Made by a program: the position numbers and the translations under genes | Shown: positions 1 to 64,000 of the stretch, one piece after another | How positions within the stretch are numbered: the stretch's first letter is position 1 | How the letters are laid out: every line of letters starts with the position of its first letter | Notes under the pieces: generated by a model | The model's database searches: none | The model's input: the letters and a program-made list of their open reading frames with translations, nothing else | Told to the model about the DNA's origin: nothing | Assembly: GCF_003970675.1 (NCBI RefSeq) | Contig: NZ_CP034562.1 | Coordinates: forward strand, 2,294,001-2,358,000 | Length of the DNA stretch: 64,000 bases | DNA from: Flammeovirga pectinis | GTDB taxonomy: Bacteria; Bacteroidota; Bacteroidia; Cytophagales; Flammeovirgaceae | Direction: 5' to 3'

Positions 1-2
1 CT

Positions 3-980
3 CCCTTTGTTATTAAAGGGATAGATGGAACTTTTTATGGGTTAAGTATAGATTTATGGCACATGGTTGCTGAAGATTTACATTTAGTATATGAGTTTGT
101 TGAATACGAACATATGCCTGGTTTAATTTTAGGTTTATCTAGAAGACAAATTGATATTTCAGCTAATCCAATGCCTGTAAGTAGTACAAGGATAAGACAA
201 CTTGATGTCACCTACCCTTTCATGACTACCTCCTTAGGTGTTGTTGTTCTTAAAGACAAACAAGATCAATTGACTATCTTCTTTTCTAACCTATTTTCGG
301 TTGGTTTCATGAAACTTCTTTTCACTTTAGTTATTATTGTTTGCCTTTTTGGTACTCTAGTATGGTGGGTTGAAAAAAAGTATAATGCGAAAGATTTTAG
401 GGATGGAATTGAAGGGATAATGGATGGTATATGGTGGTCAACAGTTACAATTACAACGGTTGGTTACGGTGACAAAACACCCAAAACAACGATAGGAAGA
501 GTTATTTCTATGGTTTGGATGTTTGTAGCCATTAGTTTAATATCTAGCTTTACAGCAACTATTACTTCTACTTTGACATTAAATCAATTAGAAGCTAAAA
601 TAAAATCTGTTAGCGAATTAAGAAAAATGAAGGGTAACATAGGCGTTACTGCACATTCTGGCGCTGAAAGCTACCTATTAAAACATCAAATAAATCCATC
701 AACTTTTTCTAACCCTAATGAAGGGCTTTTAGCTTTAGAGAGTGGGAAAATTGTAGCTTTTGTTCATGATAAACCCATAATGCGTTATCTTATTAAAGAA
801 CGAAATGGAGAAGATTTATTTGAAATATCACAAGCTAATTTCAAACAGAATTATTATTCCTTTTTTATGCCTAGAAATAGTAAACTATATAAGAAAATCA
901 ACTCAGAAATAGTTGATAACATTGATAAAGATTCTTGGCATAGACTTCTTAAAAAATACAATATGGATGAGATCAATTAA
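3..980 (+). CDS. GluR0-like ligand-gated potassium channel (5' end outside window)
   Basis: The reading frame is open from base 3, so the N-terminus, with its signal peptide and the first part of the ligand-binding domain, lies upstream of the window. What is visible has the order S1 lobe, two-TM pore, S2 lobe, as in prokaryotic ionotropic glutamate receptors. The S1 end carries an Arg within TRIRQLDVTYPF, where the ligand carboxylate is normally bound. The pore has the K+ selectivity filter TTVGYGD (bases 453-473) between a pore helix and TM2. The S2 lobe has the Asp of AFVHDKP and ends as an SBP_bac_3 domain does. By family it should pass K+ when a small ligand, probably an amino acid, binds outside. 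The ligand is unknown. The next gene overlaps its last 14 bases. Confidence 0.85.
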   Translation, partial: PFVIKGIDGTFYGLSIDLWHMVAEDLHLVYEFVEYEHMPGLILGLSRRQIDISANPMPVSSTRIRQLDVTYPFMTTSLGVVVLKDKQDQLTIFFSNLFSVGFMKLLFTLVIIVCLFGTLVWWVEKKYNAKDFRDGIEGIMDGIWWSTVTITTVGYGDKTPKTTIGRVISMVWMFVAISLISSFTATITSTLTLNQLEAKIKSVSELRKMKGNIGVTAHSGAESYLLKHQINPSTFSNPNEGLLALESGKIVAFVHDKPIMRYLIKERNGEDLFEISQANFKQNYYSFFMPRNSKLYKKINSEIVDNIDKDSWHRLLKKYNMDEIN

Positions 981-1338
981 CACAACTGCTCAAAAACGAT
1001 TCGGAACAAATGGAGAAAATATTGCATCAAAATACTTGATTGATAAAGGTTACACCCTTTTAAAAAGAAATTACAAGTACAGCTATAACGAGATTGATAT
1101 TATTTGTAAAAAAGATCGATTTCTAGTTTTTGTTGAAGTAAAAACTAGATCTTCAAATGACTTTGGATTCCCTGAAAATCACGTTTCTAAAAAACAGATC
1201 AATAATATAACAAATGCGGCTATTCATTACATGGAAACTAATAATAACTCAAATTATTTAGTTAGATATGACATCATTAGTATTACCTATACATCAAATA
1301 CAATTGATATAAAACATATTGAAGATGCTTTTTATTAA
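967..1338 (+). CDS. YraN/UPF0102 family nuclease-fold protein
   Basis: A small protein of about 123 residues with the UPF0102/YraN pattern: an N-terminal helix (RFGTNGENIASKYLIDKGY), then NEIDIIC and VFVEVKTR. The last two carry the acidic residues and Lys of a PD-(D/E)XK endonuclease-like core. The family is widespread and is thought to act on branched or recombining DNA, but its exact role is unsettled. The ATG at 967 is preferred over an upstream in-frame start at 913, because homologues begin close to the RFG-GE motif and the upstream extension lies inside the channel gene. It overlaps the channel stop by 14 bases, so the two are probably cotranscribed. Confidence 0.85.
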   Translation: MRSINTTAQKRFGTNGENIASKYLIDKGYTLLKRNYKYSYNEIDIICKKDRFLVFVEVKTRSSNDFGFPENHVSKKQINNITNAAIHYMETNNNSNYLVRYDIISITYTSNTIDIKHIEDAFY

Positions 1339-1368
1339 TTGTATAAATCACAACGTAAATTTATTCTT

Positions 1369-1809
1369 ATGCTCAAAAAAACCACTTATTTCTGCGTATT
1401 TGTTTTCCTATTTCTTTTATCAAACTACGGGTTATGTCAAGAAAGGAAAGTTAAAATTATTACCGTTGTTGAAACTACCAAAAACAGCACAGGCAGGTCT
1501 AAAATGATTGAAGTAACCTCCATACGAAATTCAGAAGATTTTACCACTACAAGGACAGAAGGTAAAGACACAAAGCAAAAAGACATTAATAGAAGTGATG
1601 CAAAAGTGGATAACTTACAGGAAACAAAGTTATTAAATATAGTTAATGCAGGAGGAGTACAATATAGAAATGTAGCTTCTAACGATGCAATTGTTGCTTC
1701 TAGAGTAGCTGAGTTACTAACTGAAGGATGGGAATTAAAATCTGTTGTTTCTAGTATGGAGAATAAATCTACTTCTTTTCAGATGACACGATATATATTT
1801 ATTCAGTAA
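1369..1809 (+). CDS. small secreted protein of unknown function
   Basis: A protein of about 146 residues with a hydrophobic signal peptide (LKKTTYFCVFVFLFLLSN) ending near YGLCQE, so it is probably exported to the periplasm. The Cys context is not a good lipobox. The C-terminal third, containing EGWELKSVV, has the look of the short beta-sheet module of DUF4177-type proteins (an 'EGWEL' turn), but this is only a resemblance. The ATG at 1369 gives a clean signal peptide; a TTG at 1339 would add ten residues before it. It lies 30 bases after the YraN gene and is followed by a hairpin terminator. No function can be assigned. Confidence 0.65.
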   Translation: MLKKTTYFCVFVFLFLLSNYGLCQERKVKIITVVETTKNSTGRSKMIEVTSIRNSEDFTTTRTEGKDTKQKDINRSDAKVDNLQETKLLNIVNAGGVQYRNVASNDAIVASRVAELLTEGWELKSVVSSMENKSTSFQMTRYIFIQ

Positions 1810-1815
1810 CAAAAA

Positions 1816-1850
1816 AGAGTCCTTTCAACTTAATGGAAGGACTCTCTTTT
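1816..1850. terminator. bidirectional intrinsic terminator
   Basis: A 9-bp perfect stem (AGAGTCCTT at 1816-1824, AAGGACTCT at 1837-1845) with a T-run on both strands. It lies between the convergent secreted-protein gene and acetyl-CoA synthetase. Confidence 0.85.
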
Positions 1851-1863
1851 TATTTAAAATTAT

Positions 1864-3789
1864 TTATGCATTGATAGCATTATCTTTTACAGCACCTTCT
1901 TTTATTGCTTCCACAATAGAAGGGTCTAATAAAGTAGAAATATCTCCGAAATTATCCGTTTGACCTTCTCCTATTTTCCTTAAAATTCTTCTCATAATTT
2001 TACCTGATCTTGTTTTTGGAAGACCACGTACAATTTGAACTTTATCAGGACGAGCAATCTTACCGATTTTATCAATTACTACTTCTAAAATCTGTTCTTT
2101 CAATTCTAATATTGTGCTTACTTCTAATTCTGCAGAATCACAGACAACGTAAGCATAGATACCTTGTCCTTTAATATCGTGAGGATACCCAACAACAGCA
2201 GATTCAATAACAGCACTATGCATATTAATTGCATTTTCAACTTCTGCAGTTCCTAATCTATGTCCAGACACGTTCATAACATCATCTACACGACCAAGAA
2301 TTCTGTAATAACCATCTTCATCTCGACGACAGCCATCGCCTGTGAAATATAATCCTTTAAAAGTTGAGAAGTAAGTTTGTTTACATCTCTCATGGTCACC
2401 CCATGTTGTTCTTAACATTGATGGCCATGGATATTTAATACATAAATTCCCTTCAACTCCTTTTCCTTCAATTTCATTCCCTTCTGGATCTACCAAAACT
2501 GGTTGAATACCCGGCAAAGGCAAAGTAGCATATGTTGGTTTAGTTGGTATTACTCCAGCAATAGGAGAAATCATTATACCACCTGTTTCGGTTTGCCACC
2601 ATGTATCAACAATAGGACATCGACCTTTACCAATATGTTGATGGTACCATTCCCAAGCCTCTCTATTAATAGGCTCTCCAACAGTACCTAGCACTCTTAA
2701 ACTATCTAGTTTATAAAGCTCTACATATTCTAAACCTTGAGCCATTAATGCTCTAATTGCAGTTGGTGCCGTATAGAAAATATTTACTTTTAACCTATCT
2801 ACCACTCTCCAAAAACGACCAGCATCTGGGAAAGTAGGAACGCCTTCGAACATTACCGATGTTGCACCTTCTAACAAGGGACCATAAACAATATACGAAT
2901 GACCAGTAATCCAACCTATATCTGCTGTACACCAAAAAACATCATTCTCTTGGTATTGGAATACATTTCTGAAAGAGTACCAAGTATAAACCATGTACCC
3001 ACCAGTAGAATGTACTACACCTTTAGGTTTACCTGTTGATCCTGATGTATAAAGAATAAACAATGGATCTTCAGAATCCATTACTTCTGGATCACATACA
3101 TTTGGAACAGATTTAATTTCGTCATGCCAATAAACATCACGTTCTGAATCCATTTTTACGTCTGCACCAGTTCTTTGATAAACAATTACTCGTTCAACGT
3201 TTTCACATTTAAATAATGCTTCGTCTGTAATTGCCTTCAACTCAACAACCTTTTTACCTCTAGGTCCTTGATCTGCTGTAATAAGGATTTTAGCACCTGC
3301 ATCATTAATACGGTCGGCCAAAGCTTGCGCTGAAAACCCACCAAAAATTACTGAATGAATTGCTCCAATTCTAGCACATGCTAAAACTGCAATTGCCAAT
3401 TCTGGTACCATTGGCATATAAAGACAAACTCTATCGCCTTTACCTACTCCATTTCTTTTTAAAACATTGGCAAACAAAGATACTTGCTCATGAAGCTCTT
3501 TGTAAGAGAAAATACGGTCTTTTTCATGAGGGTCATTTGCTACCCAGTGAATAGCCGTTTTATCGCCTCTTGAAAGTAAGTGACGATCTAGGCAGTTTTC
3601 GGTAATGTTTAGTTTACCGTTTTTGTACCATTGAACATTGTAGTTGTCGAAATCATATTCAACAGTTTTGTCCCATTTTTTTCTCCAAACGAACTGCTCA
3701 GCGACTTCTGACCAGAATCTTTCTGGCTCGCTTACACTTCTCCTATAGGCTACTGCGTAGTCTTCTAGGTTGTTAATTCTGCTAATCAT
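1864..3789 (-). CDS. acs: acetyl-CoA synthetase (AMP-forming)
   Basis: Activates acetate to acetyl-AMP and then acetyl-CoA, linking acetate uptake to central metabolism in the cytoplasm. At about 641 residues it has normal family length. It shows the adenylation-domain motifs in order: the phosphate-binding loop YTSGSTGKPKG, then DTWWQTETGG, then TGDGCRRDEDGYY with GRVDDVMNVSGHR (the hinge into the C-terminal domain). Near the end is PKTRSGKIMRR, whose Lys is the catalytic residue controlled by acetylation in this family. The start at 3789 (MISRINNLEDY) is chosen over 3822 because it fits homologue length. Transcription runs toward the shared terminator at 1816-1850. Confidence 0.97.
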   Translation of the reverse strand: MISRINNLEDYAVAYRRSVSEPERFWSEVAEQFVWRKKWDKTVEYDFDNYNVQWYKNGKLNITENCLDRHLLSRGDKTAIHWVANDPHEKDRIFSYKELHEQVSLFANVLKRNGVGKGDRVCLYMPMVPELAIAVLACARIGAIHSVIFGGFSAQALADRINDAGAKILITADQGPRGKKVVELKAITDEALFKCENVERVIVYQRTGADVKMDSERDVYWHDEIKSVPNVCDPEVMDSEDPLFILYTSGSTGKPKGVVHSTGGYMVYTWYSFRNVFQYQENDVFWCTADIGWITGHSYIVYGPLLEGATSVMFEGVPTFPDAGRFWRVVDRLKVNIFYTAPTAIRALMAQGLEYVELYKLDSLRVLGTVGEPINREAWEWYHQHIGKGRCPIVDTWWQTETGGIMISPIAGVIPTKPTYATLPLPGIQPVLVDPEGNEIEGKGVEGNLCIKYPWPSMLRTTWGDHERCKQTYFSTFKGLYFTGDGCRRDEDGYYRILGRVDDVMNVSGHRLGTAEVENAINMHSAVIESAVVGYPHDIKGQGIYAYVVCDSAELEVSTILELKEQILEVVIDKIGKIARPDKVQIVRGLPKTRSGKIMRRILRKIGEGQTDNFGDISTLLDPSIVEAIKEGAVKDNAINA

Positions 3790-3928
3790 TAGTGTTGTAA
3801 AGTTTGAGTAATAAAGCCCCAATAGACTCTATGAAAATTAAATATTACTGAAGTATTTGAAGTTTGAATATATGTAGAGCTTTTTAATATCATCTAAAAA
3901 AAATATACTATTGCTAAACTAGTATATA

Positions 3929-4351
3929 TTACTTTTTCATTTGCCATGTTATTAACATGTACTTATCTCCTAAATCTGTAATCATTGAGGTACCTTCTTT
4001 TAAATTTTCTCTATTGATTATAAATGTCAAAAGCTCACTATGATTCATTAGTTTGTAAGTAGGTGCATAAGCATCAGATTCCAATCTTGGTATATTATAT
4101 CTTTTTACCCAGTTCATAACAGAGACATGACTGATACCTAAGATACGTTCAATCTCTCTATAGCTCACTCCTTCTAAGTAAAGCTGCAAAGCCTTAATCA
4201 CAAATTTCCGATCAACTTCTCTCCCTTTTTTTGCAACAGAAAAATTATAATTACAGTTTTTACATTTATAACGTTGCCGCCCTTTTACAAAGCCACTTTT
4301 CGTATAAGAGTGACTATCGCAATTAGGACAGGCTATCTCGTTCATTTTCAT
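3929..4351 (-). CDS. orphan IS1-InsA-like zinc-ribbon and HTH protein
   Basis: A 140-residue protein. Residues 9-37 form a zinc ribbon (CPNC ... CKNC) followed by a basic stretch. Residues 47-82 form a helix-turn-helix (LEGVSYREIERILGISHVS). This is the layout of the IS1 InsA N-terminus and of IS1595-type zinc-ribbon domains. The C-terminal 55 residues do not match an InsB or DDE catalytic domain, and no second transposase ORF or obvious terminal inverted repeats surround it. It is either a relic or paralogue of an IS1-type element, or a domesticated DNA-binding regulator. The latter is attractive because the ORF is intact and ends cleanly, but there is no direct evidence of a target. Confidence 0.7.
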   Translation of the reverse strand: MKMNEIACPNCDSHSYTKSGFVKGRQRYKCKNCNYNFSVAKKGREVDRKFVIKALQLYLEGVSYREIERILGISHVSVMNWVKRYNIPRLESDAYAPTYKLMNHSELLTFIINRENLKEGTSMITDLGDKYMLITWQMKK

Positions 4352-4577
4352 ATAAATGAATAAATACTTTTTTAATAAAATTAATTATAAGAGCTTAAAT
4401 ATATATACCTATTTAGCATATATATACTTAATTAGCAGAAATAGTGTGTAAATTACATTTTTTAATTAATTTTAACAGAAATTAGAGATATAACTCAATG
4501 CATACATTGTTTATCTTATTAACGAATTAATTGCAAAAAAACCTTAAATTGCAAAAAATTGAACAATCCATTTTTTC

Positions 4578-6176
4578 ATGAGATATCTTTATTTTTTACT
4601 TCTTGTTATCTCTATATTTTTAAGTTCTTGTGGTTTTGACCCTTCAAACTTTGAAAATATTAGAATTAAGCCATTAGAATCTAAATTTTTTGCTATACCA
4701 TTACTCAATGGAGAAATAACGTTAAAATCGTTATTAAGTGAATCTGACCGTGCACATGTCAATAGTTCAGAAACTCCTTGGGTGCTAGAATATAATACAT
4801 GGTATACTGACGAAGAAAAGGATGCCCTTCCTGCTGTAGTTACTGGCGATTTAATTTTAGCAGAAGATAACTTCATTTTACATACTGATATTTTATTACC
4901 AGGAGCCTTTGTGACAGGAGTAATTTTTCCGCAAAAAATTACTTTCCCTATCACTTTATCAAATTTATTTTTTGATATTCAAAACCTTACTATTAAAGAC
5001 GGGTATTTCACATCAAACTTCAAAAATCCTAATTCTTCAAAATCTACTTTAACTGTAGAATTGATTCATTATTCAGCAACTGATACAATTGTTATTACAA
5101 AAGAAAGTAATGACATCGCTGCAAATACTAATCTTGATATTCAACTAAGCCTTGATGATAAATCATTTACGGTTAGAGATGAATACGTTTATGGTTTAAG
5201 AATCAAAAATGTAATTAATAATCAAGAAGTCGATTTTTCTGTAGGAAGTGGAGTCAAGTCAGAAATTAAAGTCAACTTAATAAGTAATATAACATTTACG
5301 CCTTTTGTAGATTTCGAAATACCAATAGACATCCCATTACAGATAACACCAATCGCTCTATTTGATAGTACGTTAGATGAAGGAGATGTTACTTTATCTG
5401 ATTTAAGGTTATCATTAGTAACATATAATACGTTTGGTCTTGATATTTACACTTCTAATATTGAAATCTATGCTCAGAGTTCAATTAATGACGAGATAAT
5501 TCCGTTAGCTTTAAATAAAGATCAAATATATTATCCAATCACGTTAGGAGAGGAAGCTATTGATACCCTTGATATAGGACAAGCTGTGAATACTTTAAAA
5601 AAGAAACCAAACGCAGTAGCTATTGCAGGCGAAGTTGTAGTCAAAATGTATAAAGGTAAAAGCTATTTTATTGACGAAGACTCTTACCTCAAACACAACT
5701 TCTTTTTAGGCATTCCATTTGAGATTGGTTTAAAAGACGTCACTTTTTCTACAAATTTATTAATAGAAGAAGGTTTTGATGAAAGTATCAGCTTTTTAGA
5801 TTCTGCCTATCTCTCCATAGAATTCGAAAACCACTTCCCTATGGATGGCACTCTTGAAATCTATGCTTTAAATTCGGCTGATGACATATCTCCTTATTTA
5901 GTAGACCTTAACGCTAACCCAAATGTAAATTCTATTAAATTTATGGAAGCAGCAAAGGTTAATAGTGATGGATCGATTAACGAAACATCATTTAGGAAAT
6001 TTCATATTAGAATTACAGGAGAAGACGCTACAAATATATTAAAATCAAAAATATTAAATATTAAAGGTATATTTAGTACACCTAATGGTGGTATTGTTCC
6101 TTTCTTCCCTACTGGAAAACTCATAATAAAAGCAGGTCTTGCAGCATCAGTTACTATTGATCCAAATGAATTTTAA
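4578..6176 (+). CDS. lipoprotein of unknown function paired with DUF5723 protein
   Basis: A 532-residue protein with a clear lipoprotein signal (MRYLYFLLLVISIFLSSCG, with Cys at residue 19). The rest is rich in beta-strand-like stretches and Asp/Asn, without recognised catalytic motifs. The family is not recognised. Its stop overlaps the start of the following DUF5723 outer-membrane protein by 11 bases, so the two are translated together. A joint outer-membrane or surface role is an inference from that coupling. The preceding 226 bases are very AT-rich and contain no other gene. Confidence 0.8.
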   Translation: MRYLYFLLLVISIFLSSCGFDPSNFENIRIKPLESKFFAIPLLNGEITLKSLLSESDRAHVNSSETPWVLEYNTWYTDEEKDALPAVVTGDLILAEDNFILHTDILLPGAFVTGVIFPQKITFPITLSNLFFDIQNLTIKDGYFTSNFKNPNSSKSTLTVELIHYSATDTIVITKESNDIAANTNLDIQLSLDDKSFTVRDEYVYGLRIKNVINNQEVDFSVGSGVKSEIKVNLISNITFTPFVDFEIPIDIPLQITPIALFDSTLDEGDVTLSDLRLSLVTYNTFGLDIYTSNIEIYAQSSINDEIIPLALNKDQIYYPITLGEEAIDTLDIGQAVNTLKKKPNAVAIAGEVVVKMYKGKSYFIDEDSYLKHNFFLGIPFEIGLKDVTFSTNLLIEEGFDESISFLDSAYLSIEFENHFPMDGTLEIYALNSADDISPYLVDLNANPNVNSIKFMEAAKVNSDGSINETSFRKFHIRITGEDATNILKSKILNIKGIFSTPNGGIVPFFPTGKLIIKAGLAASVTIDPNEF

Positions 6177-7587
6177 CTCAAAATATATACTCTATATAGC
6201 CTTCTTATGGATGTTTATTGCTTCTTGTCTAACAGCTAATGCTCAACAAGAAACAATGCTCTATTTCATGAAAGATATGCCACAGTCTTCTCAGTTAAAT
6301 CCAGCACATAGGAGTGTTTATAAAACGTCTATAATATTACCATCTGCCTATGTTAATGCTGAGTCTACTACTTTTTATTATAACAGTATTTTTTCTGATG
6401 ATGAATATGGAAGTAATGTGGACCTTGAGAAACTATTTGAAAACCTAAAAGACAATAATGTATTAGAAACGAGTGCTTATTTAGATATTTTTGGCTTATA
6501 CATTACATCTGACAAAGTGAGTATTAGCTTATTTATCAGAGAAAAATTATCAGCTCTCTCTTCAATAAATGAAGATGTTGGAGAATTATTTTCTAAGGGA
6601 ACTGCTCACCAAGATAATCTTAATAAAACTTTTAATGTTGCTCCAACAATCAACCTCTCTCATTATAGAGAATATGGGATTGGGTTTAATTACAATATTA
6701 AAGATCAGTGGACATTTGGATTAAATATCAAATACCTGAGCGGTATAATGAATGTACAAGCAACTGACGCCACTATTGAAATAACTACAGAGGATGCAGT
6801 AAACTATCCACTTCATGTAAAAGTAGATGGACCAATTCAAACAGCTGGTTTACCTAATATCTTAGACAAAGCAGGAAATTTTTCAACTGCAAATATTGGT
6901 GATTACCTTGCAGGAGGTGCTGGAAATGGATATGCTGTAGATGTTGGGCTTACTTACCAATTTTCTGATAAATTACTTTTTGAATTCGCTGCCACTAATA
7001 TTGGACAAATATTTTGGACTAACGGTAGAAGGAATTATGAAATTGGTGCTCAAGATTATAATTCTTATACAATCGTTGGAGCATCTCCACAACAAATAAT
7101 AAATCAAGAAATTGACAATACTCAATACGATTCTTTAGTTGCATTATTTGATTATCAATTAACTGAAGATGGAAATTTGGATAGCTATACTACTTACTTA
7201 CCTACTTATGTAAATCTAGCTTCGAGTTACGATTTTGGTCATAAATTTATTATAGGTGCTACATTAGGCTTTAGTTATTATGATAGTTACTTCAACCCGA
7301 GAGTCTCTGTAAGTATGAATAAAAGGTTTGCCGATTTCTTAGGTATTGGATTGAATTACACAGCCGATAAAAGTGGGATTTCCAGATTAGGTGCAGCAGT
7401 ATCTGTAGGATTCCCCGGTATAAAAGTATATGCCGTGTCTGATGATATTGTTTATAATATATCTAATTGGCAAAACTCTCAATCACTCGGTATAAGAGTT
7501 GGAGTTAACCTTAATTTCGGGTACGTAAAAAAGAACTACATCAATAAAAAAGAAACAAGAGCCAGCCAGTTAATGGATCCAGATTGA
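6166..7587 (+). CDS. DUF5723-type outer-membrane beta-barrel protein
   Basis: About 473 residues. The signal peptide ends at TANA-QQ, and then comes the segment MPQSSQLNPAHR typical of DUF5723 proteins, whose mature N-terminus carries a 'QS.LNPA' motif. The remainder alternates strands of barrel type (for example GIGFNYNIKDQWTFGLNIKY) and ends with repeated strands. Expected location is the outer membrane; function is unknown. The ATG at 6166 is chosen over one at 6139 because it starts directly at the signal peptide. The start lies inside the end of the preceding lipoprotein gene, which suggests translational coupling. Confidence 0.75.
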   Translation: MNFNSKYILYIAFLWMFIASCLTANAQQETMLYFMKDMPQSSQLNPAHRSVYKTSIILPSAYVNAESTTFYYNSIFSDDEYGSNVDLEKLFENLKDNNVLETSAYLDIFGLYITSDKVSISLFIREKLSALSSINEDVGELFSKGTAHQDNLNKTFNVAPTINLSHYREYGIGFNYNIKDQWTFGLNIKYLSGIMNVQATDATIEITTEDAVNYPLHVKVDGPIQTAGLPNILDKAGNFSTANIGDYLAGGAGNGYAVDVGLTYQFSDKLLFEFAATNIGQIFWTNGRRNYEIGAQDYNSYTIVGASPQQIINQEIDNTQYDSLVALFDYQLTEDGNLDSYTTYLPTYVNLASSYDFGHKFIIGATLGFSYYDSYFNPRVSVSMNKRFADFLGIGLNYTADKSGISRLGAAVSVGFPGIKVYAVSDDIVYNISNWQNSQSLGIRVGVNLNFGYVKKNYINKKETRASQLMDPD

Positions 7588-7786
7588 TAAGTATAGCATT
7601 ATTTCAATTTCCGTTAGAATTTACCCCAATACAACAAATAGTATTTTTTCGTTAAACTAGACAAAAGTCATTGATTGGTAAAAGTATTATTTCTGTTAAG
7701 AATTAGTATCAGTTTATAACGCAATAAAATAGTATTTAAGTTTATATTTGTATCCATTACATTTATATGAACACAATTAATAAAAC

Positions 7787-9037
7787 ATGAGCTTAAAACT
7801 GCGTTTAACAATAATGAACTTTTTACAGTTCTTTATATGGGGAGCATGGTTAATTACCATTGGTAGCTACTGGTTTCAAAACAAAGGCTGGTCGGGTACT
7901 GAGTTTGGTGCTATCTTTTCTACAATGGGAATTGCATCTATTTTTATGCCTGCTATTACAGGTATTATCGCAGATAGATATATCAATGCAGAAAGACTAC
8001 TAGGTATTTTCCACATTATGGGTGCCGGAATATTATTCTACATTCCGGAGGTTCAGACACCTCATATGTTTTTTGTTGTCATGTTAATTAACATGATCTT
8101 CTATATGCCCACAATTTCACTTTCTATTACTGTTGCTTATTCAGCATTAAAAAAAGAAGGCTTAGATATTGTTAAAGTTTACCCTCCTATTAGAGTATGG
8201 GGAACAATAGGCTTTATTGCTGCAATGTGGGTAGTAAGTTTATTAGGTTTTGAAAAGTCTGCAATGCAATTTTATGTTTCTGCTATTGCCTCTTTGTGCC
8301 TAGGTATTTATTCTTTCTCATTACCTAAATGTGATGTAAATAAACAGCCTAAAAATCAAACCTTAGCAAGTGCACTTGGTCTAGATGCTTTCAAACTCTT
8401 TAAAGAGAGAAAGATGGCTCTATTCTTCATTTTCTCTATGCTATTAGGGGCTGCATTACAATTAACTAATGCTTACGGAGACACTTTCCTACATGATTTT
8501 GCAAAAATAGATAAATATAAAGATTTACTTTCTGTAAAATATCCAGCAATTATAATGTCTATTTCTCAAGTTTCTGAGACATTATTTATCTTGGCTATTC
8601 CATTTTTCTTAAAGAAATTTGGCATTAAAAAAGTAATGCTGATAAGTATGTTTGCTTGGGTTTTACGCTTTGGCTTATTTGCTATTGGTAATCCGGCAGA
8701 AGGACTTCCTTGGATAATCATTTCTTGTATTGTTTACGGAATGGCATTTGATTTCTTTAATATTTCGGGATCACTTTATGTTGAATCTCAATGTGATGAA
8801 AAAATAAGAGCTTCTGGTCAAGGGTTATTCATGATGATGACAAACGGTTTTGGAGCTGTATTAGGTAGTTCTATTAGTGGATGGATGATTGATGCATTCT
8901 TTACCACTAATGGCGATATTCAATGGCCTAGTGTTTGGACAAGTTTTGCTATCTATTCATTAGTAGTTGCATTACTTTTTGCTGTCTTGTTTAAACACAA
9001 GCATAGTCCAAAAGACATTGAAAGTTTTAGTCATTAA
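7787..9037 (+). CDS. nucleoside:H+ symporter family MFS permease
   Basis: A 416-residue, about 12-TM inner-membrane transporter. It has the features of the nucleoside permease branch of the MFS (NupG/XapB type): an N-terminus LRLTIMNFLQFFIWGAWLIT, the loop IADRYINAERLL after TM2, and VYPPIRVWGTIGFIAA in the middle. By family it imports nucleosides with protons. Exact substrates cannot be read. It stands alone after a 199-base gap that contains the -10-like TATATTTG at 7743-7750, the Bacteroidota TAnnTTTG type. It ends at a strong palindromic terminator. Confidence 0.88.
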   Translation: MSLKLRLTIMNFLQFFIWGAWLITIGSYWFQNKGWSGTEFGAIFSTMGIASIFMPAITGIIADRYINAERLLGIFHIMGAGILFYIPEVQTPHMFFVVMLINMIFYMPTISLSITVAYSALKKEGLDIVKVYPPIRVWGTIGFIAAMWVVSLLGFEKSAMQFYVSAIASLCLGIYSFSLPKCDVNKQPKNQTLASALGLDAFKLFKERKMALFFIFSMLLGAALQLTNAYGDTFLHDFAKIDKYKDLLSVKYPAIIMSISQVSETLFILAIPFFLKKFGIKKVMLISMFAWVLRFGLFAIGNPAEGLPWIIISCIVYGMAFDFFNISGSLYVESQCDEKIRASGQGLFMMMTNGFGAVLGSSISGWMIDAFFTTNGDIQWPSVWTSFAIYSLVVALLFAVLFKHKHSPKDIESFSH

Positions 9038-9052
9038 ATAAATACTAGAATA

Positions 9053-9090
9053 AAAAAAGGATAAATCATTATAATGATTTATCCTTTTTT
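9053..9090. terminator. bidirectional intrinsic terminator
   Basis: An 18-bp perfect inverted repeat with a 2-base loop centre (arms 9053-9070 and 9073-9090), flanked by A- and T-runs. It separates the convergent permease and aminotransferase genes. Confidence 0.9.
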
Positions 9091-9113
9091 TATATTCAAT
9101 AATTAACTTTTAA

Positions 9114-10196
9114 CTACCAAGCTTCTATAAGATCTACTAATTGAAAATAGAGTTCTTTAGAATGTGTTGGAAAATTTGCTATTCTTATTTGAGTCGCTTT
9201 ATTTGCTCCATATCCAGAACTAACAATTAATCCTTTATCAGATAAATAAGTCATTAAATCTTTAGCAGATCTACCTTCTTTCACATCGATAACGATTACT
9301 GTTTTAGAACGGACTCTTTCCTCTTTCACTGCATAATCTAAATCTTTATGTGCATTTACAGCTCCATAAAGTAATGCTGCTTTGTAATCCGTCTCACTTC
9401 TAACTATATCCATATCTCTACGGATTAAATCTTCTGAAACTTTACCTAAAGTATATAACCCTAATGCATTTGGAGTTGCAGGAGTCATATTTTTAGAAGC
9501 ATTTTTTAGAAGTGTAAATATATCATGATAACCACCTAAATGTCTACCTGTAGCTTTAATTTCTTTTGCTCTATCTACACACTTTTCATTAAATATCCAT
9601 ACTCCTAATCCAGCTGGCAAACCCATTCCTTTTTGCACTGAGAAGAATAAACTATCTATTTGATTAAAATCAATATTTAGATAAGGTACAGAAGAAACGG
9701 CATCAATTGCTATTATAGCATTTGGGTGTTCTTTACGTAATGAATAGATATCTTCAACAGGGAATTGAACACCCGTACTTGTTTCGTTCTGAGTAATCGC
9801 AATAAAGTCTACATCCTTGTCAATATCCACTTCATTTAAATTAAAACCCTCTCCTAAAGGCTTTTCAATTTTTTGAGTTTCCATTCCCCAGGCCTCAGCA
9901 AAAGCATGAAACCTTTCAGAAAATGATCCATTTACAAAGTGAGCACTTTTTTTAGTAATGCAATTTTGAGCAAGACGTTCCCATACCTCTGTTGCTGAAC
10001 CTGTAAATACTACATGAAAATCAGCAGGTACACCTAACATTTCTTTCACTTGACTTACTGTAAAGCCAAACATATCTTGAAATGCAGCACTTCTGTGAGA
10101 CACAACCGCAATATTTTCTTTTAAAGCTTGTTGAATATGTTGTTCAACAGTAAAATACAGTTCACTTGGTCCTGCAGTTAGATGATAATTTTTCAT
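9114..10196 (-). CDS. class V aminotransferase, probable phosphoserine aminotransferase
   Basis: A 360-residue PLP enzyme of aminotransferase class V. It opens with the SerC-like YHLTAGPSELYF. The PLP Lys is in FFSVQKGMGLPAG, and DAVSSVPY provides the Asp that contacts the pyridine nitrogen. The most likely reaction is 3-phosphohydroxypyruvate to phosphoserine (serine and B6 synthesis). The sequence is of the short, divergent SerC-like group, and an alanine-glyoxylate-type aminotransferase cannot be excluded. No serA or serB is in the window. It follows the GT9 gene on the same strand after 57 bases and may be cotranscribed with it. Confidence 0.8.
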   Translation of the reverse strand: MKNYHLTAGPSELYFTVEQHIQQALKENIAVVSHRSAAFQDMFGFTVSQVKEMLGVPADFHVVFTGSATEVWERLAQNCITKKSAHFVNGSFSERFHAFAEAWGMETQKIEKPLGEGFNLNEVDIDKDVDFIAITQNETSTGVQFPVEDIYSLRKEHPNAIIAIDAVSSVPYLNIDFNQIDSLFFSVQKGMGLPAGLGVWIFNEKCVDRAKEIKATGRHLGGYHDIFTLLKNASKNMTPATPNALGLYTLGKVSEDLIRRDMDIVRSETDYKAALLYGAVNAHKDLDYAVKEERVRSKTVIVIDVKEGRSAKDLMTYLSDKGLIVSSGYGANKATQIRIANFPTHSKELYFQLVDLIEAW

Positions 10197-10253
10197 TACG
10201 ACTAATTTGTTAGTTTGTATTAGTAACAGTAAGTTAAAACATTTAAATTAACG

Positions 10254-11249
10254 TTACTTCCATTCGTCTAAGAGCAAATCTTCGACATCTATATCCATAG
10301 AACACTTAAAGTGTTTTTTAGGGCAACTTTTATGACCATGAATTCCACAAGGTCTACAATCTAATTTTTCTTTTACCTCTACAATTTTCGAATTTGTAGA
10401 TAAAGGTCCAAAACCAAATTCAGGAATAGTAGAACAGAAAATTGCAGTCTGAGGTGCATTAACTGCACTTGCCATATGTTGTGGAGCAGAATCATTTACA
10501 AAATTCATAATCCCCCCTTTCATTAAAGCTGCAGATTGTAAAAAAGAAAGTTTCCCTGCCCAATTACATAAATTCCCTCTCTTAACTTTGTCTATGATCT
10601 CATCACAAACAGAAAAATCACCAGGTCCACCAATTAAAATAACTGTAATATTTTCAGGAATTTTATTGATTAACTCCACCCATTTATCCTTATGAAATTG
10701 CTTTGTATACCAAACAGAACTAGGTGCTACAGTTACATAATCACCGTCAAATTTAGCTTTATCGTAATCAATTTCTCTAGGATATAATTTTGGCTTAACA
10801 AATTTATTATCTGTGATATCTTCAATTAGTGAAATATACCTTGCCACTTCATGGTTTTCCTGCTCTCTACCTAAACCAACCACATGAGGCTTTTTAATAG
10901 AAAAAAATCCACTCAAAGGATTTTTATCAAAACCTGCTGTTGATTTTGCAGCAGATAAAAATGTCATTAAACCCGTTGAGAAATATCTTTGCAAATTAAT
11001 AACCCTATCGTATTTTCGACGACGGATTTCCATTGCAACTTTAAATAAATTTTTATTTTTATTCTGTTTCTTATTCCAGATTATAACTTCATTTATATAC
11101 GGATTGTTTCTTAACAACCCTTCATTTCCATTACGGACTACAAAATCAATTTCCGCTTCAGGATAAAATTTTATTAATTTCTCTACAACAGCGGTTGCCA
11201 TGATCACATCACCAATGAAAGCTGTTTGTATGACTAAAAATTTTTTCAT
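10254..11249 (-). CDS. glycosyltransferase family 9 (heptosyltransferase-like)
   Basis: A 331-residue GT-B enzyme of the ADP-heptose:LPS heptosyltransferase family. The N-terminus KKFLVIQTAFIGDVIMATAV matches the family opening. VAPSSVWYTKQFHKDKW corresponds to the nucleotide-sugar region. The C-terminal FVNDSAPQHMASAVNAP is the conserved 'D(S/T)xxxHxA' block. It probably adds a sugar to the inner core of lipopolysaccharide at the cytoplasmic face of the inner membrane. The actual donor sugar is unknown. A Cys-rich tail (CRPCGIHGHKSCPKKHFKC) is common in this family. Confidence 0.88.
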   Translation of the reverse strand: MKKFLVIQTAFIGDVIMATAVVEKLIKFYPEAEIDFVVRNGNEGLLRNNPYINEVIIWNKKQNKNKNLFKVAMEIRRRKYDRVINLQRYFSTGLMTFLSAAKSTAGFDKNPLSGFFSIKKPHVVGLGREQENHEVARYISLIEDITDNKFVKPKLYPREIDYDKAKFDGDYVTVAPSSVWYTKQFHKDKWVELINKIPENITVILIGGPGDFSVCDEIIDKVKRGNLCNWAGKLSFLQSAALMKGGIMNFVNDSAPQHMASAVNAPQTAIFCSTIPEFGFGPLSTNSKIVEVKEKLDCRPCGIHGHKSCPKKHFKCSMDIDVEDLLLDEWK

Positions 11250-11385
11250 TGTGCTAAATTCTTACAAGATTATGAATATTGCAATTATTCCGCATTCATA
11301 ATCCTTGTTTTTTAACTTTCTAAACAGATTCTCCTTATATTCATCGATAGAATTGAAGAGAGTATTCGCTCTACACTAATTTTTT

Positions 11386-12690
11386 ATGAAATCTTTCGAA
11401 GAATTTAAAGCCTTTTTTAAAGAGAATATTAAACCGCAGTTAGAAGATCTTGAAGCAAAACGTTTCCAGATGCATAACAAACGACTACAATTTGGCGGAC
11501 TAACATTCCTTATGATTTTTATAGCATGGATACTTGTCTATTTAAATCAAATACATGATTACGGGTTGTATTTTATGTGCATATTCGCTCCTTTTGCTTC
11601 TCACCTTTATTTTAAAAACAATTTTCTTGATGAGACAATTGAAGAAGAATACAAGGAACTAGTAGTTCGAGAAATGATCCGATTTATGGACCCTTCTCTT
11701 CATTATGAACCCGAAGATTTTATCCCAATAAATGAATGGATAAGAAGTGGCGTAGATCCTCTTATTCCTGATATATATACAGGAGATGACCTTATTACAG
11801 GAAGCATAGATGGAATTAATATCACTGTTTCTGAGGTTGAAGTTGCAAAACAATTACCTCCAAAAAACAAATGGTATCTAAATAAAAAAAAGCAAGAAGA
11901 AGCAAAAACCGAAACTATTTTCCATGGCTTCTTTATGATTGTAGAGCTAAAAGAACCTCCAGCATCTGATGTATATATTTTTGAAGATGATATCCAGAAA
12001 CATTGGGGTCATTTAGGACGGTTAATTGAAGAAAAAGATGAACGTTATGGGACTTATGTACCAATAAAACACCCTAAATACAGAGAAATATTTAAAGTAT
12101 ACGCAGAAAATAGAGCCGCTGCTGAAAGTAGTCTAAAGGATGATTTTATTGAGAAGTTATACAAGATTAAAAAACACTTTAAGGCAAAGGTGAATTGTGT
12201 TGTTAAAAATGATAAGATGTATGTATTTCTAGATATTAGAAAAGAACTCTTTAAGGTAGACACTACACATTCGCTCACAAGGTCATTTATTTTAAAATCG
12301 TTGTATAACGATTTGTATATGATTTTAACGGTAACACATACTTTAAATAAGCCTGTCCCAAAAGTATCTACAGCCACTCAAGTAGAAAATAATTTTGGAC
12401 AGCATACAACTACAATAGAAGATACAGCTCCAGTAGAGGGTGAGTTTTATGATGATGACGAAAGTGCTGAAGGTTTAGCTACAAATCATTTTGAAATTAA
12501 TGAGGAAGAAGCTTCTGACAATTATGATGATGACTTTGATGATGAGGAAGAAGAAAGGTTTGATATTAAAGGAAATTCATCTGCCTCTCAAGAACAATTG
12601 TTTGGTGTAGAAGAAAAGAATGATTTTCAGCATTTTGACTTCGAAAATGATGACGATGATGATTATTATGACGATGACGATAAGGAATAA
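11386..12690 (+). CDS. DUF3137-like membrane protein with acidic tail
   Basis: A 434-residue protein. Residues 1-30 are charged and helical, and two adjacent membrane segments follow (about 33-50 and 55-68). The cytoplasmic region has the DUF3137 pattern (TIFHGFFMIVEL, then HPKYREIFKVYAENR, then a segment like KMYVFLDIRKELF). The last about 80 residues are extremely acidic, dominated by Asp and Glu with runs such as DDDDDYYDDDDKE, and are surely disordered. Function is unknown. It sits divergently from the GT9 gene, with a 136-base shared upstream region, and before rbfA. Confidence 0.75.
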   Translation: MKSFEEFKAFFKENIKPQLEDLEAKRFQMHNKRLQFGGLTFLMIFIAWILVYLNQIHDYGLYFMCIFAPFASHLYFKNNFLDETIEEEYKELVVREMIRFMDPSLHYEPEDFIPINEWIRSGVDPLIPDIYTGDDLITGSIDGINITVSEVEVAKQLPPKNKWYLNKKKQEEAKTETIFHGFFMIVELKEPPASDVYIFEDDIQKHWGHLGRLIEEKDERYGTYVPIKHPKYREIFKVYAENRAAAESSLKDDFIEKLYKIKKHFKAKVNCVVKNDKMYVFLDIRKELFKVDTTHSLTRSFILKSLYNDLYMILTVTHTLNKPVPKVSTATQVENNFGQHTTTIEDTAPVEGEFYDDDESAEGLATNHFEINEEEASDNYDDDFDDEEEERFDIKGNSSASQEQLFGVEEKNDFQHFDFENDDDDDYYDDDDKE

Positions 12691-12727
12691 CTGAAAATGC
12701 GCTTCAATTAAGATTTTTTTTTCGAAC

Positions 12728-12757
12728 TTTGTAAGTTCATATGGTCAACTATGTTTT
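12728..12757 (+). promoter_or_regulatory. candidate Bacteroidota-type promoter for rbfA
   Basis: TTTG at 12728-12731 and TATGTTTT at 12750-12757, with an 18-base spacer. This is close to the TTTG-N19-TAnnTTTG consensus of Bacteroidota (one mismatch in the -7 element). It lies about 60 bases upstream of the rbfA start. Confidence 0.45.
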
Positions 12758-12818
12758 ATACTCTAAACATTCGTTGACTTGTATTTAAAATAGAATCATA
12801 ATTTATTAATTCATTATA

Positions 12819-13208
12819 ATGGATAGTAAAAGACAACATAAATTTTCTCGCTTAATTCAAAAAGATTTAGGTGAAATTTTCCAGCAAAATAGTGTTTCAA
12901 TGTTCGGTGGATCTTTTATCACTGTAACACAAGTTGAGGTATCACCTGATTTAGGCCTAGCAAAAGTATATTTAAGCTTTCTTTTGGTGAAAGACCCAGA
13001 AAGTAAAGTAGCAGAAATTGAAGTGCAAAGTAAGGCTATTCGTAATATACTAGGTCAACGTATTCGTCATCAAGCAAGAGTAATTCCTCAATTACGTTTT
13101 TATTATGACAATACTTCTGAAGAAGCTGAAAAAATAGAAGACTTATTTAAAGACATCGATATTCCTGATGATAAAGGAGATAACGATGACGATATTTATA
13201 CAAGATAA
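12819..13208 (+). CDS. rbfA: ribosome-binding factor A
   Basis: A 129-residue RbfA. It binds the immature 30S subunit and helps 16S rRNA 5'-end maturation, particularly in the cold. The sequence shows the KH-type core: QHKFSRLIQKDLGEIFQQ as the first helix, then TVTQVEVSPDLGLAKVYLSF, and the C-terminal LRFYYDNTSEEAEKIEDLF that is diagnostic for RbfA. A short acidic tail follows. Length is normal. The membrane protein gene begins 44 bases downstream and may be in the same transcript. Confidence 0.95.
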   Translation: MDSKRQHKFSRLIQKDLGEIFQQNSVSMFGGSFITVTQVEVSPDLGLAKVYLSFLLVKDPESKVAEIEVQSKAIRNILGQRIRHQARVIPQLRFYYDNTSEEAEKIEDLFKDIDIPDDKGDNDDDIYTR

Positions 13209-13252
13209 GTTCTAAAAGCAAACCAAAAAAACATCAAATTTAGTACAAAGAG

Positions 13253-14665
13253 ATGCTTTCATTTTTTAAGATCAACGATCCTTTACGTTTAATCGCACTA
13301 CTTTTTCTACTTATACTTATTCGACTTCCTATTTGGTTAAGTGGAATACCATTAATGTCAGAAGAAATACATTGGATTACTTTAGGTCAGAAATTAGCGG
13401 ATGGAAGCATGATGTACCAAGATGTATGGGACAATATTGCTCCCTTATCTGCAGGTGTTTATTGGTTTGCTGCTAAATTTTTTGGTGGCACTCAAGTCAC
13501 CTTTTTTGTAATTGCTTCGATTTTGACTTTTTTCCAGTCATTTCTATTTAATACCATGTTGAATAGAAGCGAAGCGTATAAACAAAAAACATTTATACCT
13601 GGGTTTCTGTATTTGGTATTCTCTAATATCAGTTATGATTTCATGACCCTCTCTCCTATTCTAATAAGTCTGACATTCTTATTGTTTGGACTAAGAAACA
13701 TTTTAAGAATGGAGAGAACAGATACAGAACAAAGTATACTGAACACTGGTATATTCTTTGGTTTAGCATCATTGGCTTACCTTCCATCTTTCTCTTTCTT
13801 ATTGATGGGTATTTTTGCCTTAGCAAGTTTTAGAGTCACCTCACTAAGAAGGCTTTTCCTGGCTTTTGTTGGATTTACCATTGTTTGGGGTAGTTATTTT
13901 CTTTACCTCTACTACAATAGTAATATAACTGAGTTTGTAAAATTATGTATCTTAACCATTACACAGTTAGAACATAACTTTATATTATCTTGGGAGCAGA
14001 TGCTTATTTTAATGATATTGCCTACTATAATATTCTTACTTGGTGCATTCAGAACATTCTCATACAATTCCTTCATTAACTCTCAGCAGAGTATCCAACA
14101 AGTAATGCTTATTTGGGTAATTACAGCCTCATTAAGTATTATATTTTCACAATATACTGCCTCATTCCAGTTAATTTTATTTGTTCCATCTTTAGCTTTT
14201 TTCTGTACACATGAGCTTCTTTTAATTCGGAGAGGTATTTTTGCAGAAAGTACATTATGGGTCTATTGTAGTTTACTTCTTGCAATTATGTATACTACTG
14301 CATTTGATATTCTTCCTAAGAAAATTGAATCTCCTTACAGCAATGCATGGAGTAAAACAATTTCTTTCGGAGATGAAATCGGCAAGAGCGTATTGGTATT
14401 TGGAACTAATTACGACTATTATCAAGATAAAAAATTAGCAACACCTTATTTAAATTGGAGAGTTTGTCAAAATTATTTTAGTAATGTAGATAGCTATGAT
14501 CAATTAAGAGTTATCTATAATGAGTTTGATCAAGACTTACCTGAAACTATAATTGACTCTAACAATCAAGGGGAACAAATACTAGATTTCCTAACGATCA
14601 TTAAAGACAAATATGAGCGTATAGAAATGAATGACGGCACTATAATTTTCCAAAAAATAAAATAA
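13253..14665 (+). CDS. polytopic membrane protein, GT-C/GT39-like
   Basis: A 470-residue integral membrane protein with about 11-12 hydrophobic segments and a soluble C-terminal tail of about 100 residues. The first periplasmic loop (SGIPLMSEEIHWITLGQKL, then MYQDVWDNIAPLSAGVYW) has the acidic motif and 'YxDVWDxxxPL' layout of GT-C glycosyltransferases such as PMT/ArnT-like enzymes. A lipid-linked sugar transferase is therefore possible, though the match is only in this loop. It follows rbfA closely and is followed by DUF1338. No substrate can be assigned. Confidence 0.65.
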   Translation: MLSFFKINDPLRLIALLFLLILIRLPIWLSGIPLMSEEIHWITLGQKLADGSMMYQDVWDNIAPLSAGVYWFAAKFFGGTQVTFFVIASILTFFQSFLFNTMLNRSEAYKQKTFIPGFLYLVFSNISYDFMTLSPILISLTFLLFGLRNILRMERTDTEQSILNTGIFFGLASLAYLPSFSFLLMGIFALASFRVTSLRRLFLAFVGFTIVWGSYFLYLYYNSNITEFVKLCILTITQLEHNFILSWEQMLILMILPTIIFLLGAFRTFSYNSFINSQQSIQQVMLIWVITASLSIIFSQYTASFQLILFVPSLAFFCTHELLLIRRGIFAESTLWVYCSLLLAIMYTTAFDILPKKIESPYSNAWSKTISFGDEIGKSVLVFGTNYDYYQDKKLATPYLNWRVCQNYFSNVDSYDQLRVIYNEFDQDLPETIIDSNNQGEQILDFLTIIKDKYERIEMNDGTIIFQKIK

Positions 14666-14776
14666 TTCGTTTTTTCCTTTGCCTGTAAAAATTCATGTGT
14701 ATATTTGCATATCAATTTAAACGTAAATATTACATTTATATAATAATTGATATACTAACATCCTAACCGTAAACAC

Positions 14777-15580
14777 ATGGAAAATATTGTAGAGAAGCTT
14801 TGGGACGAGTACGTTAAAGTCACTCCCTCTGCTGCTAAAATTCAATCAATTTTTGAAAAGAAAGGCGAATCTATCTCTAATGATCACATCGCCATTCGTA
14901 CGTTTAACAACCCACTTGTAAACGTAGAAACCTTATCAGCTCCTTTTACTAGTATTGGATACGAGAAAAAAGGAGAATACATATTTGAAGCTAAAAAGTT
15001 AAAGGCTTCTCATTACGAGCATATGTATAATAAGGATGCCCCGAAAATATTTATTAGCGAACTACGTTTAGAATTATGTAGTGAGTTTATTCAAGATGTA
15101 GCAGATTCAATTATTGCAACATCTGATTTAACATCAACATCACCCGCTAATTTATTACTTAGTGGACGTACTTGGGGACAACCATCACATAAAATTTACG
15201 AAAAGCTTTTAAAAGAATCTGAATATGCCGCTTGGATGTATGTTTTTGGTTTTAGAGCTAATCATTTCACAATCTATTGTAATAAGCTTAAAAACTTTAC
15301 CACGCTAGAAAGTGTAAATGAATTCTTGAAAGAGCATAAATTTAAGATGAATACTTCTGGAGGTGAAATCAAAGGAAGCAAGGAACAATGCTTGGAACAG
15401 TCGAGTATTTTGGCTGACAAAGTAACAATAAAATTCCAAGAAGGTGATTTCGAAATTCCTTCTTGCTATTACGAGTTTGCAATGAGGTATCCACAAAAAG
15501 ACGGACAACTATTTGAAGGGTTCGTTGCCTCATCAGCAGATAAAATTTTCGAAAGCACAGACGTAACATCAACAAAATAA
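14777..15580 (+). CDS. DUF1338 family protein (2-oxoadipate dioxygenase/decarboxylase-like)
   Basis: A 267-residue member of DUF1338. The family's characterised member HglS (YdcJ) is an Fe(II) 2-oxoadipate dioxygenase/decarboxylase in lysine catabolism, with a vicinal-oxygen-chelate-like fold. The conserved metal-site segments are visible: HIAIRTF (His and substrate-binding Arg), NHFTIY (His), and YYEFAMR (Glu). The short form seen here is common in Bacteroidota. Its real substrate has not been shown for this clade, so a role in lysine breakdown is inference. The -7 box TATATTTG at 14700-14707 lies about 70 bases upstream. Confidence 0.85.
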   Translation: MENIVEKLWDEYVKVTPSAAKIQSIFEKKGESISNDHIAIRTFNNPLVNVETLSAPFTSIGYEKKGEYIFEAKKLKASHYEHMYNKDAPKIFISELRLELCSEFIQDVADSIIATSDLTSTSPANLLLSGRTWGQPSHKIYEKLLKESEYAAWMYVFGFRANHFTIYCNKLKNFTTLESVNEFLKEHKFKMNTSGGEIKGSKEQCLEQSSILADKVTIKFQEGDFEIPSCYYEFAMRYPQKDGQLFEGFVASSADKIFESTDVTSTK

Positions 15581-15627
15581 GACGACTTCTTTTCTAACCA
15601 ATTCAATTTACATATAAACTTTAAAAC

Positions 15628-15660
15628 AAGAAATCCCATTCAATTAGAATGGGATTTCTT
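15628..15660. terminator. bidirectional intrinsic terminator
   Basis: A 14-bp perfect stem (15628-15641 with 15647-15660) and a 5-base loop, between the convergent DUF1338 and UbiA genes. Confidence 0.9.
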
Positions 15661-15662
15661 TA

Positions 15663-16547
15663 TTATATAAATAGCATTCCTAATATTCCTGCTAACATAT
15701 AAAATTTTATCATTTTACTTATAGATGCATAATCCTTACTTGTCCCTGCCTTATATACCTTATAAATAAGAAAGAAAGCAGGTATTGATAGGATCAAATA
15801 GTAATATTGAAAATACTCTTGTCTCATATGTAATATCATAAATACAGAAACTAGAATAAATAGAGCAAAGAGAACATATACTAGTTGTTTGGTTTTACCA
15901 TCACCCCAAATTATAGGTAATGTTTTACAACCAAACTGAGCATCTCCTTCTTTATCCTCCAAATCTTTAATAATTTCTCTAATAATTGAGACGAAGAACG
16001 CAAAAATCCCAAATTGATATACCTCCATATTGTTCTCTACAAAATATATATTAAGTAAAAATACAGATAAAGATGTAATAGCAGCTACACTCAAATTTCC
16101 AATAAAGGCACGTCTTTTTAGTGTATTTGAATAGAGCCACAACCAAAACGAAATTATAAAACATACAATCCCTACTTCAGTAGAAAGGTAAAAGCCTATT
16201 AATATGCCTGTTAAATTAAATACAGTATGCGTAAACAAGGCTACACGTCTCTTCATTACCTTACCAACTACTAATTTGCTAGGTTTATTAATTGCATCGA
16301 TTTTTATATCGTAGTAATCATTAATAATGTACCCCGCTGCTGCAATTAATAAAGTAGAAAGTGTCAATAAGAAAAAATTAAAATCTCTTAGGTATTCTTC
16401 AATATTAGAAGAATCTCCTATCAAGAATATTCTTCCCATCCATTGTGTAACAAAGATGATAAATAAGTTCGACCCACGTATTAAACGCATAAAATCTTGC
16501 AAACCTATGAAGAACGACTTTTCAGTATTTAATTTATTTGTACTCAT
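15663..16547 (-). CDS. UbiA-family prenyltransferase (geranylgeranylglyceryl-phosphate synthase type)
   Basis: A 294-residue membrane enzyme with about eight TM segments. It carries the two Asp-rich UbiA motifs: NDYYDIKIDAINKP (first) and KDLEDKEGDAQFGCKTLP (second). Both bind the prenyl diphosphate through Mg2+. This form, with 'NDYYDxxIDxINKP', is the one often annotated in Bacteroidota as geranylgeranylglycerol-phosphate geranylgeranyltransferase. Alternatives such as a quinone or haem prenyltransferase remain possible. The start is eight bases after the polA stop, so it is probably transcribed with polA. Confidence 0.85.
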   Translation of the reverse strand: MSTNKLNTEKSFFIGLQDFMRLIRGSNLFIIFVTQWMGRIFLIGDSSNIEEYLRDFNFFLLTLSTLLIAAAGYIINDYYDIKIDAINKPSKLVVGKVMKRRVALFTHTVFNLTGILIGFYLSTEVGIVCFIISFWLWLYSNTLKRRAFIGNLSVAAITSLSVFLLNIYFVENNMEVYQFGIFAFFVSIIREIIKDLEDKEGDAQFGCKTLPIIWGDGKTKQLVYVLFALFILVSVFMILHMRQEYFQYYYLILSIPAFFLIYKVYKAGTSKDYASISKMIKFYMLAGILGMLFI

Positions 16548-16555
16548 ACTATTTA

Positions 16556-19363
16556 TCAGTGGGCTTCTAACCAGTTTTTTCCTTCTCCAATCTCTACTTC
16601 TAAAGGAACTCCAATGTCATAAGCACCTTCCATTAATTCCTTAATTTTGGCTTTTAAGAGTTCTAGTTCATCATTATGAGTATCAAATATTAATTCATCA
16701 TGAACTTGTAAGATCATCTTAGATTTCAACCCTTCCGATTTCATCCAAGCCTGAATTTCAATCATTGCTTTTTTGATAATATCAGCCGCCGTACCTTGAA
16801 TAGGTGCATTGATAGCATTTCTTTCAGCCATACCACGCACGGTGAAGTTTCTAGAATTAATATCTCTTAGATATCTTCTTCTGCCCATTAATGTTTCTAC
16901 ATATTCATTATCTCTGGCCTTCCCAATCACATCATCCATATACTTTTTAACAGAAGGGAATTCTTCCCAATAAGCATCAATTAATGCTTTTGCTTCACTT
17001 CTAGGTATATTTAATTGTTGCGATAAACCAAAAGCAGATACACCATAGATAATACCAAAATTGGCTGTTTTTGCTTTTCTACGCATCTCTGTATCCACAT
17101 CACTTTCTGCTACATTAAATACTTTTGCTGCAGTTGCTGTATGGATATCTCTACCATTTTTAAACGCATCAATCATTTCCTTATCACCACTAAAAGCAGC
17201 CATAATTCTTAATTCTACTTGAGAATAATCGGCAGCAACAAAAGTATAATCGTTATTTCTAGCGACAAATGCTTTTCTGATTTCTCTACCTCTTGATGTT
17301 TTAATTGGTATGTTCTGCAAGTTTGGATCTGTAGATGAAAGACGCCCAGTAGCAGCTATTGCCTGATTATAAGTAGTATGTACTCTACCATCTGATTTAA
17401 TCAGTTTAGGAAGTGCGTCTACATAAGTACTTTTCAATTTATTCAATTGACGGAAATCTAAAATTTTACCGACAATTTCATGATTCCTTAAACCTTGTAG
17501 TACTTCTTCTCCTGTTGCATATTGTCCCGTTTTTGTCTTTTTGGGTTTATCAACAAGCTTCATTTTTTCAAAAAGTACTATTCCTAGCTGTTTAGGAGAA
17601 GAGATTGTAAACTCTTCTTCAGCTAAGATGTAAATCTCTTTTTCTAATTGCTCAACAGATTCTGCTAACTCTACAGAATATTTTTCTAATGATTCTACAT
17701 TAAGATTAACACCCTCTCTTTCCATATCTTTTAATGTCTCCATTAAAGGCATTTCAAGATCGGAGAACAACTTATCAAGTCCTTTATCTTTTAAAAGTGG
17801 CTCAAAAACTTCTTTTAATTGAAGTGTTACATCTGCATCTTCACAAGCATATTCATATACTTCCTGAACAGACATATCTTTCATGTTCTTTTGCTTCTTT
17901 CCTTTTTTACCTAAAATAGTTTCTATTGATACAGGAACATAATTTAGATATACTTCAGAAATTGCATCCATACCATGGCGTTTATCTGGCTCTAACAGAT
18001 AATGTGCAAGCATGGTATCAAAGAAAGGCCCTTTAACCTCTACATTAGCAGTTTCAAGTACTTGTAGATCATATTTTAAATTCTGACCTATCTTAAGTAT
18101 TTCTTGATTTGCAAAAAGAGGTTTAAAGTAAGTATATATATTATTTGCTTGTTCTTTGTCTAATGGAACTGGAACATAGTATGCTTCATCCTTAGTCGCA
18201 CTAAAAGACATCCCAACAACTTCTGCTTCTAAAGCATCTAAAGAGGTTGTCTCTGTATCAAAAGCAAATTCTTTTTGTCTACTTAAATAACTAACTAATT
18301 CTTCGTATCTCTCCGGAGAATCTATTAATCTATAATTTTTATTTACAGTAGCTATTGTAGATTTTTCTATTATTACTTCCTCCTCTACAACTTCTTCTGT
18401 GTCTATTGTAGACGTTGAAGAACTTGGAGTACTCCCTCCAAATAAAGACGCTTGTTCACCTGCTTTGATAGATTTTTTTGGAGTTATTGTTTTCTTTTCT
18501 CCAGGGAAAACTCTCTGAAGTAAGGTTTTAAACTCTAATTCTGTAAATATCTTTACAAGTTCTTCCTTATTAGGTTCAGATATAAGTAACTCTTGTTCAT
18601 TAAATTCTACAGGAACATCTAATTTAATAGTGGCTAACTCTTTAGACATTAATGCCTGTTCTACGTTTCCCTGAACGCGTTCCTTAAGTTTACCTTTCAG
18701 TTCATCAGAATGTTCAATTATACCTTCAACAGTACTATATTCTCTTAAAAGCTTACAAGCTGTCTTTGGTCCTACACCAGGAACCCCCGGAATATTATCA
18801 ACAGCATCACCTTGTAAACCTAATAAATCAATTACTTGGTCAATACGATCTAAATCAAATTTCTCAAGAACTTCATTTACGCCTAAAATTTCAATCCCTC
18901 CTTTCGTAGATGGACGATACAAGAAAGTATTCTCATCAACTAATTGAGCATAGTCCTTATCAGGCGTCATCATATACGTCTGAAAACCCCTTTTAGAAGC
19001 TTCTGTTGCTAATGTTCCAATAACATCATCTGCTTCAAAACCTTCCATTTCAATTCTAGGAATATTAAAAGCATCAACAATTTTCTTCACAATTGGAATA
19101 GCAATTGATATATCTTCAGGTGTCTCTTGTCTATTTGCCTTGTATTCACTAAACATTTTATGTCGGAATGTTGGGGCTGGTAAATCAAAAGATACCGCTA
19201 TATGAGTAGGATTCTGCTTTTTTAAAATTTCTAATAGAGAATTTACAAACCCCATAGGTGCACTTGTATTTACTCCTTTAGAATTGATACGTGGATTACG
19301 TATTAAAGCAAAGTGGGCTCGGAAAATCAATGCCATGCCATCAAGCAGAAATAATTTTTTCAT
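16556..19363 (-). CDS. polA: DNA polymerase I
   Basis: A family A polymerase of about 935 residues for Okazaki-fragment processing and repair synthesis. The N-terminal 5'-nuclease domain (to about residue 290) starts with LFLLDGMALIFRAHFAL. The middle 3'-5' exonuclease domain keeps its acidic residues (FAFDTETTSLD, GQNLKYDLQ, YACEDADVTLQ), so proofreading should be active. The polymerase domain has motif A (ADYSQVELRIMA), motif B (RRKAKTANFGIIYGVS) and motif C (LQVHDELIFD). The ATG at 19363 (MKKLFLLDG) is preferred over 19378, which only adds five residues. UbiA follows eight bases later. Confidence 0.97.
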   Translation of the reverse strand: MKKLFLLDGMALIFRAHFALIRNPRINSKGVNTSAPMGFVNSLLEILKKQNPTHIAVSFDLPAPTFRHKMFSEYKANRQETPEDISIAIPIVKKIVDAFNIPRIEMEGFEADDVIGTLATEASKRGFQTYMMTPDKDYAQLVDENTFLYRPSTKGGIEILGVNEVLEKFDLDRIDQVIDLLGLQGDAVDNIPGVPGVGPKTACKLLREYSTVEGIIEHSDELKGKLKERVQGNVEQALMSKELATIKLDVPVEFNEQELLISEPNKEELVKIFTELEFKTLLQRVFPGEKKTITPKKSIKAGEQASLFGGSTPSSSTSTIDTEEVVEEEVIIEKSTIATVNKNYRLIDSPERYEELVSYLSRQKEFAFDTETTSLDALEAEVVGMSFSATKDEAYYVPVPLDKEQANNIYTYFKPLFANQEILKIGQNLKYDLQVLETANVEVKGPFFDTMLAHYLLEPDKRHGMDAISEVYLNYVPVSIETILGKKGKKQKNMKDMSVQEVYEYACEDADVTLQLKEVFEPLLKDKGLDKLFSDLEMPLMETLKDMEREGVNLNVESLEKYSVELAESVEQLEKEIYILAEEEFTISSPKQLGIVLFEKMKLVDKPKKTKTGQYATGEEVLQGLRNHEIVGKILDFRQLNKLKSTYVDALPKLIKSDGRVHTTYNQAIAATGRLSSTDPNLQNIPIKTSRGREIRKAFVARNNDYTFVAADYSQVELRIMAAFSGDKEMIDAFKNGRDIHTATAAKVFNVAESDVDTEMRRKAKTANFGIIYGVSAFGLSQQLNIPRSEAKALIDAYWEEFPSVKKYMDDVIGKARDNEYVETLMGRRRYLRDINSRNFTVRGMAERNAINAPIQGTAADIIKKAMIEIQAWMKSEGLKSKMILQVHDELIFDTHNDELELLKAKIKELMEGAYDIGVPLEVEIGEGKNWLEAH

Positions 19364-19567
19364 AATTTTTGTGTCCAAAGGACGAGAACTACTATTAATT
19401 TTACGACGTTTGTCTTAAATCTGATTTAGTAGCGAATATACTAATCGGATTTAGAACAATAATGATTATCTAACATGAATTTCTTGTGTAATGTATAAAA
19501 TCAAAATACACAGTAGAAAACAATTAGTAATCTCATAGTAGAATGTTTAAAAAAAGACATAAATAGT

Positions 19568-22048
19568 TTGATAGGAGAAGCTATTCAAAGCTTACAGCAG
19601 CAATTATTATTTGCAGGTAATTACAAAGCTGAAGCCCAAGAAAATGGAAAAGAGATGATCAAGGCTTTTAAAAAGTCTTTCTTTTCTACATTTAATATAG
19701 ATGACTTATTAAGATTGATCAGTGAGCATGTTGTGAGTAAACAAATTCTTTTTTCTTTGAAAGATAAGAGTGCGTTACAGGCTGTATTCTCTGATCATAT
19801 ATATATACTTTTTGAAGAAATTATTGAGCAATTCTCTGAGAATGAAGTTCTCTCTGATACTCAAAATCAATTAAAAACAACAATTGATGTTTTACTTCAA
19901 AATGGACAAAATAAAGAAGAGCTTTTCACTCAATTAATGGGTAGAGAAGAAGGCGAACCTTTACCTAATTATTTCTTAGGAATGTTTAAATCTCTTATGA
20001 GAAAACATTTAAATAATTCTGGAAAAGACGCCCAATATTTATACCCTTCTTTTACCTTACCTCCTTTTTTAGATATTGAAGCTAAATCTAACACTTTAGT
20101 ATGTTACGACTTGCTTGTTTATTATTGGAGTACTGTAAATGCGACAGAGAGTAACCGTTCTTTCGGAAACAGTTTAAGCTTTGTAGATATTTTACCTCAA
20201 GGGCAAAAACATTTAAATTTTGCTGAAGAAGACTCAAACTTAAATAAATTAACCAACCTAAACCGTGACCCTGTTCAGATTGTATTTGGTACAATTCAGC
20301 AAATGTCTTTAGGAAATAGAACAGCTCATAAAGAATGGACAAGTAGAGTTAAGAAAGTTTTCTCTTCAGATCAGAAAAGGAATCCTGTATCGTATTGGTT
20401 ATTATGGGCTAAAGAACGTCTTGGTAATAATGGCATTTTAGTTATTAGAGGTGATCATTCTCTAGCAGCAGCTCCAGAATTTAAGCAATGGAGACAGCAA
20501 ACTAAATCAATTTGTAGTAGAGTTTATATTCAAGCACATTTATACTCCAATCAAATTATATATTGTTTTATTTTTAGTAAAGATGATGAACATGAGGGCG
20601 TTTATTATGCTCCTAGCTATCTAGAAGACTTCTCTCCCATTAGCAACGATTCTGATGATTGGATTACATTATCTTCTGAAGAATATAGTAAGTTTCTTTG
20701 CTTATATAGTCAGAAAGAGAAAAGTATATTTAACCAATCTGTCGCTACAATTCAGCTTAAAAACAAGACTTGGTTTACAGATTTTAATAAACAACAATTA
20801 AAAGATAAGCTCAAAGTTTTTGAGAAAAGTCAAAAGAAAGGTAACACCCTCAAATTAGATGACCAACTATCTAAATTTGATGAAAAGAATATAATACGTG
20901 CTTACGTAAAACCATTTACAAAAAAATGGATTTATGCTTCAGAATTAGATGTTTCAACCTGGGAGAGTAGTCACCTCTTAGGTTTTAATAAAGAAAATCC
21001 TTCTTTGGTATTATCTGCTAATCAAGAATATGGTTTTGAAAGCATTCCTTGTACATCTCCAATATTATCAGATTTTTTTGAAAGAAAACAAAGGAATACC
21101 ATATTACCACTTAAGGTTTACAAAGAAGACGGTTCTTCTTCAGAAAACATTAGTGATTGGGCACTTAATCGTTTTAAACAGTATTACTTACCTAGACTAC
21201 CAGAAGTAGGAAAAACAAATACTGTTTCATCAATTTTAGAAACTCTTATTCCTAGTTTAGAACAAATTTCACGACATACTTCTAGGTTACCAGTTTTAGA
21301 TAAATACACTAAAACACTTTTTAATTATACAGAAGAAGAAGAAACGCCACTTGAAAAAGTAGTTGCGACCTCCAATCAATTAACTACTAAAATGCTGCAG
21401 TTGTATAAAAATATGCCTCAGAAAAAGCAATTAGTGACTGATATTTCTTCTGCTGTAAATAGTATCTCAGAAAAAATTAATACAATAGAAAAAGTTAAAA
21501 TTGAAAGAGAGTACAAAGAGGCACTTCTTACAAAAGAAAATATCTTCTATTACACTTTTGCAATTGTATCACATCCTCTTTATAAAATTGATTACGAAAA
21601 AGAACTTATTGCCCTACCACCTAGGATTCCATTATTAAATGATTTTTGGAAATGGGCAAAAATTGGGAAAGAGTGTTTTAAAGCATCTATTTATACAAAT
21701 GAGTTAACTTCTGAAGTTCAAGTTGTAGAAGGAGATGATATTGACAAAGCAAATAATTATAAGATAAACAGTTCTCAATTTATTAAAACACCAGAAAATT
21801 ACACAAAAAATACTTGGGGAAAAAGCAGTATTTTTGATCTGATTGTACATCAGTTTAAAGAACGAAAACCGCTAAATAAAGCATTACAGAAATACTTTAA
21901 TGATAAGGTTTCTAAAATTAATTGTATTGAATTAGTAAAAAATATAGAACTGCAAGCACAGTCATATACTAAAATTAAAGAATCACTTCCAGAATCGTTA
22001 TTTGATCACAATGGACCAATTGTTAGACTAAAACGCAGAAAGAAATAA
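19568..22048 (+). CDS. catalytically degenerate type ISP restriction-modification methyltransferase-like protein
   Basis: An 826-residue protein with no signal peptide. Its layout follows type ISP (LlaGI-like) enzymes from the pre-methyltransferase helices onward. Residues 129-168 correspond to the segment ending in 'GVYYTP', and 178-209 to the 'ELLxxxYxxAxL ... YLTNTL' segment. Residues 272-330 (SYWLLWAKERLGNNGILVIR ...) match the post-motif-IV strands. Residues 446-457 (YVKPFTKKWIYA) match 'YRPFDxRxxYY', and 658-702 (FYYTFAIVSHPLYKIDY, PPRIPLLNDFWKWAKIG) match the target-recognition region. The SAM-binding motif I expected near 168-178 is missing, and the catalytic NPPY is replaced by GTIQ (241-244). 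No helicase or nuclease domain is present. It may be a DNA-binding pseudo-methyltransferase. The start used is TTG at 19568; an internal ATG at 19655 is the alternative. Confidence 0.65.
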   Translation: MIGEAIQSLQQQLLFAGNYKAEAQENGKEMIKAFKKSFFSTFNIDDLLRLISEHVVSKQILFSLKDKSALQAVFSDHIYILFEEIIEQFSENEVLSDTQNQLKTTIDVLLQNGQNKEELFTQLMGREEGEPLPNYFLGMFKSLMRKHLNNSGKDAQYLYPSFTLPPFLDIEAKSNTLVCYDLLVYYWSTVNATESNRSFGNSLSFVDILPQGQKHLNFAEEDSNLNKLTNLNRDPVQIVFGTIQQMSLGNRTAHKEWTSRVKKVFSSDQKRNPVSYWLLWAKERLGNNGILVIRGDHSLAAAPEFKQWRQQTKSICSRVYIQAHLYSNQIIYCFIFSKDDEHEGVYYAPSYLEDFSPISNDSDDWITLSSEEYSKFLCLYSQKEKSIFNQSVATIQLKNKTWFTDFNKQQLKDKLKVFEKSQKKGNTLKLDDQLSKFDEKNIIRAYVKPFTKKWIYASELDVSTWESSHLLGFNKENPSLVLSANQEYGFESIPCTSPILSDFFERKQRNTILPLKVYKEDGSSSENISDWALNRFKQYYLPRLPEVGKTNTVSSILETLIPSLEQISRHTSRLPVLDKYTKTLFNYTEEEETPLEKVVATSNQLTTKMLQLYKNMPQKKQLVTDISSAVNSISEKINTIEKVKIEREYKEALLTKENIFYYTFAIVSHPLYKIDYEKELIALPPRIPLLNDFWKWAKIGKECFKASIYTNELTSEVQVVEGDDIDKANNYKINSSQFIKTPENYTKNTWGKSSIFDLIVHQFKERKPLNKALQKYFNDKVSKINCIELVKNIELQAQSYTKIKESLPESLFDHNGPIVRLKRRKK

Positions 22049-22411
22049 TTAATGTGTTTCTTTAAATCGCCAAATTTTAAAGAACACTTTATTTTTATCT
22101 GCAGCAACAGGGTCTACATGAATCAGTTCAGAATAAAGTTCTTCTCCTTTATCTAAACATTCTGCAATAGTTTTACTATTAGCTTTTGGAACATATCCGA
22201 TCATCTTATCACCTGCAAAAACTGCAACAGCGTTGTCATCAAATTCATTATTTGAATAACGAACTAAGTTTAATTTATTTCGCATCACTTCCCATTCCAA
22301 GTCATTTTCAGAATAAAATTTATATCCTGCAACGAACCCTTCAAATAGCAAAGTCTTTTGTAGTAATGATAGTAAATCGTGGTCCTTTATGTTATAAACA
22401 GGCTTAACCAT
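22049..22411 (-). CDS. stand-alone HIRAN domain protein
   Basis: About 120 residues, almost all one HIRAN domain: FVAGYKFYSENDLEW, NLVRYSNNEFDDNAVAVFAG, then KMIGYVPKANSKTIAECLDKG. HIRAN domains recognise DNA 3' ends or damaged/stalled-fork DNA and are usually fused to SWI2/SNF2 helicases or nucleases. Here the domain stands alone. The ATG at 22411 (MVKPVYN) is preferred to 22435, which adds eight residues. Its stop codon directly abuts the stop of the convergent methyltransferase-like gene with no base between. That leaves no room for a terminator and allows antisense 3' overlap. Confidence 0.85.
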   Translation of the reverse strand: MVKPVYNIKDHDLLSLLQKTLLFEGFVAGYKFYSENDLEWEVMRNKLNLVRYSNNEFDDNAVAVFAGDKMIGYVPKANSKTIAECLDKGEELYSELIHVDPVAADKNKVFFKIWRFKETH

Positions 22412-22541
22412 GATATTATTTGATAATAAAAACACATAATAATTATTTTACGCTATGCAATATACAATTATTTATTAAAATTATCCTATATCAGATAAAC
22501 TGATTATTATTTTTTGTATTAATTTTGAAAAAACATTTAAA

Positions 22542-23183
22542 ATGAAACCTTCAACTTTTTTAAAAGGAATTGTATTCCTATTTGTTGTAATCTTTCTAGG
22601 TTACTCTTATTTCAACTCTACCTCTGAAGAAGATACTCAAAAGTATATTACAGAAATCACCTCTGAAAGAGAAAAAAAAGATACTGAATTCAAAGACGAA
22701 AGTTCATCTCCTCTTACTGAAGATGAGAAATTGATATTCAAAGCGTTAAGTTATTTTCCAGTAAATGCTGATTTTAAAGTAAATGCATCTTTAGAATGGT
22801 ACGGTTTACCAAAAACAGTAAAAATTAAAACAACAAAAGGGCTTCCAAGAAATTATAAAAAAGTAGCACTTGCTAAATTTCATTTAAACGGAAAAAGTCT
22901 TTCACTTACTTTATTGGCCGATGCTATGCGTAATCCGCTAACAAAAGATGTTGTTATGGTATTATTTACAGATAAAACTTCTGGAAAAGATACTTATGGG
23001 GCTGGAAGATATATTGAATTACACAATGTAAAAAAAGGACAACTTCAAACCACTATTGACTTCAATACTTCTTATAATCCATATTGTGCATACAATGAAA
23101 ATTTTGATTGCCCGATACCACCAAGCGAAAATCATTTAGAAACTGAAGTAAAAGTGGGAGAGAAAATTTTTAAGAAACATTGA
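22542..23183 (+). CDS. DUF1684 family protein
   Basis: A 213-residue protein with one N-terminal membrane anchor or signal segment (about residues 8-24). A charged linker follows, then a DUF1684 domain. Diagnostic motifs are DTYGAGRYIEL and DFNTSYNPYCAYNENFDCPIPP followed by ENHLETEVKVGEK. The family is common in Bacteroidota and Actinobacteria, probably extracytoplasmic here, with no established biochemical role. It lies between the HIRAN gene (divergent) and an EamA transporter on the same strand, 73 bases away. Confidence 0.88.
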   Translation: MKPSTFLKGIVFLFVVIFLGYSYFNSTSEEDTQKYITEITSEREKKDTEFKDESSSPLTEDEKLIFKALSYFPVNADFKVNASLEWYGLPKTVKIKTTKGLPRNYKKVALAKFHLNGKSLSLTLLADAMRNPLTKDVVMVLFTDKTSGKDTYGAGRYIELHNVKKGQLQTTIDFNTSYNPYCAYNENFDCPIPPSENHLETEVKVGEKIFKKH

Positions 23184-23256
23184 ATTTCTATGCTTTTGAA
23201 TAAAAAAGTAGTACTTTAAATTCTGTGGAAACAATTGTTACTAATAAAAAACTAAC

Positions 23257-24198
23257 GTGGCATTAAATACTATATTAAAAAAAATAGGTTATTCTGAGGA
23301 TAAACGATTGTATGGAGAATTACACTTTTGGGTGTTATGTTCCAGCATGATTCCTATTATAAATATTTACATCAATCTTACGTCTCTTGAAATTGTTTTT
23401 ATTAGAACATTTCTTGCCCTGGCTGTTGTTTTTTGTGTATTAATTTACAAAAAAATTGATTTAAGAGTCAGGACTTCTCACATTCTACTTCTTGTATTTA
23501 CAGGTGTTCTAACTTCAATTTACTGGGTTTTATTTGTTACAGCTGCCAAAACCTCTAATACCTCGGTAACTCTTGTAGGAATGGCAACTACCCCTATTTG
23601 GGTGAGTTTTATCTATCCTATTTTTTCTAAAGAGAAACCTACATTTAACGAAACAATGACAGGAATGTGTGCTTTATTTGGTGTGTACATGATTTTCAGT
23701 TCAAGCTTTGCCTATAGTAGCGGAATGTTTACAGCAATATTTGCCGCATTTTTTGCTGCTATTGTTACTATTCTAACATCTAGATTATCTAAAAAATACA
23801 ATAACTTAGTTATTACTTTTTACCAAATGATTGGAGCTTTTGCCTCTACAGCAATTACACTACCTTATTATTTAAAACACATAAAAGTAGGTGCATTTAC
23901 TTATCCTTCAATTACGGATTTTGCTTTAATTTTGGTATTAGCTATCGTCTTTTCAATTATTGCTTATTCTTCTATTGTAGCAATAATGAAGAAAATTAAC
24001 CCTTTTAGTGTAGCTCTTGCAAATAATTTATCACCAATTTATGGAGGTATAATGGCCTATTTCTTTTTTGGGGAAAGTGAAATTATGGATATCTATTTTT
24101 ACGGAGGAGCTTTTTTAATAGCATTTGCCATTTTAGCTGTACCGTTATCTAAAATTCTATTTAACTTAGATAATATCATCCCTGAAGAGGATGTATAG
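23257..24198 (+). CDS. EamA/DMT family transporter
   Basis: A 313-residue inner-membrane protein with about ten hydrophobic segments in two homologous halves. Typical EamA features are TSLEIVFIRTFLALAVVF in TM2 and the helix around GVLTSIYWVLFVTAAKTSN. The second half shows IAIMKKINPFSVALANNLSP-like topology with PIYGGIMAYFFFGE near the end. By family it exports or imports small metabolites such as amino acids or drugs; the substrate is unknown. The start is GTG at 23257, the only start giving the full first helix. It converges on the next gene with a one-base gap. Confidence 0.85.
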   Translation: MALNTILKKIGYSEDKRLYGELHFWVLCSSMIPIINIYINLTSLEIVFIRTFLALAVVFCVLIYKKIDLRVRTSHILLLVFTGVLTSIYWVLFVTAAKTSNTSVTLVGMATTPIWVSFIYPIFSKEKPTFNETMTGMCALFGVYMIFSSSFAYSSGMFTAIFAAFFAAIVTILTSRLSKKYNNLVITFYQMIGAFASTAITLPYYLKHIKVGAFTYPSITDFALILVLAIVFSIIAYSSIVAIMKKINPFSVALANNLSPIYGGIMAYFFFGESEIMDIYFYGGAFLIAFAILAVPLSKILFNLDNIIPEEDV

Positions 24199-24199
24199 C

Positions 24200-25126
24200 T
24201 TATTTCATTTTACTTATGACATCATTCGTAGCTAGGCTTAACACAAGTAATACACCAACTGATAAAGTTCCGAATACTACTGCAATCCATCGGCTATAAG
24301 ACATCCACATATCTTTCTTTAATTTAGCATCTCGATACATTTTATCGGCTAAACTAATTATGTCTTCTGTTCTTTTTTGTAATGTTAGGGTAAGGCCAAT
24401 ATCACCTCTAAAACCTATTCTAACATCTACCTCTACTACTCTTAATAAAGTAGAATTATACCTTCTTAAATTATTTAAGATTTGATGTTTATGTACATCA
24501 GGCATCGAAATAGCGTTTACTTCTTTTTGCATCTGATGATTGATCTTTCTAATCTTATAAAAATCAGAAGTATCTGCAGATAATAAATAACTCTTTTCTA
24601 ATAGTTTCATTTTTTCCAAGGATACTACACTAACATAAGGCTCTCTTCCAAGCGCTTCTGTTCTTTTTTGTAAATCCCCAATCATTCCTGAATGTGGAGA
24701 ACCTCGAAATTTTAATTTTGTGATAATTTGAGAGAAAACAGTTCTATGTTCATTTAGAAAAACCCTAAACTGTTGTAAATCTTGCTCATTATCTATTTTC
24801 CACGTAGCGTTAGTACTCATCATTTTATCAACATAAGCTGTTAGCTCTTTATCAATATTATGGTACTCCGCCATTATTGGTGTTGCAGTTCTAGATTTAT
24901 GGAAATCTTCATAATGTGCCTCATAAGAAAGAAATTCTTGCGCAGCTAAGGTCATTTTCAATGTCATATGACGTATTTCCAAAATTTTATCTAATAATAA
25001 ATCTTGGTTTTCTACTTGTCTATAAGAACTGAAATTACCCACAGCAATAACAAAACACACAACGAAGTATACGTAAAACCAACGTATAATTTTTTTCCAA
25101 GTATGTGCTACAGATTGCTTTTTCAC
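24200..25126 (-). CDS. two-TM sensor-like protein with helical periplasmic domain, no output domain
   Basis: A 308-residue protein with a TM at about 13-33, a helical periplasmic domain at 35-274, a second TM at about 278-300, and only eight residues after that. The periplasmic part appears made of two similar modules: FRG at 140-142 with LQKRTE at 152-157, and FRG at 239-241 with LQKRTE at 249-254. With the stretch LEKSYLLSADTSDFYKI this resembles the helical bimodular (HBM) type of chemoreceptor and kinase sensors. HAMP, kinase, cyclase and methyl-accepting domains are all absent. It may signal through a partner membrane protein, or be a truncated receptor. No partner is adjacent. Confidence 0.6.
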   Translation of the reverse strand: MKKQSVAHTWKKIIRWFYVYFVVCFVIAVGNFSSYRQVENQDLLLDKILEIRHMTLKMTLAAQEFLSYEAHYEDFHKSRTATPIMAEYHNIDKELTAYVDKMMSTNATWKIDNEQDLQQFRVFLNEHRTVFSQIITKLKFRGSPHSGMIGDLQKRTEALGREPYVSVVSLEKMKLLEKSYLLSADTSDFYKIRKINHQMQKEVNAISMPDVHKHQILNNLRRYNSTLLRVVEVDVRIGFRGDIGLTLTLQKRTEDIISLADKMYRDAKLKKDMWMSYSRWIAVVFGTLSVGVLLVLSLATNDVISKMK

Positions 25127-25206
25127 TATGAGAGAATAGATGTTAACCTTTTAAAAATAACCTAACTTTTAATACTACAATAAATATTCCATATTGTGTA
25201 TAAAAA

Positions 25207-25229
25207 AAAGGAGACTTTTGGTCTCCTTT
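25207..25229 (-). terminator. intrinsic terminator
   Basis: A 9-bp stem (25207-25215 with 25221-25229) and a 5-base loop, followed on the minus strand by a T-run. It lies just downstream of the coiled-coil/SPOR-like gene. Confidence 0.85.
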
Positions 25230-25250
25230 CCTATTTATGTAGATTTAGTT

Positions 25251-25961
25251 TTAGTGTTGTACTAAAACTGCATTTTGCTCATCAGAATTACGTCCAATCT
25301 TTTTAAAGTTTTCTAAATAAACTTTAGCTTGATCTTGGTATTTTAACGAACCATAAACTACAGAATATACTTGGCTTCCACCTTCTTCTGTAACTTTCAC
25401 ATATGTTTTCCACATTTTATAATGCTCTTGGAACTTCTCAGCATAACCTTGTGCATCACATAATTCTCTAGAAGAGTATACTTGTACACCCCATCCATGA
25501 GAAATAATTTGACTACTTAAATTTACAAAATAAGTATGGTTAGCCTGTAATTGACCTTGACGGCTTGAACATTGACCTGTACTAGCAGGCATGTTTGAAC
25601 CAGATGAAACCGAAGTTCCTGAAGAAGTAGTGTTAGCTGCAACTTCTGCAGAAGCTACTAATTCACTATTTTCAGATTCTAAAGCATCTACTTCAGTTTG
25701 TAATTTTTCATTCTGTTGTTGTAAAGAACTAATATCTGACTTTAAGCCATCAACTTCATACTTCAACTGATCATTCATCGCAGTTAACGAGTTAGATTTT
25801 TTTTCTAAATCCGTTTTACCTTTTCTAAGTTCAGTATTTTCAGTAGTTAATTGCTCGTTCATCTGCTTTAATTTCTTTTTACTTTGAGCAAAAGATGAAG
25901 TCGACAATAAAAGTGCAAGTACAAGGACAGCACAAGAAAAAATTTGATTTTTGATTTTCAT
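25251..25961 (-). CDS. periplasmic coiled-coil protein with SPOR-like C-terminus
   Basis: A 236-residue exported protein. The signal peptide ends near SSFA-QSKKK. Residues 28-105 form a long coiled coil of Glu/Leu/Gln heptads (for example LQQQNEKLQTEVDALESEN). A Ser/Thr/Gly linker follows. The C-terminal 85 residues (YFVNLSSQIISHGWGVQVYS, then YSVVYGSLKYQDQAKVYLEN) look like a SPOR peptidoglycan-binding fold: 'Y.V.LG....A..Y...F'. The GWGVQVYSS strand and the Gly-Ser-Leu-Lys turn support this, but the match is modest. It probably tethers or senses the cell wall. Confidence 0.7.
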   Translation of the reverse strand: MKIKNQIFSCAVLVLALLLSTSSFAQSKKKLKQMNEQLTTENTELRKGKTDLEKKSNSLTAMNDQLKYEVDGLKSDISSLQQQNEKLQTEVDALESENSELVASAEVAANTTSSGTSVSSGSNMPASTGQCSSRQGQLQANHTYFVNLSSQIISHGWGVQVYSSRELCDAQGYAEKFQEHYKMWKTYVKVTEEGGSQVYSVVYGSLKYQDQAKVYLENFKKIGRNSDEQNAVLVQH

Positions 25962-26261
25962 TACCTTAGTGAAATAAGTTCCAATGATAAAAAATGAATT
26001 AATTACAACTTATAATTGTATTACAGTTCCAATGTATTTTGAGTATACAAAATTAACAAAAAGACGGTAGAACCGAGATTTAAATCTCTTTGCTTACATA
26101 AAACTACTAAATACACCTTAAAATTCAATTAAACAGAAGAATTATTGCAGAATAAAGGATAAAAAAAAATCACTTTATAGTCCAAAATTTAACTTTTCAA
26201 AGTTAGATCTGTACTGTAAAGTGATTTTTAATTTTGTACGATAAGTAAAACCTTTAATGTA
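25962..26261. other. 300-base gene-free stretch
   Basis: AT-rich gap between two minus-strand genes. It holds the terminator of the YbjN-PspA operon at its right end (26165-26229) and presumably the promoter of the coiled-coil gene at its left end. No coding frame or RNA gene was recognised. Confidence 0.6.
26165..26229 (-). terminator. intrinsic terminator of the YbjN-PspA operon
   Basis: A 13-bp outer stem (26165-26177 with 26217-26229) enclosing a 39-base loop. The loop contains a smaller hairpin around AACTTTTCAAAGTT. A T-run follows on the minus strand. Confidence 0.75.
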
Positions 26262-27050
26262 TTACTTATCTTTAAGTTGTTCTTTTAATTTATCTAAATC
26301 AGATTGTCCCTCATTAGTTGCCGAAGCTGAAGTAGAATCACTCTTACCTGCTCCTAATTTCATTTTTTCTTTAAGCTCTTCTAAAGCTAAAGAAGATGAG
26401 CCAGCACCTGGTCCAATTGCTTTATTAATTTCTTCGTCAATAGAAACATTTGAATCTGCAATTTCTCCATAAGATTCTGCTAAAGCTTCTTGTTCCTCCA
26501 CTTTATTCTTCATTCTTTCCAACATAGAAACAGTACTTGTAGAATCTATACTAGCAAGTTGTTTATTGATTTTTGAAGAAGCTTCTGATACTTTTGCTCT
26601 TGCTTTTAATGTTTTCGCTTCATTTTCCCATTGTGAAATTTGCGATTTTAAACGTTGTACATTTTGCTCCATTTTAGCAACTTGTCCATCATTTTGATTC
26701 ACCATTTTCTCATGAGTAGCCGCCGCTTGAACAGCCTGTTCTTTTTTAGAAAGTGCTTCTGTGGCTAATCTATCTGCATCTGCAGCATCAATTTGTCCTG
26801 AGCTCGCTTTTTGTAAAAGTAAAACTGCTTTTCTTTCCCAATCACCAGCTGCCTGACGGTGCTGTTCGTATTCTTTTCTAGTTCTTATAGATATTGCTTT
26901 TACTTGAGCTAACCCCTGTAAACTTTCATCTAAATCCTTTTTTAAATCACGAATCCCTTGATCCGTCATTTTAATTGGGTCTTCTAAACTATCTAAAGCT
27001 GCATTTGTTTCTGCAGACATCCATCCAAATATCCTTTTAAAAAATGACAT
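26262..27050 (-). CDS. pspA: PspA/IM30 family protein
   Basis: About 262 residues, the PspA/IM30 (ESCRT-III-like) membrane-stress protein. It begins with the amphipathic helix MSFFKRIFGWMSAETNAALD and continues with DPIKMTDQGIRDLKKDLDESL. A long coiled coil follows (QISQWENEAKTLKARAKVSE, MLERMKNKVEEQEALAESYG), with a Ser-rich C-terminal tail. It should bind and stabilise the inner membrane under envelope stress. The ATG at 27050 is chosen because the family begins with 'MsxFxRix'; an in-frame start at 27125 lies in the upstream gene. It is 13 bases after the YbjN-like gene, so the pair is an operon. Confidence 0.92.
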   Translation of the reverse strand: MSFFKRIFGWMSAETNAALDSLEDPIKMTDQGIRDLKKDLDESLQGLAQVKAISIRTRKEYEQHRQAAGDWERKAVLLLQKASSGQIDAADADRLATEALSKKEQAVQAAATHEKMVNQNDGQVAKMEQNVQRLKSQISQWENEAKTLKARAKVSEASSKINKQLASIDSTSTVSMLERMKNKVEEQEALAESYGEIADSNVSIDEEINKAIGPGAGSSSLALEELKEKMKLGAGKSDSTSASATNEGQSDLDKLKEQLKDK

Positions 27051-27063
27051 ATAAATATATATT

Positions 27064-27456
27064 TTAGTTGTGTGCGTAATTGAGTAATAAATCGTAATTT
27101 TCGCCAATAACAAGTTTAAAGGCATTTAATGTACCCTCAATTTCATTTTCGTCTAAATTTTCAAGCTCTAAAGTATCTCTAAATAATACTCTATTGCCTA
27201 CTGCATCAATTACAAATGCACCATGCACACACTCTCTGTTTTTCTCTAATAAAGTACGGTAGAATTCTGAGTTATTATCAGTTAAATCTAAAAGGTGCAT
27301 CTCAATTATTAAAATTGGATCTTCACAATCTACAATTACATTTAAAAGTCCTTCTTCTTCATCAGAAATAATAAATAATTCTTCAGTTTGGTCTTCGCTT
27401 TTAATATCGTAACCTAGGTTGATCAAATAGCCTTTTACCTTTTCAAAATTGTTCAT
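27064..27456 (-). CDS. YbjN-like / Tir-chaperone-fold protein
   Basis: A 130-residue acidic protein with the small alpha/beta layout of YbjN and type III chaperone-like proteins. The sequence around ELFIISDEEEGLLNVIVDCE provides two strands, then FYRTLLEKNRECVHGAFVID and VLFRDTLELENLDENEIEG. Such proteins are often found next to pspA in Bacteroidota and may chaperone or modulate it. It lies directly upstream of pspA, 13 bases apart. The function is inferred from fold and position only. Confidence 0.7.
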   Translation of the reverse strand: MNNFEKVKGYLINLGYDIKSEDQTEELFIISDEEEGLLNVIVDCEDPILIIEMHLLDLTDNNSEFYRTLLEKNRECVHGAFVIDAVGNRVLFRDTLELENLDENEIEGTLNAFKLVIGENYDLLLNYAHN

Positions 27457-27755
27457 GATTAAGTCTATTTCGTATGTTAATTACTAAATTTCTTCTATTC
27501 AAAATAAAAGAATTATAATGAATTTTACGAATATAAAATAAAATAGATGTCATTACTACCTTTCAATATTAAATCTTATTTACAAGCAACTTAAAACCAA
27601 TAGTTTAATTATTAATAAATACTAATTAAAAAAAATCTTTCTCCAATCAGCAACTGTTTTTCTTTCTGAGAAAAGAATTATCAATTATGAATTGTATATT
27701 TGTCGCAATCGGTTGAATACTACAACAAAACAAAATTTAAACTACCAAAACTATA
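27457..27755. other. 299-base divergent intergenic region
   Basis: Upstream region shared by the YbjN-PspA operon and glycogen synthase. It contains the -7-like TATATTTG at 27695-27702, about 54 bases before the glycogen synthase ATG. No good -33 TTTG is visible at the right distance. Nothing else was recognised. Confidence 0.5.
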
Positions 27756-29576
27756 ATGCCAGAAAACATGCATTTAAAAGAACGTCCTCTTCTTATTGAA
27801 GGAGCTTGGGAGGTGTGTAACCAAGTAGGTGGAATTTACACCGTTATAAAATCTAAGATATTAAATGTTTTATCTACTGTTGGAGATGAAAATTATTGTT
27901 TAATAGGGCCTTATGTTAGTGATAACGTATCCGCAATCTTTGAACCAATTGATGACCAAGGTGATGATCTTGTATCAAAGACTGTTAGATCTTTAAGAGC
28001 TAAAGGATATGAGGTATTTTATGGTAGATGGTTAGTTTCTGGTCGTCCAAGAGTTATACTTTTCAACCCTCTAAACGAAGCATGGAAGTTAGGAGATATC
28101 AAAAAATCATATTGGGAAAGTCATAATATTCCTTCTTTCGATGGAGACGCACTGTATGATCAAACATTAATGCTTTCTAGTCAGATTACAGACTTCTTCC
28201 AAGAGCTTGATAATACTAACCAAGGTAAGCAAAAGGTGATTGCTCATATGCATGAGTGGATGGTCGGTTTACCAATTCCTGAAATCAGAAGAAGAAAGCT
28301 AAATATTAAAGCTGTATTTACTACTCACGCTACTCTTCTTGGTCGTTATTTAGCAATGAATGATCCTGAATTTTATAACCACTTAGAGAAAGGTGTTTAT
28401 AATTGGGAAAAAGAAGCTACACATTTTAATATTTTACCTCAAGTTGCTATAGAAAGGGCAGCTGCACATGGAGCACATACATTTTCTACTGTAAGTAGAC
28501 TAACTGCTGTAGAATGTAAATATTTATTAGGTAGAGATACTGATGCTATTGTTCCAAACGGTATTAATATTAATCGTTTTGAGGCACTACACGAATCTCA
28601 AAACTTACATCAAACATATAAACAAAAAATCCATGAGTTTGTAATGGGACATTTCTTCCAATCTTACTCATTTGATTTAAATAATACTTTGTACTTCTTC
28701 ACCTCTGGTAGATATGAGTACAAAAACAAAGGTTTTGATTTAACTTTAGAAGCATTAGCTCGTTTAAATCATAAACTTAAAGTAAATAACATCAACAAAA
28801 CTGTTGTCACGTTCTTTATCACTAAAAAAGATTACGATTCGATTAATCCAATTGAGTTAGAATCTAGAGCAGTGTTAGGTGAAATCAGAAAAATTTGTGA
28901 TGCAATGGAAAAAAGTGTTGGAGAACGCTTATTCTATGTAGCATCTAAAGGTGATGTTTACGAAACACCAAGTATAGAAGATTTAATTCCAGAAAGTTTA
29001 CGTTTACAATTAAGACGTACTGTACAATCATGGAAAAGTTCTAGACTTCCGTTCATAACAACACACAATTTAAAAGATGATAGCAAAGATGATATCTTGA
29101 ACTTTGCTCGTCAATCTGGTCTTTTAAATTACGAAAGTGACCGCGTAAAACTTGTTTATCATCCCGATTTTGTTTCTTCTATGAATCCATTATTCGGAAT
29201 TGATTATGATGAGTTTGTTAGAGGTTGTCATTTAGGGGTCTTCCCTTCTTATTATGAGCCGTGGGGTTATACTCCTATGGAATGTGTTGCAAGAGGAATA
29301 CCTGCAGTTACTTCTGATTTAGCTGGTTTTGGTGACTTTGTGATCAACGATCTAAAGCGTACTAAAGTAGAAGGTATCGAAGTAATTCATAGAAAAAATA
29401 GTGATTACTCTCATTCTGCAGAGGAACTTGCTAATTATATGTATGATTTTGTTACTACAGACCGTAGAGATCGAATATCTCAAAGAAATACTGTAGAGCA
29501 ATCTTCTATTCATTTCGACTGGAACGAACTTTATAAGTACTATGTAGAAGCCTACAATATGACTTTAGAAAGATAA
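27756..29576 (+). CDS. glycogen synthase, GT3 (eukaryotic-type)
   Basis: A 606-residue GT3 glycogen synthase, the fungal/animal type rather than the GT5 GlgA. The family opening is present (LIEGAWEVCNQVGGIYTVIK, the donor-binding loop), then IAHMHEWMVGLPIPEIRRRK, FTTHATLLGRYLA, and EATHFNILPQVAIERAAAHG. The catalytic acidic region near the end has YYEPWGYTPMECVARGIPAVTS. It uses UDP- or ADP-glucose to extend alpha-1,4-glucan chains. The animal-type Arg-rich regulatory segments are not obvious, which suggests simpler regulation. It stands as a single gene with a terminator. Confidence 0.93.
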   Translation: MPENMHLKERPLLIEGAWEVCNQVGGIYTVIKSKILNVLSTVGDENYCLIGPYVSDNVSAIFEPIDDQGDDLVSKTVRSLRAKGYEVFYGRWLVSGRPRVILFNPLNEAWKLGDIKKSYWESHNIPSFDGDALYDQTLMLSSQITDFFQELDNTNQGKQKVIAHMHEWMVGLPIPEIRRRKLNIKAVFTTHATLLGRYLAMNDPEFYNHLEKGVYNWEKEATHFNILPQVAIERAAAHGAHTFSTVSRLTAVECKYLLGRDTDAIVPNGININRFEALHESQNLHQTYKQKIHEFVMGHFFQSYSFDLNNTLYFFTSGRYEYKNKGFDLTLEALARLNHKLKVNNINKTVVTFFITKKDYDSINPIELESRAVLGEIRKICDAMEKSVGERLFYVASKGDVYETPSIEDLIPESLRLQLRRTVQSWKSSRLPFITTHNLKDDSKDDILNFARQSGLLNYESDRVKLVYHPDFVSSMNPLFGIDYDEFVRGCHLGVFPSYYEPWGYTPMECVARGIPAVTSDLAGFGDFVINDLKRTKVEGIEVIHRKNSDYSHSAEELANYMYDFVTTDRRDRISQRNTVEQSSIHFDWNELYKYYVEAYNMTLER

Positions 29577-29581
29577 AACAA

Positions 29582-29619
29582 AAAACCCTCTTCCAAATTA
29601 ATTTTTGAAAGAGGGTTTT
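29582..29619 (+). terminator. intrinsic terminator of glycogen synthase gene
   Basis: Stem AAAACCCTCTT / AAGAGGGTTTT (29582-29592 with 29609-29619) just after the stop codon. Confidence 0.85.
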
Positions 29620-29628
29620 GATAAAAAA

Positions 29629-29657
29629 AGCCACATTTCTTAATTTAGAATGTGGCT
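29629..29657. terminator. second terminator hairpin, probably serving the minus-strand gene
   Basis: Stem AGCCACATT / AATGTGGCT (29629-29637 with 29649-29657), with T-runs on both sides. It lies between convergent genes and would stop the chalcone-isomerase-like gene on the minus strand. Confidence 0.85.
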
Positions 29658-29673
29658 TTTTTCATTTCAAATA

Positions 29674-30237
29674 TTATTGACCTAACATTAAATTCTTAAG
29701 CTTTTTATCCGCAGGTTTGTTTCCTAACCAGATACCAAACAATGCTCTTTGAAACTCTTCTCCTTCAACAGTTGTAAGAAGTTTATCATTCTTATATGCT
29801 TTTGTTGAAGTTCCGTCAGATACAAATTTGAATATATCTTCTGTTTCTATTTCTTCAGAAAATACAGAAATAAATGCATCAATTTCTTTTTGTAAAGGTG
29901 CTGTATTACCATTCAATGAGTTTTTAAACCCAGCTCTTACAGTTTCTTCCATTTTCTCTGCTGTAATTAAACTAGAAATGATATCTAATTGAATCATTTT
30001 TAATTCTTTACTATATAGTATTTTATTAGCATCAGATACTTTTGCTGGTAAGTATAAGCTACCAACATATAAAGATAAAAAGTATTTTGAACGTACCCCC
30101 GCTCCATTTAGAATTAAAGAAGTTCCGTCTACATCAATTTTATTTTGCAACGTAACATCCGAAATTTCTGTTGTTTGTGCGAAAGTAGAAACGAACGCAG
30201 TAAAAACGATAAGTACAGTAAGTAATGATTGTTTCAT
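29674..30237 (-). CDS. chalcone isomerase-like periplasmic protein
   Basis: A 187-residue exported protein with a signal peptide ending near STFA-QTTE. The mature part has the bacterial chalcone-isomerase-like (PF16036-type) pattern: LILNGAGVRSKYFLSLYVGSLYLP, then KEIDAFISVFSEEI, and LFGIWLGNKPADKKLKN at the end. The bacterial family is not known to act on flavonoids; lipid or fatty-acid binding is more likely but unproven. A single gene between two terminators. Confidence 0.88.
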   Translation of the reverse strand: MKQSLLTVLIVFTAFVSTFAQTTEISDVTLQNKIDVDGTSLILNGAGVRSKYFLSLYVGSLYLPAKVSDANKILYSKELKMIQLDIISSLITAEKMEETVRAGFKNSLNGNTAPLQKEIDAFISVFSEEIETEDIFKFVSDGTSTKAYKNDKLLTTVEGEEFQRALFGIWLGNKPADKKLKNLMLGQ

Positions 30238-30359
30238 CTTATTTATTCAAATAATTAACAGTTAAAAATCTCCGTAATAACAACTTTTTTTACGGATAAG
30301 ACAAGAGAGCAAAAATAATATAACGAATATTTATTTATGAATACTCATTCACAAAAAGC

Positions 30360-30395
30360 AAGCCACCAAAATAGTTTGAACTAATTTGGTAGCTT
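30360..30395 (-). terminator. intrinsic terminator of the ABC transporter gene
   Basis: An 11-bp stem with one mismatch (30360-30370 with 30385-30395), a few bases downstream of the stop of the ABC transporter gene on the minus strand. Confidence 0.75.
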
Positions 30396-30401
30396 TTTGA
30401 T

Positions 30402-33400
30402 TTATAATCTGATATTATCTTTATCTGCAAATCTTAGTTCAACCCAACGAACTAACCTTGCTAATAACCTAAAATACAACGCTATAGCCATAATAATGTA
30501 CATTCCCCACATTACAGCAATATTAAACCAGAAGGTTTTGAAAAATTGCCCCATAAAGTATTTTTTAGGAGCATAAAAATGAGTTCTAAATTCAAAAGGA
30601 TTTGCTTTAGCCTCAGGAAGATTATAGATAGGATATATTTTCTGTACTAATTTAGAACCATATTCTACTATTCGTTTTGTAGTTACAATATTAGTTACAA
30701 ACTCAGATATTTTATCGTTGGTATAAATATCTTTCAATTGTAAATAACGTTTCTTACCAAACTCTGATAATTGTTTTTGTACTCTTTCCTCCTTCTTTTT
30801 CTTCCAATAAATATATACTTGATTATAATGCCTTCTTGTTTCTTCTAAATACTTCTGAACCTTGTTTGCTTCAACAATATCAAAGGTGGCAATATCAAAA
30901 TTAGTTTGAATAGTAGGCTTTTCATCAAACTTACTTGACACCTCCATTTTTTGAAACTCATGTGATAGTAAATCTAAGTTATCATGATAACTATACTCTG
31001 AAATTTTACCGTCATGGTTTTCATTCAAATAAAGTTTACAATCTTCTATTTTACCTATCAAAGTAGGATAATAATATGTTCTTAAATAATCTGCTGAATA
31101 TATTTCAGTATCTACATCAAAGAATTCTTTCTCAAAAATATTATCTGAAAATTGTTCCACCATTAATCCTTCAAAAGCCCATCTAGAAGCCATTAATTCG
31201 CCTACTAAAGGAACTTTACCTTGTTGATTTTTGAATATAGGATTGATATTAGAATATTGAACTACTACTCCACCTAAAAGTAATTGAGGGATAAGTAAAA
31301 TTGGAATCAATATATAAACAGTTACTACAGATTTAAAGGCACTCGACACATTTAAACCTATCATATTTGCAACACAGGCTGTTGTAAATAACATGGCAAA
31401 ATACTCAACATATAATCCTTTAATACCCATTATTGTGTTCCCTATAACAACAAATACAATAATTTGAATAGCTGACATTCCAGATAGAATAGCCATTTTA
31501 GAGAATAGATAAGATGTATTACTCAGTGAGAGATACTTTTCTCTTTTCCGGATTGTCCTATCTTTTATAAGTTCTTCTGCACTAATCATCAACCCTAAAA
31601 AGAGTGCAACAATTACAGCCATAAAAACATAGGAAGGCATATTCATGTTTTCTCTAAAAACATAATCTACTCTATTTCCTAATTCATCTAAATGATAGAA
31701 ATAAACAATTAAAGAAAGCATTAAAGCTAATAATGGTGCTTGTAATAAGTTTACTGCAACATATTGCTTATTGTTGAACTTCGTATTTAGATCACGAAGA
31801 ATAAAAATTCTTAATTGCTTAAGCATTGAAGGTATTTCCAATGCATTTTTAGGTTTCTCTTTAACAGTCTCGATTTCAGGAACCTCAACATGTTCTTTAT
31901 ATTTAGCCCACCAATACGTAGGTTTCCACTTTCTCTTTCTAGTTCTGCGGCCGTACTCATCAAGAATTTTTGATTCAATAATTTCAAAAACTTGCTCAGA
32001 ATCTACATTTCCACAACGAATACACTCACTTTCTACATCTGCATAATTTGCTTCTCCTTTAAAGTAAGAAACTGCATTAATTGGGTTACCATAATATACA
32101 GGGTATCCGCCAGTATCTAATACCAACAATTTATCAAACATTTTATAGATGTCTGATGACGGTTGGTGAATAACTACAAAAATTAATTTACCACTATAAG
32201 TTAATTGTCTTAAAAGATCAATAACATTTTCAGAATCTTGAGATGATAATCCAGAAGTAGGTTCATCAACAAAAAGGATACTTGGTTCTCTTAAGAGTTC
32301 GAGGCCAATATTTAATCGTTTTCTTTGTCCACCACTAATTGTTTTCTCTAATGGGTTACCAACTTTAAGGTCTTTTACTGCATATAAACCAAGATTTTCG
32401 ATGGTTCTCATGATAGTTTTCTCAATTTCTTCATCAGAGAAATGAGCAAAACTTAATTTTGCAGCATAATATAAATTCTCATAAACAGAAAGCTCTTCAA
32501 TTAAAAGATCATCTTGAGGTACATACCCAATCATACCTTTCACTTCATCTTTCTCTTTATATATATCTATTCCGTTAATTAATACCGTACCGTCTTTTGG
32601 TTTACTTGAACCGTTTAATACATTAAGTAAAGTTGATTTCCCTGAGCCACTAGCCCCCATTAAGGCAACCATATTTCCACTTTCTTCAACTATATCAATT
32701 CCGTGTAAACCTTGTTTTTTACCAAAAAAGTAATTGATATTATTTGCTTCAAAAGAAATAGGATCAGAGTCAATTTTATTGATAAATAAAGCTGCCATCT
32801 CTGAATGGTAAAGATTAGCACCACTTTGGGTATTTATTCTAATTACCCCTCCCACATCAATAGGATACGCTCTATTTAAGTTCAATGGTTCTCCATTGAG
32901 CTGATAAAGGTGTGTACTAGAGGTTACTTTAACAAAATACATCCTAGCAAGGGGCATATATAAAACTGCTAGAGGAATTGTAACCTCTGCTCTATATAAA
33001 TGTCTCTTGTTATCATAGCCTTCTTTATTGTTTGAGATTGTCAAACAATGTCCTACCTCACTTAGTTTCTCAATATCATTGGTTGTTAAAAACCGTTGCA
33101 TCTTATCTAAACGCTCAAAGTCTAAATTAAATGCTTCACAAATTGTCTTTAGTATCTTCTGTTCTTCGTCAGAGAATACATCATTAGAAAATGCCAATTC
33201 TAAAAGATCTATCACCATAACAACACGTTGTCTTAGGGTTAAATCTTTTGCTGCACTTTCTGCAATTTGTTTAATCTGATTTTCATCTACATCAAGTCTT
33301 GCTTGACGCTCAAAAATCTCAACATATATATTGGTGTTACTCTCATGAAGGGTGTGTTTAAGGTATTCTTCTAGAATCTTAAGTGCCTCATCAATAGATC

Positions 33401-33461
33401 CGTCAGCACACGCCATTATTGCAAATAACTTGGTTAGCGACCTTAATACTTTTTCGCTCAT
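30402..33461 (-). CDS. ABCG-type ABC transporter with N-terminal TerB-like domain
   Basis: A 1019-residue fusion. Residues 1-130 look like a TerB/DjlA-type helical domain (LFAIMACADGSIDEALKIL, later FSNDVFSDEEQKILKTI). Residues 165-230 are a beta-rich FHA-like segment. The ABC domain follows with Walker A GASGSGKST (269-277), signature ISGGQRKR (375-382), Walker B SILFVDEPTSGL and the switch His in VVIHQPS. After a Cys pair (ECIRCGN) come about six TM segments split by a large extracytoplasmic domain (about residues 740-960), with the last TM at about 970-1000. This is an ABC-2 half-transporter that may homodimerise. The substrate is unknown. It is longer than typical ABCG half-transporters because of both extra domains. 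Confidence 0.85.
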   Translation of the reverse strand: MSEKVLRSLTKLFAIMACADGSIDEALKILEEYLKHTLHESNTNIYVEIFERQARLDVDENQIKQIAESAAKDLTLRQRVVMVIDLLELAFSNDVFSDEEQKILKTICEAFNLDFERLDKMQRFLTTNDIEKLSEVGHCLTISNNKEGYDNKRHLYRAEVTIPLAVLYMPLARMYFVKVTSSTHLYQLNGEPLNLNRAYPIDVGGVIRINTQSGANLYHSEMAALFINKIDSDPISFEANNINYFFGKKQGLHGIDIVEESGNMVALMGASGSGKSTLLNVLNGSSKPKDGTVLINGIDIYKEKDEVKGMIGYVPQDDLLIEELSVYENLYYAAKLSFAHFSDEEIEKTIMRTIENLGLYAVKDLKVGNPLEKTISGGQRKRLNIGLELLREPSILFVDEPTSGLSSQDSENVIDLLRQLTYSGKLIFVVIHQPSSDIYKMFDKLLVLDTGGYPVYYGNPINAVSYFKGEANYADVESECIRCGNVDSEQVFEIIESKILDEYGRRTRKRKWKPTYWWAKYKEHVEVPEIETVKEKPKNALEIPSMLKQLRIFILRDLNTKFNNKQYVAVNLLQAPLLALMLSLIVYFYHLDELGNRVDYVFRENMNMPSYVFMAVIVALFLGLMISAEELIKDRTIRKREKYLSLSNTSYLFSKMAILSGMSAIQIIVFVVIGNTIMGIKGLYVEYFAMLFTTACVANMIGLNVSSAFKSVVTVYILIPILLIPQLLLGGVVVQYSNINPIFKNQQGKVPLVGELMASRWAFEGLMVEQFSDNIFEKEFFDVDTEIYSADYLRTYYYPTLIGKIEDCKLYLNENHDGKISEYSYHDNLDLLSHEFQKMEVSSKFDEKPTIQTNFDIATFDIVEANKVQKYLEETRRHYNQVYIYWKKKKEERVQKQLSEFGKKRYLQLKDIYTNDKISEFVTNIVTTKRIVEYGSKLVQKIYPIYNLPEAKANPFEFRTHFYAPKKYFMGQFFKTFWFNIAVMWGMYIIMAIALYFRLLARLVRWVELRFADKDNIRL

Positions 33462-33558
33462 AAATCAGGTAATTTGTATAGTTTGAGTTAAAAACTCAAG
33501 ACCATAACAAGATTATTTTTAGTTAATGATATAGATACTAATTATAAATTAACAAAAA

Positions 33559-33586
33559 AGTCCTGTGATAACAAACCACAGGACTT
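33559..33586 (-). terminator. intrinsic terminator
   Basis: Stem AAGTCCTGTG / CACAGGACTT (33559-33568 with 33577-33586), followed by a T-run on the minus strand. It ends the lipoprotein gene and separates it from the ABC transporter gene. Confidence 0.85.
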
Positions 33587-33613
33587 CTTATATCTGATTA
33601 TAAGTAATTTTGA

Positions 33614-34519
33614 TTAATTACTAACAGTCATTTTTCTGATTTTCTCAACTTTTACAGTGATATCTCTTAGATCTTCAGCTTTAAGTTGGTACGTACCTTT
33701 ATTATCCTTTAATTTCTCTTCGAAATGTAAGTTCTTAAAAGCCTTTTGTAAATCAACAAATTCATTGTAATAAACTAAAGCAGCTTCGTTACCATCTTTA
33801 AGAGGTGCTAAGATTGTTACAATAGCATCTACAGAAGAAGATTGCTTAGCAATAGAACTCATTAAATCTACTAAAAGAGCATTTCTTGCTTCTTCTGGTA
33901 AATCTTTTGGAGCATTGTTTACTAACCCTAAAGAGATATGTAAACCTTCTAAAGTTGTACCTGTAATGATTAATGCCGCTACATCGTACTGAGAATTTGT
34001 ATTTAAGAATGCTTTAACTTGGCTTTCTGACTCAGAAATAACCTTAAGCATAGCTTCTTTGTCTGATAATGCAGCTTCTAACTTTTCGTTAAGGTCTTTA
34101 CCCATTGCTTGAGTAACACCAATCTTATCAGAAAGTTGTTTTGCTGTATTAAAGTAATCAATTGCTTCTTGTGCTTTATCAAAAGCAGATAAGTAAGCAA
34201 TATCTGATACATATACACCGAAGTTTAAAGCCGATGATACATCAGAAATTGTATATGATTGAGCTTTATCCTTACTGTTAAGTAAAGTAGCATCAAAGTC
34301 AGCACCACTTCTTTCCAATAAAACTGGAATATCAGTTGGCTCTGGAGCATTATTCAAAATAATGTTGAAATCAGCATTTGTCGCTTTTTGAGCAGCGATT
34401 TCTTTTTTTGCTTCATCCTTAGATGAATCATTAGATCCACCACATGCGATAAGGGTTGTAGCTAAGCCACATGCTAATGCCACTTTCCCTAATTGTCTGA
34501 TTTGTGAGCTTAACGCCAT
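33614..34519 (-). CDS. lipoprotein of unknown function
   Basis: A 301-residue protein with a lipobox (ACGLATTLIACGGS, with Cys at about residue 26), so it is anchored to the inner or outer membrane. The mature part is mostly helical, rich in Ala, Lys, Asp and Glu, with no catalytic motif seen. Segments such as FGVYVSDIAYLSAFDKAQEA and AALIITGTTLEGLHISLGLV recur as paired helices. The family is not recognised. It is a single transcription unit ending at the hairpin at 33559-33586. Confidence 0.8.
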   Translation of the reverse strand: MALSSQIRQLGKVALACGLATTLIACGGSNDSSKDEAKKEIAAQKATNADFNIILNNAPEPTDIPVLLERSGADFDATLLNSKDKAQSYTISDVSSALNFGVYVSDIAYLSAFDKAQEAIDYFNTAKQLSDKIGVTQAMGKDLNEKLEAALSDKEAMLKVISESESQVKAFLNTNSQYDVAALIITGTTLEGLHISLGLVNNAPKDLPEEARNALLVDLMSSIAKQSSSVDAIVTILAPLKDGNEAALVYYNEFVDLQKAFKNLHFEEKLKDNKGTYQLKAEDLRDITVKVEKIRKMTVSN

Positions 34520-34653
34520 AATTTATAATTTGATCAGGTTTTGTCAAAATAATTTCAAGCCCAAAAATAATTGTAAATATTTGTAATAAAAATAATAACA
34601 CAAATTCATATTAAAAAAAAACAACTTTATTAAAATCAGCTTATATTTGAGAC

Positions 34654-35223
34654 ATGGAAAATGAACTAGGATTTTTATCACAAATGTTTGATACTCTGTA
34701 TTTATTCCCTGAAGAATTAGAGGAGATTGAAATACCTGAGGAAGAATTAGTTGATGAAAATAAAGAAGAAAAAAAAATAGAAAAAACTTTAGAAGCACCC
34801 ATAGTTTTACCTAAAAAAGTAATTAAAAAGCAATTACCTACAGATTACTACGGGGAAAACAAAAGAAATATTGTAATTTTTATAGAGCATAGCGGTATAG
34901 ATATCTTTAGAAGTAAAGAGTTTCAATTACTTTTAAAAATACTCGGTGCTCTACAATTAACACTGCAAGAAGTTGCTGTAATAAATGTATTGGAACAAAA
35001 AGACAACCTCCCTAAATTAATAGAAAAGTTGTCTCCTAAATATTATCTATATTTTATTAATAGAAACGAAAGCCCTATTAGTGGGGATGAAGTTCCTAAA
35101 TATGTTCCAACAGAAATTGATAGCTTACCAGCAGTTGCTGCAGATAGTTTATCAAAATTATTACTTGATGTTGAAAAGAAAAGAAATTTATGGATGGCTT
35201 TAAAATCTTTATTTGATTTATAA
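34654..35223 (+). CDS. conserved-looking protein of unknown function
   Basis: A 189-residue soluble protein with an acidic, low-complexity stretch at about 19-45 (rich in Glu, with EEKKIEKTLEAP). A compact alpha/beta domain follows at about 65-189 (NIVIFIEHSG, LLLKILGALQLTLQEVAVIN). It ends in AADSLSKLLLDVEKKRNLWM and ALKSLFDL. The C-terminal 'ADSL ... K+.LW.ALK.LF' pattern recalls, from memory, a family of Bacteroidota hypothetical proteins with a UDG- or HolD-psi-like fold; this is a weak inference. It converges on the NuoH gene. Confidence 0.65.
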   Translation: MENELGFLSQMFDTLYLFPEELEEIEIPEEELVDENKEEKKIEKTLEAPIVLPKKVIKKQLPTDYYGENKRNIVIFIEHSGIDIFRSKEFQLLLKILGALQLTLQEVAVINVLEQKDNLPKLIEKLSPKYYLYFINRNESPISGDEVPKYVPTEIDSLPAVAADSLSKLLLDVEKKRNLWMALKSLFDL

Positions 35224-35268
35224 AATGCAAACCATATCAATCATGAAACGATTACTATGGTTTTCTTC

Positions 35269-36351
35269 TTAAATCATCCATAAACGCCAAACACCTGTTA
35301 TAAAGACTAATAGTAGTCCTGCAGGTGTTAGGTATTTCCAACACAACGACATTAACTGATCAACTCTCAATCTTGGTAATGTCCACCTTACCCACATTTG
35401 AATAAATATAAGTACAAAGGCTTTACTCATTAGCCAGACAAAACCCCAAATATACCCTGATATCTCACCTAAAGTTCCCGTTGTCCAATCTGCTAGTGCA
35501 AAACTTCCAATATTTACAAAAGGAGTATTCCAAGATCCTAAGAATAATACAGCCGCAAAAACAGAACCTAGCAACATTACCCCGTATTCTGAAAGCATCA
35601 TGAAAGCAAAACGCATTCCCGAGTATTCAATATGATATCCAGCAATTAATTCAGATTCAGCTTCAGGAATATCAAAAGGTGCTCTATTTGCTTCTGCAAG
35701 AGATGATATGAAAAATATAACAAAGGCAATAATAAGGAACGGGTTTCGTAAAATATTCCATGATAAAATTCCTCCTACATTAGTTATATCAATACCTAAT
35801 GCTTTTAGACCAAACAAGTAATTAGTGTCTTGACTTAGTATACCTTGTTGAAATGAGATCACTTCTGTATTTAAACTCTGACAGGTCATGACTACACATA
35901 AAACAGACAATCCCATTGGTACTTCATAAGACACCATTTGAGCCGCAGACCTCATTGCTCCATATAGAGAGTATTTATTATTAGAACTCCACCCTGCCGC
36001 TAAAATCCCTAACACCTCTAACGACAAAATAGCCAATACATAAAAAACACCTACATTAGAATGCGAACCATACAATCCATTTGTAAAAGGGAGTACTGCA
36101 AAGGCTGCAAAAACAGGCATGAAAATTATAATTGGAGCTACTTTAAATATCGGCTTATCAACTGCTTTCGGAATAATATCTTCTTTCATCATCAACTTTA
36201 GAATATCAGCTAATGTTTGTAATAATCCCTTAGGGCCAACATCAACAGGGCCCAATCTATCTTGAATCCACGCAGATACTTTCCTTTCGGCATACACGCC
36301 AAATAATGCAAAAACTAACAAGAAAGGAAGATAAAATATAAGTGCTAGCAT
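35269..36351 (-). CDS. nuoH: NADH-quinone oxidoreductase subunit H, isolated gene
   Basis: A 360-residue, about eight-TM subunit of complex I, which sits at the junction of the quinone site and the membrane arm. The family hallmarks are present: ERKVSAWIQDRLGPVDVGPKG near the start, LLQTLADILKLMMKEDIIP, and the acidic E-channel loop FDIPEAESELIAGYHIEYSG. Length and motifs look fully functional. No other nuo gene flanks it: both neighbours are unrelated and on the opposite strand. The rest of complex I must therefore be elsewhere. Confidence 0.95.
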   Translation of the reverse strand: MLALIFYLPFLLVFALFGVYAERKVSAWIQDRLGPVDVGPKGLLQTLADILKLMMKEDIIPKAVDKPIFKVAPIIIFMPVFAAFAVLPFTNGLYGSHSNVGVFYVLAILSLEVLGILAAGWSSNNKYSLYGAMRSAAQMVSYEVPMGLSVLCVVMTCQSLNTEVISFQQGILSQDTNYLFGLKALGIDITNVGGILSWNILRNPFLIIAFVIFFISSLAEANRAPFDIPEAESELIAGYHIEYSGMRFAFMMLSEYGVMLLGSVFAAVLFLGSWNTPFVNIGSFALADWTTGTLGEISGYIWGFVWLMSKAFVLIFIQMWVRWTLPRLRVDQLMSLCWKYLTPAGLLLVFITGVWRLWMI

Positions 36352-36576
36352 AGTTTGTTTTCAAATCCACTATTGAAATTAAAATTGCAATTTAGTTAAT
36401 CGAATAGATTATTTAGTAAATAAACTTCAATATTATACGTTTTTTTTATAAATTTTCCATTACATCAAAACCCTTAACAGTTATATGTTTGTTGTAATAG
36501 ACTTATTTTAATACTTTGCAGATTACAATCTAAACATCGGCTGAGTTATTACTATATACAGCTGTTTTTAATATTT

Positions 36577-39162
36577 ATGATGATTTTTTTTAAAAACAGT
36601 AATAGAAAGTTATTTTATTTGATGAGAACTTTAAGTGTGATACTTTTTCTTGTTATTCATTTTAACCTCTTTGCACAAAATTCTTATACCATAAAGGGAC
36701 ATGTTATTGATGCTAAAACATCTGACCCAATCCCTTATGCAAGTGTCTATATTGAAGGCACAACAACAGGTACTTTATCTGATATCAATGGAGTATTCAA
36801 TATTCCGTTTGATGGTGACATTACTAAATGCACAATCATTGCATCTTTCATGGGTTATACCAAAAAGCAGGTAAAACTTAATAAAAGTAATGTCTCAAGG
36901 GATATTACAATAAAACTGAAAGAATCATCTAAACAATTAGATGAAGTTGTTATTAAGTCAAAAAAGTGGGAAAATCCGGCTTGGCCAATCCTAAGAAGTG
37001 TTCAAGATAATAAGAACATTAATGACAAAACTAAGTTAAAAGCTTATCAATATGAAAGCTATACTAAAACTGACATTTGGGTTGGAAATGTAAATGAGAA
37101 TTTCAAGCAAAAGAAAGTTGTTAAAGATATTCTTAATTCATTTGATAATTTTGAACAGATTACTGATGAAACTGGTCAGCCTATCATTCCTATTTTCTCT
37201 GCAGAAACGCATTCTAATCTTTATTTTATCAAAAACCCAAATGCTGAAACTGAAGAAATTCTTAAATCCAGAATACGTAGCTTGGGTCCTGACGATGACG
37301 AAATGGTCTCTCAGATAGTTGGTTCTTCTTTTGTTGATTTCAACTTATATAGAAATTCATTTTTATTCTTAAACAAAAGCTTCATATCTCCTATTACTTC
37401 AGAATGGAGAAATTTCTATGACTATACTCTACAACCCAAAAAAGTAGATATAAATGGAATACAATGTCATCAAATAGATTTTGAACCTCGTAGAGTAGAA
37501 GATTTAGCATTTAACGGTACAATATATATTGCTGATAGTGTAAATAATTTTGCATTAGTAAAAATAGACGCAACACTAGGTAAAGGTGCTAACATAAATT
37601 TTGTTGATAGTGTACATATTGATCAAGAGTATATTCCAATTTTACAAAATGAGACTTACGCTTGGTTACCTAAAAAACAAGACTTTATACTTTCAGTAGG
37701 TAAAATTGCTGATAAATGGGCTAAAGTGAAGATCAATATTAAAGTTTCAAACAAAGGTTTTATTATTGATAAACCTAAGCCTAGGAAATTTTACGAGCAA
37801 CCAGTTGTTGTAGACACTGATGCATATGTAAATAGTAATGCTGAATATTGGAACAAACACAGGCCTGAAAAACTTACCCTCAAAGAAGAACAGGTCTTTT
37901 CTATGATTGACTCAGCAGAAGATACTCCAAGAGTTAAGCTAATTGCTGGTGTTGGTGACATGATAATAAGTGGACATAAAAAATTCGGCAAAATAGAACT
38001 TGGCCCTATACCCTTCTTATATGCTAACAATAGTGTGGAATCAAGTAGGTTTCAATTGGGTTTCAGAACTAATAATGAATTCAGTAATAAAATAGCTTTA
38101 TCTGGTTTTGCTGCTTATGGCACAAAAGATAAAGAATGGAAATACGGTGGTACATTTAGATATATCACAAATAGAGAAAAGTGGAGTATTATTGGTGTAT
38201 CTTATTATAATGATTTAAGAAGAGTAAGTGTAAACCAAGCCAATTTTAATTCTAGACCTCTATTTATTGCGGCACTTAGGTGGGGCGACATGAGGTACCC
38301 ATATATGGAAAAAAATGCTTCATTATGGTACGAGACTGATTTAACTAGAGGTTTAAATATAATCGGAAAATTTAGTAAAAGAATTCTAGACCCATTATTT
38401 CCCTATAAACAAGAAGGTGACTTTGAAAATGGCACACCTACTTATGACCGCTTAAATGGCTCTGAATTATACTTTAAACTAACTTATGGCCTTGGTCATA
38501 AATATGTTGCCACTCGTGGTCATAAAAGGAAATTAATTGCTCAAGATAATACACCTAGATTCACTATTGATTACACACTCGGACTTCCCGATTTCTTAGG
38601 TAGTAATTATGGTTACCAACAGATTAGAATTGGAATAGATCAGAAATTAGCAATCGGTAAATACGGTACATCTTCTTACGTTTTATCTGGGGGTATAATC
38701 CCAACAAAAGCACCATTCCCAATGCTTGCTATGCCGTTTGGTAATAACGTTCCTGTTCTATATAATAGATTTGCGTTCAACTTAATGAACTTAGGTGAAT
38801 TTGTTGGTGATAAATGGGCTTCACTTCAACTTATGCATAGGTTTGAAGGAAATATCCTAAATAGAATTCCTCTAATAAAAAAGCTTGGATGGAGAACAGT
38901 TGGTATATGTAATATTATGTACGGCGAACTAAGTTCTCAGAATTCCAATCAAGCAGTACACCCACAACTCTTACCAGGTGAAGTATATGACCCTAGTAGA
39001 GATGCTAAACCTTTACAATCTGATTTACCTTACGTAGAAGTAGGGACAGGTATAGAAAATATTTTTAAAGTAGTAAGAGTATATACAATTTGGAGAACGA
39101 CATATCAAACTGTAGATTCTCGTAATTTTGGTGTTTACGTAGCATTTGGTCTATCATTTTAA
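36577..39162 (+). CDS. DUF5686 outer-membrane protein with carboxypeptidase-regulatory-like N-terminal domain
   Basis: An 861-residue exported protein. After the signal peptide (LSVILFLVIHFNLFA-QNS), residues about 40-125 form a CarboxypepD_reg-like beta-sandwich (IKGHVIDAKTSDPIPYASVY ... ITIKLKESSKQLDEVVIKSK). That module is also used by TonB-dependent receptors. The rest is the DUF5686 region, a large barrel-like domain ending with a strand FGVYVAFGLSF. The terminal aromatic residue is typical of outer-membrane barrels. It has no plug or TonB box. Function is unknown; possibly surface polysaccharide or metabolite handling. Start at 36577; an alternative ATG at 36622 begins the signal peptide directly. 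Confidence 0.85.
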   Translation: MMIFFKNSNRKLFYLMRTLSVILFLVIHFNLFAQNSYTIKGHVIDAKTSDPIPYASVYIEGTTTGTLSDINGVFNIPFDGDITKCTIIASFMGYTKKQVKLNKSNVSRDITIKLKESSKQLDEVVIKSKKWENPAWPILRSVQDNKNINDKTKLKAYQYESYTKTDIWVGNVNENFKQKKVVKDILNSFDNFEQITDETGQPIIPIFSAETHSNLYFIKNPNAETEEILKSRIRSLGPDDDEMVSQIVGSSFVDFNLYRNSFLFLNKSFISPITSEWRNFYDYTLQPKKVDINGIQCHQIDFEPRRVEDLAFNGTIYIADSVNNFALVKIDATLGKGANINFVDSVHIDQEYIPILQNETYAWLPKKQDFILSVGKIADKWAKVKINIKVSNKGFIIDKPKPRKFYEQPVVVDTDAYVNSNAEYWNKHRPEKLTLKEEQVFSMIDSAEDTPRVKLIAGVGDMIISGHKKFGKIELGPIPFLYANNSVESSRFQLGFRTNNEFSNKIALSGFAAYGTKDKEWKYGGTFRYITNREKWSIIGVSYYNDLRRVSVNQANFNSRPLFIAALRWGDMRYPYMEKNASLWYETDLTRGLNIIGKFSKRILDPLFPYKQEGDFENGTPTYDRLNGSELYFKLTYGLGHKYVATRGHKRKLIAQDNTPRFTIDYTLGLPDFLGSNYGYQQIRIGIDQKLAIGKYGTSSYVLSGGIIPTKAPFPMLAMPFGNNVPVLYNRFAFNLMNLGEFVGDKWASLQLMHRFEGNILNRIPLIKKLGWRTVGICNIMYGELSSQNSNQAVHPQLLPGEVYDPSRDAKPLQSDLPYVEVGTGIENIFKVVRVYTIWRTTYQTVDSRNFGVYVAFGLSF

Positions 39163-39259
39163 AAAGCATATCAATTTATTACCTCCAATTTACGTCAGAT
39201 AGAATTGTTCTTTTTAAATCGGTTACTTTAATTAATATATTTACGCAAAATTTATAAAT

Positions 39260-39739
39260 ATGAAAATTAGAGTAGGACAAGGATATGATGTTCATAGACA
39301 AGGTAAAGGTGAAGAACTTTGGCTTGGTGGAATTAAATTTGAACATACACATGGCTTAATAGGTCATTCAGATGCAGACGTTTTAATACACGCAATCTGT
39401 GATGCAATTTTAGGAGCAGCTAATATGAGAGATATTGGCTTTCATTTTGCGGACACAGACCCTCAGTATAAAGGCATTGACAGCAAAATATTACTAAAAG
39501 ATGTAATGGAACTTGTTAGAAAAGAAGGTTGGGAATTAGGTAATATTGATTGTACAATTGTTGCTGAAAAACCGAAAATTAACCCTCATATACCCGCTAT
39601 GAAAAATTGTTTAGCAGATGTAATGAGTGTTGATGAAGATGATATATCTATAAAGGCTACAACCTCAGAAAGAATGGGTTTTGTAGGTAGAGAAGAAGGA
39701 ATGGCTGTTCATGCAGTTGCTCTAATTCAGAAAGCATAA
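39260..39739 (+). CDS. ispF: 2-C-methyl-D-erythritol 2,4-cyclodiphosphate synthase
   Basis: A 159-residue enzyme of the MEP isoprenoid pathway, converting CDP-ME 2-phosphate to MEcPP. The metal-binding Asp and His are in GYDVHR, and the HSDADVLIHAICDAILGA helix carries the conserved HxDxD. DIGFHFADTDPQYKG and KATTSERMGFVGREEG are standard IspF motifs. It stands alone and ends at a strong terminator. The isoprenoid product also feeds the UbiA enzyme elsewhere in the window. Confidence 0.97.
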   Translation: MKIRVGQGYDVHRQGKGEELWLGGIKFEHTHGLIGHSDADVLIHAICDAILGAANMRDIGFHFADTDPQYKGIDSKILLKDVMELVRKEGWELGNIDCTIVAEKPKINPHIPAMKNCLADVMSVDEDDISIKATTSERMGFVGREEGMAVHAVALIQKA

Positions 39740-39783
39740 AAAAATGGAGGTAGATCAAGAATTTGATTTACCTCCATTTTTTT
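39739..39783. terminator. bidirectional intrinsic terminator
   Basis: Stem TGGAGGTA / TACCTCCA (39745-39752 with 39769-39776), extended by A- and T-runs on both sides. It separates the convergent ispF and MutS-like genes and overlaps the stop region of both. Confidence 0.85.
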
Positions 39784-41608
39784 AGTTCGTTTTTAAACCT
39801 AACTCATTAAGTAATAATGATGCATTAAACTTTTGACAAACTCCATCTTTCAATTTATAATCAAAATCAAATTCATTATGGGAGTAGTCGAAATCAAAAT
39901 GGTAGTTTGATGTAAAATTTTGATGCCCGTTATTTTCAAAATCAGATAATTGCAAATCGTGAGTAGCTACAATAATATTAGCACCACTCGCATCTTTAAG
40001 CTTCTCTAGTAATGCAAAAGATCCTTTTAATTTATCTACTGAATTCGTTCCTCTTAGCATCTCATCAACTAAGAATAAACAATCTTCGTTCTTATCAATT
40101 GATTCTATTATTAATTTAATGCGTTCCAATTCTGCTTTAAAAGTAGATTCACTTAACCTTAAAGAATCTGCTATTCGCATTGATGTTATCAACTTCACTC
40201 TTTTCCCTACCTCAAATTTTGTAGCACAAACTACACTACCTGCATAAGCCAAAAGAAGGTTAACCCCTATCACTCTTAAAAATGTACTTTTACCCGACAT
40301 ATTAGAACCAGTAACAATGCTAATTCTATTAGAACTATCTAATGTGTACGTATTTCTTACTCCACCATCTTCATGACCATTTGCTCCGCTAAAAATCAAT
40401 GGATGTCCAATTTCTTCTCCTTTAATTATAAAAGATGAATCAGTAGATAACAAAGGCATATCCCAAGATGGGTTATTTCTACAGGTAACTGCAAGGCTAT
40501 TATAAGCTTCTAGATTACCGATAATATCAAATAATCTATCAAATAGATCTGGGTATTTTACAAACCACTTTCTGATCTTGTAGATTACTAAAATATCAAA
40601 TGGAATAATAGTATATAAAATTACTAATCCCATCATATTCTTTCGTATATCTAATTGCTGAATACTGTTCGATAATTTCAGCAAAGGTGTATAAAAATCA
40701 CCTCCACTAATATCACTCACTTTCTCTTTAATCAGCTCACTTTCAAAAGTTTCATCACTTATTAATTTGATTGCATTTGCTAATCTATCTAAAGAATGAG
40801 AGGTACTATCCAAGTTTCTCATAAACGAGCCTACTTGTCCTCCTACATTATTCATAATAGAAAAGTTTATAATAATAGTCACCAAAGCCAAAGGAGATGC
40901 CCAACTTGATCCTAAAACAAACCCAATTAATACAGCGATCCATATAAAAGGAACAGCTACTAAATAAGCACTTAACCTTTTCTCACTATTAAAACTAAAA
41001 TTCTTTAAAAAAGAGCTATTTATTTTAAATTGATGCGTATTCTGATTTTTAGTATCATCGTATAAATACAATTTTAAATCTTCAGAAAAACCCTGCTTAT
41101 CAGCTAGTTCCTTTACGGCTTCCTGCCTTTTTTTAATTTCTTCTTTTGGAGTAGAAAATGTTTCTTCAGAAAAGAAGGAAGATAATTTACTTTTACCCCA
41201 ATATGTTGATGTTCGATTTATAAAATGAAATAGAGAATGCTTACCAAATACATCTAAATCGTGTCCAAAAAGAAGTGCACTTTCTTGATATTCAACACCG
41301 TCATCATAAAAGTTTTCTCCCCCCTCAGCAACATCTAATTCATTTTTGGCTATCTTCCTTTTAATTTTTGTATAGTTAAGCCCTACCTGCTGTTTACCGT
41401 GAACACGTACTATTAATATAAATAGCAGAAGTGTTACTAAAAGAACACCTATAACAGCCTCAATTGTAAATTGACTCGCCAAATAGGTCAATACAGCACC
41501 CATAAGTATTACGAGTAATCGAAGCCATGAGAATTTCTGTGATTTCTTCTCTTCTACTTCTATTACTTGATCTAAATCGTTAAGTCTTTTTGTGTAATAA
41601 ACAGACAT
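39782..41608 (-). CDS. membrane-anchored MutS-family ATPase
   Basis: A 608-residue protein. Residues about 27-67 hold two membrane segments. A lever/clamp-like helical part resembling MutS domain III follows, then two further hydrophobic stretches at about 215-250 and 325-345. The C-terminal ATPase domain has Walker A GSNMSGKST (about 424-432), the segment SLRLSESTFKAELERIKLII, Walker B DCLFLVDEMLRGTNS and the His of ATHDLQL. The mismatch-recognition domains I and II are missing. This 'MutS-related' form is common in Bacteroidota, but the role is unknown. Membrane location argues against classical mismatch repair. Confidence 0.85.
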   Translation of the reverse strand: MSVYYTKRLNDLDQVIEVEEKKSQKFSWLRLLVILMGAVLTYLASQFTIEAVIGVLLVTLLLFILIVRVHGKQQVGLNYTKIKRKIAKNELDVAEGGENFYDDGVEYQESALLFGHDLDVFGKHSLFHFINRTSTYWGKSKLSSFFSEETFSTPKEEIKKRQEAVKELADKQGFSEDLKLYLYDDTKNQNTHQFKINSSFLKNFSFNSEKRLSAYLVAVPFIWIAVLIGFVLGSSWASPLALVTIIINFSIMNNVGGQVGSFMRNLDSTSHSLDRLANAIKLISDETFESELIKEKVSDISGGDFYTPLLKLSNSIQQLDIRKNMMGLVILYTIIPFDILVIYKIRKWFVKYPDLFDRLFDIIGNLEAYNSLAVTCRNNPSWDMPLLSTDSSFIIKGEEIGHPLIFSGANGHEDGGVRNTYTLDSSNRISIVTGSNMSGKSTFLRVIGVNLLLAYAGSVVCATKFEVGKRVKLITSMRIADSLRLSESTFKAELERIKLIIESIDKNEDCLFLVDEMLRGTNSVDKLKGSFALLEKLKDASGANIIVATHDLQLSDFENNGHQNFTSNYHFDFDYSHNEFDFDYKLKDGVCQKFNASLLLNELGLKTN

Positions 41609-41661
41609 TTTATTTCTATTGGAGTATACTAGTTTTTAATTACTTTGTAAAAGTAAAAAAA

Positions 41662-41688
41662 AGCACAATGAATTTACATCATTGTGCT
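41662..41688 (-). terminator. intrinsic terminator
   Basis: Stem AGCACAATGA / TCATTGTGCT (41662-41671 with 41679-41688), with T-runs. It ends the small lipoprotein gene on the minus strand. Confidence 0.85.
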
Positions 41689-41715
41689 TTTTTTTAGATC
41701 TATTTAAGATAGAAA

Positions 41716-42048
41716 TTAGCAACCAACAGTTATCACAAGATTTAATCCTGCTTTTGTTGTTTCTACTAGTTCTTCAGCTTCTTTGTTTGTGTAACTATCT
41801 GTAGAAGAAAGTGCATCTATAATACAGCTTTCATTACCATTTATAAAATCATACAATTTCTGATTTGCAGATAATTGCTCTTCACAGCTTGAATCTGGAT
41901 TTGACATTACCGTTTCGAATGCCGAGAATTCTTCTTGAATTTCAGCTAGCATTTCTACTTCATTACAAGGAATTACTTCTTCATCAGAAGAACATGAAGC
42001 GATAAACAATAACGGGATTAGGGTTATTAATAATAAAATTTTACGCAT
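41716..42048 (-). CDS. small Cys-containing lipoprotein
   Basis: A 110-residue lipoprotein with a lipobox in LLFIASCSSDEE. The mature part has four further Cys residues (IPCNE, DSSCEEQ, ESCIID, and the C-terminal TVGC), which suggests two disulfides in the periplasm. The region is acidic and helical. The family is not recognised. It lies between the MutS-like gene (downstream, same strand) and a divergent small gene. Confidence 0.75.
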   Translation of the reverse strand: MRKILLLITLIPLLFIASCSSDEEVIPCNEVEMLAEIQEEFSAFETVMSNPDSSCEEQLSANQKLYDFINGNESCIIDALSSTDSYTNKEAEELVETTKAGLNLVITVGC

Positions 42049-42191
42049 TTGTTAAGCTTGTTTGTTTATAAAAGTTTAAAGATGCTAAATTTTAATTTAC
42101 AAACAATAACAAAGTGCGTAAAACAAAGTGTACCACGTAAAGAAATCTAAAAATTTTACAATTATTCAATATCTAAATATTGTTTAACAGA

Positions 42192-42224
42192 TTGGCTTTT
42201 TAATTATTTTCTACGTTACATTTG
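42192..42224 (+). promoter_or_regulatory. candidate Bacteroidota-type promoter
   Basis: TTG at 42192-42194 and TACATTTG at 42217-42224 (TAnnTTTG type) with a spacer of 22. It lies 63 bases before the ATG of the small secreted-type gene at 42287. The spacer is slightly long. Confidence 0.4.
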
Positions 42225-42286
42225 TAATACTTTATTACTAAATTACGTCTACCTGTTTGAATACTACAAAAAAATACAAGAAATTA

Positions 42287-42667
42287 ATGACGCACCTATT
42301 TACAATATGGGTTGCACTCCACACACTAAATTATAGTGTGGACATTGATGCTGTATTATTTTCTCAGGTGAGCTACTCTATCGAACAAGAACAGACGTAC
42401 GATAATAAAGTTGAGAGTTTTGTTGAACTTTTTGCAGATCTATTTTTTGATCAAAAGTTTGATGGTTTTGAAGACAATCCCTTTTCTCAAAATGAATCTA
42501 AAAGTGTTATTGCTAAAGTCTTTTTCAACCTTCCTGTCATCAATATAATTAATGATTACAAAGAGGTGATTTTATTGAAAAACGACGAAATAAACACTCA
42601 TTACTTAGATTTTAGTTATCCGACTCCGGTAACTGATATAATCCCTCCCCCTCCGCGAGTAAGTTAA
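42287..42667 (+). CDS. small protein of unknown function upstream of a porin gene
   Basis: About 126 residues. The N-terminus is mildly hydrophobic (MTHLFTIWVALHTLNYSVDI) and could be a weak signal. Then come acidic helices (VESFVELFADLFF) and a Pro-rich end (YPTPVTDIIPPPPRVS). The ATG at 42287 is preferred to a TTG at 42257. It precedes the porin-like gene by 90 bases on the same strand and probably shares its transcript. No family is recognised. Small acidic proteins with Pro-rich C-termini recur before envelope genes in Bacteroidota, but no function follows from that. Confidence 0.6.
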   Translation: MTHLFTIWVALHTLNYSVDIDAVLFSQVSYSIEQEQTYDNKVESFVELFADLFFDQKFDGFEDNPFSQNESKSVIAKVFFNLPVINIINDYKEVILLKNDEINTHYLDFSYPTPVTDIIPPPPRVS

Positions 42668-42757
42668 ATTTCAATCCTACAGTATTTTTTTTACTGAATT
42701 TAAAGATTTGAAAATCGAAAGCTATAATACTATTTATAGACTTCTACTTACTTAATA

Positions 42758-44077
42758 ATGAAAAAATTAATTGTATTACAGTGGCTAGCATTAATGCTCA
42801 TTTCATTGTATTCAAATGCGCAAGAATCTTCTGAAGAAGAGAAAGTGCCAGAAACTAAGTTTAAGCAACAACCAGGACTTGCTAAAGCTGCTTCAAAAAT
42901 ATTCTATTCAGAAAAACCTTGGAGTGTTTCAGGTTTCGGTGAAATATCTATGGTCAATAGAAATAGCGTTCCTTCAGGAATGGAAGATGACATAGAATTA
43001 TCCTATAATAACCTTTATAGATTTTCAACATTTTTTGGTTACAGATTTACAGACAAAATTATCTGGAATTCTGAAATTTTAGTTGAATATCTAAAAGATC
43101 CTAACGGCAATGATCATTTCGAATTTATTGTTGAAGCTTTTTTAGATTTCAGTATTCATAACTCTTTCAATGTTAGAACTGGACTTTATCCTTTAAGTAT
43201 TGGATACATTAATAACAATGATGAGCCTGTCATGTTTTCATCAGTAAACAGGTCTGATGTAGAACGCATAATTATTCCTAGTACATGGATGGGATTAGGT
43301 GTTAGTTTTTATGGAGGTATCACTAAAGATTTAAATTATACGCTGGGTATAGCACAAGGCTTAGATGGGTCTTCTTTGCAAAGTGGTACTTTTATTCGTT
43401 CCGGAAGAGAGCCTCGTTTTGATTCTAATGCTTTTTCTACTTTCTCTGTTAATCCTCAGTTAAATTATTCTGGTATTAAAAATTGGACTTTAAGTGCTTC
43501 AGCTTATGTTGGTCAGGCTGGTAATAATATGGAGTTTATAAATAATAACGGCACTACAAAAACTGCTAATGCAGTCGCCCAATTGTATTCAACATATATT
43601 AAGTATACCGAAAAAAATTGGGAGTTTATGGCTTTAGCCTCTACAGGATACATGTCTGGAACTGATGATTTATACCACATTACAAAAGAAGGTTCTGGAG
43701 GTGTGGGACAAGTTATAGCCAACCAAAATGTAGGTTACTTAGTAGAAACTAGTTATGACTTACTTTCCCTATTCTCAAATAGAAGTTTTTTAAGAAAGAA
43801 AAACTTTATGATAGATCCACACGATGTGAAAATACCAATTTTTATAAGGTATGAATACATTGATACACACAAGAATTACAATCAAAAACTTCTTGATGAA
43901 AATAACGTTAACATGGTTCATTTTAATTCTGACATTATAACCATAGGCGTCAATTTTAAACCGAGAGAAGAGATTGCATTTAAAATCGATTATCAATTCA
44001 GAAATAATCGAGCTACTGGCCCATATGCCGCTCAAGAAGATAATTTACTTGAGCTAGGCATTGGATTCATTTTCTAG
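42758..44077 (+). CDS. outer-membrane porin-like protein
   Basis: A 439-residue exported protein with a signal peptide ending at SNA-QESSEEE. The mature part is an alternating-strand barrel of the type of phosphate-selective or Gram-negative porins: SGFGEISMVNRN, FFGYRFTDKIIWNSEILVEY, FDFSIHNS-like motifs and a C-terminal strand ELGIGFIF with a terminal Phe. Diffusion of small anions is a plausible role, but specificity is unknown. A terminator hairpin lies at 44116-44143. Confidence 0.75.
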   Translation: MKKLIVLQWLALMLISLYSNAQESSEEEKVPETKFKQQPGLAKAASKIFYSEKPWSVSGFGEISMVNRNSVPSGMEDDIELSYNNLYRFSTFFGYRFTDKIIWNSEILVEYLKDPNGNDHFEFIVEAFLDFSIHNSFNVRTGLYPLSIGYINNNDEPVMFSSVNRSDVERIIIPSTWMGLGVSFYGGITKDLNYTLGIAQGLDGSSLQSGTFIRSGREPRFDSNAFSTFSVNPQLNYSGIKNWTLSASAYVGQAGNNMEFINNNGTTKTANAVAQLYSTYIKYTEKNWEFMALASTGYMSGTDDLYHITKEGSGGVGQVIANQNVGYLVETSYDLLSLFSNRSFLRKKNFMIDPHDVKIPIFIRYEYIDTHKNYNQKLLDENNVNMVHFNSDIITIGVNFKPREEIAFKIDYQFRNNRATGPYAAQEDNLLELGIGFIF

Positions 44078-44115
44078 CCTTTAGCATCTTACTACCAACT
44101 AAAAAACCAATTAAG

Positions 44116-44143
44116 ACCCCTTACAATTTTTATTGTTTGGGGT
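44116..44143 (+). terminator. intrinsic terminator
   Basis: A two-part stem, ACCCC/GGGGT (44116-44120 with 44139-44143) and ACAAT/ATTGT, separated by a symmetric two-base internal loop and followed by TTTCTTT. Confidence 0.7.
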
Positions 44144-44209
44144 TTCTTTATGCTTGAAACCAAAAGTTTCTTCTATATTTGTTAAGGTATTTAACATTAA
44201 CCTTCTTCA

Positions 44210-45289
44210 ATGAAATTTTTCATAACCTTTTTTATTGGCTTCTTATTATATAACAATCAAACTTCTTTTGCCCAAATCAGTATGGGAGGTGGTTCTGGGT
44301 CAGGAACTAGAACCGACAAAAAAGTAAGTTTTATGCCTATTCCTTATATTAATTACGATAGGTCTTTAGGATTTTCTATTGGTGCACTTCCAATGGCAAT
44401 GTATAACCTAAGTAAAACTGATACAATTTCTCCTTCTTCTATAACAGGGGTATTAGGAATGTACACAACAAATGAGTCTTGGTTTACAATGACTTTTACA
44501 AGACTCTATTTTAATGAAGATAAATACAGAGCAACTTTTGCCGCTGGTCTTGGTGATATAAATTTCCAGACCTATGTCAATACGCCAATTGGGGGCAACT
44601 TTATTAATTACAATACTGGAGTAAATTTTATTAAAGTCGAATTACAAAGAAGAGTGCTTAAGAACACCTATTTTGGTTTAAATTATATGTACACCGACTT
44701 TGAGAATACTTTTGACATTGTTGATAATGATACTTCTAGCGTAACTACATTACAAACAATTGGTGCTATAATTTCTTACGATAATAGAGATAATGTTTAC
44801 TACCCTTACAAAGGTGAAATTGGCAACATTAATCTGGGTGTGAGTCCTGAGTCTTTAGGAAATGCATCATCCAATACTAAAGTAGAAATTGATTTCAATA
44901 AATATTTTGCTATTGGTAAAAGAGATGTTATTGCAACAAGAGCTTATGTTGGTTTTGGTATTGGAGACTTAACTTTCAATCAGCAATTTATAGTTGGACA
45001 AAGTGATATTAGGGGATATACACAAGGAAAATACAGAGGGAATGCGATGTATAATATACAAGCAGAATACCGCTGGAACTTTCATAAAAAAATGGCGATC
45101 AATGGTTTTGCTGGAATTGCTACCGTATCTGGGGCTAATGAAACAGAATTAGATGGAACCTTTTTACCCGGTGTAGGTGTTGGCTATAGATATACAGTGT
45201 TTCCTAAAAACCATATGAATGTTGGTTTAGACGGTGCTATTGGTAGAGATGATTGGGGTGTCTATTTTAGAATTGGCGAAGCATTTTAA
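44210..45289 (+). CDS. Omp85-type barrel-only outer-membrane protein
   Basis: A 359-residue exported barrel with a signal peptide ending at SFA-QIS. The C-terminal part matches the Omp85/BamA barrel: QFIVGQSDIRGYTQGKYRGN (the conserved 'RGY' loop that plugs the barrel), then QAEYRWNF, GVGVGYRYTV and a terminal RIGEAF. There are no POTRA domains, so it belongs to the barrel-only 'surface antigen' group. Function is not known; lipid or protein transfer is possible. A second such protein is encoded at 54829-56031. Confidence 0.8.
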   Translation: MKFFITFFIGFLLYNNQTSFAQISMGGGSGSGTRTDKKVSFMPIPYINYDRSLGFSIGALPMAMYNLSKTDTISPSSITGVLGMYTTNESWFTMTFTRLYFNEDKYRATFAAGLGDINFQTYVNTPIGGNFINYNTGVNFIKVELQRRVLKNTYFGLNYMYTDFENTFDIVDNDTSSVTTLQTIGAIISYDNRDNVYYPYKGEIGNINLGVSPESLGNASSNTKVEIDFNKYFAIGKRDVIATRAYVGFGIGDLTFNQQFIVGQSDIRGYTQGKYRGNAMYNIQAEYRWNFHKKMAINGFAGIATVSGANETELDGTFLPGVGVGYRYTVFPKNHMNVGLDGAIGRDDWGVYFRIGEAF

Positions 45290-45373
45290 AATGAAAATAT
45301 AACTAAATTATACATCTATAATTAGTAGAACTTCGTAAATTATATCATTCACTCTATTTAGAATAAAAATACT

Positions 45374-45850
45374 ATGTGGGAAACATTTGATATACAATCA
45401 CTTTTTATCGGTTTATGTGTTGGGTTAATTATTGCCTTTCTTGTTCAAGTAAAGGACTGGATTAAACAATCAAGTTTAAAGAGTGAAATTAAAAGGTTAA
45501 AAGCTCACCTTCACGATAAATTAGAAATTGACGCTGAAGCAATAACTGGTAAAAAAGACGAAATTAATCGTTTAAAAAGAGAAAATGAAAACCTTAGGGT
45601 GACAAATAAAACTCTTTTTAGTAAGCCAGGAAGACAAGAGGTCTTAACATTCCATGCTTACCAAACAGCTATTGATAAACTTAATAGTAATATGATGGGT
45701 TTCGGACCAGCATGGCAAGATGCTTTGAAAGAAGCAAATAAAGAGATTCAAGAATATGAAGAAGGACAAAGATCCTTTGTTAAAAAAGTACTTCCCAAAG
45801 GACTATTTGGCAGTAGTAGTGCTTTTGAAATTGGAGAAGGAGATCAATGA
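45374..45850 (+). CDS. membrane-anchored coiled-coil protein of unknown function
   Basis: A 158-residue protein with one N-terminal TM (about 8-26: SLFIGLCVGLIIAFLVQV). A coiled coil follows at about 32-80 (LKSEIKRLKAHLHDKLEIDA and later INRLKRENENLRVTNKTL). The C-terminus is a small domain with QEVLTFHAYQTAIDKLNSNM and GPAWQDALKEANKEIQEYEE. The family is not recognised; it probably scaffolds at the inner membrane, facing the cytoplasm. A terminator starts inside its last codons. Confidence 0.7.
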   Translation: MWETFDIQSLFIGLCVGLIIAFLVQVKDWIKQSSLKSEIKRLKAHLHDKLEIDAEAITGKKDEINRLKRENENLRVTNKTLFSKPGRQEVLTFHAYQTAIDKLNSNMMGFGPAWQDALKEANKEIQEYEEGQRSFVKKVLPKGLFGSSSAFEIGEGDQ

Positions 45851-45857
45851 TCTCCTT
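45837..45857 (+). terminator. intrinsic terminator overlapping the stop codon
   Basis: A 9-bp stem AAGGAGATC / GATCTCCTT with loop AAT (45837-45845 with 45849-45857), followed by TTTTT. The stop codon lies in the loop and right arm. Confidence 0.85.
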
Positions 45858-46016
45858 TTTTTATGTCTTCTTAGTTTTAAAAATATAAAGAGGTGCAACT
45901 TTGTAAAATAAATTTACTTAAAATCCTCTCCTTCTGTTAAGAATAAGTGAGTGAAATTTCATTTATTAGATAAAATACCTTTTATTACTTCATCTATATT
46001 ACTGAATATCTTGGAC

Positions 46017-46042
46017 GTAAAGTAAATCATGCAAAACTTTAC
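46017..46042. promoter_or_regulatory. inverted repeat upstream of the RetSat/CrtI-type gene
   Basis: A perfect 7-bp inverted repeat, GTAAAGT and ACTTTAC, with a 12-base spacer. It ends 35 bases before the ATG. It could be an operator for a dimeric regulator; no regulator gene is adjacent. Confidence 0.3.
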
Positions 46043-46077
46043 ACATCCATTTCTACAACACATAAATAACTAACCAA

Positions 46078-47676
46078 ATGCAAGAAATACCAAATGACTT
46101 CGACGCCATTATCATTGGAAGTGGAATGGGTGCACTCACTACTGCCTCTTTATTATCACAAATTAAAGGAATGAAAGTTCTACTTTTAGAAAAGCATTGG
46201 GTTTTAGGAGGACAAACTCATGAGTTCAAACGCAAGAAGTATCATTTTGATGTTGGAGTACATTACATTGGCAGTATGGATGCACGATGTATGCCAAGAC
46301 AAATTTTCAACTACATTACAGAAAACAATCTAAAATGGAATAAAATGCCTCATATTTTTGAGCGTTTTGTGTACCCTGATTTTACTTTTGATGTACCCGA
46401 TAATCCAAAAGAATATAAAAGTAAATTAATTTCTCAATTTCCAGAGGAAGAAGACAGTATTAATACGTATTTTAATGATGTTAGATTAGCTAAAAAATGG
46501 ATGGAGTACCATTATGCTACCTCTTTCCAAAAACCTTTGATGAAATTTATTGCGAAGTTCTCCGAACCAAAAGGTGGAAAGGAATTAGCTTTAATGATTA
46601 CCAAAGATTACGTAGAAAAAAGATTTAAGAATAAGCAACTACAAGCTGTTGTTTGTTCTCAATGGGGGGATTTTGGTCTACCCCCATCAAAAAGTGCTTT
46701 TGGAATGCATTCCCTTATAGTGAATCATTATTTATATGGTGGTTTTTACCCTGAAGGTGGAGCAAAAAAAATAGCTGAATATGTTATTCCAACTATCGAA
46801 AAAAATGGAGGAAAGCTACTGGTCAATCATGATGTTGATGAAATAATAATTAAAAATAAAAAAGCAGTAGGCGTTCGTGTTAAAGAAAAACACGGTAAAA
46901 ATTTTACAGAAAAAACGTACAATGCTCCTATTATTATATCCTCTACTGGTTTCCATAGTACTTTCAATAAATTAGTAAAAGAACCCGTGTCTTTTAAAGA
47001 GAAAATCAATAAACTCTCTGGTGGCATGAGTGCTATTTCTTTATATGTAGGTCTAAAAAGTGATCCCTCTACCTTAGGTGTTAAAGGTGAAAATTATTGG
47101 ATTGCAAATTCTTACGACCATGATGAGACTTATAATAATAGAAATTCAATTTTAACGGGAGAGGTTAATAATTGCTACCTTTCGTTCCCTACTTTAAAAG
47201 AACAAAACAACGAAAACCATACTGCAGAAATTGTAACATTTGCTGATTTCTCTTCTTTTGAAAAATGGAAAGACCTACCATGGAAAAGAAGAGGAGAAGA
47301 ATATGAAGAAGTAAAAAAACGAATTTCAGAAGGTCTTCTTGATTGTGTAGAAAAGCAACATCCTGGCTTTAAAGAGCTTGTCAGTTTCCATGAGTTATCA
47401 ACTCCATTAACAATGGAATCTTTTACAAGTACACACAAAGGGCGAATGTATGGTTTAGCACATACACCAGAAAGGTTTAATAGCGATTGGATAAAACCAC
47501 AAACTCCTTTTAAAGGCTTATATATTACTGGAGGAGATATTTGTACTACTGGTGTTGTAGGTGCACTAATGGGAGGCGTTGCCACTGCATCTGTGATTTT
47601 CGGAACTTTTGGATTTGCCAAAAACTTATATCAAATAAAAAAATACAATACTACCCTACAAAAAGCTGATTCATAA
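46078..47676 (+). CDS. FAD-dependent oxidoreductase of the RetSat/CrtI (carotenoid isomerase/desaturase) family
   Basis: A 532-residue flavoprotein. The N-terminus has a Rossmann dinucleotide motif (AIIIGSGMGALTTASLL), followed by LLLEKHWVLGGQTHEFKRK and FDVGVHYIG, the GG-doublet and substrate-pocket features of the all-trans-retinol 13,14-reductase/CrtI group. The C-terminus carries the FAD-binding LYITGGDICTTGVVGALMGG. By family it reduces, isomerises or desaturates a polyene such as a carotenoid or retinoid. The exact reaction cannot be read. No other carotenoid genes are adjacent. It is a single gene with its own upstream inverted repeat. Confidence 0.85.
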   Translation: MQEIPNDFDAIIIGSGMGALTTASLLSQIKGMKVLLLEKHWVLGGQTHEFKRKKYHFDVGVHYIGSMDARCMPRQIFNYITENNLKWNKMPHIFERFVYPDFTFDVPDNPKEYKSKLISQFPEEEDSINTYFNDVRLAKKWMEYHYATSFQKPLMKFIAKFSEPKGGKELALMITKDYVEKRFKNKQLQAVVCSQWGDFGLPPSKSAFGMHSLIVNHYLYGGFYPEGGAKKIAEYVIPTIEKNGGKLLVNHDVDEIIIKNKKAVGVRVKEKHGKNFTEKTYNAPIIISSTGFHSTFNKLVKEPVSFKEKINKLSGGMSAISLYVGLKSDPSTLGVKGENYWIANSYDHDETYNNRNSILTGEVNNCYLSFPTLKEQNNENHTAEIVTFADFSSFEKWKDLPWKRRGEEYEEVKKRISEGLLDCVEKQHPGFKELVSFHELSTPLTMESFTSTHKGRMYGLAHTPERFNSDWIKPQTPFKGLYITGGDICTTGVVGALMGGVATASVIFGTFGFAKNLYQIKKYNTTLQKADS

Positions 47677-47829
47677 AAAACTGAACAAGTCCGCATCAAA
47701 AACATGTGAAATTATTTGTGAATGGTTTTCAATTAAAAACTCATTAACAAGTAAACTTTGAAAAGAAAATTCACCTCTTATATTTTTGCAGCATCAATAA
47801 AAATATAAAAAACTTCTAGATAGAATTTT

Positions 47830-48024
47830 ATGAATTTTTACAGATGGGGACTTGTTGTAACTGCAAGTATCATTGGCCTAGGAAATGTGTGGTTGTTAGA
47901 CTCAGAAGATCTAAGTATCAATAATAATATATTTGAGTACATGGGTATTATTACCATGTTTGGCGTATCTACTATGCTCGTTTCTTATTCTTTTAGAACA
48001 AAAGGAAACAAGAATATATTGTAG
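47830..48024 (+). CDS. small two-TM membrane protein
   Basis: A 64-residue ORF: TM at about 6-22 (WGLVVTASIIGLGNVWLL), a short acidic loop (DSEDLSINNN), TM at about 36-54 (MGIITMFGVSTMLVSYSF), and a basic end. The topology and positively charged ends look real, and a gap on both sides leaves room for it. Family and function are not recognised. Confidence 0.5.
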   Translation: MNFYRWGLVVTASIIGLGNVWLLDSEDLSINNNIFEYMGIITMFGVSTMLVSYSFRTKGNKNIL

Positions 48025-48143
48025 TAACGATTTCTTTGAAAAAAGAAAAACCTAAAACAAATAGTAAAAAACTGACTTTACTTATCAAAAGTATCTAAAG
48101 ACTTACTTACTTTGCATCTGAATTAATCTTTAAAATTCAAGCA

Positions 48144-48548
48144 ATGGTATTTTTCAAAAGATGGTCACGTAAAAATTATGCAATATTTAATTCTCTTAAA
48201 AAGGAGATTCAGTATTGTATTCTTAACGTGAACTTACATTTAATTGCTCCTGCTTTTATACAAGAATTTACGGTTGATAAAGTTGATTATGGGGAATCAG
48301 AAGACGATGACCCTCCAACTAATGAAGAACTCCTTCTTGTTATATCACCCTTGAGCATACGTAGTGAATCTTTAGTTAGTAGTCAGTTTTTTAATAATTC
48401 ACGCATTTTGTGTTTTATCCAAAAACTACGTACATACTATTTTTCTCTACCCCTTACATTTAGCCGTTCTAGGCTAATTACAACTCATTACATTTCATGT
48501 TTTTTTTCGAACGACAAAATCGTAATGGGACAATTATGTACTATTTAA
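48144..48548 (+). CDS. short ORF heading the biotin locus, N-terminus of a TonB-receptor-like leader type
   Basis: A 134-residue ORF ending 14 bases before bioB. The first about 30 residues (FFKRWSRKNYAIFNSLKKEI) resemble, from memory, a basic leader found on some Bacteroidota TonB-dependent receptors and small orphan ORFs ('RWSRKxYAxFxSL'). The middle is acidic (ESEDDDPPTNEELLL), and the last 60 residues are Ser/Phe-rich and look unlike a folded domain. It has no barrel and no TonB-receptor domain. Upstream, TACTTTG at 48108-48114 could be a -7 box, placing the ATG about 23-30 bases after a start site. It may be a real small protein, a leader peptide, or a remnant. Confidence 0.45.
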   Translation: MVFFKRWSRKNYAIFNSLKKEIQYCILNVNLHLIAPAFIQEFTVDKVDYGESEDDDPPTNEELLLVISPLSIRSESLVSSQFFNNSRILCFIQKLRTYYFSLPLTFSRSRLITTHYISCFFSNDKIVMGQLCTI

Positions 48549-48562
48549 TCTAACACACAGAA

Positions 48563-49543
48563 ATGCAAGCAATTATTAAAAACGATTGGACAAGAGCTGA
48601 AGTAGCTGACATTTATAACATGCCTTTAATGGAGTTAATGTATAAAGCAGCAACAATTCACAGAGAATTTCAGAAAACCGGAGAAGTACAAGTATGTACT
48701 TTACTATCTGTAAAAACAGGTGGTTGCAAAGAAGATTGTAGCTATTGCTCTCAATCTTCTAAATATAGCACTCACGTTAAGCCACAAAAATTAATGGCTA
48801 CTGAAGATGTTATCGAAAAAGCAAAACAAGCCAAAGACAACGGTTCTACAAGATTTTGTATGGGTGCCGCTTGGAGAGAAGCAAGAAGCAACAGAGACTT
48901 TGAGCGAGTTTTAGGTATGGTTGGAGAGATCAATGAAATGGGTATGGAAGTTTGTGCAACACTTGGAATGTTAAGTGAAGAACAAGCTGAACAACTAAAA
49001 GACGCAGGTCTTTATGCATACAACCATAACCTTGATACAAGTAGAGAATATTACGATAAAGTAATTACTACACGTACTTTCGATGATCGTTTAGATACAA
49101 TTAAAAACGTTCAAAAAGCTAAAATTTCAGTTTGTTCTGGTGGTATTATCGGTTTAGGAGAAACTGATGCTGACAGAATTGGAATGTTACATACTTTAGC
49201 TTGCTTACCTACTCACCCAGAGTCTGTACCTGTAAATGCGTTAGTACCTGTAGAAGGTACTCCAATGGAACAAAATAAAATGGTTTCTACTTGGGAAATG
49301 ATTAGAATGATTGCAACTGCTCGTATTATTATGCCAGAAGCAATGGTTCGTTTATCAGCAGGTAGAACAGAAATGAGTACAGAAGCACAAGCATTGTGTT
49401 TTATGGCTGGAGCCAACTCTATTTTTGCAGGAGACCAACTCCTTACTACTCCTAACCCTGAAGAAGATATCGACAAATTAATGTTCGATTTATTAGGTTT
49501 AACGCCAAGAGCATCGTTTAAAAAAGAAACGGAACTAGTATAA
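48563..49543 (+). CDS. bioB: biotin synthase
   Basis: A 326-residue radical-SAM enzyme that inserts sulfur into dethiobiotin in the last step of biotin synthesis. The radical-SAM cluster motif CxxxCxxC is in TGGCKEDCSYCSQSS. YNHNLDTSREYYDKVITTRT and CSGGIIGLGET are classical BioB segments. GRTEMSTEAQALCFMAGANS contains the Arg ligand region of the [2Fe-2S] cluster. It follows the short ORF by 14 bases, so both are likely in one transcript, and it ends at its own terminator (49551-49590) before bioF. Confidence 0.98.
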   Translation: MQAIIKNDWTRAEVADIYNMPLMELMYKAATIHREFQKTGEVQVCTLLSVKTGGCKEDCSYCSQSSKYSTHVKPQKLMATEDVIEKAKQAKDNGSTRFCMGAAWREARSNRDFERVLGMVGEINEMGMEVCATLGMLSEEQAEQLKDAGLYAYNHNLDTSREYYDKVITTRTFDDRLDTIKNVQKAKISVCSGGIIGLGETDADRIGMLHTLACLPTHPESVPVNALVPVEGTPMEQNKMVSTWEMIRMIATARIIMPEAMVRLSAGRTEMSTEAQALCFMAGANSIFAGDQLLTTPNPEEDIDKLMFDLLGLTPRASFKKETELV

Positions 49544-49550
49544 ATAATTT

Positions 49551-49590
49551 ATCACGTAGGAATTCTGATATTTCTACGTGATGTTTTTAT
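49551..49590 (+). terminator. intrinsic terminator of bioB
   Basis: Stem ATCACGTAG / CTACGTGAT (49551-49559 with 49574-49582), followed by a T-rich tract. It splits the biotin genes into two transcription units unless read through. Confidence 0.85.
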
Positions 49591-49598
49591 TTTTCTGG

Positions 49599-49618
49599 AG
49601 TGATTCATTTTAATCACT
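49599..49618. promoter_or_regulatory. inverted repeat upstream of bioF
   Basis: AGTGATT-N6-AATCACT, 30 bases before the bioF ATG. It could be an operator for the bioFGCDA unit. It is not the BirA operator known from other phyla, and the short ORF/bioB unit does not show an obvious copy. Confidence 0.3.
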
Positions 49619-49648
49619 GCACTTACTGTTATATCAAATTTTTTGAAC

Positions 49649-50854
49649 ATGAACATCAGCCAACAACTTGATTCATTCAAAGAGAATGAGCAATGGCGTT
49701 CATTAAAAAATATTGACCGCCAACATCATGGAAAAATAAAGAAAGACGGTATTCTACTCGACAGTTTTATTTCTAATGATTACTTAGGAATAGCTTCTGA
49801 TCAAGACCGTTACTTTAGTTTTCTAACTACTTTACAAAATTCCAATCAATTTAATGGATTTGGAGCTGCATCATCTCGATTATTAGAGGGTAATGCTTCT
49901 GTTTTTGAACGTTTTGAGCAAAAAGTCGCTACATCATTTCAAAAAGAAGCATGTCTATTTATGAATAGCGGCTACCATGCTAATATTGGTGTTTTATCAA
50001 GTATTCCTCAAAAAGGGGATCTAATTTTATCAGATAAATTAAACCATGCCAGTATTGTAGATGGTCTTAAATTAAGTAATGCACATTTTGAACGTTACAA
50101 ACATTTAGATTACACTCATTTAGAGCGTCTACTTCAAAAACATAAAGATCATTTTAATAGTATTTTTATTGTTAGCGAGGCATTGTTTAGCATGGATGGT
50201 GATACTGCAAACCTAAAGGTATTATCACAACTAAAAGAAAAATATAATGCTCACCTTATTATTGATGAAGCACATAGTATTGGGACTTTTGGTAAAAATG
50301 GTTTAGGTATTTGTGAAGAGAGTGGTGTTCTAAACCAAATTGATATAATAGTTGCTCCTTGTGGGAAAGCACTTGGTGGTGTAGGTGCAATAGTTGTTTT
50401 GTCTCAAGAATGGAAAGACTTCTTGATTAATACTTCGAGATCATTTATTTATACCACTTCTTTACCTCCAATTAATGTAGAATGGTTAGCATATAATTGG
50501 TCGTATATACTAAATCAAAAAGTACTTAGAAATAGGTTAACACAACTCGTTACCTATTTCAAAAAAGAATGTCTTAAAAGAAATCTTCCTGTTTTATCTG
50601 ATACGTACATACAGCCTATTATTGTTGGAGATAATGAAACGGCAATTTCGTTGGCCAATTATTTAGAAAGTGAAGGTATTTATTGTGCACCAATTCGTAA
50701 TCCTACTGTTCCAAAAAACACAGCAAGATTACGATTATCTATCACTGTAAACCATACAGAAACATTAATAGATAAAGTACTTGATCTAATTTCAGACTAT
50801 CTACTTACTAAAAAAACTGAACATGAAAACACATTGGTTAAAGAAGGAAGGTAA
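49649..50854 (+). CDS. bioF: 8-amino-7-oxononanoate synthase
   Basis: About 401 residues, the PLP enzyme that condenses pimeloyl-ACP with alanine (KAPA synthase). SNDYLGIASD begins the catalytic region, and MNSGYHANIGVLSS and DEAHSIGTFGKNGLG are conserved. The PLP Lys lies in VAPCGKALGGVGA. The ATG at 49649 is used; a TTG two codons upstream is less likely. Its last 32 bases overlap bioG, starting the compact unit bioF-bioG-bioC-bioD-bioA. Confidence 0.96.
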   Translation: MNISQQLDSFKENEQWRSLKNIDRQHHGKIKKDGILLDSFISNDYLGIASDQDRYFSFLTTLQNSNQFNGFGAASSRLLEGNASVFERFEQKVATSFQKEACLFMNSGYHANIGVLSSIPQKGDLILSDKLNHASIVDGLKLSNAHFERYKHLDYTHLERLLQKHKDHFNSIFIVSEALFSMDGDTANLKVLSQLKEKYNAHLIIDEAHSIGTFGKNGLGICEESGVLNQIDIIVAPCGKALGGVGAIVVLSQEWKDFLINTSRSFIYTTSLPPINVEWLAYNWSYILNQKVLRNRLTQLVTYFKKECLKRNLPVLSDTYIQPIIVGDNETAISLANYLESEGIYCAPIRNPTVPKNTARLRLSITVNHTETLIDKVLDLISDYLLTKKTEHENTLVKEGR

Positions 50855-51491
50855 TGACACTGTTGTTATCTTTTTTGCAGGATGGGGACAAACACCCTCA
50901 TTTTTTTCCACTTTTGAAGCAAAAGAAAAAGATGTTTTAATGGTTTACCACTACTCAAACATTGCATTTGATAATGTGATAAATGAGATAGAAAATTATA
51001 AAAATAAAGTTATTGTAGCGTGGTCATTTGGTGTGCATGTTGCTGGATTATTTTCAGAGTTTATTCCTGTAAATCAGTTAATCTGCCTAAATGGGTCATT
51101 TACACCAATAGATGATAAAGAAGGTATTCCAAATGCTATTTATCAAGGTACTTATGACCAACTCACAGAAAATAGTTGGAAGAAGTTTGTGTTCAGAATT
51201 TGTGGAAATAAGGAATTATCAGATCAATTTCTACAGGTATCAGATAGAACCATCGAAGACCTCAAGGAAGAACTTTATTTTTTAGGACAATTACCAAAAG
51301 TAAACACTATTCCTTCTGTTGATATTGCTATAATAGGAAGCAAAGACAGAATTTTTCCTTCTAAAAATTTAGAAAATCATTGGACTAATCGGGTTGAACA
51401 TTTAATAGTTGATGCCGTTCCACATTTTGGTTTTTCAAAATATACAAACTGGGATTCTTTAATTAATTGTAAAGCTGAAGCAACATGGTAG
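50823..51491 (+). CDS. bioG: pimeloyl-ACP methyl ester esterase BioG
   Basis: A 222-residue alpha/beta hydrolase of the BioG (DUF452) family. It cleaves the methyl ester from pimeloyl-ACP, releasing the substrate for BioF. The sequence opens with FFAGWGQTPSFF (oxyanion region). The nucleophile Ser is in VAWSFGVHVAG, the acid in IGSKDRIFP, and the His in VPHFGF. It overlaps bioF by 32 bases and bioC by 7, so translation is coupled. It replaces BioH in this genus-type arrangement. Confidence 0.93.
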   Translation: MKTHWLKKEGNDTVVIFFAGWGQTPSFFSTFEAKEKDVLMVYHYSNIAFDNVINEIENYKNKVIVAWSFGVHVAGLFSEFIPVNQLICLNGSFTPIDDKEGIPNAIYQGTYDQLTENSWKKFVFRICGNKELSDQFLQVSDRTIEDLKEELYFLGQLPKVNTIPSVDIAIIGSKDRIFPSKNLENHWTNRVEHLIVDAVPHFGFSKYTNWDSLINCKAEATW

Positions 51492-52237
51492 TTGATAAAA
51501 AGAAAGTAGCCTTACGTTTTGGACAAAATGCAGGTACATATAATCAAGAAGCTTTTATACAGAAAGAGATTACTGAAGAGTTATATCAGAAAATAATTTC
51601 TATTGATAAAAACTTTGACAGTTGCTTTGAAATAGGTTGTGGCTCAGGTTTTCTTACTAAGAAATTAAAAAATCATATTCTAGATTCTTATGCTGTGAAT
51701 GATTTAGATTCATCTTGTACGCATCAACTTTTAAAAGAAAATAACTTGACTTTTATAGGAGGTGATGCAGAAAAAATTGATTTCCCACAGAATAATGCAA
51801 TAATAGTTTCCACCTCTGCTTTACAATGGATGCAGAATATTTCTGTGCTATTTCAAAAAATCAATCAGAGTTTAAATAACAATGGAGTACTTGCTTTCTC
51901 TACTTTTGGTTTAGAAAATTTCCGACAAATTAAAGGAATTTTAAACCAAGGACTTACCTATTATTCTATTAATTTTTGGAAGAAGCATTTAGAAAATGAA
52001 GGTTTTGAAATATTGTCTGCTTGGGAATGGAAAAAAGACTGTCTTTTTAAAGATGGAACTGCTGTTTTAAAACATATAAAGAAGACGGGAGTGAGTGGTT
52101 CTAATTCTTCATCAAAGACTTGGAATAAAAAGACATTACAGGCATTTAATAAGGAGTATGCACAGTATTTTAGTAATGACATCAATGAGGTTTCATTAAC
52201 CTATCATCCTTTATTTTTCATCGCTAAAAAGAAATAA
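51485..52237 (+). CDS. bioC: malonyl-ACP O-methyltransferase
   Basis: A 250-residue class I SAM methyltransferase that primes pimeloyl synthesis by methylating malonyl-ACP. Motif I is CFEIGCGSGFLTKKL, GGDAEKIDFP lies at motif II, and STSALQWMQN is the BioC-typical segment. The N-terminus VALRFGQNAGTYNQEA also fits ('F...A..Y...A'). It overlaps bioG by 7 bases and is followed by bioD after one base. Confidence 0.95.
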   Translation: MVVDKKKVALRFGQNAGTYNQEAFIQKEITEELYQKIISIDKNFDSCFEIGCGSGFLTKKLKNHILDSYAVNDLDSSCTHQLLKENNLTFIGGDAEKIDFPQNNAIIVSTSALQWMQNISVLFQKINQSLNNNGVLAFSTFGLENFRQIKGILNQGLTYYSINFWKKHLENEGFEILSAWEWKKDCLFKDGTAVLKHIKKTGVSGSNSSSKTWNKKTLQAFNKEYAQYFSNDINEVSLTYHPLFFIAKKK

Positions 52238-52238
52238 C

Positions 52239-52874
52239 ATGAACATATTTATAAGTGCAATAGGAACAGATAGTGGAAAAAGTGTTGTTTCTGCAATTTT
52301 TACAGAGGCTTTAAATGCTGATTATTGGAAACCAATACAAGCTGGATTTCCGACAGATACAGAAACGGTGCATCAGTTACTTCCTACACCCAAGGAGAAA
52401 TTAAAAGAAGCGTATTTACTAAAATATCCAATGTCGCCACATGCGTCTGCTAGAAAAGAAGGTATTCACGTGAAGCTCGATGCTATTCAATTACCTCAAC
52501 ATACTAAAGAAAATTTGGTTATTGAAGGAGCTGGAGGACTAATGGTTCCTTTAAATGATGAAGATTGTGTAATTGATATTGCAGAAAAACTAGACTTACC
52601 TCTTGTATTGGTAAGCAATACGTATTTAGGGAGCATCAACCATTCTTTATTGTCTATTAGAGAGATAAAGAGACGTGGTTTGAATTTACTCGGTATTGTT
52701 TTTAATGGAGAGAGAAATGAGGATACAGAAAGAATTATACTAAAACATGCTCAAGTTCCATGTTTATTTAAAGTACCTCAATTAGAAGAAGTTTCTCCTG
52801 CAGTAATAACAAATTTAGCCAATCAATTAAATCAAACACTTAGTCAACATTTAAATGTATCAATCCATGAATAA
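52239..52874 (+). CDS. bioD: dethiobiotin synthetase
   Basis: A 211-residue P-loop carboxylase-like ligase that closes the ureido ring using CO2 and ATP. The P-loop is the short form GTDSGKSVVSA, two residues shorter than the textbook GTDTxxGKT but usual for Bacteroidota BioD. YWKPIQAGFPTDTE binds substrate, and VIEGAGGLMVPLNDED is the second conserved block. It starts one base after bioC and overlaps bioA. Confidence 0.95.
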   Translation: MNIFISAIGTDSGKSVVSAIFTEALNADYWKPIQAGFPTDTETVHQLLPTPKEKLKEAYLLKYPMSPHASARKEGIHVKLDAIQLPQHTKENLVIEGAGGLMVPLNDEDCVIDIAEKLDLPLVLVSNTYLGSINHSLLSIREIKRRGLNLLGIVFNGERNEDTERIILKHAQVPCLFKVPQLEEVSPAVITNLANQLNQTLSQHLNVSIHE

Positions 52875-54192
52875 CCTAACATTAGCAGAACGCGACAAAC
52901 AATATATTTGGCATCCTTTCACTCCTCAAACTTTAGCACCTCCACCCCTGCCTGTAAAAAGTGCTAAAGGGTCTAAAATCATTTTAGAAGATGGCACAGA
53001 AATTATTGATGCTATTTCTTCTTGGTGGGTAAACATTCATGGACATGGTAACGAAGAACTAGCAGAAACTATAAAACAACAAGTTCTTAATCTAGATCAT
53101 ATTATTTTTGCAGGTTTTACACATGAGCCTGCTGTTCAATTGGCAGAAAAATTGATGCCACTCTTACCTGGGGAATTCTCTAAAGTATTCTTTTCTGATA
53201 ATGGAAGTACATCCACTGAAATAGCTATAAAAATGGTTATTCAGTATTTCTATAATATTGGAGAAACAAAAAGGAAAAAAGTAATTGCCATAAAAGGCTC
53301 TTATCATGGAGATACATTTGGTGCTTTATCGATGGCTGATAGAAACCCCTTCTCTGCTCCTTTTGATGATTATCTTTTTGATGTTGACTTTATCCCATTT
53401 CCTACAGAAGAAAACTGGGAAGAAGTGAAAACACAAATGCAATCACTTTGTGAAACAGAAGAAGTATGCGGGTTCATTTTCGAACCACTTGTACAAGGAG
53501 CATCAGGAATGCGTATGTACAAAAGTGAATGGTTGGATGATTTAATTGGAATTGCACAGAAATACGGAACACTCTGTATTGCTGATGAAGTAATGACAGG
53601 TTTTTATAGAACAGGAAAACTCTTTGCAACAAATCACCTTACTAAAAATTCTCCAGATATTATCTGTATGTCTAAAGCATTAACTGCTGGATTAATGCCG
53701 TTAAGCTTAACCATCTGTACCGAAAAAATATACAGTGCTTATTTAGATGATGACAGGTTAAAAACATTCTTTCATGGACACTCTTTTACTGGAAACCCAA
53801 TTGCTTGTGCTTTAGCCGTAAAAAGTCTAGAAATGCTACTTAGTAATGAAAGACAAGGTCAGATTACTAATATTATAAATAGACATACTGAGTTCGGTGA
53901 AAAGGTTAAAAAGACCAAGTTTTGCAAATCGGTGAGACAACAAGGTACAATCCTAGCAATTGAATATGATACAGAAAAAGAAACCTCTTATTTTAATTCT
54001 ATAAGAGATGAACTATATGATATATTCTTAAAAAGAAATTTATTATTACGTCCCTTAGGTAATACAGTTTATATAAATACTACTTATGTGATTTCAAATA
54101 GTGAGTTAGATGAAATTTATGACGGGCTTTTTGATGTATTTGAAATTGGTATAGTAACATACAAAACAAATAATTTAGTCTCAACTATTTAA
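52867..54192 (+). CDS. bioA: adenosylmethionine-8-amino-7-oxononanoate aminotransferase
   Basis: About 441 residues, the class III PLP aminotransferase that turns KAPA into DAPA with SAM as amino donor. The N-terminal KQYIWHPFTP is the BioA hallmark, ISSWWVNIHGHGNEEL and SDNGSTSTEIAIKM contact substrate and PLP, and the PLP Lys lies in DIICMSKALTAGLMPL. It overlaps bioD by 8 bases if the ATG at 52867 is used (52855 is also possible). It is the last gene of the bio unit; the first hairpin of the repeat region may stop it. Confidence 0.96.
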   Translation: MNNLTLAERDKQYIWHPFTPQTLAPPPLPVKSAKGSKIILEDGTEIIDAISSWWVNIHGHGNEELAETIKQQVLNLDHIIFAGFTHEPAVQLAEKLMPLLPGEFSKVFFSDNGSTSTEIAIKMVIQYFYNIGETKRKKVIAIKGSYHGDTFGALSMADRNPFSAPFDDYLFDVDFIPFPTEENWEEVKTQMQSLCETEEVCGFIFEPLVQGASGMRMYKSEWLDDLIGIAQKYGTLCIADEVMTGFYRTGKLFATNHLTKNSPDIICMSKALTAGLMPLSLTICTEKIYSAYLDDDRLKTFFHGHSFTGNPIACALAVKSLEMLLSNERQGQITNIINRHTEFGEKVKKTKFCKSVRQQGTILAIEYDTEKETSYFNSIRDELYDIFLKRNLLLRPLGNTVYINTTYVISNSELDEIYDGLFDVFEIGIVTYKTNNLVSTI

Positions 54193-54276
54193 ATGTGTAT
54201 TCTATACTTTGTTATTTTAATAATTTCATACTTTTAGCCATATAAGCAGGATTAATTATATTATTTCTTGTATTAG

Positions 54277-54377
54277 TTAAATTTTTGTCATTAATTAGTA
54301 AACGAAAACAGCAATAAGAAATAGTTTTTGGGTTATTAAAGGAATTAAAAAGTCTCTCACTCTGTGAGGGACTTTTT
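54277..54377 (+). ncRNA. candidate small RNA, copy 1
   Basis: A 101-base unit with 98 identities to copy 2 located 201 bases downstream. It ends in a strong terminator: AGTC-T-CTCAC / GTGAG-G-GACT with loop TCT, then a T-run. No ATG occurs in it, so a peptide is unlikely. Conservation begins at TTAAATTTTTG and runs through the hairpin. TTTCTTG just upstream is shared with copy 2, but a textbook Bacteroidota promoter is not evident. It may also act as the bioA terminator. Strand is chosen from the T-run. Confidence 0.5.
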
Positions 54378-54477
54378 TTATTTTCACCAACTACAAAAGA
54401 ATCAAATCCTTTAACTTTTATAGTTTAATGTCAAAAAATACTAAAAATGTAATAAATACATTTTTTTCTTGCAATTA

Positions 54478-54578
54478 TTAAATTTTTGTCATTAATTAGT
54501 AAACGAAAACAACAATAAGAAATAGTTTTTGGGTTATTAAAGGAATTAAAAAGTCTCTCACCTTGTGAGGGACTTTTT
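54478..54578 (+). ncRNA. candidate small RNA, copy 2
   Basis: Second 101-base unit, differing from copy 1 at three bases: one G/A in the body, and TC to CT in the terminator loop side. The stem AGTC-T-CTCAC / GTGAG-G-GACT is intact and only the loop changes (CTT). That is the pattern expected if the hairpin is under selection. It is followed by TTTTT. A 100-base AT-rich spacer separates it from copy 1. Confidence 0.5.
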
Positions 54579-54828
54579 ACGTTAAATACAATTCTAAAGC
54601 TATAATAGTCTACATATTATTTTATTAATAAAGTCGCCATTACCTGTTTATTCAATTACTATTATTAAATTTGACTCATACTATTTGTGATTGTATTGAA
54701 TCAAGTACTTATATTTTTTAATTTAGTTCTACAATATTATATCAGAAAGTCTTGTATATTGTAGTAAGTACTTACAGCAATTGTTATCTAGTCTTAGCAA
54801 TTTATAATTTTACTCTGTCAAAAAAATA

Positions 54829-56031
54829 ATGAAATCCCATTTCATAAAAACCTTTATTGTAACACTTCTGTGTTGTATTCAATTTAATGTTCTTGGTCAA
54901 GATGTAGCTTCGTCAGACTCAACAATAGTAGAAAGTTTAATTGATGCTGATACTACAAAATCTGGAAAACCAAGAAAAAATTTACGCTTTAGCATACTAG
55001 GTGGCCCTGGATATACTCCAGATTATGGCTTCTTAATTGGTATGAGTATGTTGTTTACATTTAGAATGGATAAAGATGATAAAGAACTTAAACGATCTGT
55101 TGTACCAATTGCAGGTGCTTGGTTAAGTTCTGGTGGTTTTAACTTAATTGCTAAACCACAACTATTCTTTAATCATGATAGAATTAGATACTTTGGTCAA
55201 GTTCAATACAGAAATAATTATGATAATTATTATGGTGTTGGGTTCCTTAATAACCAGAGTATGGAAAGAAGTGATTCCACAACACAGTATTTTCAGAATT
55301 CTATTGCCATTTTTGGTTCTGTACTTTTTCGTTTAAAAGACTCCGACTTTTTTGTAGGTCCCTCTTTCGATTACACAAACAGAAATTTATCTGAAATCTC
55401 CGCTGGAGTAGCTTCAGACCCAACATATATTGAACAAGGTGGTACTGATGCAGGAATGAATATACAGAATATAGGTATAGGCTTTGAAATTTCTTATGAT
55501 ACTAGAGATATTCCAGCAAATGCATGGAGAGGAATTTATTTTGACATTACTGCCAGGTATTATGATCAATGGATGGGTAGTGATACAAAGTGGGGATTTT
55601 TATCTGCTGAGTATAGACAATATAAACTTCTACCCTTTTTAGGTAAAAGAAAAGTACTCGCATGGACTGGTAAAATTAGATCTTCTTATGGCGATGTACC
55701 TTTTACAGATATGTCATTAATTGGTTCCCCATTCGATTTAAGGGGATATTACTTAGGACAATACAGAGATAAAACATCTGCATTTGCAATGGCTGAATTT
55801 AGATCAATGTTTAATTCAAAATCAAAATTGATTTCTAAATTAGGTTATGCAGTTTGGGGTGGTGCAGGTATGGTAGGACCAGATTTATTCCATCCAGGAG
55901 GACTGTTACCAAACTTTGGAGCAGGTTTACGTGTACAAGTACAACCAAGAATGAACTTTAGAATTGATTTAGGACGTGATCCTTTATCAAAACAAAACCT
56001 AGTCTATTTTAATATGACAGAAGCTTTCTAA
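54829..56031 (+). CDS. Omp85-type barrel-only outer-membrane protein
   Basis: A 400-residue exported barrel with a signal peptide ending at VLG-QDVAS. A short linker follows, and then the barrel: RFSILGGPGYTPDYGFLIG opens it. The Omp85 loop is visible as SLIGSPFDLRGYYLGQYRD. GVGF- and FGAGLRVQVQPRMNF-type strands and a terminal NMTEAF end it. No POTRA domains. It has the same architecture as 44210-45289, but the proteins are not close copies. Function is unknown; Bacteroidota use many such barrels beside BamA. Confidence 0.85.
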   Translation: MKSHFIKTFIVTLLCCIQFNVLGQDVASSDSTIVESLIDADTTKSGKPRKNLRFSILGGPGYTPDYGFLIGMSMLFTFRMDKDDKELKRSVVPIAGAWLSSGGFNLIAKPQLFFNHDRIRYFGQVQYRNNYDNYYGVGFLNNQSMERSDSTTQYFQNSIAIFGSVLFRLKDSDFFVGPSFDYTNRNLSEISAGVASDPTYIEQGGTDAGMNIQNIGIGFEISYDTRDIPANAWRGIYFDITARYYDQWMGSDTKWGFLSAEYRQYKLLPFLGKRKVLAWTGKIRSSYGDVPFTDMSLIGSPFDLRGYYLGQYRDKTSAFAMAEFRSMFNSKSKLISKLGYAVWGGAGMVGPDLFHPGGLLPNFGAGLRVQVQPRMNFRIDLGRDPLSKQNLVYFNMTEAF

Positions 56032-56064
56032 TACTAATTAGAATTCAAGATTTGAAAAATACAC

Positions 56065-56106
56065 AAAAAAACGGATGACCTAAGAAATTAAGTCATCCGT
56101 TTTTTT
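56065..56106. terminator. bidirectional intrinsic terminator
   Basis: A 15-bp stem (56065-56079 with 56092-56106) around ACGGATGAC / GTCATCCGT, with A- and T-runs on either side. It lies between the convergent Omp85-like and cysQ genes. Confidence 0.9.
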
Positions 56107-56121
56107 ATTGTGAAAATAAAA

Positions 56122-56880
56122 TTATTTACCCAATACTAAGAAACTTCCATTTAGTAAGTTTTCTTTATTGTATTTAAATAATTCATCTTCCGTATTTCCT
56201 TTATAAACAGTTCCTCCTGCAGCTTCAACCACAGCTTGACCTGCTGCTGTGTCCCACTCCATAGTTGGACCATGGCGATAGTAAACATCAGCTTTACCTT
56301 CTGCTACCATACAGAATTTTAAAGAACTACCTACAGACATTGCATCTGTAACATTGTATTTTTCTAAAATTTCTTCTTCTGCTGGGTTTGCATGAGATTT
56401 AGAACGAACAGCGATTCTATTATCGTCTCTCCATTTCACTTTTATTGGATCAAGAATACCATCTTCTCCTTTTTTTGCACCAACACCATCTACTCCAATG
56501 TAGATTGTATCTTTAACAGGTACATAAATAACTCCTAGAACTGGCTTTCCATCAGAAATCAAAGCTATATTAACAGTAAACTCTCCATTTCTATTAATAA
56601 ATTCCTTTGTACCATCTAAAGGATCTACACACCAATAAGTTGTCCAATCTTTACGCTCATCATAAGACATTTCTTTGCCTTCTTCGGAAAGGATTGGATA
56701 ATCAAATTCTAATAAACCTTTCATAATAACCTCATGAGAAGCTTTATCAGCTAAAGTAAGTGGAGAATCATCTGACTTAATTTCTACGCCAAGATCATCT
56801 TGTTTATAAATTTCTAAAATTGCATGTCCTGCTTCAATAGCAATTGTCATGCAATCTTCTGAAAGTTGTTCTAAGTTCAT
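56122..56880 (-). CDS. cysQ: 3'(2'),5'-bisphosphate nucleotidase
   Basis: A 252-residue member of the inositol-monophosphatase superfamily, CysQ type. It hydrolyses PAP (3'-phosphoadenosine 5'-phosphate) from sulfate assimilation. Metal-binding motifs are visible: the Glu of PILSEEG, WCVDPLDGTKEF (D-x-x-D-G-T) and MEWDTAAGQAVVEAAGG. Length is normal. No other sulfate-assimilation gene is in the window. Confidence 0.93.
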   Translation of the reverse strand: MNLEQLSEDCMTIAIEAGHAILEIYKQDDLGVEIKSDDSPLTLADKASHEVIMKGLLEFDYPILSEEGKEMSYDERKDWTTYWCVDPLDGTKEFINRNGEFTVNIALISDGKPVLGVIYVPVKDTIYIGVDGVGAKKGEDGILDPIKVKWRDDNRIAVRSKSHANPAEEEILEKYNVTDAMSVGSSLKFCMVAEGKADVYYRHGPTMEWDTAAGQAVVEAAGGTVYKGNTEDELFKYNKENLLNGSFLVLGK

Positions 56881-56980
56881 TTTTATCGAATTCTATTTTT
56901 AATATTAACAGTAAAGTTAACTTTATTTTAATCTAAAGCTATATACGAGATACTCTTATCTATGTTGCTTAAAGAGAGCA

Positions 56981-57883
56981 CTACATTATTACATGTGGTC
57001 TCACAGGCTTTAAAGGTTCTGGTAACGTTATGTTACCTAATTCATCTTTAATATTAATCTCAATAGTTCTAGACAACGTTAACATTGGAGTATCAGAAGA
57101 TGTATTTTCAAATGGGTCTTGTAGATAAGTAGCAATTCTTTCTATTACTAGAAATGCCATGGCTAACGTTAAACTTGTAACTAATAAAACCAATCCATTT
57201 GTTTCTACTAAACCATAAGGAACAGAGAAAATAAATAAATAAATTAATATCTCTAATAATAAAGTGTACATACTCGGGAAAACAGTATTCTTAATACGTT
57301 CACATTTACCCATTGAGTCTGTTAAATTAGTAAGAGTTTGATCTAATTGTACTAACTGATAGCTATCAATATAATCTAATTTATGCATTTGTTTCAGCAT
57401 TTTAGCATTAGAATATAACAATGCATTCGGCACGTTTTTACTTTTTTGTAATGCAGAAAGCTCCGTTTTATTAATAAGGTTAGATATATCTCTAGTTGGG
57501 TCTTGCCTTCTTAAATGTCTTGTTAAAGAATAACACCAAGCACATTGACGAGAAGCCATTTCTACAATCATTACCCTCGCTTTAGGATCACTAGAAGAAA
57601 ATGTCATCAATTGTCTAACCCAACTTCTTGAATCGTTTACTATAGCTCCCCAAACCATTCTTGCTTCCCACCATCTTTGGTAAGATGAATTCGTTCTAAA
57701 AGCCAATAATAATGAAATTGCCGTACCTGGAACTGTAATAATCCCTAGAGGTAAACTAAGGTTACTTAACATGTGTTCATCATCTAAAATTGACAAAAAC
57801 AACATATAAATAGTAATGATTAATACAGAGAACCATAAATCTTTAAACAGTCGTTTCCAGGGAATATAAAGTCTTGTAACCAT
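56981..57883 (-). CDS. bestrophin family membrane protein
   Basis: A 300-residue protein of the bestrophin/YneE family, forming anion or cation channels in the inner membrane. Typical features: the N-terminal membrane-hugging segment LYIPWKRLFKDLW, LLLAFRTNSSYQRWWEAR (pore-lining TM2 region with the FRTN motif), VWGAIVNDSRSW, and a final DELGNITLPEPLKPVRP. There are four hydrophobic segments. Ion selectivity cannot be read; bacterial homologues such as KpBest prefer Na+. Upstream of it, 299 bases to the next gene contain no recognised element other than a TACATTTG box at 57957-57964. Confidence 0.9.
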   Translation of the reverse strand: MVTRLYIPWKRLFKDLWFSVLIITIYMLFLSILDDEHMLSNLSLPLGIITVPGTAISLLLAFRTNSSYQRWWEARMVWGAIVNDSRSWVRQLMTFSSSDPKARVMIVEMASRQCAWCYSLTRHLRRQDPTRDISNLINKTELSALQKSKNVPNALLYSNAKMLKQMHKLDYIDSYQLVQLDQTLTNLTDSMGKCERIKNTVFPSMYTLLLEILIYLFIFSVPYGLVETNGLVLLVTSLTLAMAFLVIERIATYLQDPFENTSSDTPMLTLSRTIEINIKDELGNITLPEPLKPVRPHVIM

Positions 57884-58182
57884 TAAGTAATTTTGATTTG
57901 GATGAATAGAATATCATGTAAATATAGAAAGATTAGTAATTAAATAAATAATAATTTACATTTGAATAAATGTTAATGGATGTATCTGTTAAATAAAAAT
58001 GAAAACTAAATAAAACTTTATTTTACAGTACAACCCTTTACTTTACCACTTTTATATTATGAGGTAAGAACTATTAATTTACATTCTAGTAAAAGAAGTA
58101 TTTTAATTTATGCCTACCAATCAATTAATAATATAAATTTAAACTGTACAACTCTCATTGTTTCTACTCAAAAAAAATTATT

Positions 58183-59799
58183 ATGAACAAGCTATTTAAA
58201 AAGGTGTCGTATGCCTTACTAATTTTCATTGGCTTTTCTTGTAGTAATCAAGTGCAAGAAAGCGCACTAGCTCCTACAGAAGAAGAGGCTTCTAACATTA
58301 GAATGCCATTTAGCCAAAAAACTTTTCTTTGCGATAATAAATCTGGAATCGCAAATATTTATGAAATCGACTATGATTTCCAAGGTTTATCTGGTGATGC
58401 AAACCTAACTAAAATCGCGTCTATCAAAGGACATAGCCATATTGCTGTTTCTCCTGATAAAAGATGGGTTGTAGTTGTTGGTAATGGCAGCGGGAAAATT
58501 ACATTAGTTGGTATTGACACAGATAATGCTGGCCAACTTGTTGGTTACCTAGTACAAGGAAAACCAAGAATTACTCAGGTTGATTTTGATATGGATGACA
58601 AACTATTCATAGCTGGTAAAAAATTCTTAGAAATTGCTACTCCTGTTGGAGGTTGGGGCGCTTCTGAAGGTTCTATTCTTGCTAAAACAAAATACCGCAG
58701 TATAACTGGTGATTTAGATATTGTAACTTCTGATGAAGAAGAAAATCTTGTTGATATTGAAGAAGAATACTTCAATGAAGATGATCTTAAATCTACAAGA
58801 CCTAAATTTGCTGGTGGAGATATACTTTTCACTCAAAACTCTTCTGAAACAGATGGGTTTGAAGCAGAACACCTTGTTTCTTTCACAAGACACCAAAAAG
58901 GTAAAGCAATGCTTGTTAAAATAGGCACAAAAAATGGCAAACCTCATGTGCAAAGTAAGCTTTTATTCAAATTAAATGGACAGAAAAAGGTAACTGGTGC
59001 TGCATTAGTTGGAGACAATCATTTTATTGTTTCTGCAAACGGACAGACAAAGTTTAAAATTTATTCTTTCAGTGGTGATGTTATCGCTACACCAACAATT
59101 AAATTAGATGGAAGCAATTTCAAACATGCAAATGGTGACCTTGCTTCTACGCAATCTTTTGATAAAAATAGTATTAATGACGTTGACAACGCATTAAGCT
59201 CTAAAGAAATTGATGGTGAATATTTTGGCGAATGGTATAGAGGTTACAACGATGCACACCAATATGCAGAAATGAAACTTTACCGTCCTGGTGTTTCTAT
59301 TCAAAACTACCCTTCTTTAGATTTAAGTGAAGATAATTTCAATATCTCAAAAGAATCGAGAAGAAATTCTGCAAATGCAGATTTAGCTGATTACAGAAAA
59401 AATGCGGCTAAATTTACTTCACTAGGTAAAAATGATGGCTATGCTTTATTACGTTTCCCTGCTGCTTTAACAGTTTCTGATAAAACTACAATTCAAGTAG
59501 TAGAAACAACTTGGGGTAAATTAGCTAATTATGAATCACAAGCTGATGCAACAACTGCTTACAACGAGTTAGCATCTGTTTATGTAAAAGTTTCTACCGA
59601 TCGTTTCTATACGCAAGGTTTTGAAAATAATGATTGGATCAAAATTGGCGATGCTCATATTGCTAATAATGAATTTACACTATCTAATATCAACGGAATT
59701 GAAGTTGGAGATAAAATTCAATGGATCAAAATAGTTGATGATCAATCTAAAACAGGTGACGGTTTCGATATTAATTTTATTTCTTCTTTCGAAAAATAA
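58183..59799 (+). CDS. large lipoprotein with propeller-like repeats, unknown function
   Basis: A 538-residue protein with a lipoprotein signal (LLIFIGFSCSN, Cys at 20). The N-terminal about 300 residues contain propeller-like blades (HSHIAVSPDKRWVVVVGNGS, KITLVGIDTDN). The C-terminal about 150 residues form a beta-rich domain ending in WIKIVDDQSKTGDGFDINFI, similar to C-terminal domains of other Bacteroidota surface proteins that describe 'xxGDGFDxDFV'. No catalytic motif is seen. It is likely anchored to the outer membrane and exposed. It is a single gene with a perfect palindromic terminator. Confidence 0.75.
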   Translation: MNKLFKKVSYALLIFIGFSCSNQVQESALAPTEEEASNIRMPFSQKTFLCDNKSGIANIYEIDYDFQGLSGDANLTKIASIKGHSHIAVSPDKRWVVVVGNGSGKITLVGIDTDNAGQLVGYLVQGKPRITQVDFDMDDKLFIAGKKFLEIATPVGGWGASEGSILAKTKYRSITGDLDIVTSDEEENLVDIEEEYFNEDDLKSTRPKFAGGDILFTQNSSETDGFEAEHLVSFTRHQKGKAMLVKIGTKNGKPHVQSKLLFKLNGQKKVTGAALVGDNHFIVSANGQTKFKIYSFSGDVIATPTIKLDGSNFKHANGDLASTQSFDKNSINDVDNALSSKEIDGEYFGEWYRGYNDAHQYAEMKLYRPGVSIQNYPSLDLSEDNFNISKESRRNSANADLADYRKNAAKFTSLGKNDGYALLRFPAALTVSDKTTIQVVETTWGKLANYESQADATTAYNELASVYVKVSTDRFYTQGFENNDWIKIGDAHIANNEFTLSNINGIEVGDKIQWIKIVDDQSKTGDGFDINFISSFEK

Positions 59800-59831
59800 A
59801 TAATAATACAGTTTATATTATTTAATTGATG

Positions 59832-59859
59832 AAGAGACTACTAAATTTAGTAGTCTCTT
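59832..59859 (+). terminator. intrinsic terminator
   Basis: A perfect 14-bp palindrome (AAGAGACTACTAAA / TTTAGTAGTCTCTT) followed by TTTTTTG. Its central bases must form the loop. Confidence 0.85.
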
Positions 59860-59885
59860 TTTTTGACTAAAACCATTTTATTATA

Positions 59886-61049
59886 ATGAACTATAACTTT
59901 GACAAACCAATAGATAGATTACAGACAGATTCTGTTAAATATGGCTTACGAAAAGTCCTATTTGGTACAGAAGATATTATCCCGCTCTGGGTTGCTGATA
60001 TGGATTTACCTACAGCTCCTGAAATTACTGCAGCACTTGTAGAAAGAATGCAACATCCAATATACGGTTACACATTACAAGGAAATTTATTTTGGAAGGC
60101 AGCAATAGATTGGATTAAAAAGAGACACAACTGGGAGATTAAACAACATGAATTCACTTTTACACCAGGAATTGTTCCTGCAATTGGTTTTTTAGTTGAA
60201 GCACTTACCAATATCAATGAAAAAGTTACCATTTTTTCTCCAGTATATGGCCCTTTTAAAGATAACATAATTGGTACGGGTAGAGAATTAGTTGATATAC
60301 CTCTAATTAATCAGAACAATTACTATTACATCGATTTCGAGACGTTAGAAAATGAAATGATTAATGGATTAAAATTAATTGTATTCTGTAACCCTCAAAA
60401 TCCTTCTGGTAGAGTTTGGAATAAAGAAGAACTTCAGAAATTACTTCTATTATGTGATCAATATGATGTTAATATTATTTCAGACGAAATCCATGCAGAT
60501 CTAGTACTTTTTGATGCTATACACATACCTTTAGCTAGTCTTTCAGAAATTGGAAAAAAGAGAGTCGTAACTTGTATGGCTCCTTCCAAAACATTCAATT
60601 TAGCAGGTTTAAATTGTGCCTATCTTATCTTTAAGAATAAAGAATTACAAAGAAAATATCTAGCTAAAGTAAAACATCTTCATTTAGATTTCGGGGGCAT
60701 TGTAGCTACAACGTCTCAAATAGCTGCTTATAACAACGGAGAAAATTGGTACCAAGAAGTGAAGAAATATTTTGAAGGTAATATCAATTATATTATTGAA
60801 GAACTTTCTGACTCTCCCATCACTGTAATGAAAACAAACGCTACTTATTTACTCTGGTTAGACTGTAGAAAGATTTCAAACAATAATAAAATATTAAAAG
60901 AATTTTTTCATAAAAAAGCTAAAGTGGGTATTCAAGATGGAGAAATGTTTGGTTTAGCCGGACAAGGATTTATGAGAATGAATATTGCCTGTGCAAGGTC
61001 GATTTTAAAGGAATCTGTAAAAAGAATAAAAATTGCATTAGATAAATAA
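59886..61049 (+). CDS. patB: MalY/PatB family PLP-dependent lyase/aminotransferase
   Basis: A 387-residue fold-type I PLP enzyme of the PatB/MalY group. The opening YNFDKPIDRLQTDSVKYG followed by IIPLWVADMDLPTAPEI is the hallmark. CNPQNPSGRVWNKEEL and SDEIHADLVLFD contact PLP, and the Lys is in MAPSKTFNLAGL. By family it cleaves cystathionine or other C-S bonds (beta-lyase), giving homocysteine or sulfide. The Met/Cys context is not shown by the neighbours. The start is 27 bases after the terminator of the upstream lipoprotein. Confidence 0.92.
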   Translation: MNYNFDKPIDRLQTDSVKYGLRKVLFGTEDIIPLWVADMDLPTAPEITAALVERMQHPIYGYTLQGNLFWKAAIDWIKKRHNWEIKQHEFTFTPGIVPAIGFLVEALTNINEKVTIFSPVYGPFKDNIIGTGRELVDIPLINQNNYYYIDFETLENEMINGLKLIVFCNPQNPSGRVWNKEELQKLLLLCDQYDVNIISDEIHADLVLFDAIHIPLASLSEIGKKRVVTCMAPSKTFNLAGLNCAYLIFKNKELQRKYLAKVKHLHLDFGGIVATTSQIAAYNNGENWYQEVKKYFEGNINYIIEELSDSPITVMKTNATYLLWLDCRKISNNNKILKEFFHKKAKVGIQDGEMFGLAGQGFMRMNIACARSILKESVKRIKIALDK

Positions 61050-61093
61050 TTAATAATATATTTGTAAAAAGTCTCTTCAATAAAATAAACAAC

Positions 61094-61903
61094 ATGCAAC
61101 GCATTAACGCATTATTAGCTCTAGGGCTGTCTACAACTTTATTCTTTTCATGTTCTTCTTCTGATGATAATGGAGACCCTGCCATTCTACCAGAAATTGG
61201 AGATGCCGCATTTGAAGATAACTTATCTTTAGATAAATGGGAGAATACAGATTACGGTACAAACTCTGATACTTATGGCACTCCGACTGGATGGGAAACT
61301 TCAAATCCGGGTACATCATTTCTTTCTGTAGTAAATGTTTACGAAGAAAAAGATGATGTTATTAGTGGAAGTGCTGCAAAATTAGAAACAAAAGCAATTG
61401 GTATTACAGGTATAGCATCGTCAACATTTTATACTGGAGCTTTTAAGTTAGACCTTTCTGACCCTGCAAAAAGTGCTCAATTAGGCGTACCTTTTGATAA
61501 ACGTCCTACATCTTTATCATTCAGTTATAAATATACTCCTGGTGATAACTACCAACAATTTACTGGAGTTACAGGAACTGATATTACAGGTATAGATTCT
61601 TGTTTAGTATACATGTATCTTCAGAAACGTAGTGGTGATGACATTAAAAGAATTGGTACAGCAGCTTTACAAAGCAGTGAAACAATCTCAGATTGGACAC
61701 AAAAAACTCTTGATGTAACTTACGGTGAAATTCCAAACGCAGGCGCTGGATTTAAATTAAGACCAGAAGAAACAGGTTGGGCAAATGCAGACGAAACACC
61801 TACACATGTTATTATAGTTTTTGCATCTAGTAGTGCTGGAGATTACTTTAGAGGTTCTATTGGAAGTCTAATGTATGTAGATCAACTTTCTATTAGCTAC
61901 TAA
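61094..61903 (+). CDS. PCMD-domain lipoprotein
   Basis: A 269-residue lipoprotein (lipobox LFFSCSSSD). The mature region fits the PCMD (putative carbohydrate metabolism) domain: TPTGWETSNPGTSF, later ISGSAAKLETKAIGITG, and RPTSLSFSYKYTPGDNYQQF. It ends with FRGSIGSLMYVDQLSISY, a jelly-roll-like strand. The family is typical of Bacteroidota surface proteins, with sugar binding suspected rather than shown. It is followed after 7 bases by an outer-membrane barrel gene, a pairing that suggests the two work together. Confidence 0.8.
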   Translation: MQRINALLALGLSTTLFFSCSSSDDNGDPAILPEIGDAAFEDNLSLDKWENTDYGTNSDTYGTPTGWETSNPGTSFLSVVNVYEEKDDVISGSAAKLETKAIGITGIASSTFYTGAFKLDLSDPAKSAQLGVPFDKRPTSLSFSYKYTPGDNYQQFTGVTGTDITGIDSCLVYMYLQKRSGDDIKRIGTAALQSSETISDWTQKTLDVTYGEIPNAGAGFKLRPEETGWANADETPTHVIIVFASSSAGDYFRGSIGSLMYVDQLSISY

Positions 61904-61910
61904 TAAGTAT

Positions 61911-62648
61911 ATGAAAATTTCAAAAATTTTAGCTGTACTATTTTGTACAGCTTTTTTTACATCTCCGTTATTTGCTCAAGAAGAAGCTCCAAGTAGATTT
62001 AGATTTGGTGGTAGATTAGGCTTTAATTTAGGAGCTTCAGTACCAATGTATTTTCAAAATATGCCCGATAGGTTTAGTTGGAATACAGGCTTTAACCCTT
62101 CTTTTGGTTTAGTTGGAGAATACAAATTAAAGAAAGAACGTTCTTCTATTCATTTTGAGTTATTGTATACAAGAAAAGGAAATTCTACTACTGCTCACGT
62201 TGTAGATCAAAATTTCTTTATTTCAAATACTTTAGCATCTGTTACTGGAGAAGTGGCTACTAACATTAACCTAAATTATATTGAAATTCCTATTCAATTT
62301 AAGACAAATATCAGTAAAAAAGATAACGGTCTTTATGTAGTGGCTGGTTTATATTTTGCCTACATGGTTGATGGAAGTTTTGATGGTACTGTTTTTACTG
62401 GTAGCACAATTAAAGATAGTTCAGGAGAATATCAAGTAGGAAAAGATACTCCCTACGATTATAGTAACGACTTAGTAAACTTTGATTGGGGAACGCAATT
62501 TGGCATTCAAAAAGAGATAGGAGATCACTTCACAGTTGATACTCAAATTTCTTGGGGCTTTAGTGGAATATTCCCTCAAGGATATGAAATTGTTGATCCA
62601 AACCTTTTTAACCTTTATGGTAAAATCGGGATGACTTATAAACTATAA
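61911..62648 (+). CDS. outer-membrane beta-barrel protein (OMP_b-brl/PorT type)
   Basis: A 245-residue protein with a signal peptide ending at LFA-QEEAPS, then a small barrel: FRFGGRLGFNLGAS, HFELLYTRKG, and LNYIEIPIQFKTNI, which is the signature strand of the family. It ends in LYGKIGMTYKL. It is probably an eight- or ten-stranded outer-membrane barrel. It follows the PCMD lipoprotein gene by 7 bases, so both are in one operon. Function is unknown. Confidence 0.85.
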   Translation: MKISKILAVLFCTAFFTSPLFAQEEAPSRFRFGGRLGFNLGASVPMYFQNMPDRFSWNTGFNPSFGLVGEYKLKKERSSIHFELLYTRKGNSTTAHVVDQNFFISNTLASVTGEVATNINLNYIEIPIQFKTNISKKDNGLYVVAGLYFAYMVDGSFDGTVFTGSTIKDSSGEYQVGKDTPYDYSNDLVNFDWGTQFGIQKEIGDHFTVDTQISWGFSGIFPQGYEIVDPNLFNLYGKIGMTYKL

Positions 62649-62660
62649 AGTTACAAATCA

Positions 62661-62700
62661 AAAAAGGTCTGATAGAGTGCATTACTTTATCAGACCTTTT
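62661..62700. terminator. bidirectional intrinsic terminator
   Basis: Stem AAAAGGTCTGATA / TATCAGACCTTTT (arms around 62662-62674 and 62688-62700), with T-runs on both strands. It lies between the convergent barrel and MBL-rhodanese genes. Confidence 0.85.
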
Positions 62701-62715
62701 TTTGTGAAAATAATT

Positions 62716-64000
62716 CTACAATGTAGAAGGGCAAACAAATGCTGTTACATCTACACCTGCCTCTTTTATTGCTTTAAAACCACCTTTCACATCAATTATA
62801 TGTTCAAAACCTCTTGATTTTAAAATTGAAGATGCAATCATAGATCGGTAACCACCTGCACAATGTATGTAATAAGTAGCCTCCTTGTCTAAATCATTCC
62901 ACTCGTCGTTAATCACATCAAGTGGTTTGTTTACAACATTTTTACTATCGATGTGTTCCGAAGCAAATTCTGATGTTTTTCTAGCATCAATTACAGAAAT
63001 AGCTGACGTCAATCTATCTTTAAGTTCTTCTGCAGTAATAGATTCAATACTATCTACTTCTTTACCTGCAGCTGCCCAAGCAGTAATCCCTCCTTCTAAG
63101 AACCCTAAAGTATTATCATAACCAACTCTTGATAAACGAGTAATTACTTCTTCCTCTGCTCCTTCATCTGCGATAATTACTATAGGTTGCTTTAAGTCTA
63201 AAATTAGAGCACCAACCCAAGGAGCAAACCCTCCTTTAACACCAATATTAATAGAGTTTGGAATAAACCCATCTTTAAAAACTTGAGGAGAACGTGTATC
63301 TAACATTAATGCACCTTCCGCATTTACAACCTCTTCGAATAAAGCTGGACTTAACCCGACATTACCTCTCTCTAAAATTGAATCTATATTTTCGTAACCT
63401 TCCTTATTCATTTTTACATTCTGAGGGAAATATTGAGGAGGAGCTGTTAGTCCAGTTGTCACTTCCTTAATAAATTCGTCTCTCTTCATATCTGCTCTTA
63501 ATGCATAATTTGTTGCTTTCTGATTTCCTAAAGTATCTGACGTTTCTTTACTCATGTTTTTCCCACATGCAGAGCCTGCACCATGAGCAGGGTAAACAAT
63601 TACATCGTCTGCTAAAGACATTATCTTATTTCTTAAAGAATCAAATAATAACCCTGCAAGATCTTCTCTAGAAAGGTCTGATTTAACTGCCAAATCTGGT
63701 CTTCCCACATCACCAATAAATAAAGTATCTCCTGAGAATATGGCTACATCTTTCCCTTTTTCATCCGTTACTAAAAAAGTAGAAGACTCCGTAGTATGTC
63801 CTGGTGTATGTAATACTTTAATTTTGATATTTCCTATAGAGAATACCTCACCATCTTCAGCAATATGTGCTTCGTAAGTAGTTTGAGCAGTAGGACCAAA
63901 AACAATTGTAGCTCCTGTTTCTTCTGCTAAAGAAACATGACCTGACACAAAATCTGCATGGAAATGTGTTTCAAAAATATATTTGATTTTAGCACCTTCC
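62716..64000 (-). CDS. MBL-fold persulfide-dioxygenase-like protein with two rhodanese domains (5' end outside window)
   Basis: The frame stays open to the window edge, so the N-terminus is missing. The visible start reads ETHFHADFVSGH, the metal motif HxHxDxxxGH of the ETHE1/GloB-like MBL family. HTPGHTTES, FSGDTLFIGDVGRPDL and VYPAHGAGSACGK supply further ligands. Two rhodanese domains follow. The first (LILDLKQPIVIIADEGAEEE) has Asp where the catalytic Cys should be, so it is inactive. The second has the loop YYIHCAGGYRS with the Cys, so it could carry a persulfide. By family the protein oxidises or transfers sulfane sulfur. It is convergent with the barrel gene. Confidence 0.88.
   Translation of the reverse strand, partial: EGAKIKYIFETHFHADFVSGHVSLAEETGATIVFGPTAQTTYEAHIAEDGEVFSIGNIKIKVLHTPGHTTESSTFLVTDEKGKDVAIFSGDTLFIGDVGRPDLAVKSDLSREDLAGLLFDSLRNKIMSLADDVIVYPAHGAGSACGKNMSKETSDTLGNQKATNYALRADMKRDEFIKEVTTGLTAPPQYFPQNVKMNKEGYENIDSILERGNVGLSPALFEEVVNAEGALMLDTRSPQVFKDGFIPNSINIGVKGGFAPWVGALILDLKQPIVIIADEGAEEEVITRLSRVGYDNTLGFLEGGITAWAAAGKEVDSIESITAEELKDRLTSAISVIDARKTSEFASEHIDSKNVVNKPLDVINDEWNDLDKEATYYIHCAGGYRSMIASSILKSRGFEHIIDVKGGFKAIKEAGVDVTAFVCPSTL

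Follow-up and report, generated by a model that had tools for sequence, protein, structure and literature searches.

Multicopy families of small regulatory RNAs (sRNAs) are already known. The LhrC genes of Listeria lie partly in tandem, and the Sigma-E-dependent sRNAs MicA and RybB of enterobacteria are single-copy and Hfq-dependent. LhrC comprises near-identical sRNA genes in multiple copies and is linked to envelope stress (PMC4132741). In the phylum that concerns us, the FopS family of Bacteroides thetaiotaomicron comprises 14 sRNAs, which are bound by an RRM protein and pair with the starts of SusC mRNAs, thereby repressing them (PMC11697453). Hfq-free sRNA regulation in Bacteroidota has been studied mainly in gut Bacteroides (PMC11697453, PMC7366714), and a marine genus would give an independent test of whether combining multicopy sRNAs with an RRM protein is a solution of general use in the phylum.

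The family of predicted sRNA genes that we describe here, from the genus Flammeovirga, resembles FopS/GibS in having about a dozen paralogous copies per genome within the same phylum (PMC11697453, PMC7366714). In both, the RNAs are short and rich in A and U, their 5' part is conserved and single-stranded, and they end in an intrinsic terminator (features that are predicted in Flammeovirga); both have housekeeping-type promoters for most copies, and in both cases an RRM_1 protein is present and Hfq is absent. In Flammeovirga, promoters and terminators belonging to the individual copies are predicted from the sequence. The likeness is one of description, and no Bacteroides sRNA family in Rfam reached its cut-off. 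Unlike FopS, the Flammeovirga family forms long tandem arrays beside an ECF sigma-factor gene and has a second, ECF-like promoter class. LhrC likewise comprises several near-identical sRNA genes, but it differs in phylum and sequence and is under two-component control without a link to a sigma gene. MicA and RybB offer a parallel in that an ECF sigma factor and sRNAs form one stress circuit, sigma control being putative in Flammeovirga. Rfp18 of Flavobacterium is also an intergenic regulatory RNA of the same phylum; it has several stem-loops, unlike the present family, and the accessible part of its report, on whose description the comparison is based, describes no multicopy family (PMC9723704). 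We did not find the Flammeovirga family in the literature on Flammeovirga or Cytophagales sRNAs or on Bacteroidetes ECF-sigma sRNAs, a search that took in few subscription papers. The family, which is set apart from known multicopy families by its sigma-adjacent arrays and two promoter classes, is apparently undescribed.

We analyzed a stretch of 64,000 nucleotides of the Flammeovirga pectinis genome (hereafter the window), in which a sequence-only reading had pointed to two tandem 101-base units, lying between bioA and an outer-membrane gene, as duplicated sRNA genes whose terminators are preserved. Both units are confirmed (54277-54377 and 54478-54578, 201 bases from start to start). As had been claimed, they differ at exactly 3 of 101 positions and contain no ATG on the + strand. 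Each closes with a hairpin followed by a T-run, which in the second unit is short (TTTTTA). One difference falls in the core described below (54311, G/A) and the other two in the three-base terminator loop (54361, T/C; 54362, C/T). Profile matches also bear out the position between the two genes. The features of the locus are as follows.

52855..54192, + strand: bioA, upstream neighbour (TIGR00508, 510 bits against a cut-off of 405)
54268..54298, + strand: putative promoter-like element of copy 1, TTG (54268-54270), 20 nt, TTAATTAG (54291-54298)
54303..54344, + strand: core and flanks of copy 1, CGAAAACAGCAATAAGAAATAGTTTTTGGGTTATTAAAGGAA, with the conserved 32-mer inside (alignment of 28 copies)
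54347..54379, + strand: intrinsic terminator of copy 1, stem 54347-54377 and T-run (terminator scan, covariation)
54469..54499, + strand: putative promoter-like element of copy 2, TTG (54469-54471), 20 nt, TTAATTAG (54492-54499)
54504..54545, + strand: core and flanks of copy 2, one base different from copy 1
54548..54579, + strand: terminator of copy 2, stem 54548-54578 and short T-run (hairpin by folding and covariation)
54829..56031, + strand: Omp85-superfamily outer-membrane gene, downstream neighbour (Pfam, NCBIfam)

The downstream gene lies just over the Pfam cut-off for Omp85 (25.7 against 24) and below that of NCBIfam (63 against 200). The repeated block around the units extends to 117 nt with 93% identity. 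Both 102-nt RNAs fold better than their dinucleotide shuffles (z-scores of -3.86 and -4.02), with 1 and 0 of 200 shuffles, respectively, folding as well. The terminator scan on the + strand listed only copy 1, so that the hairpin of copy 2 comes from folding and covariation. Each unit is a predicted sRNA gene with an RNA of about 75 nt. Elsewhere in the window, the biotin gene cluster contains a 222-aa gene between bioF and bioC (50823-51491), which we take to be a candidate for the pimeloyl-ester esterase of the pathway.

The window pair is not isolated, since ten more full-core copies occur elsewhere in the same genome (G000), giving 12 in all. These copies and a shorter relative are located at the following sites, C1 and C2 denoting contigs.

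Site A, C1:1256178, - strand: one full-core copy
Site B, 54277-54377 and 54478-54578 of the window, + strand: the window pair
Site C, C1:3274672, - strand: one full-core copy
Site D, C1:2133282-2134159, + strand: tandem array of five full-core units, between a DUF7935 gene and an ECF-type sigma-factor gene
Site E, C1:1899658, + strand: one full-core copy
Site F, C2:430621, - strand: one full-core copy
Site G, C1:1464462, - strand: one full-core copy
Site H, C1:905160 (C1:905160-905226), + strand: shorter relative directly after a tRNA-Gly(GCC) gene

The relative at site H, as read in this genome, consists of AGTAGCAATGAGAAATAG and the terminator, without UUUUUGGGUU. Model matches of its length (67 nt) occur in all nine genomes of the genus, of which the G000 copy alone was read. 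A tRNA-Gly cluster with similar tails was observed in G010, a genome of another genus. Copy F lies near a further ECF sigma gene, whose type differs (TIGR02999, 192 bits against a cut-off of 126), and on its other side is upstream of a family 9 glycoside hydrolase gene.

Searches with several methods placed the family within a narrow taxonomic range. The core 19-mer, with up to 2 mismatches allowed, gave 9 perfect sites and one site with 2 mismatches in the window genome (reversed control, 0). When the unit served as a BLAST query, a third copy turned up in the window genome, and 14 of 58 relatives matched: all nine Flammeovirga genomes, a genome of one other genus (E 4.6e-10), and a further four with short matches (E 1e-4 or weaker). 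We also built a search model, R1, from alignment A1 of 28 copies and a broader model, R2, from alignment A2. Within the bacterial family, 11 of 18 genomes and 3 of 8 genera gave model matches, and each Flammeovirga genome gave 10 to 15 at E 0.01; one of the 14 in the window genome (C2:1061250) was without the core and was taken as chance. All nine Flammeovirga genomes have a bioA-side copy (1 to 3 in tandem), a copy beside a tRNA-pseudouridine-synthase gene and a separate array. Among named species genomes, a family pattern of the type found at sites A, B and C, which would miss array-type units, matched 22 stretches, all in Flammeovirga.

Outside the bacterial family, R1 matched 15 of 291 genomes of the order, 4 of them beyond the family. 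R2 matched 47 of 390 order genomes at E 0.01, of which 36 were outside the family (best 46 bits), and the core was absent in the 19 of these 36 that were read. A third model, R3, matched 32 of 395 genomes of the class including the window genome; its scores were 64.8 to 77.2 bits for the 11 own copies listed and at best 41.8 bits elsewhere, and the core was absent in the 9 read of the 31 other genomes. The large-scale searches used stricter filters, with which weak matches are lost. In the order and class samples, phages and plasmids, nothing convincing was found outside the bacterial family among the part of the weak matches that was read. Three of the loci read (L081, L133 and L314) hold loosely similar stretches; in L081, from another family of the order, positions 1500-1606 contain GCAACAATAAGAA ... 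GTTTTTAGGTTA before a terminator, which may be a remote relative or chance. Two exact 19-mer matches in IMG/VR had no terminator behind them and were judged to be chance. Rfam 15 gave no match over the curated cut-off in the window and only a tRNA in five further loci; BTnc231 (19 of 80 bits) and BTnc049 (29 of 82 bits) remained below threshold.

The core, AAUAG(UUAG)UUUUUGGGU, barely changes across the family. Its 32-mer AGCAATAAGAAATAGTTTTTGGGTTATTAAAG is exact in 25 of the 28 site-A/B-type copies, which include one from G010, and carries one substitution in the other three. In array-type units, 24 consecutive core columns are invariant among 29 units chosen out of 55 recognised, and at least one unit left out of the 29 has the changed core TTTTTAGGT. 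The two types differ by the TTAG insertion. The core is probably mainly single-stranded. In a diverse set of copies, pairing is predicted for the terminator and nowhere else; for the site-A/B copies alone, RNAalifold also gave a 9-pair hairpin inside the core with no pair changed on both sides, and single copies fold the 5' part in differing ways.

The terminators show a different kind of conservation. Of 338 terminator cells, 99.7% are paired, 11 of 13 pairs show change on both sides, and the number of double-change cells is 71, compared with 23.9 in shuffles. None of 500 shuffles was as high on any of five covariation measures; the kinship of the copies weakens this control, and a control with slid partners likewise did not reach the observed covariation. 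Covariation is likewise seen in the array terminators (9 of 13 pairs). In our reading, the terminator stem is kept only for its pairing.

The arrays of the nine genomes contain 3, 5, 5, 5, 6, 6, 7, 7 and 9 units by the core pattern, the count in G003 being a minimum, as the contig breaks off at that point. The spacing is 190 to 266 bases in 39 of 42 cases (eight arrays). The array comes after a DUF7935 gene in all nine genomes and directly before a gene for an ECF-type sigma factor in all eight loci where the contig reaches that far, and one degenerate unit adjoins the sigma gene in L144. Beyond the sigma gene, each of the eight loci that extend so far has a gene that we take to be GAPDH-like. 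The array-adjacent sigma factor exceeds the general ECF cut-off (TIGR02937, 61 bits against 43) and is below that of SigX4/SigJ (168 of 323 bits; 207 aa against a 281-position model), and it does not correspond to an ECF41 sigma factor with a C-terminal extension.

The copies fall into two classes by their upstream elements. The motif A(A/C)C-N16/17-CGTT precedes 47 of 52 array-type units (the arrays of eight genomes and copies F and G), compared with a mean of 0.8 and a maximum of 3 in 100 shuffles. Array units also conserve a TTCAC-like box upstream of the motif and a TATAA-like box downstream of it. Among the 5 units lacking the motif are those that open three of the arrays; two of these show TATATTTG and the third TATATTT. 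The motif was found in none of the 27 site-A/B copies (0/9 at site A, 0/18 at site B). Instead, site A has TTGG-N18/21-TATATTTA in 9 of 9 copies, and site B, at a position that is conserved among its copies, a weaker, loosely defined TTG-spacer element in 17 of 18, a count that has no shuffle control. We infer that these elements are like the housekeeping promoter of the phylum. The array motif, by its layout of a -35 box, N16 and a CGT box at -10, is a putative ECF-type promoter; a CGT box at -10 has been described as an ECF-type promoter in Flavobacterium (PMC9723704). The ECF41 promoter is TGTCACA-N16-CGTC (PMC3426412), and the array motif, with A(A/C)C and CGTT, departs from that consensus, its -35 part being different. 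In the five loci read, the upstream region of the sigma gene had no ECF-like motif outside the array units. A simple feedback loop of the sigma factor is therefore disfavoured, given that the motif upstream of its gene occurs at array units alone and that its -35 part is not ECF41-like. The family offers a natural set of promoter variants for one RNA.

Taken together, the covarying terminators, the near-invariant core, the promoter-like upstream elements and the conserved synteny give good support to the earlier view that the units are duplicated sRNA genes with preserved terminators, although the transcript itself stays predicted. With a probability of roughly 0.6, we consider both units to be genes for short intergenic regulatory RNAs of a multicopy family, with a trans-acting core that pairs with mRNAs, is bound by an RRM protein, or both. 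Each gene would be equipped with a promoter and an intrinsic terminator of its own. The working part would be the near-invariant, A/U-rich core, which would act in trans, either by pairing with the start regions of several mRNAs, by being bound by an RRM-type protein, or by both. Its siblings in the array, with the same core, would be read from a different, ECF-type promoter before the ECF sigma-factor gene, which could make one core available at a steady level and, in addition, in response to stress. Transcription, action in trans, targets, the protein partner and control by the neighbouring sigma factor are what we infer here. A more tentative extension, possible in our view, is a riboregulon with one core and two promoter classes, in which a few steadily read genes, including the window pair, would be joined by an ECF-sigma-linked cassette of 3 to 9 near-interchangeable sRNA genes; under stress more of the shared RNA would be made, and the RRM protein through which it acts would stand in for Hfq.

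Action of the core in trans is proposed on the basis of the precedent of FopS, the presence of one RRM_1 (Rbp-type) protein, which is over the NCBIfam cut-off for an RNA-binding regulator model, and a search for Hfq that found none, its control search matching in 5 of 14 genomes. With respect to targets, the suggestion that the neighbouring outer-membrane gene is one did not hold: in eight genomes, 54, 91, 47, 51, 53, 20, 44 and 16 of 200 shuffled cores paired with its start region as well or better. For the bioA start, the figure was 95 of 200 shuffles. We also computed duplex energies for 653 genes from 1.2 Mb and the window with the site-B and array cores, using 40 shuffles each; the comparison with inner regions of all genes is based on fractions, not means. 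Pairing was somewhat stronger for both cores than for their shuffles. The window genome has 40 whole SusC matches over the cut-off and one in two pieces, and 21 of 30 fetched loci entered the test (9 were without a start found). At SusC starts, the site-B core scored -13.4 against -12.4 in shuffles (3 of 40 as low), and the array core -14.8 against -13.2 (0 of 40 as low). The same excess was present inside genes for both cores, so that it is not specific to starts.

It is also conceivable, if rather doubtful, that the RNAs bind and titrate a protein as a sponge, the core being the protein site and the copy number setting the dose. In many copies the core is fixed from end to end, the genome encodes an RRM protein, and perfect complements of the core outside the family are rare: its antisense 13-mer had 107 sites in nine genomes (14 in the reversed control), and in the window genome 12 of 13 were the family itself, the sites of the other genomes not being individually classified. 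No target was thus found by perfect complementarity. However, protein binding is putative in Flammeovirga, and FopS RNAs both pair with mRNAs and bind the RRM protein (PMC11697453), so that titration and mRNA pairing are not mutually exclusive. The same core could instead encode a short leader peptide, an explanation that we regard as highly improbable. An open frame, ..IRNSFWVIK.., runs through the core, and where some copies read ACG, others read ATG; against this, the window units have no ATG, third codon positions are no more variable than first and second ones, and the TTAG insertion between the family types shifts the frame.

A role of the units in cis, as attenuators or leaders of the Omp85 gene, is very unlikely, if a little less so than a leader peptide. 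Each unit ends in a terminator, and a copy lies upstream of the Omp85 gene on the same strand in all 8 genomes where that gene was read. However, 250 bases separate the end of the second unit from the Omp85 start, array units follow one another without an intervening gene, and in G001 and G005 the bioA-side copy is followed by a gene on the opposite strand. Site A speaks in the same direction: its two flanking genes are the same in 9 of 9 genomes, and the gene downstream of it, identified by Pfam as a tRNA pseudouridine synthase gene and presumably truA, always lies on the opposite strand. The several copies per genome, some in tandem, could also suggest an intergenic repeat or mobile element, to which we give hardly any credence. 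Occurrence of the unit at many unrelated positions would have spoken against sRNA genes, and copies do occur at other loci, but these loci are few and are common to nine species. Only the core is fixed, and the terminators change by compensation. No phage matched, and plasmids gave three marginal matches at E 0.07. In the closest genome, G006, each copy of the window pair has its match in the copy of the same number, which runs counter to mobility and indicates that the pair is older than the split from G006. Since the loci are few and fixed across the genus and the copies have upstream elements and terminators of their own, we regard them as a gene family and not as a repeat element.

The predicted regulatory-RNA genes at site B have a history that can be followed across the genus. 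A copy follows bioA in 9 of 9 genomes, G005 having been read on this side alone and further fragments standing at contig ends. In G001, G003 and G004, the bioA side and the Omp85 side are now apart, each with its own copy. In G010, two model matches, one of which was read, lie about 160 bases apart (C9:394430-394674). Given these two close matches in another genus, the tandem placement may predate Flammeovirga.
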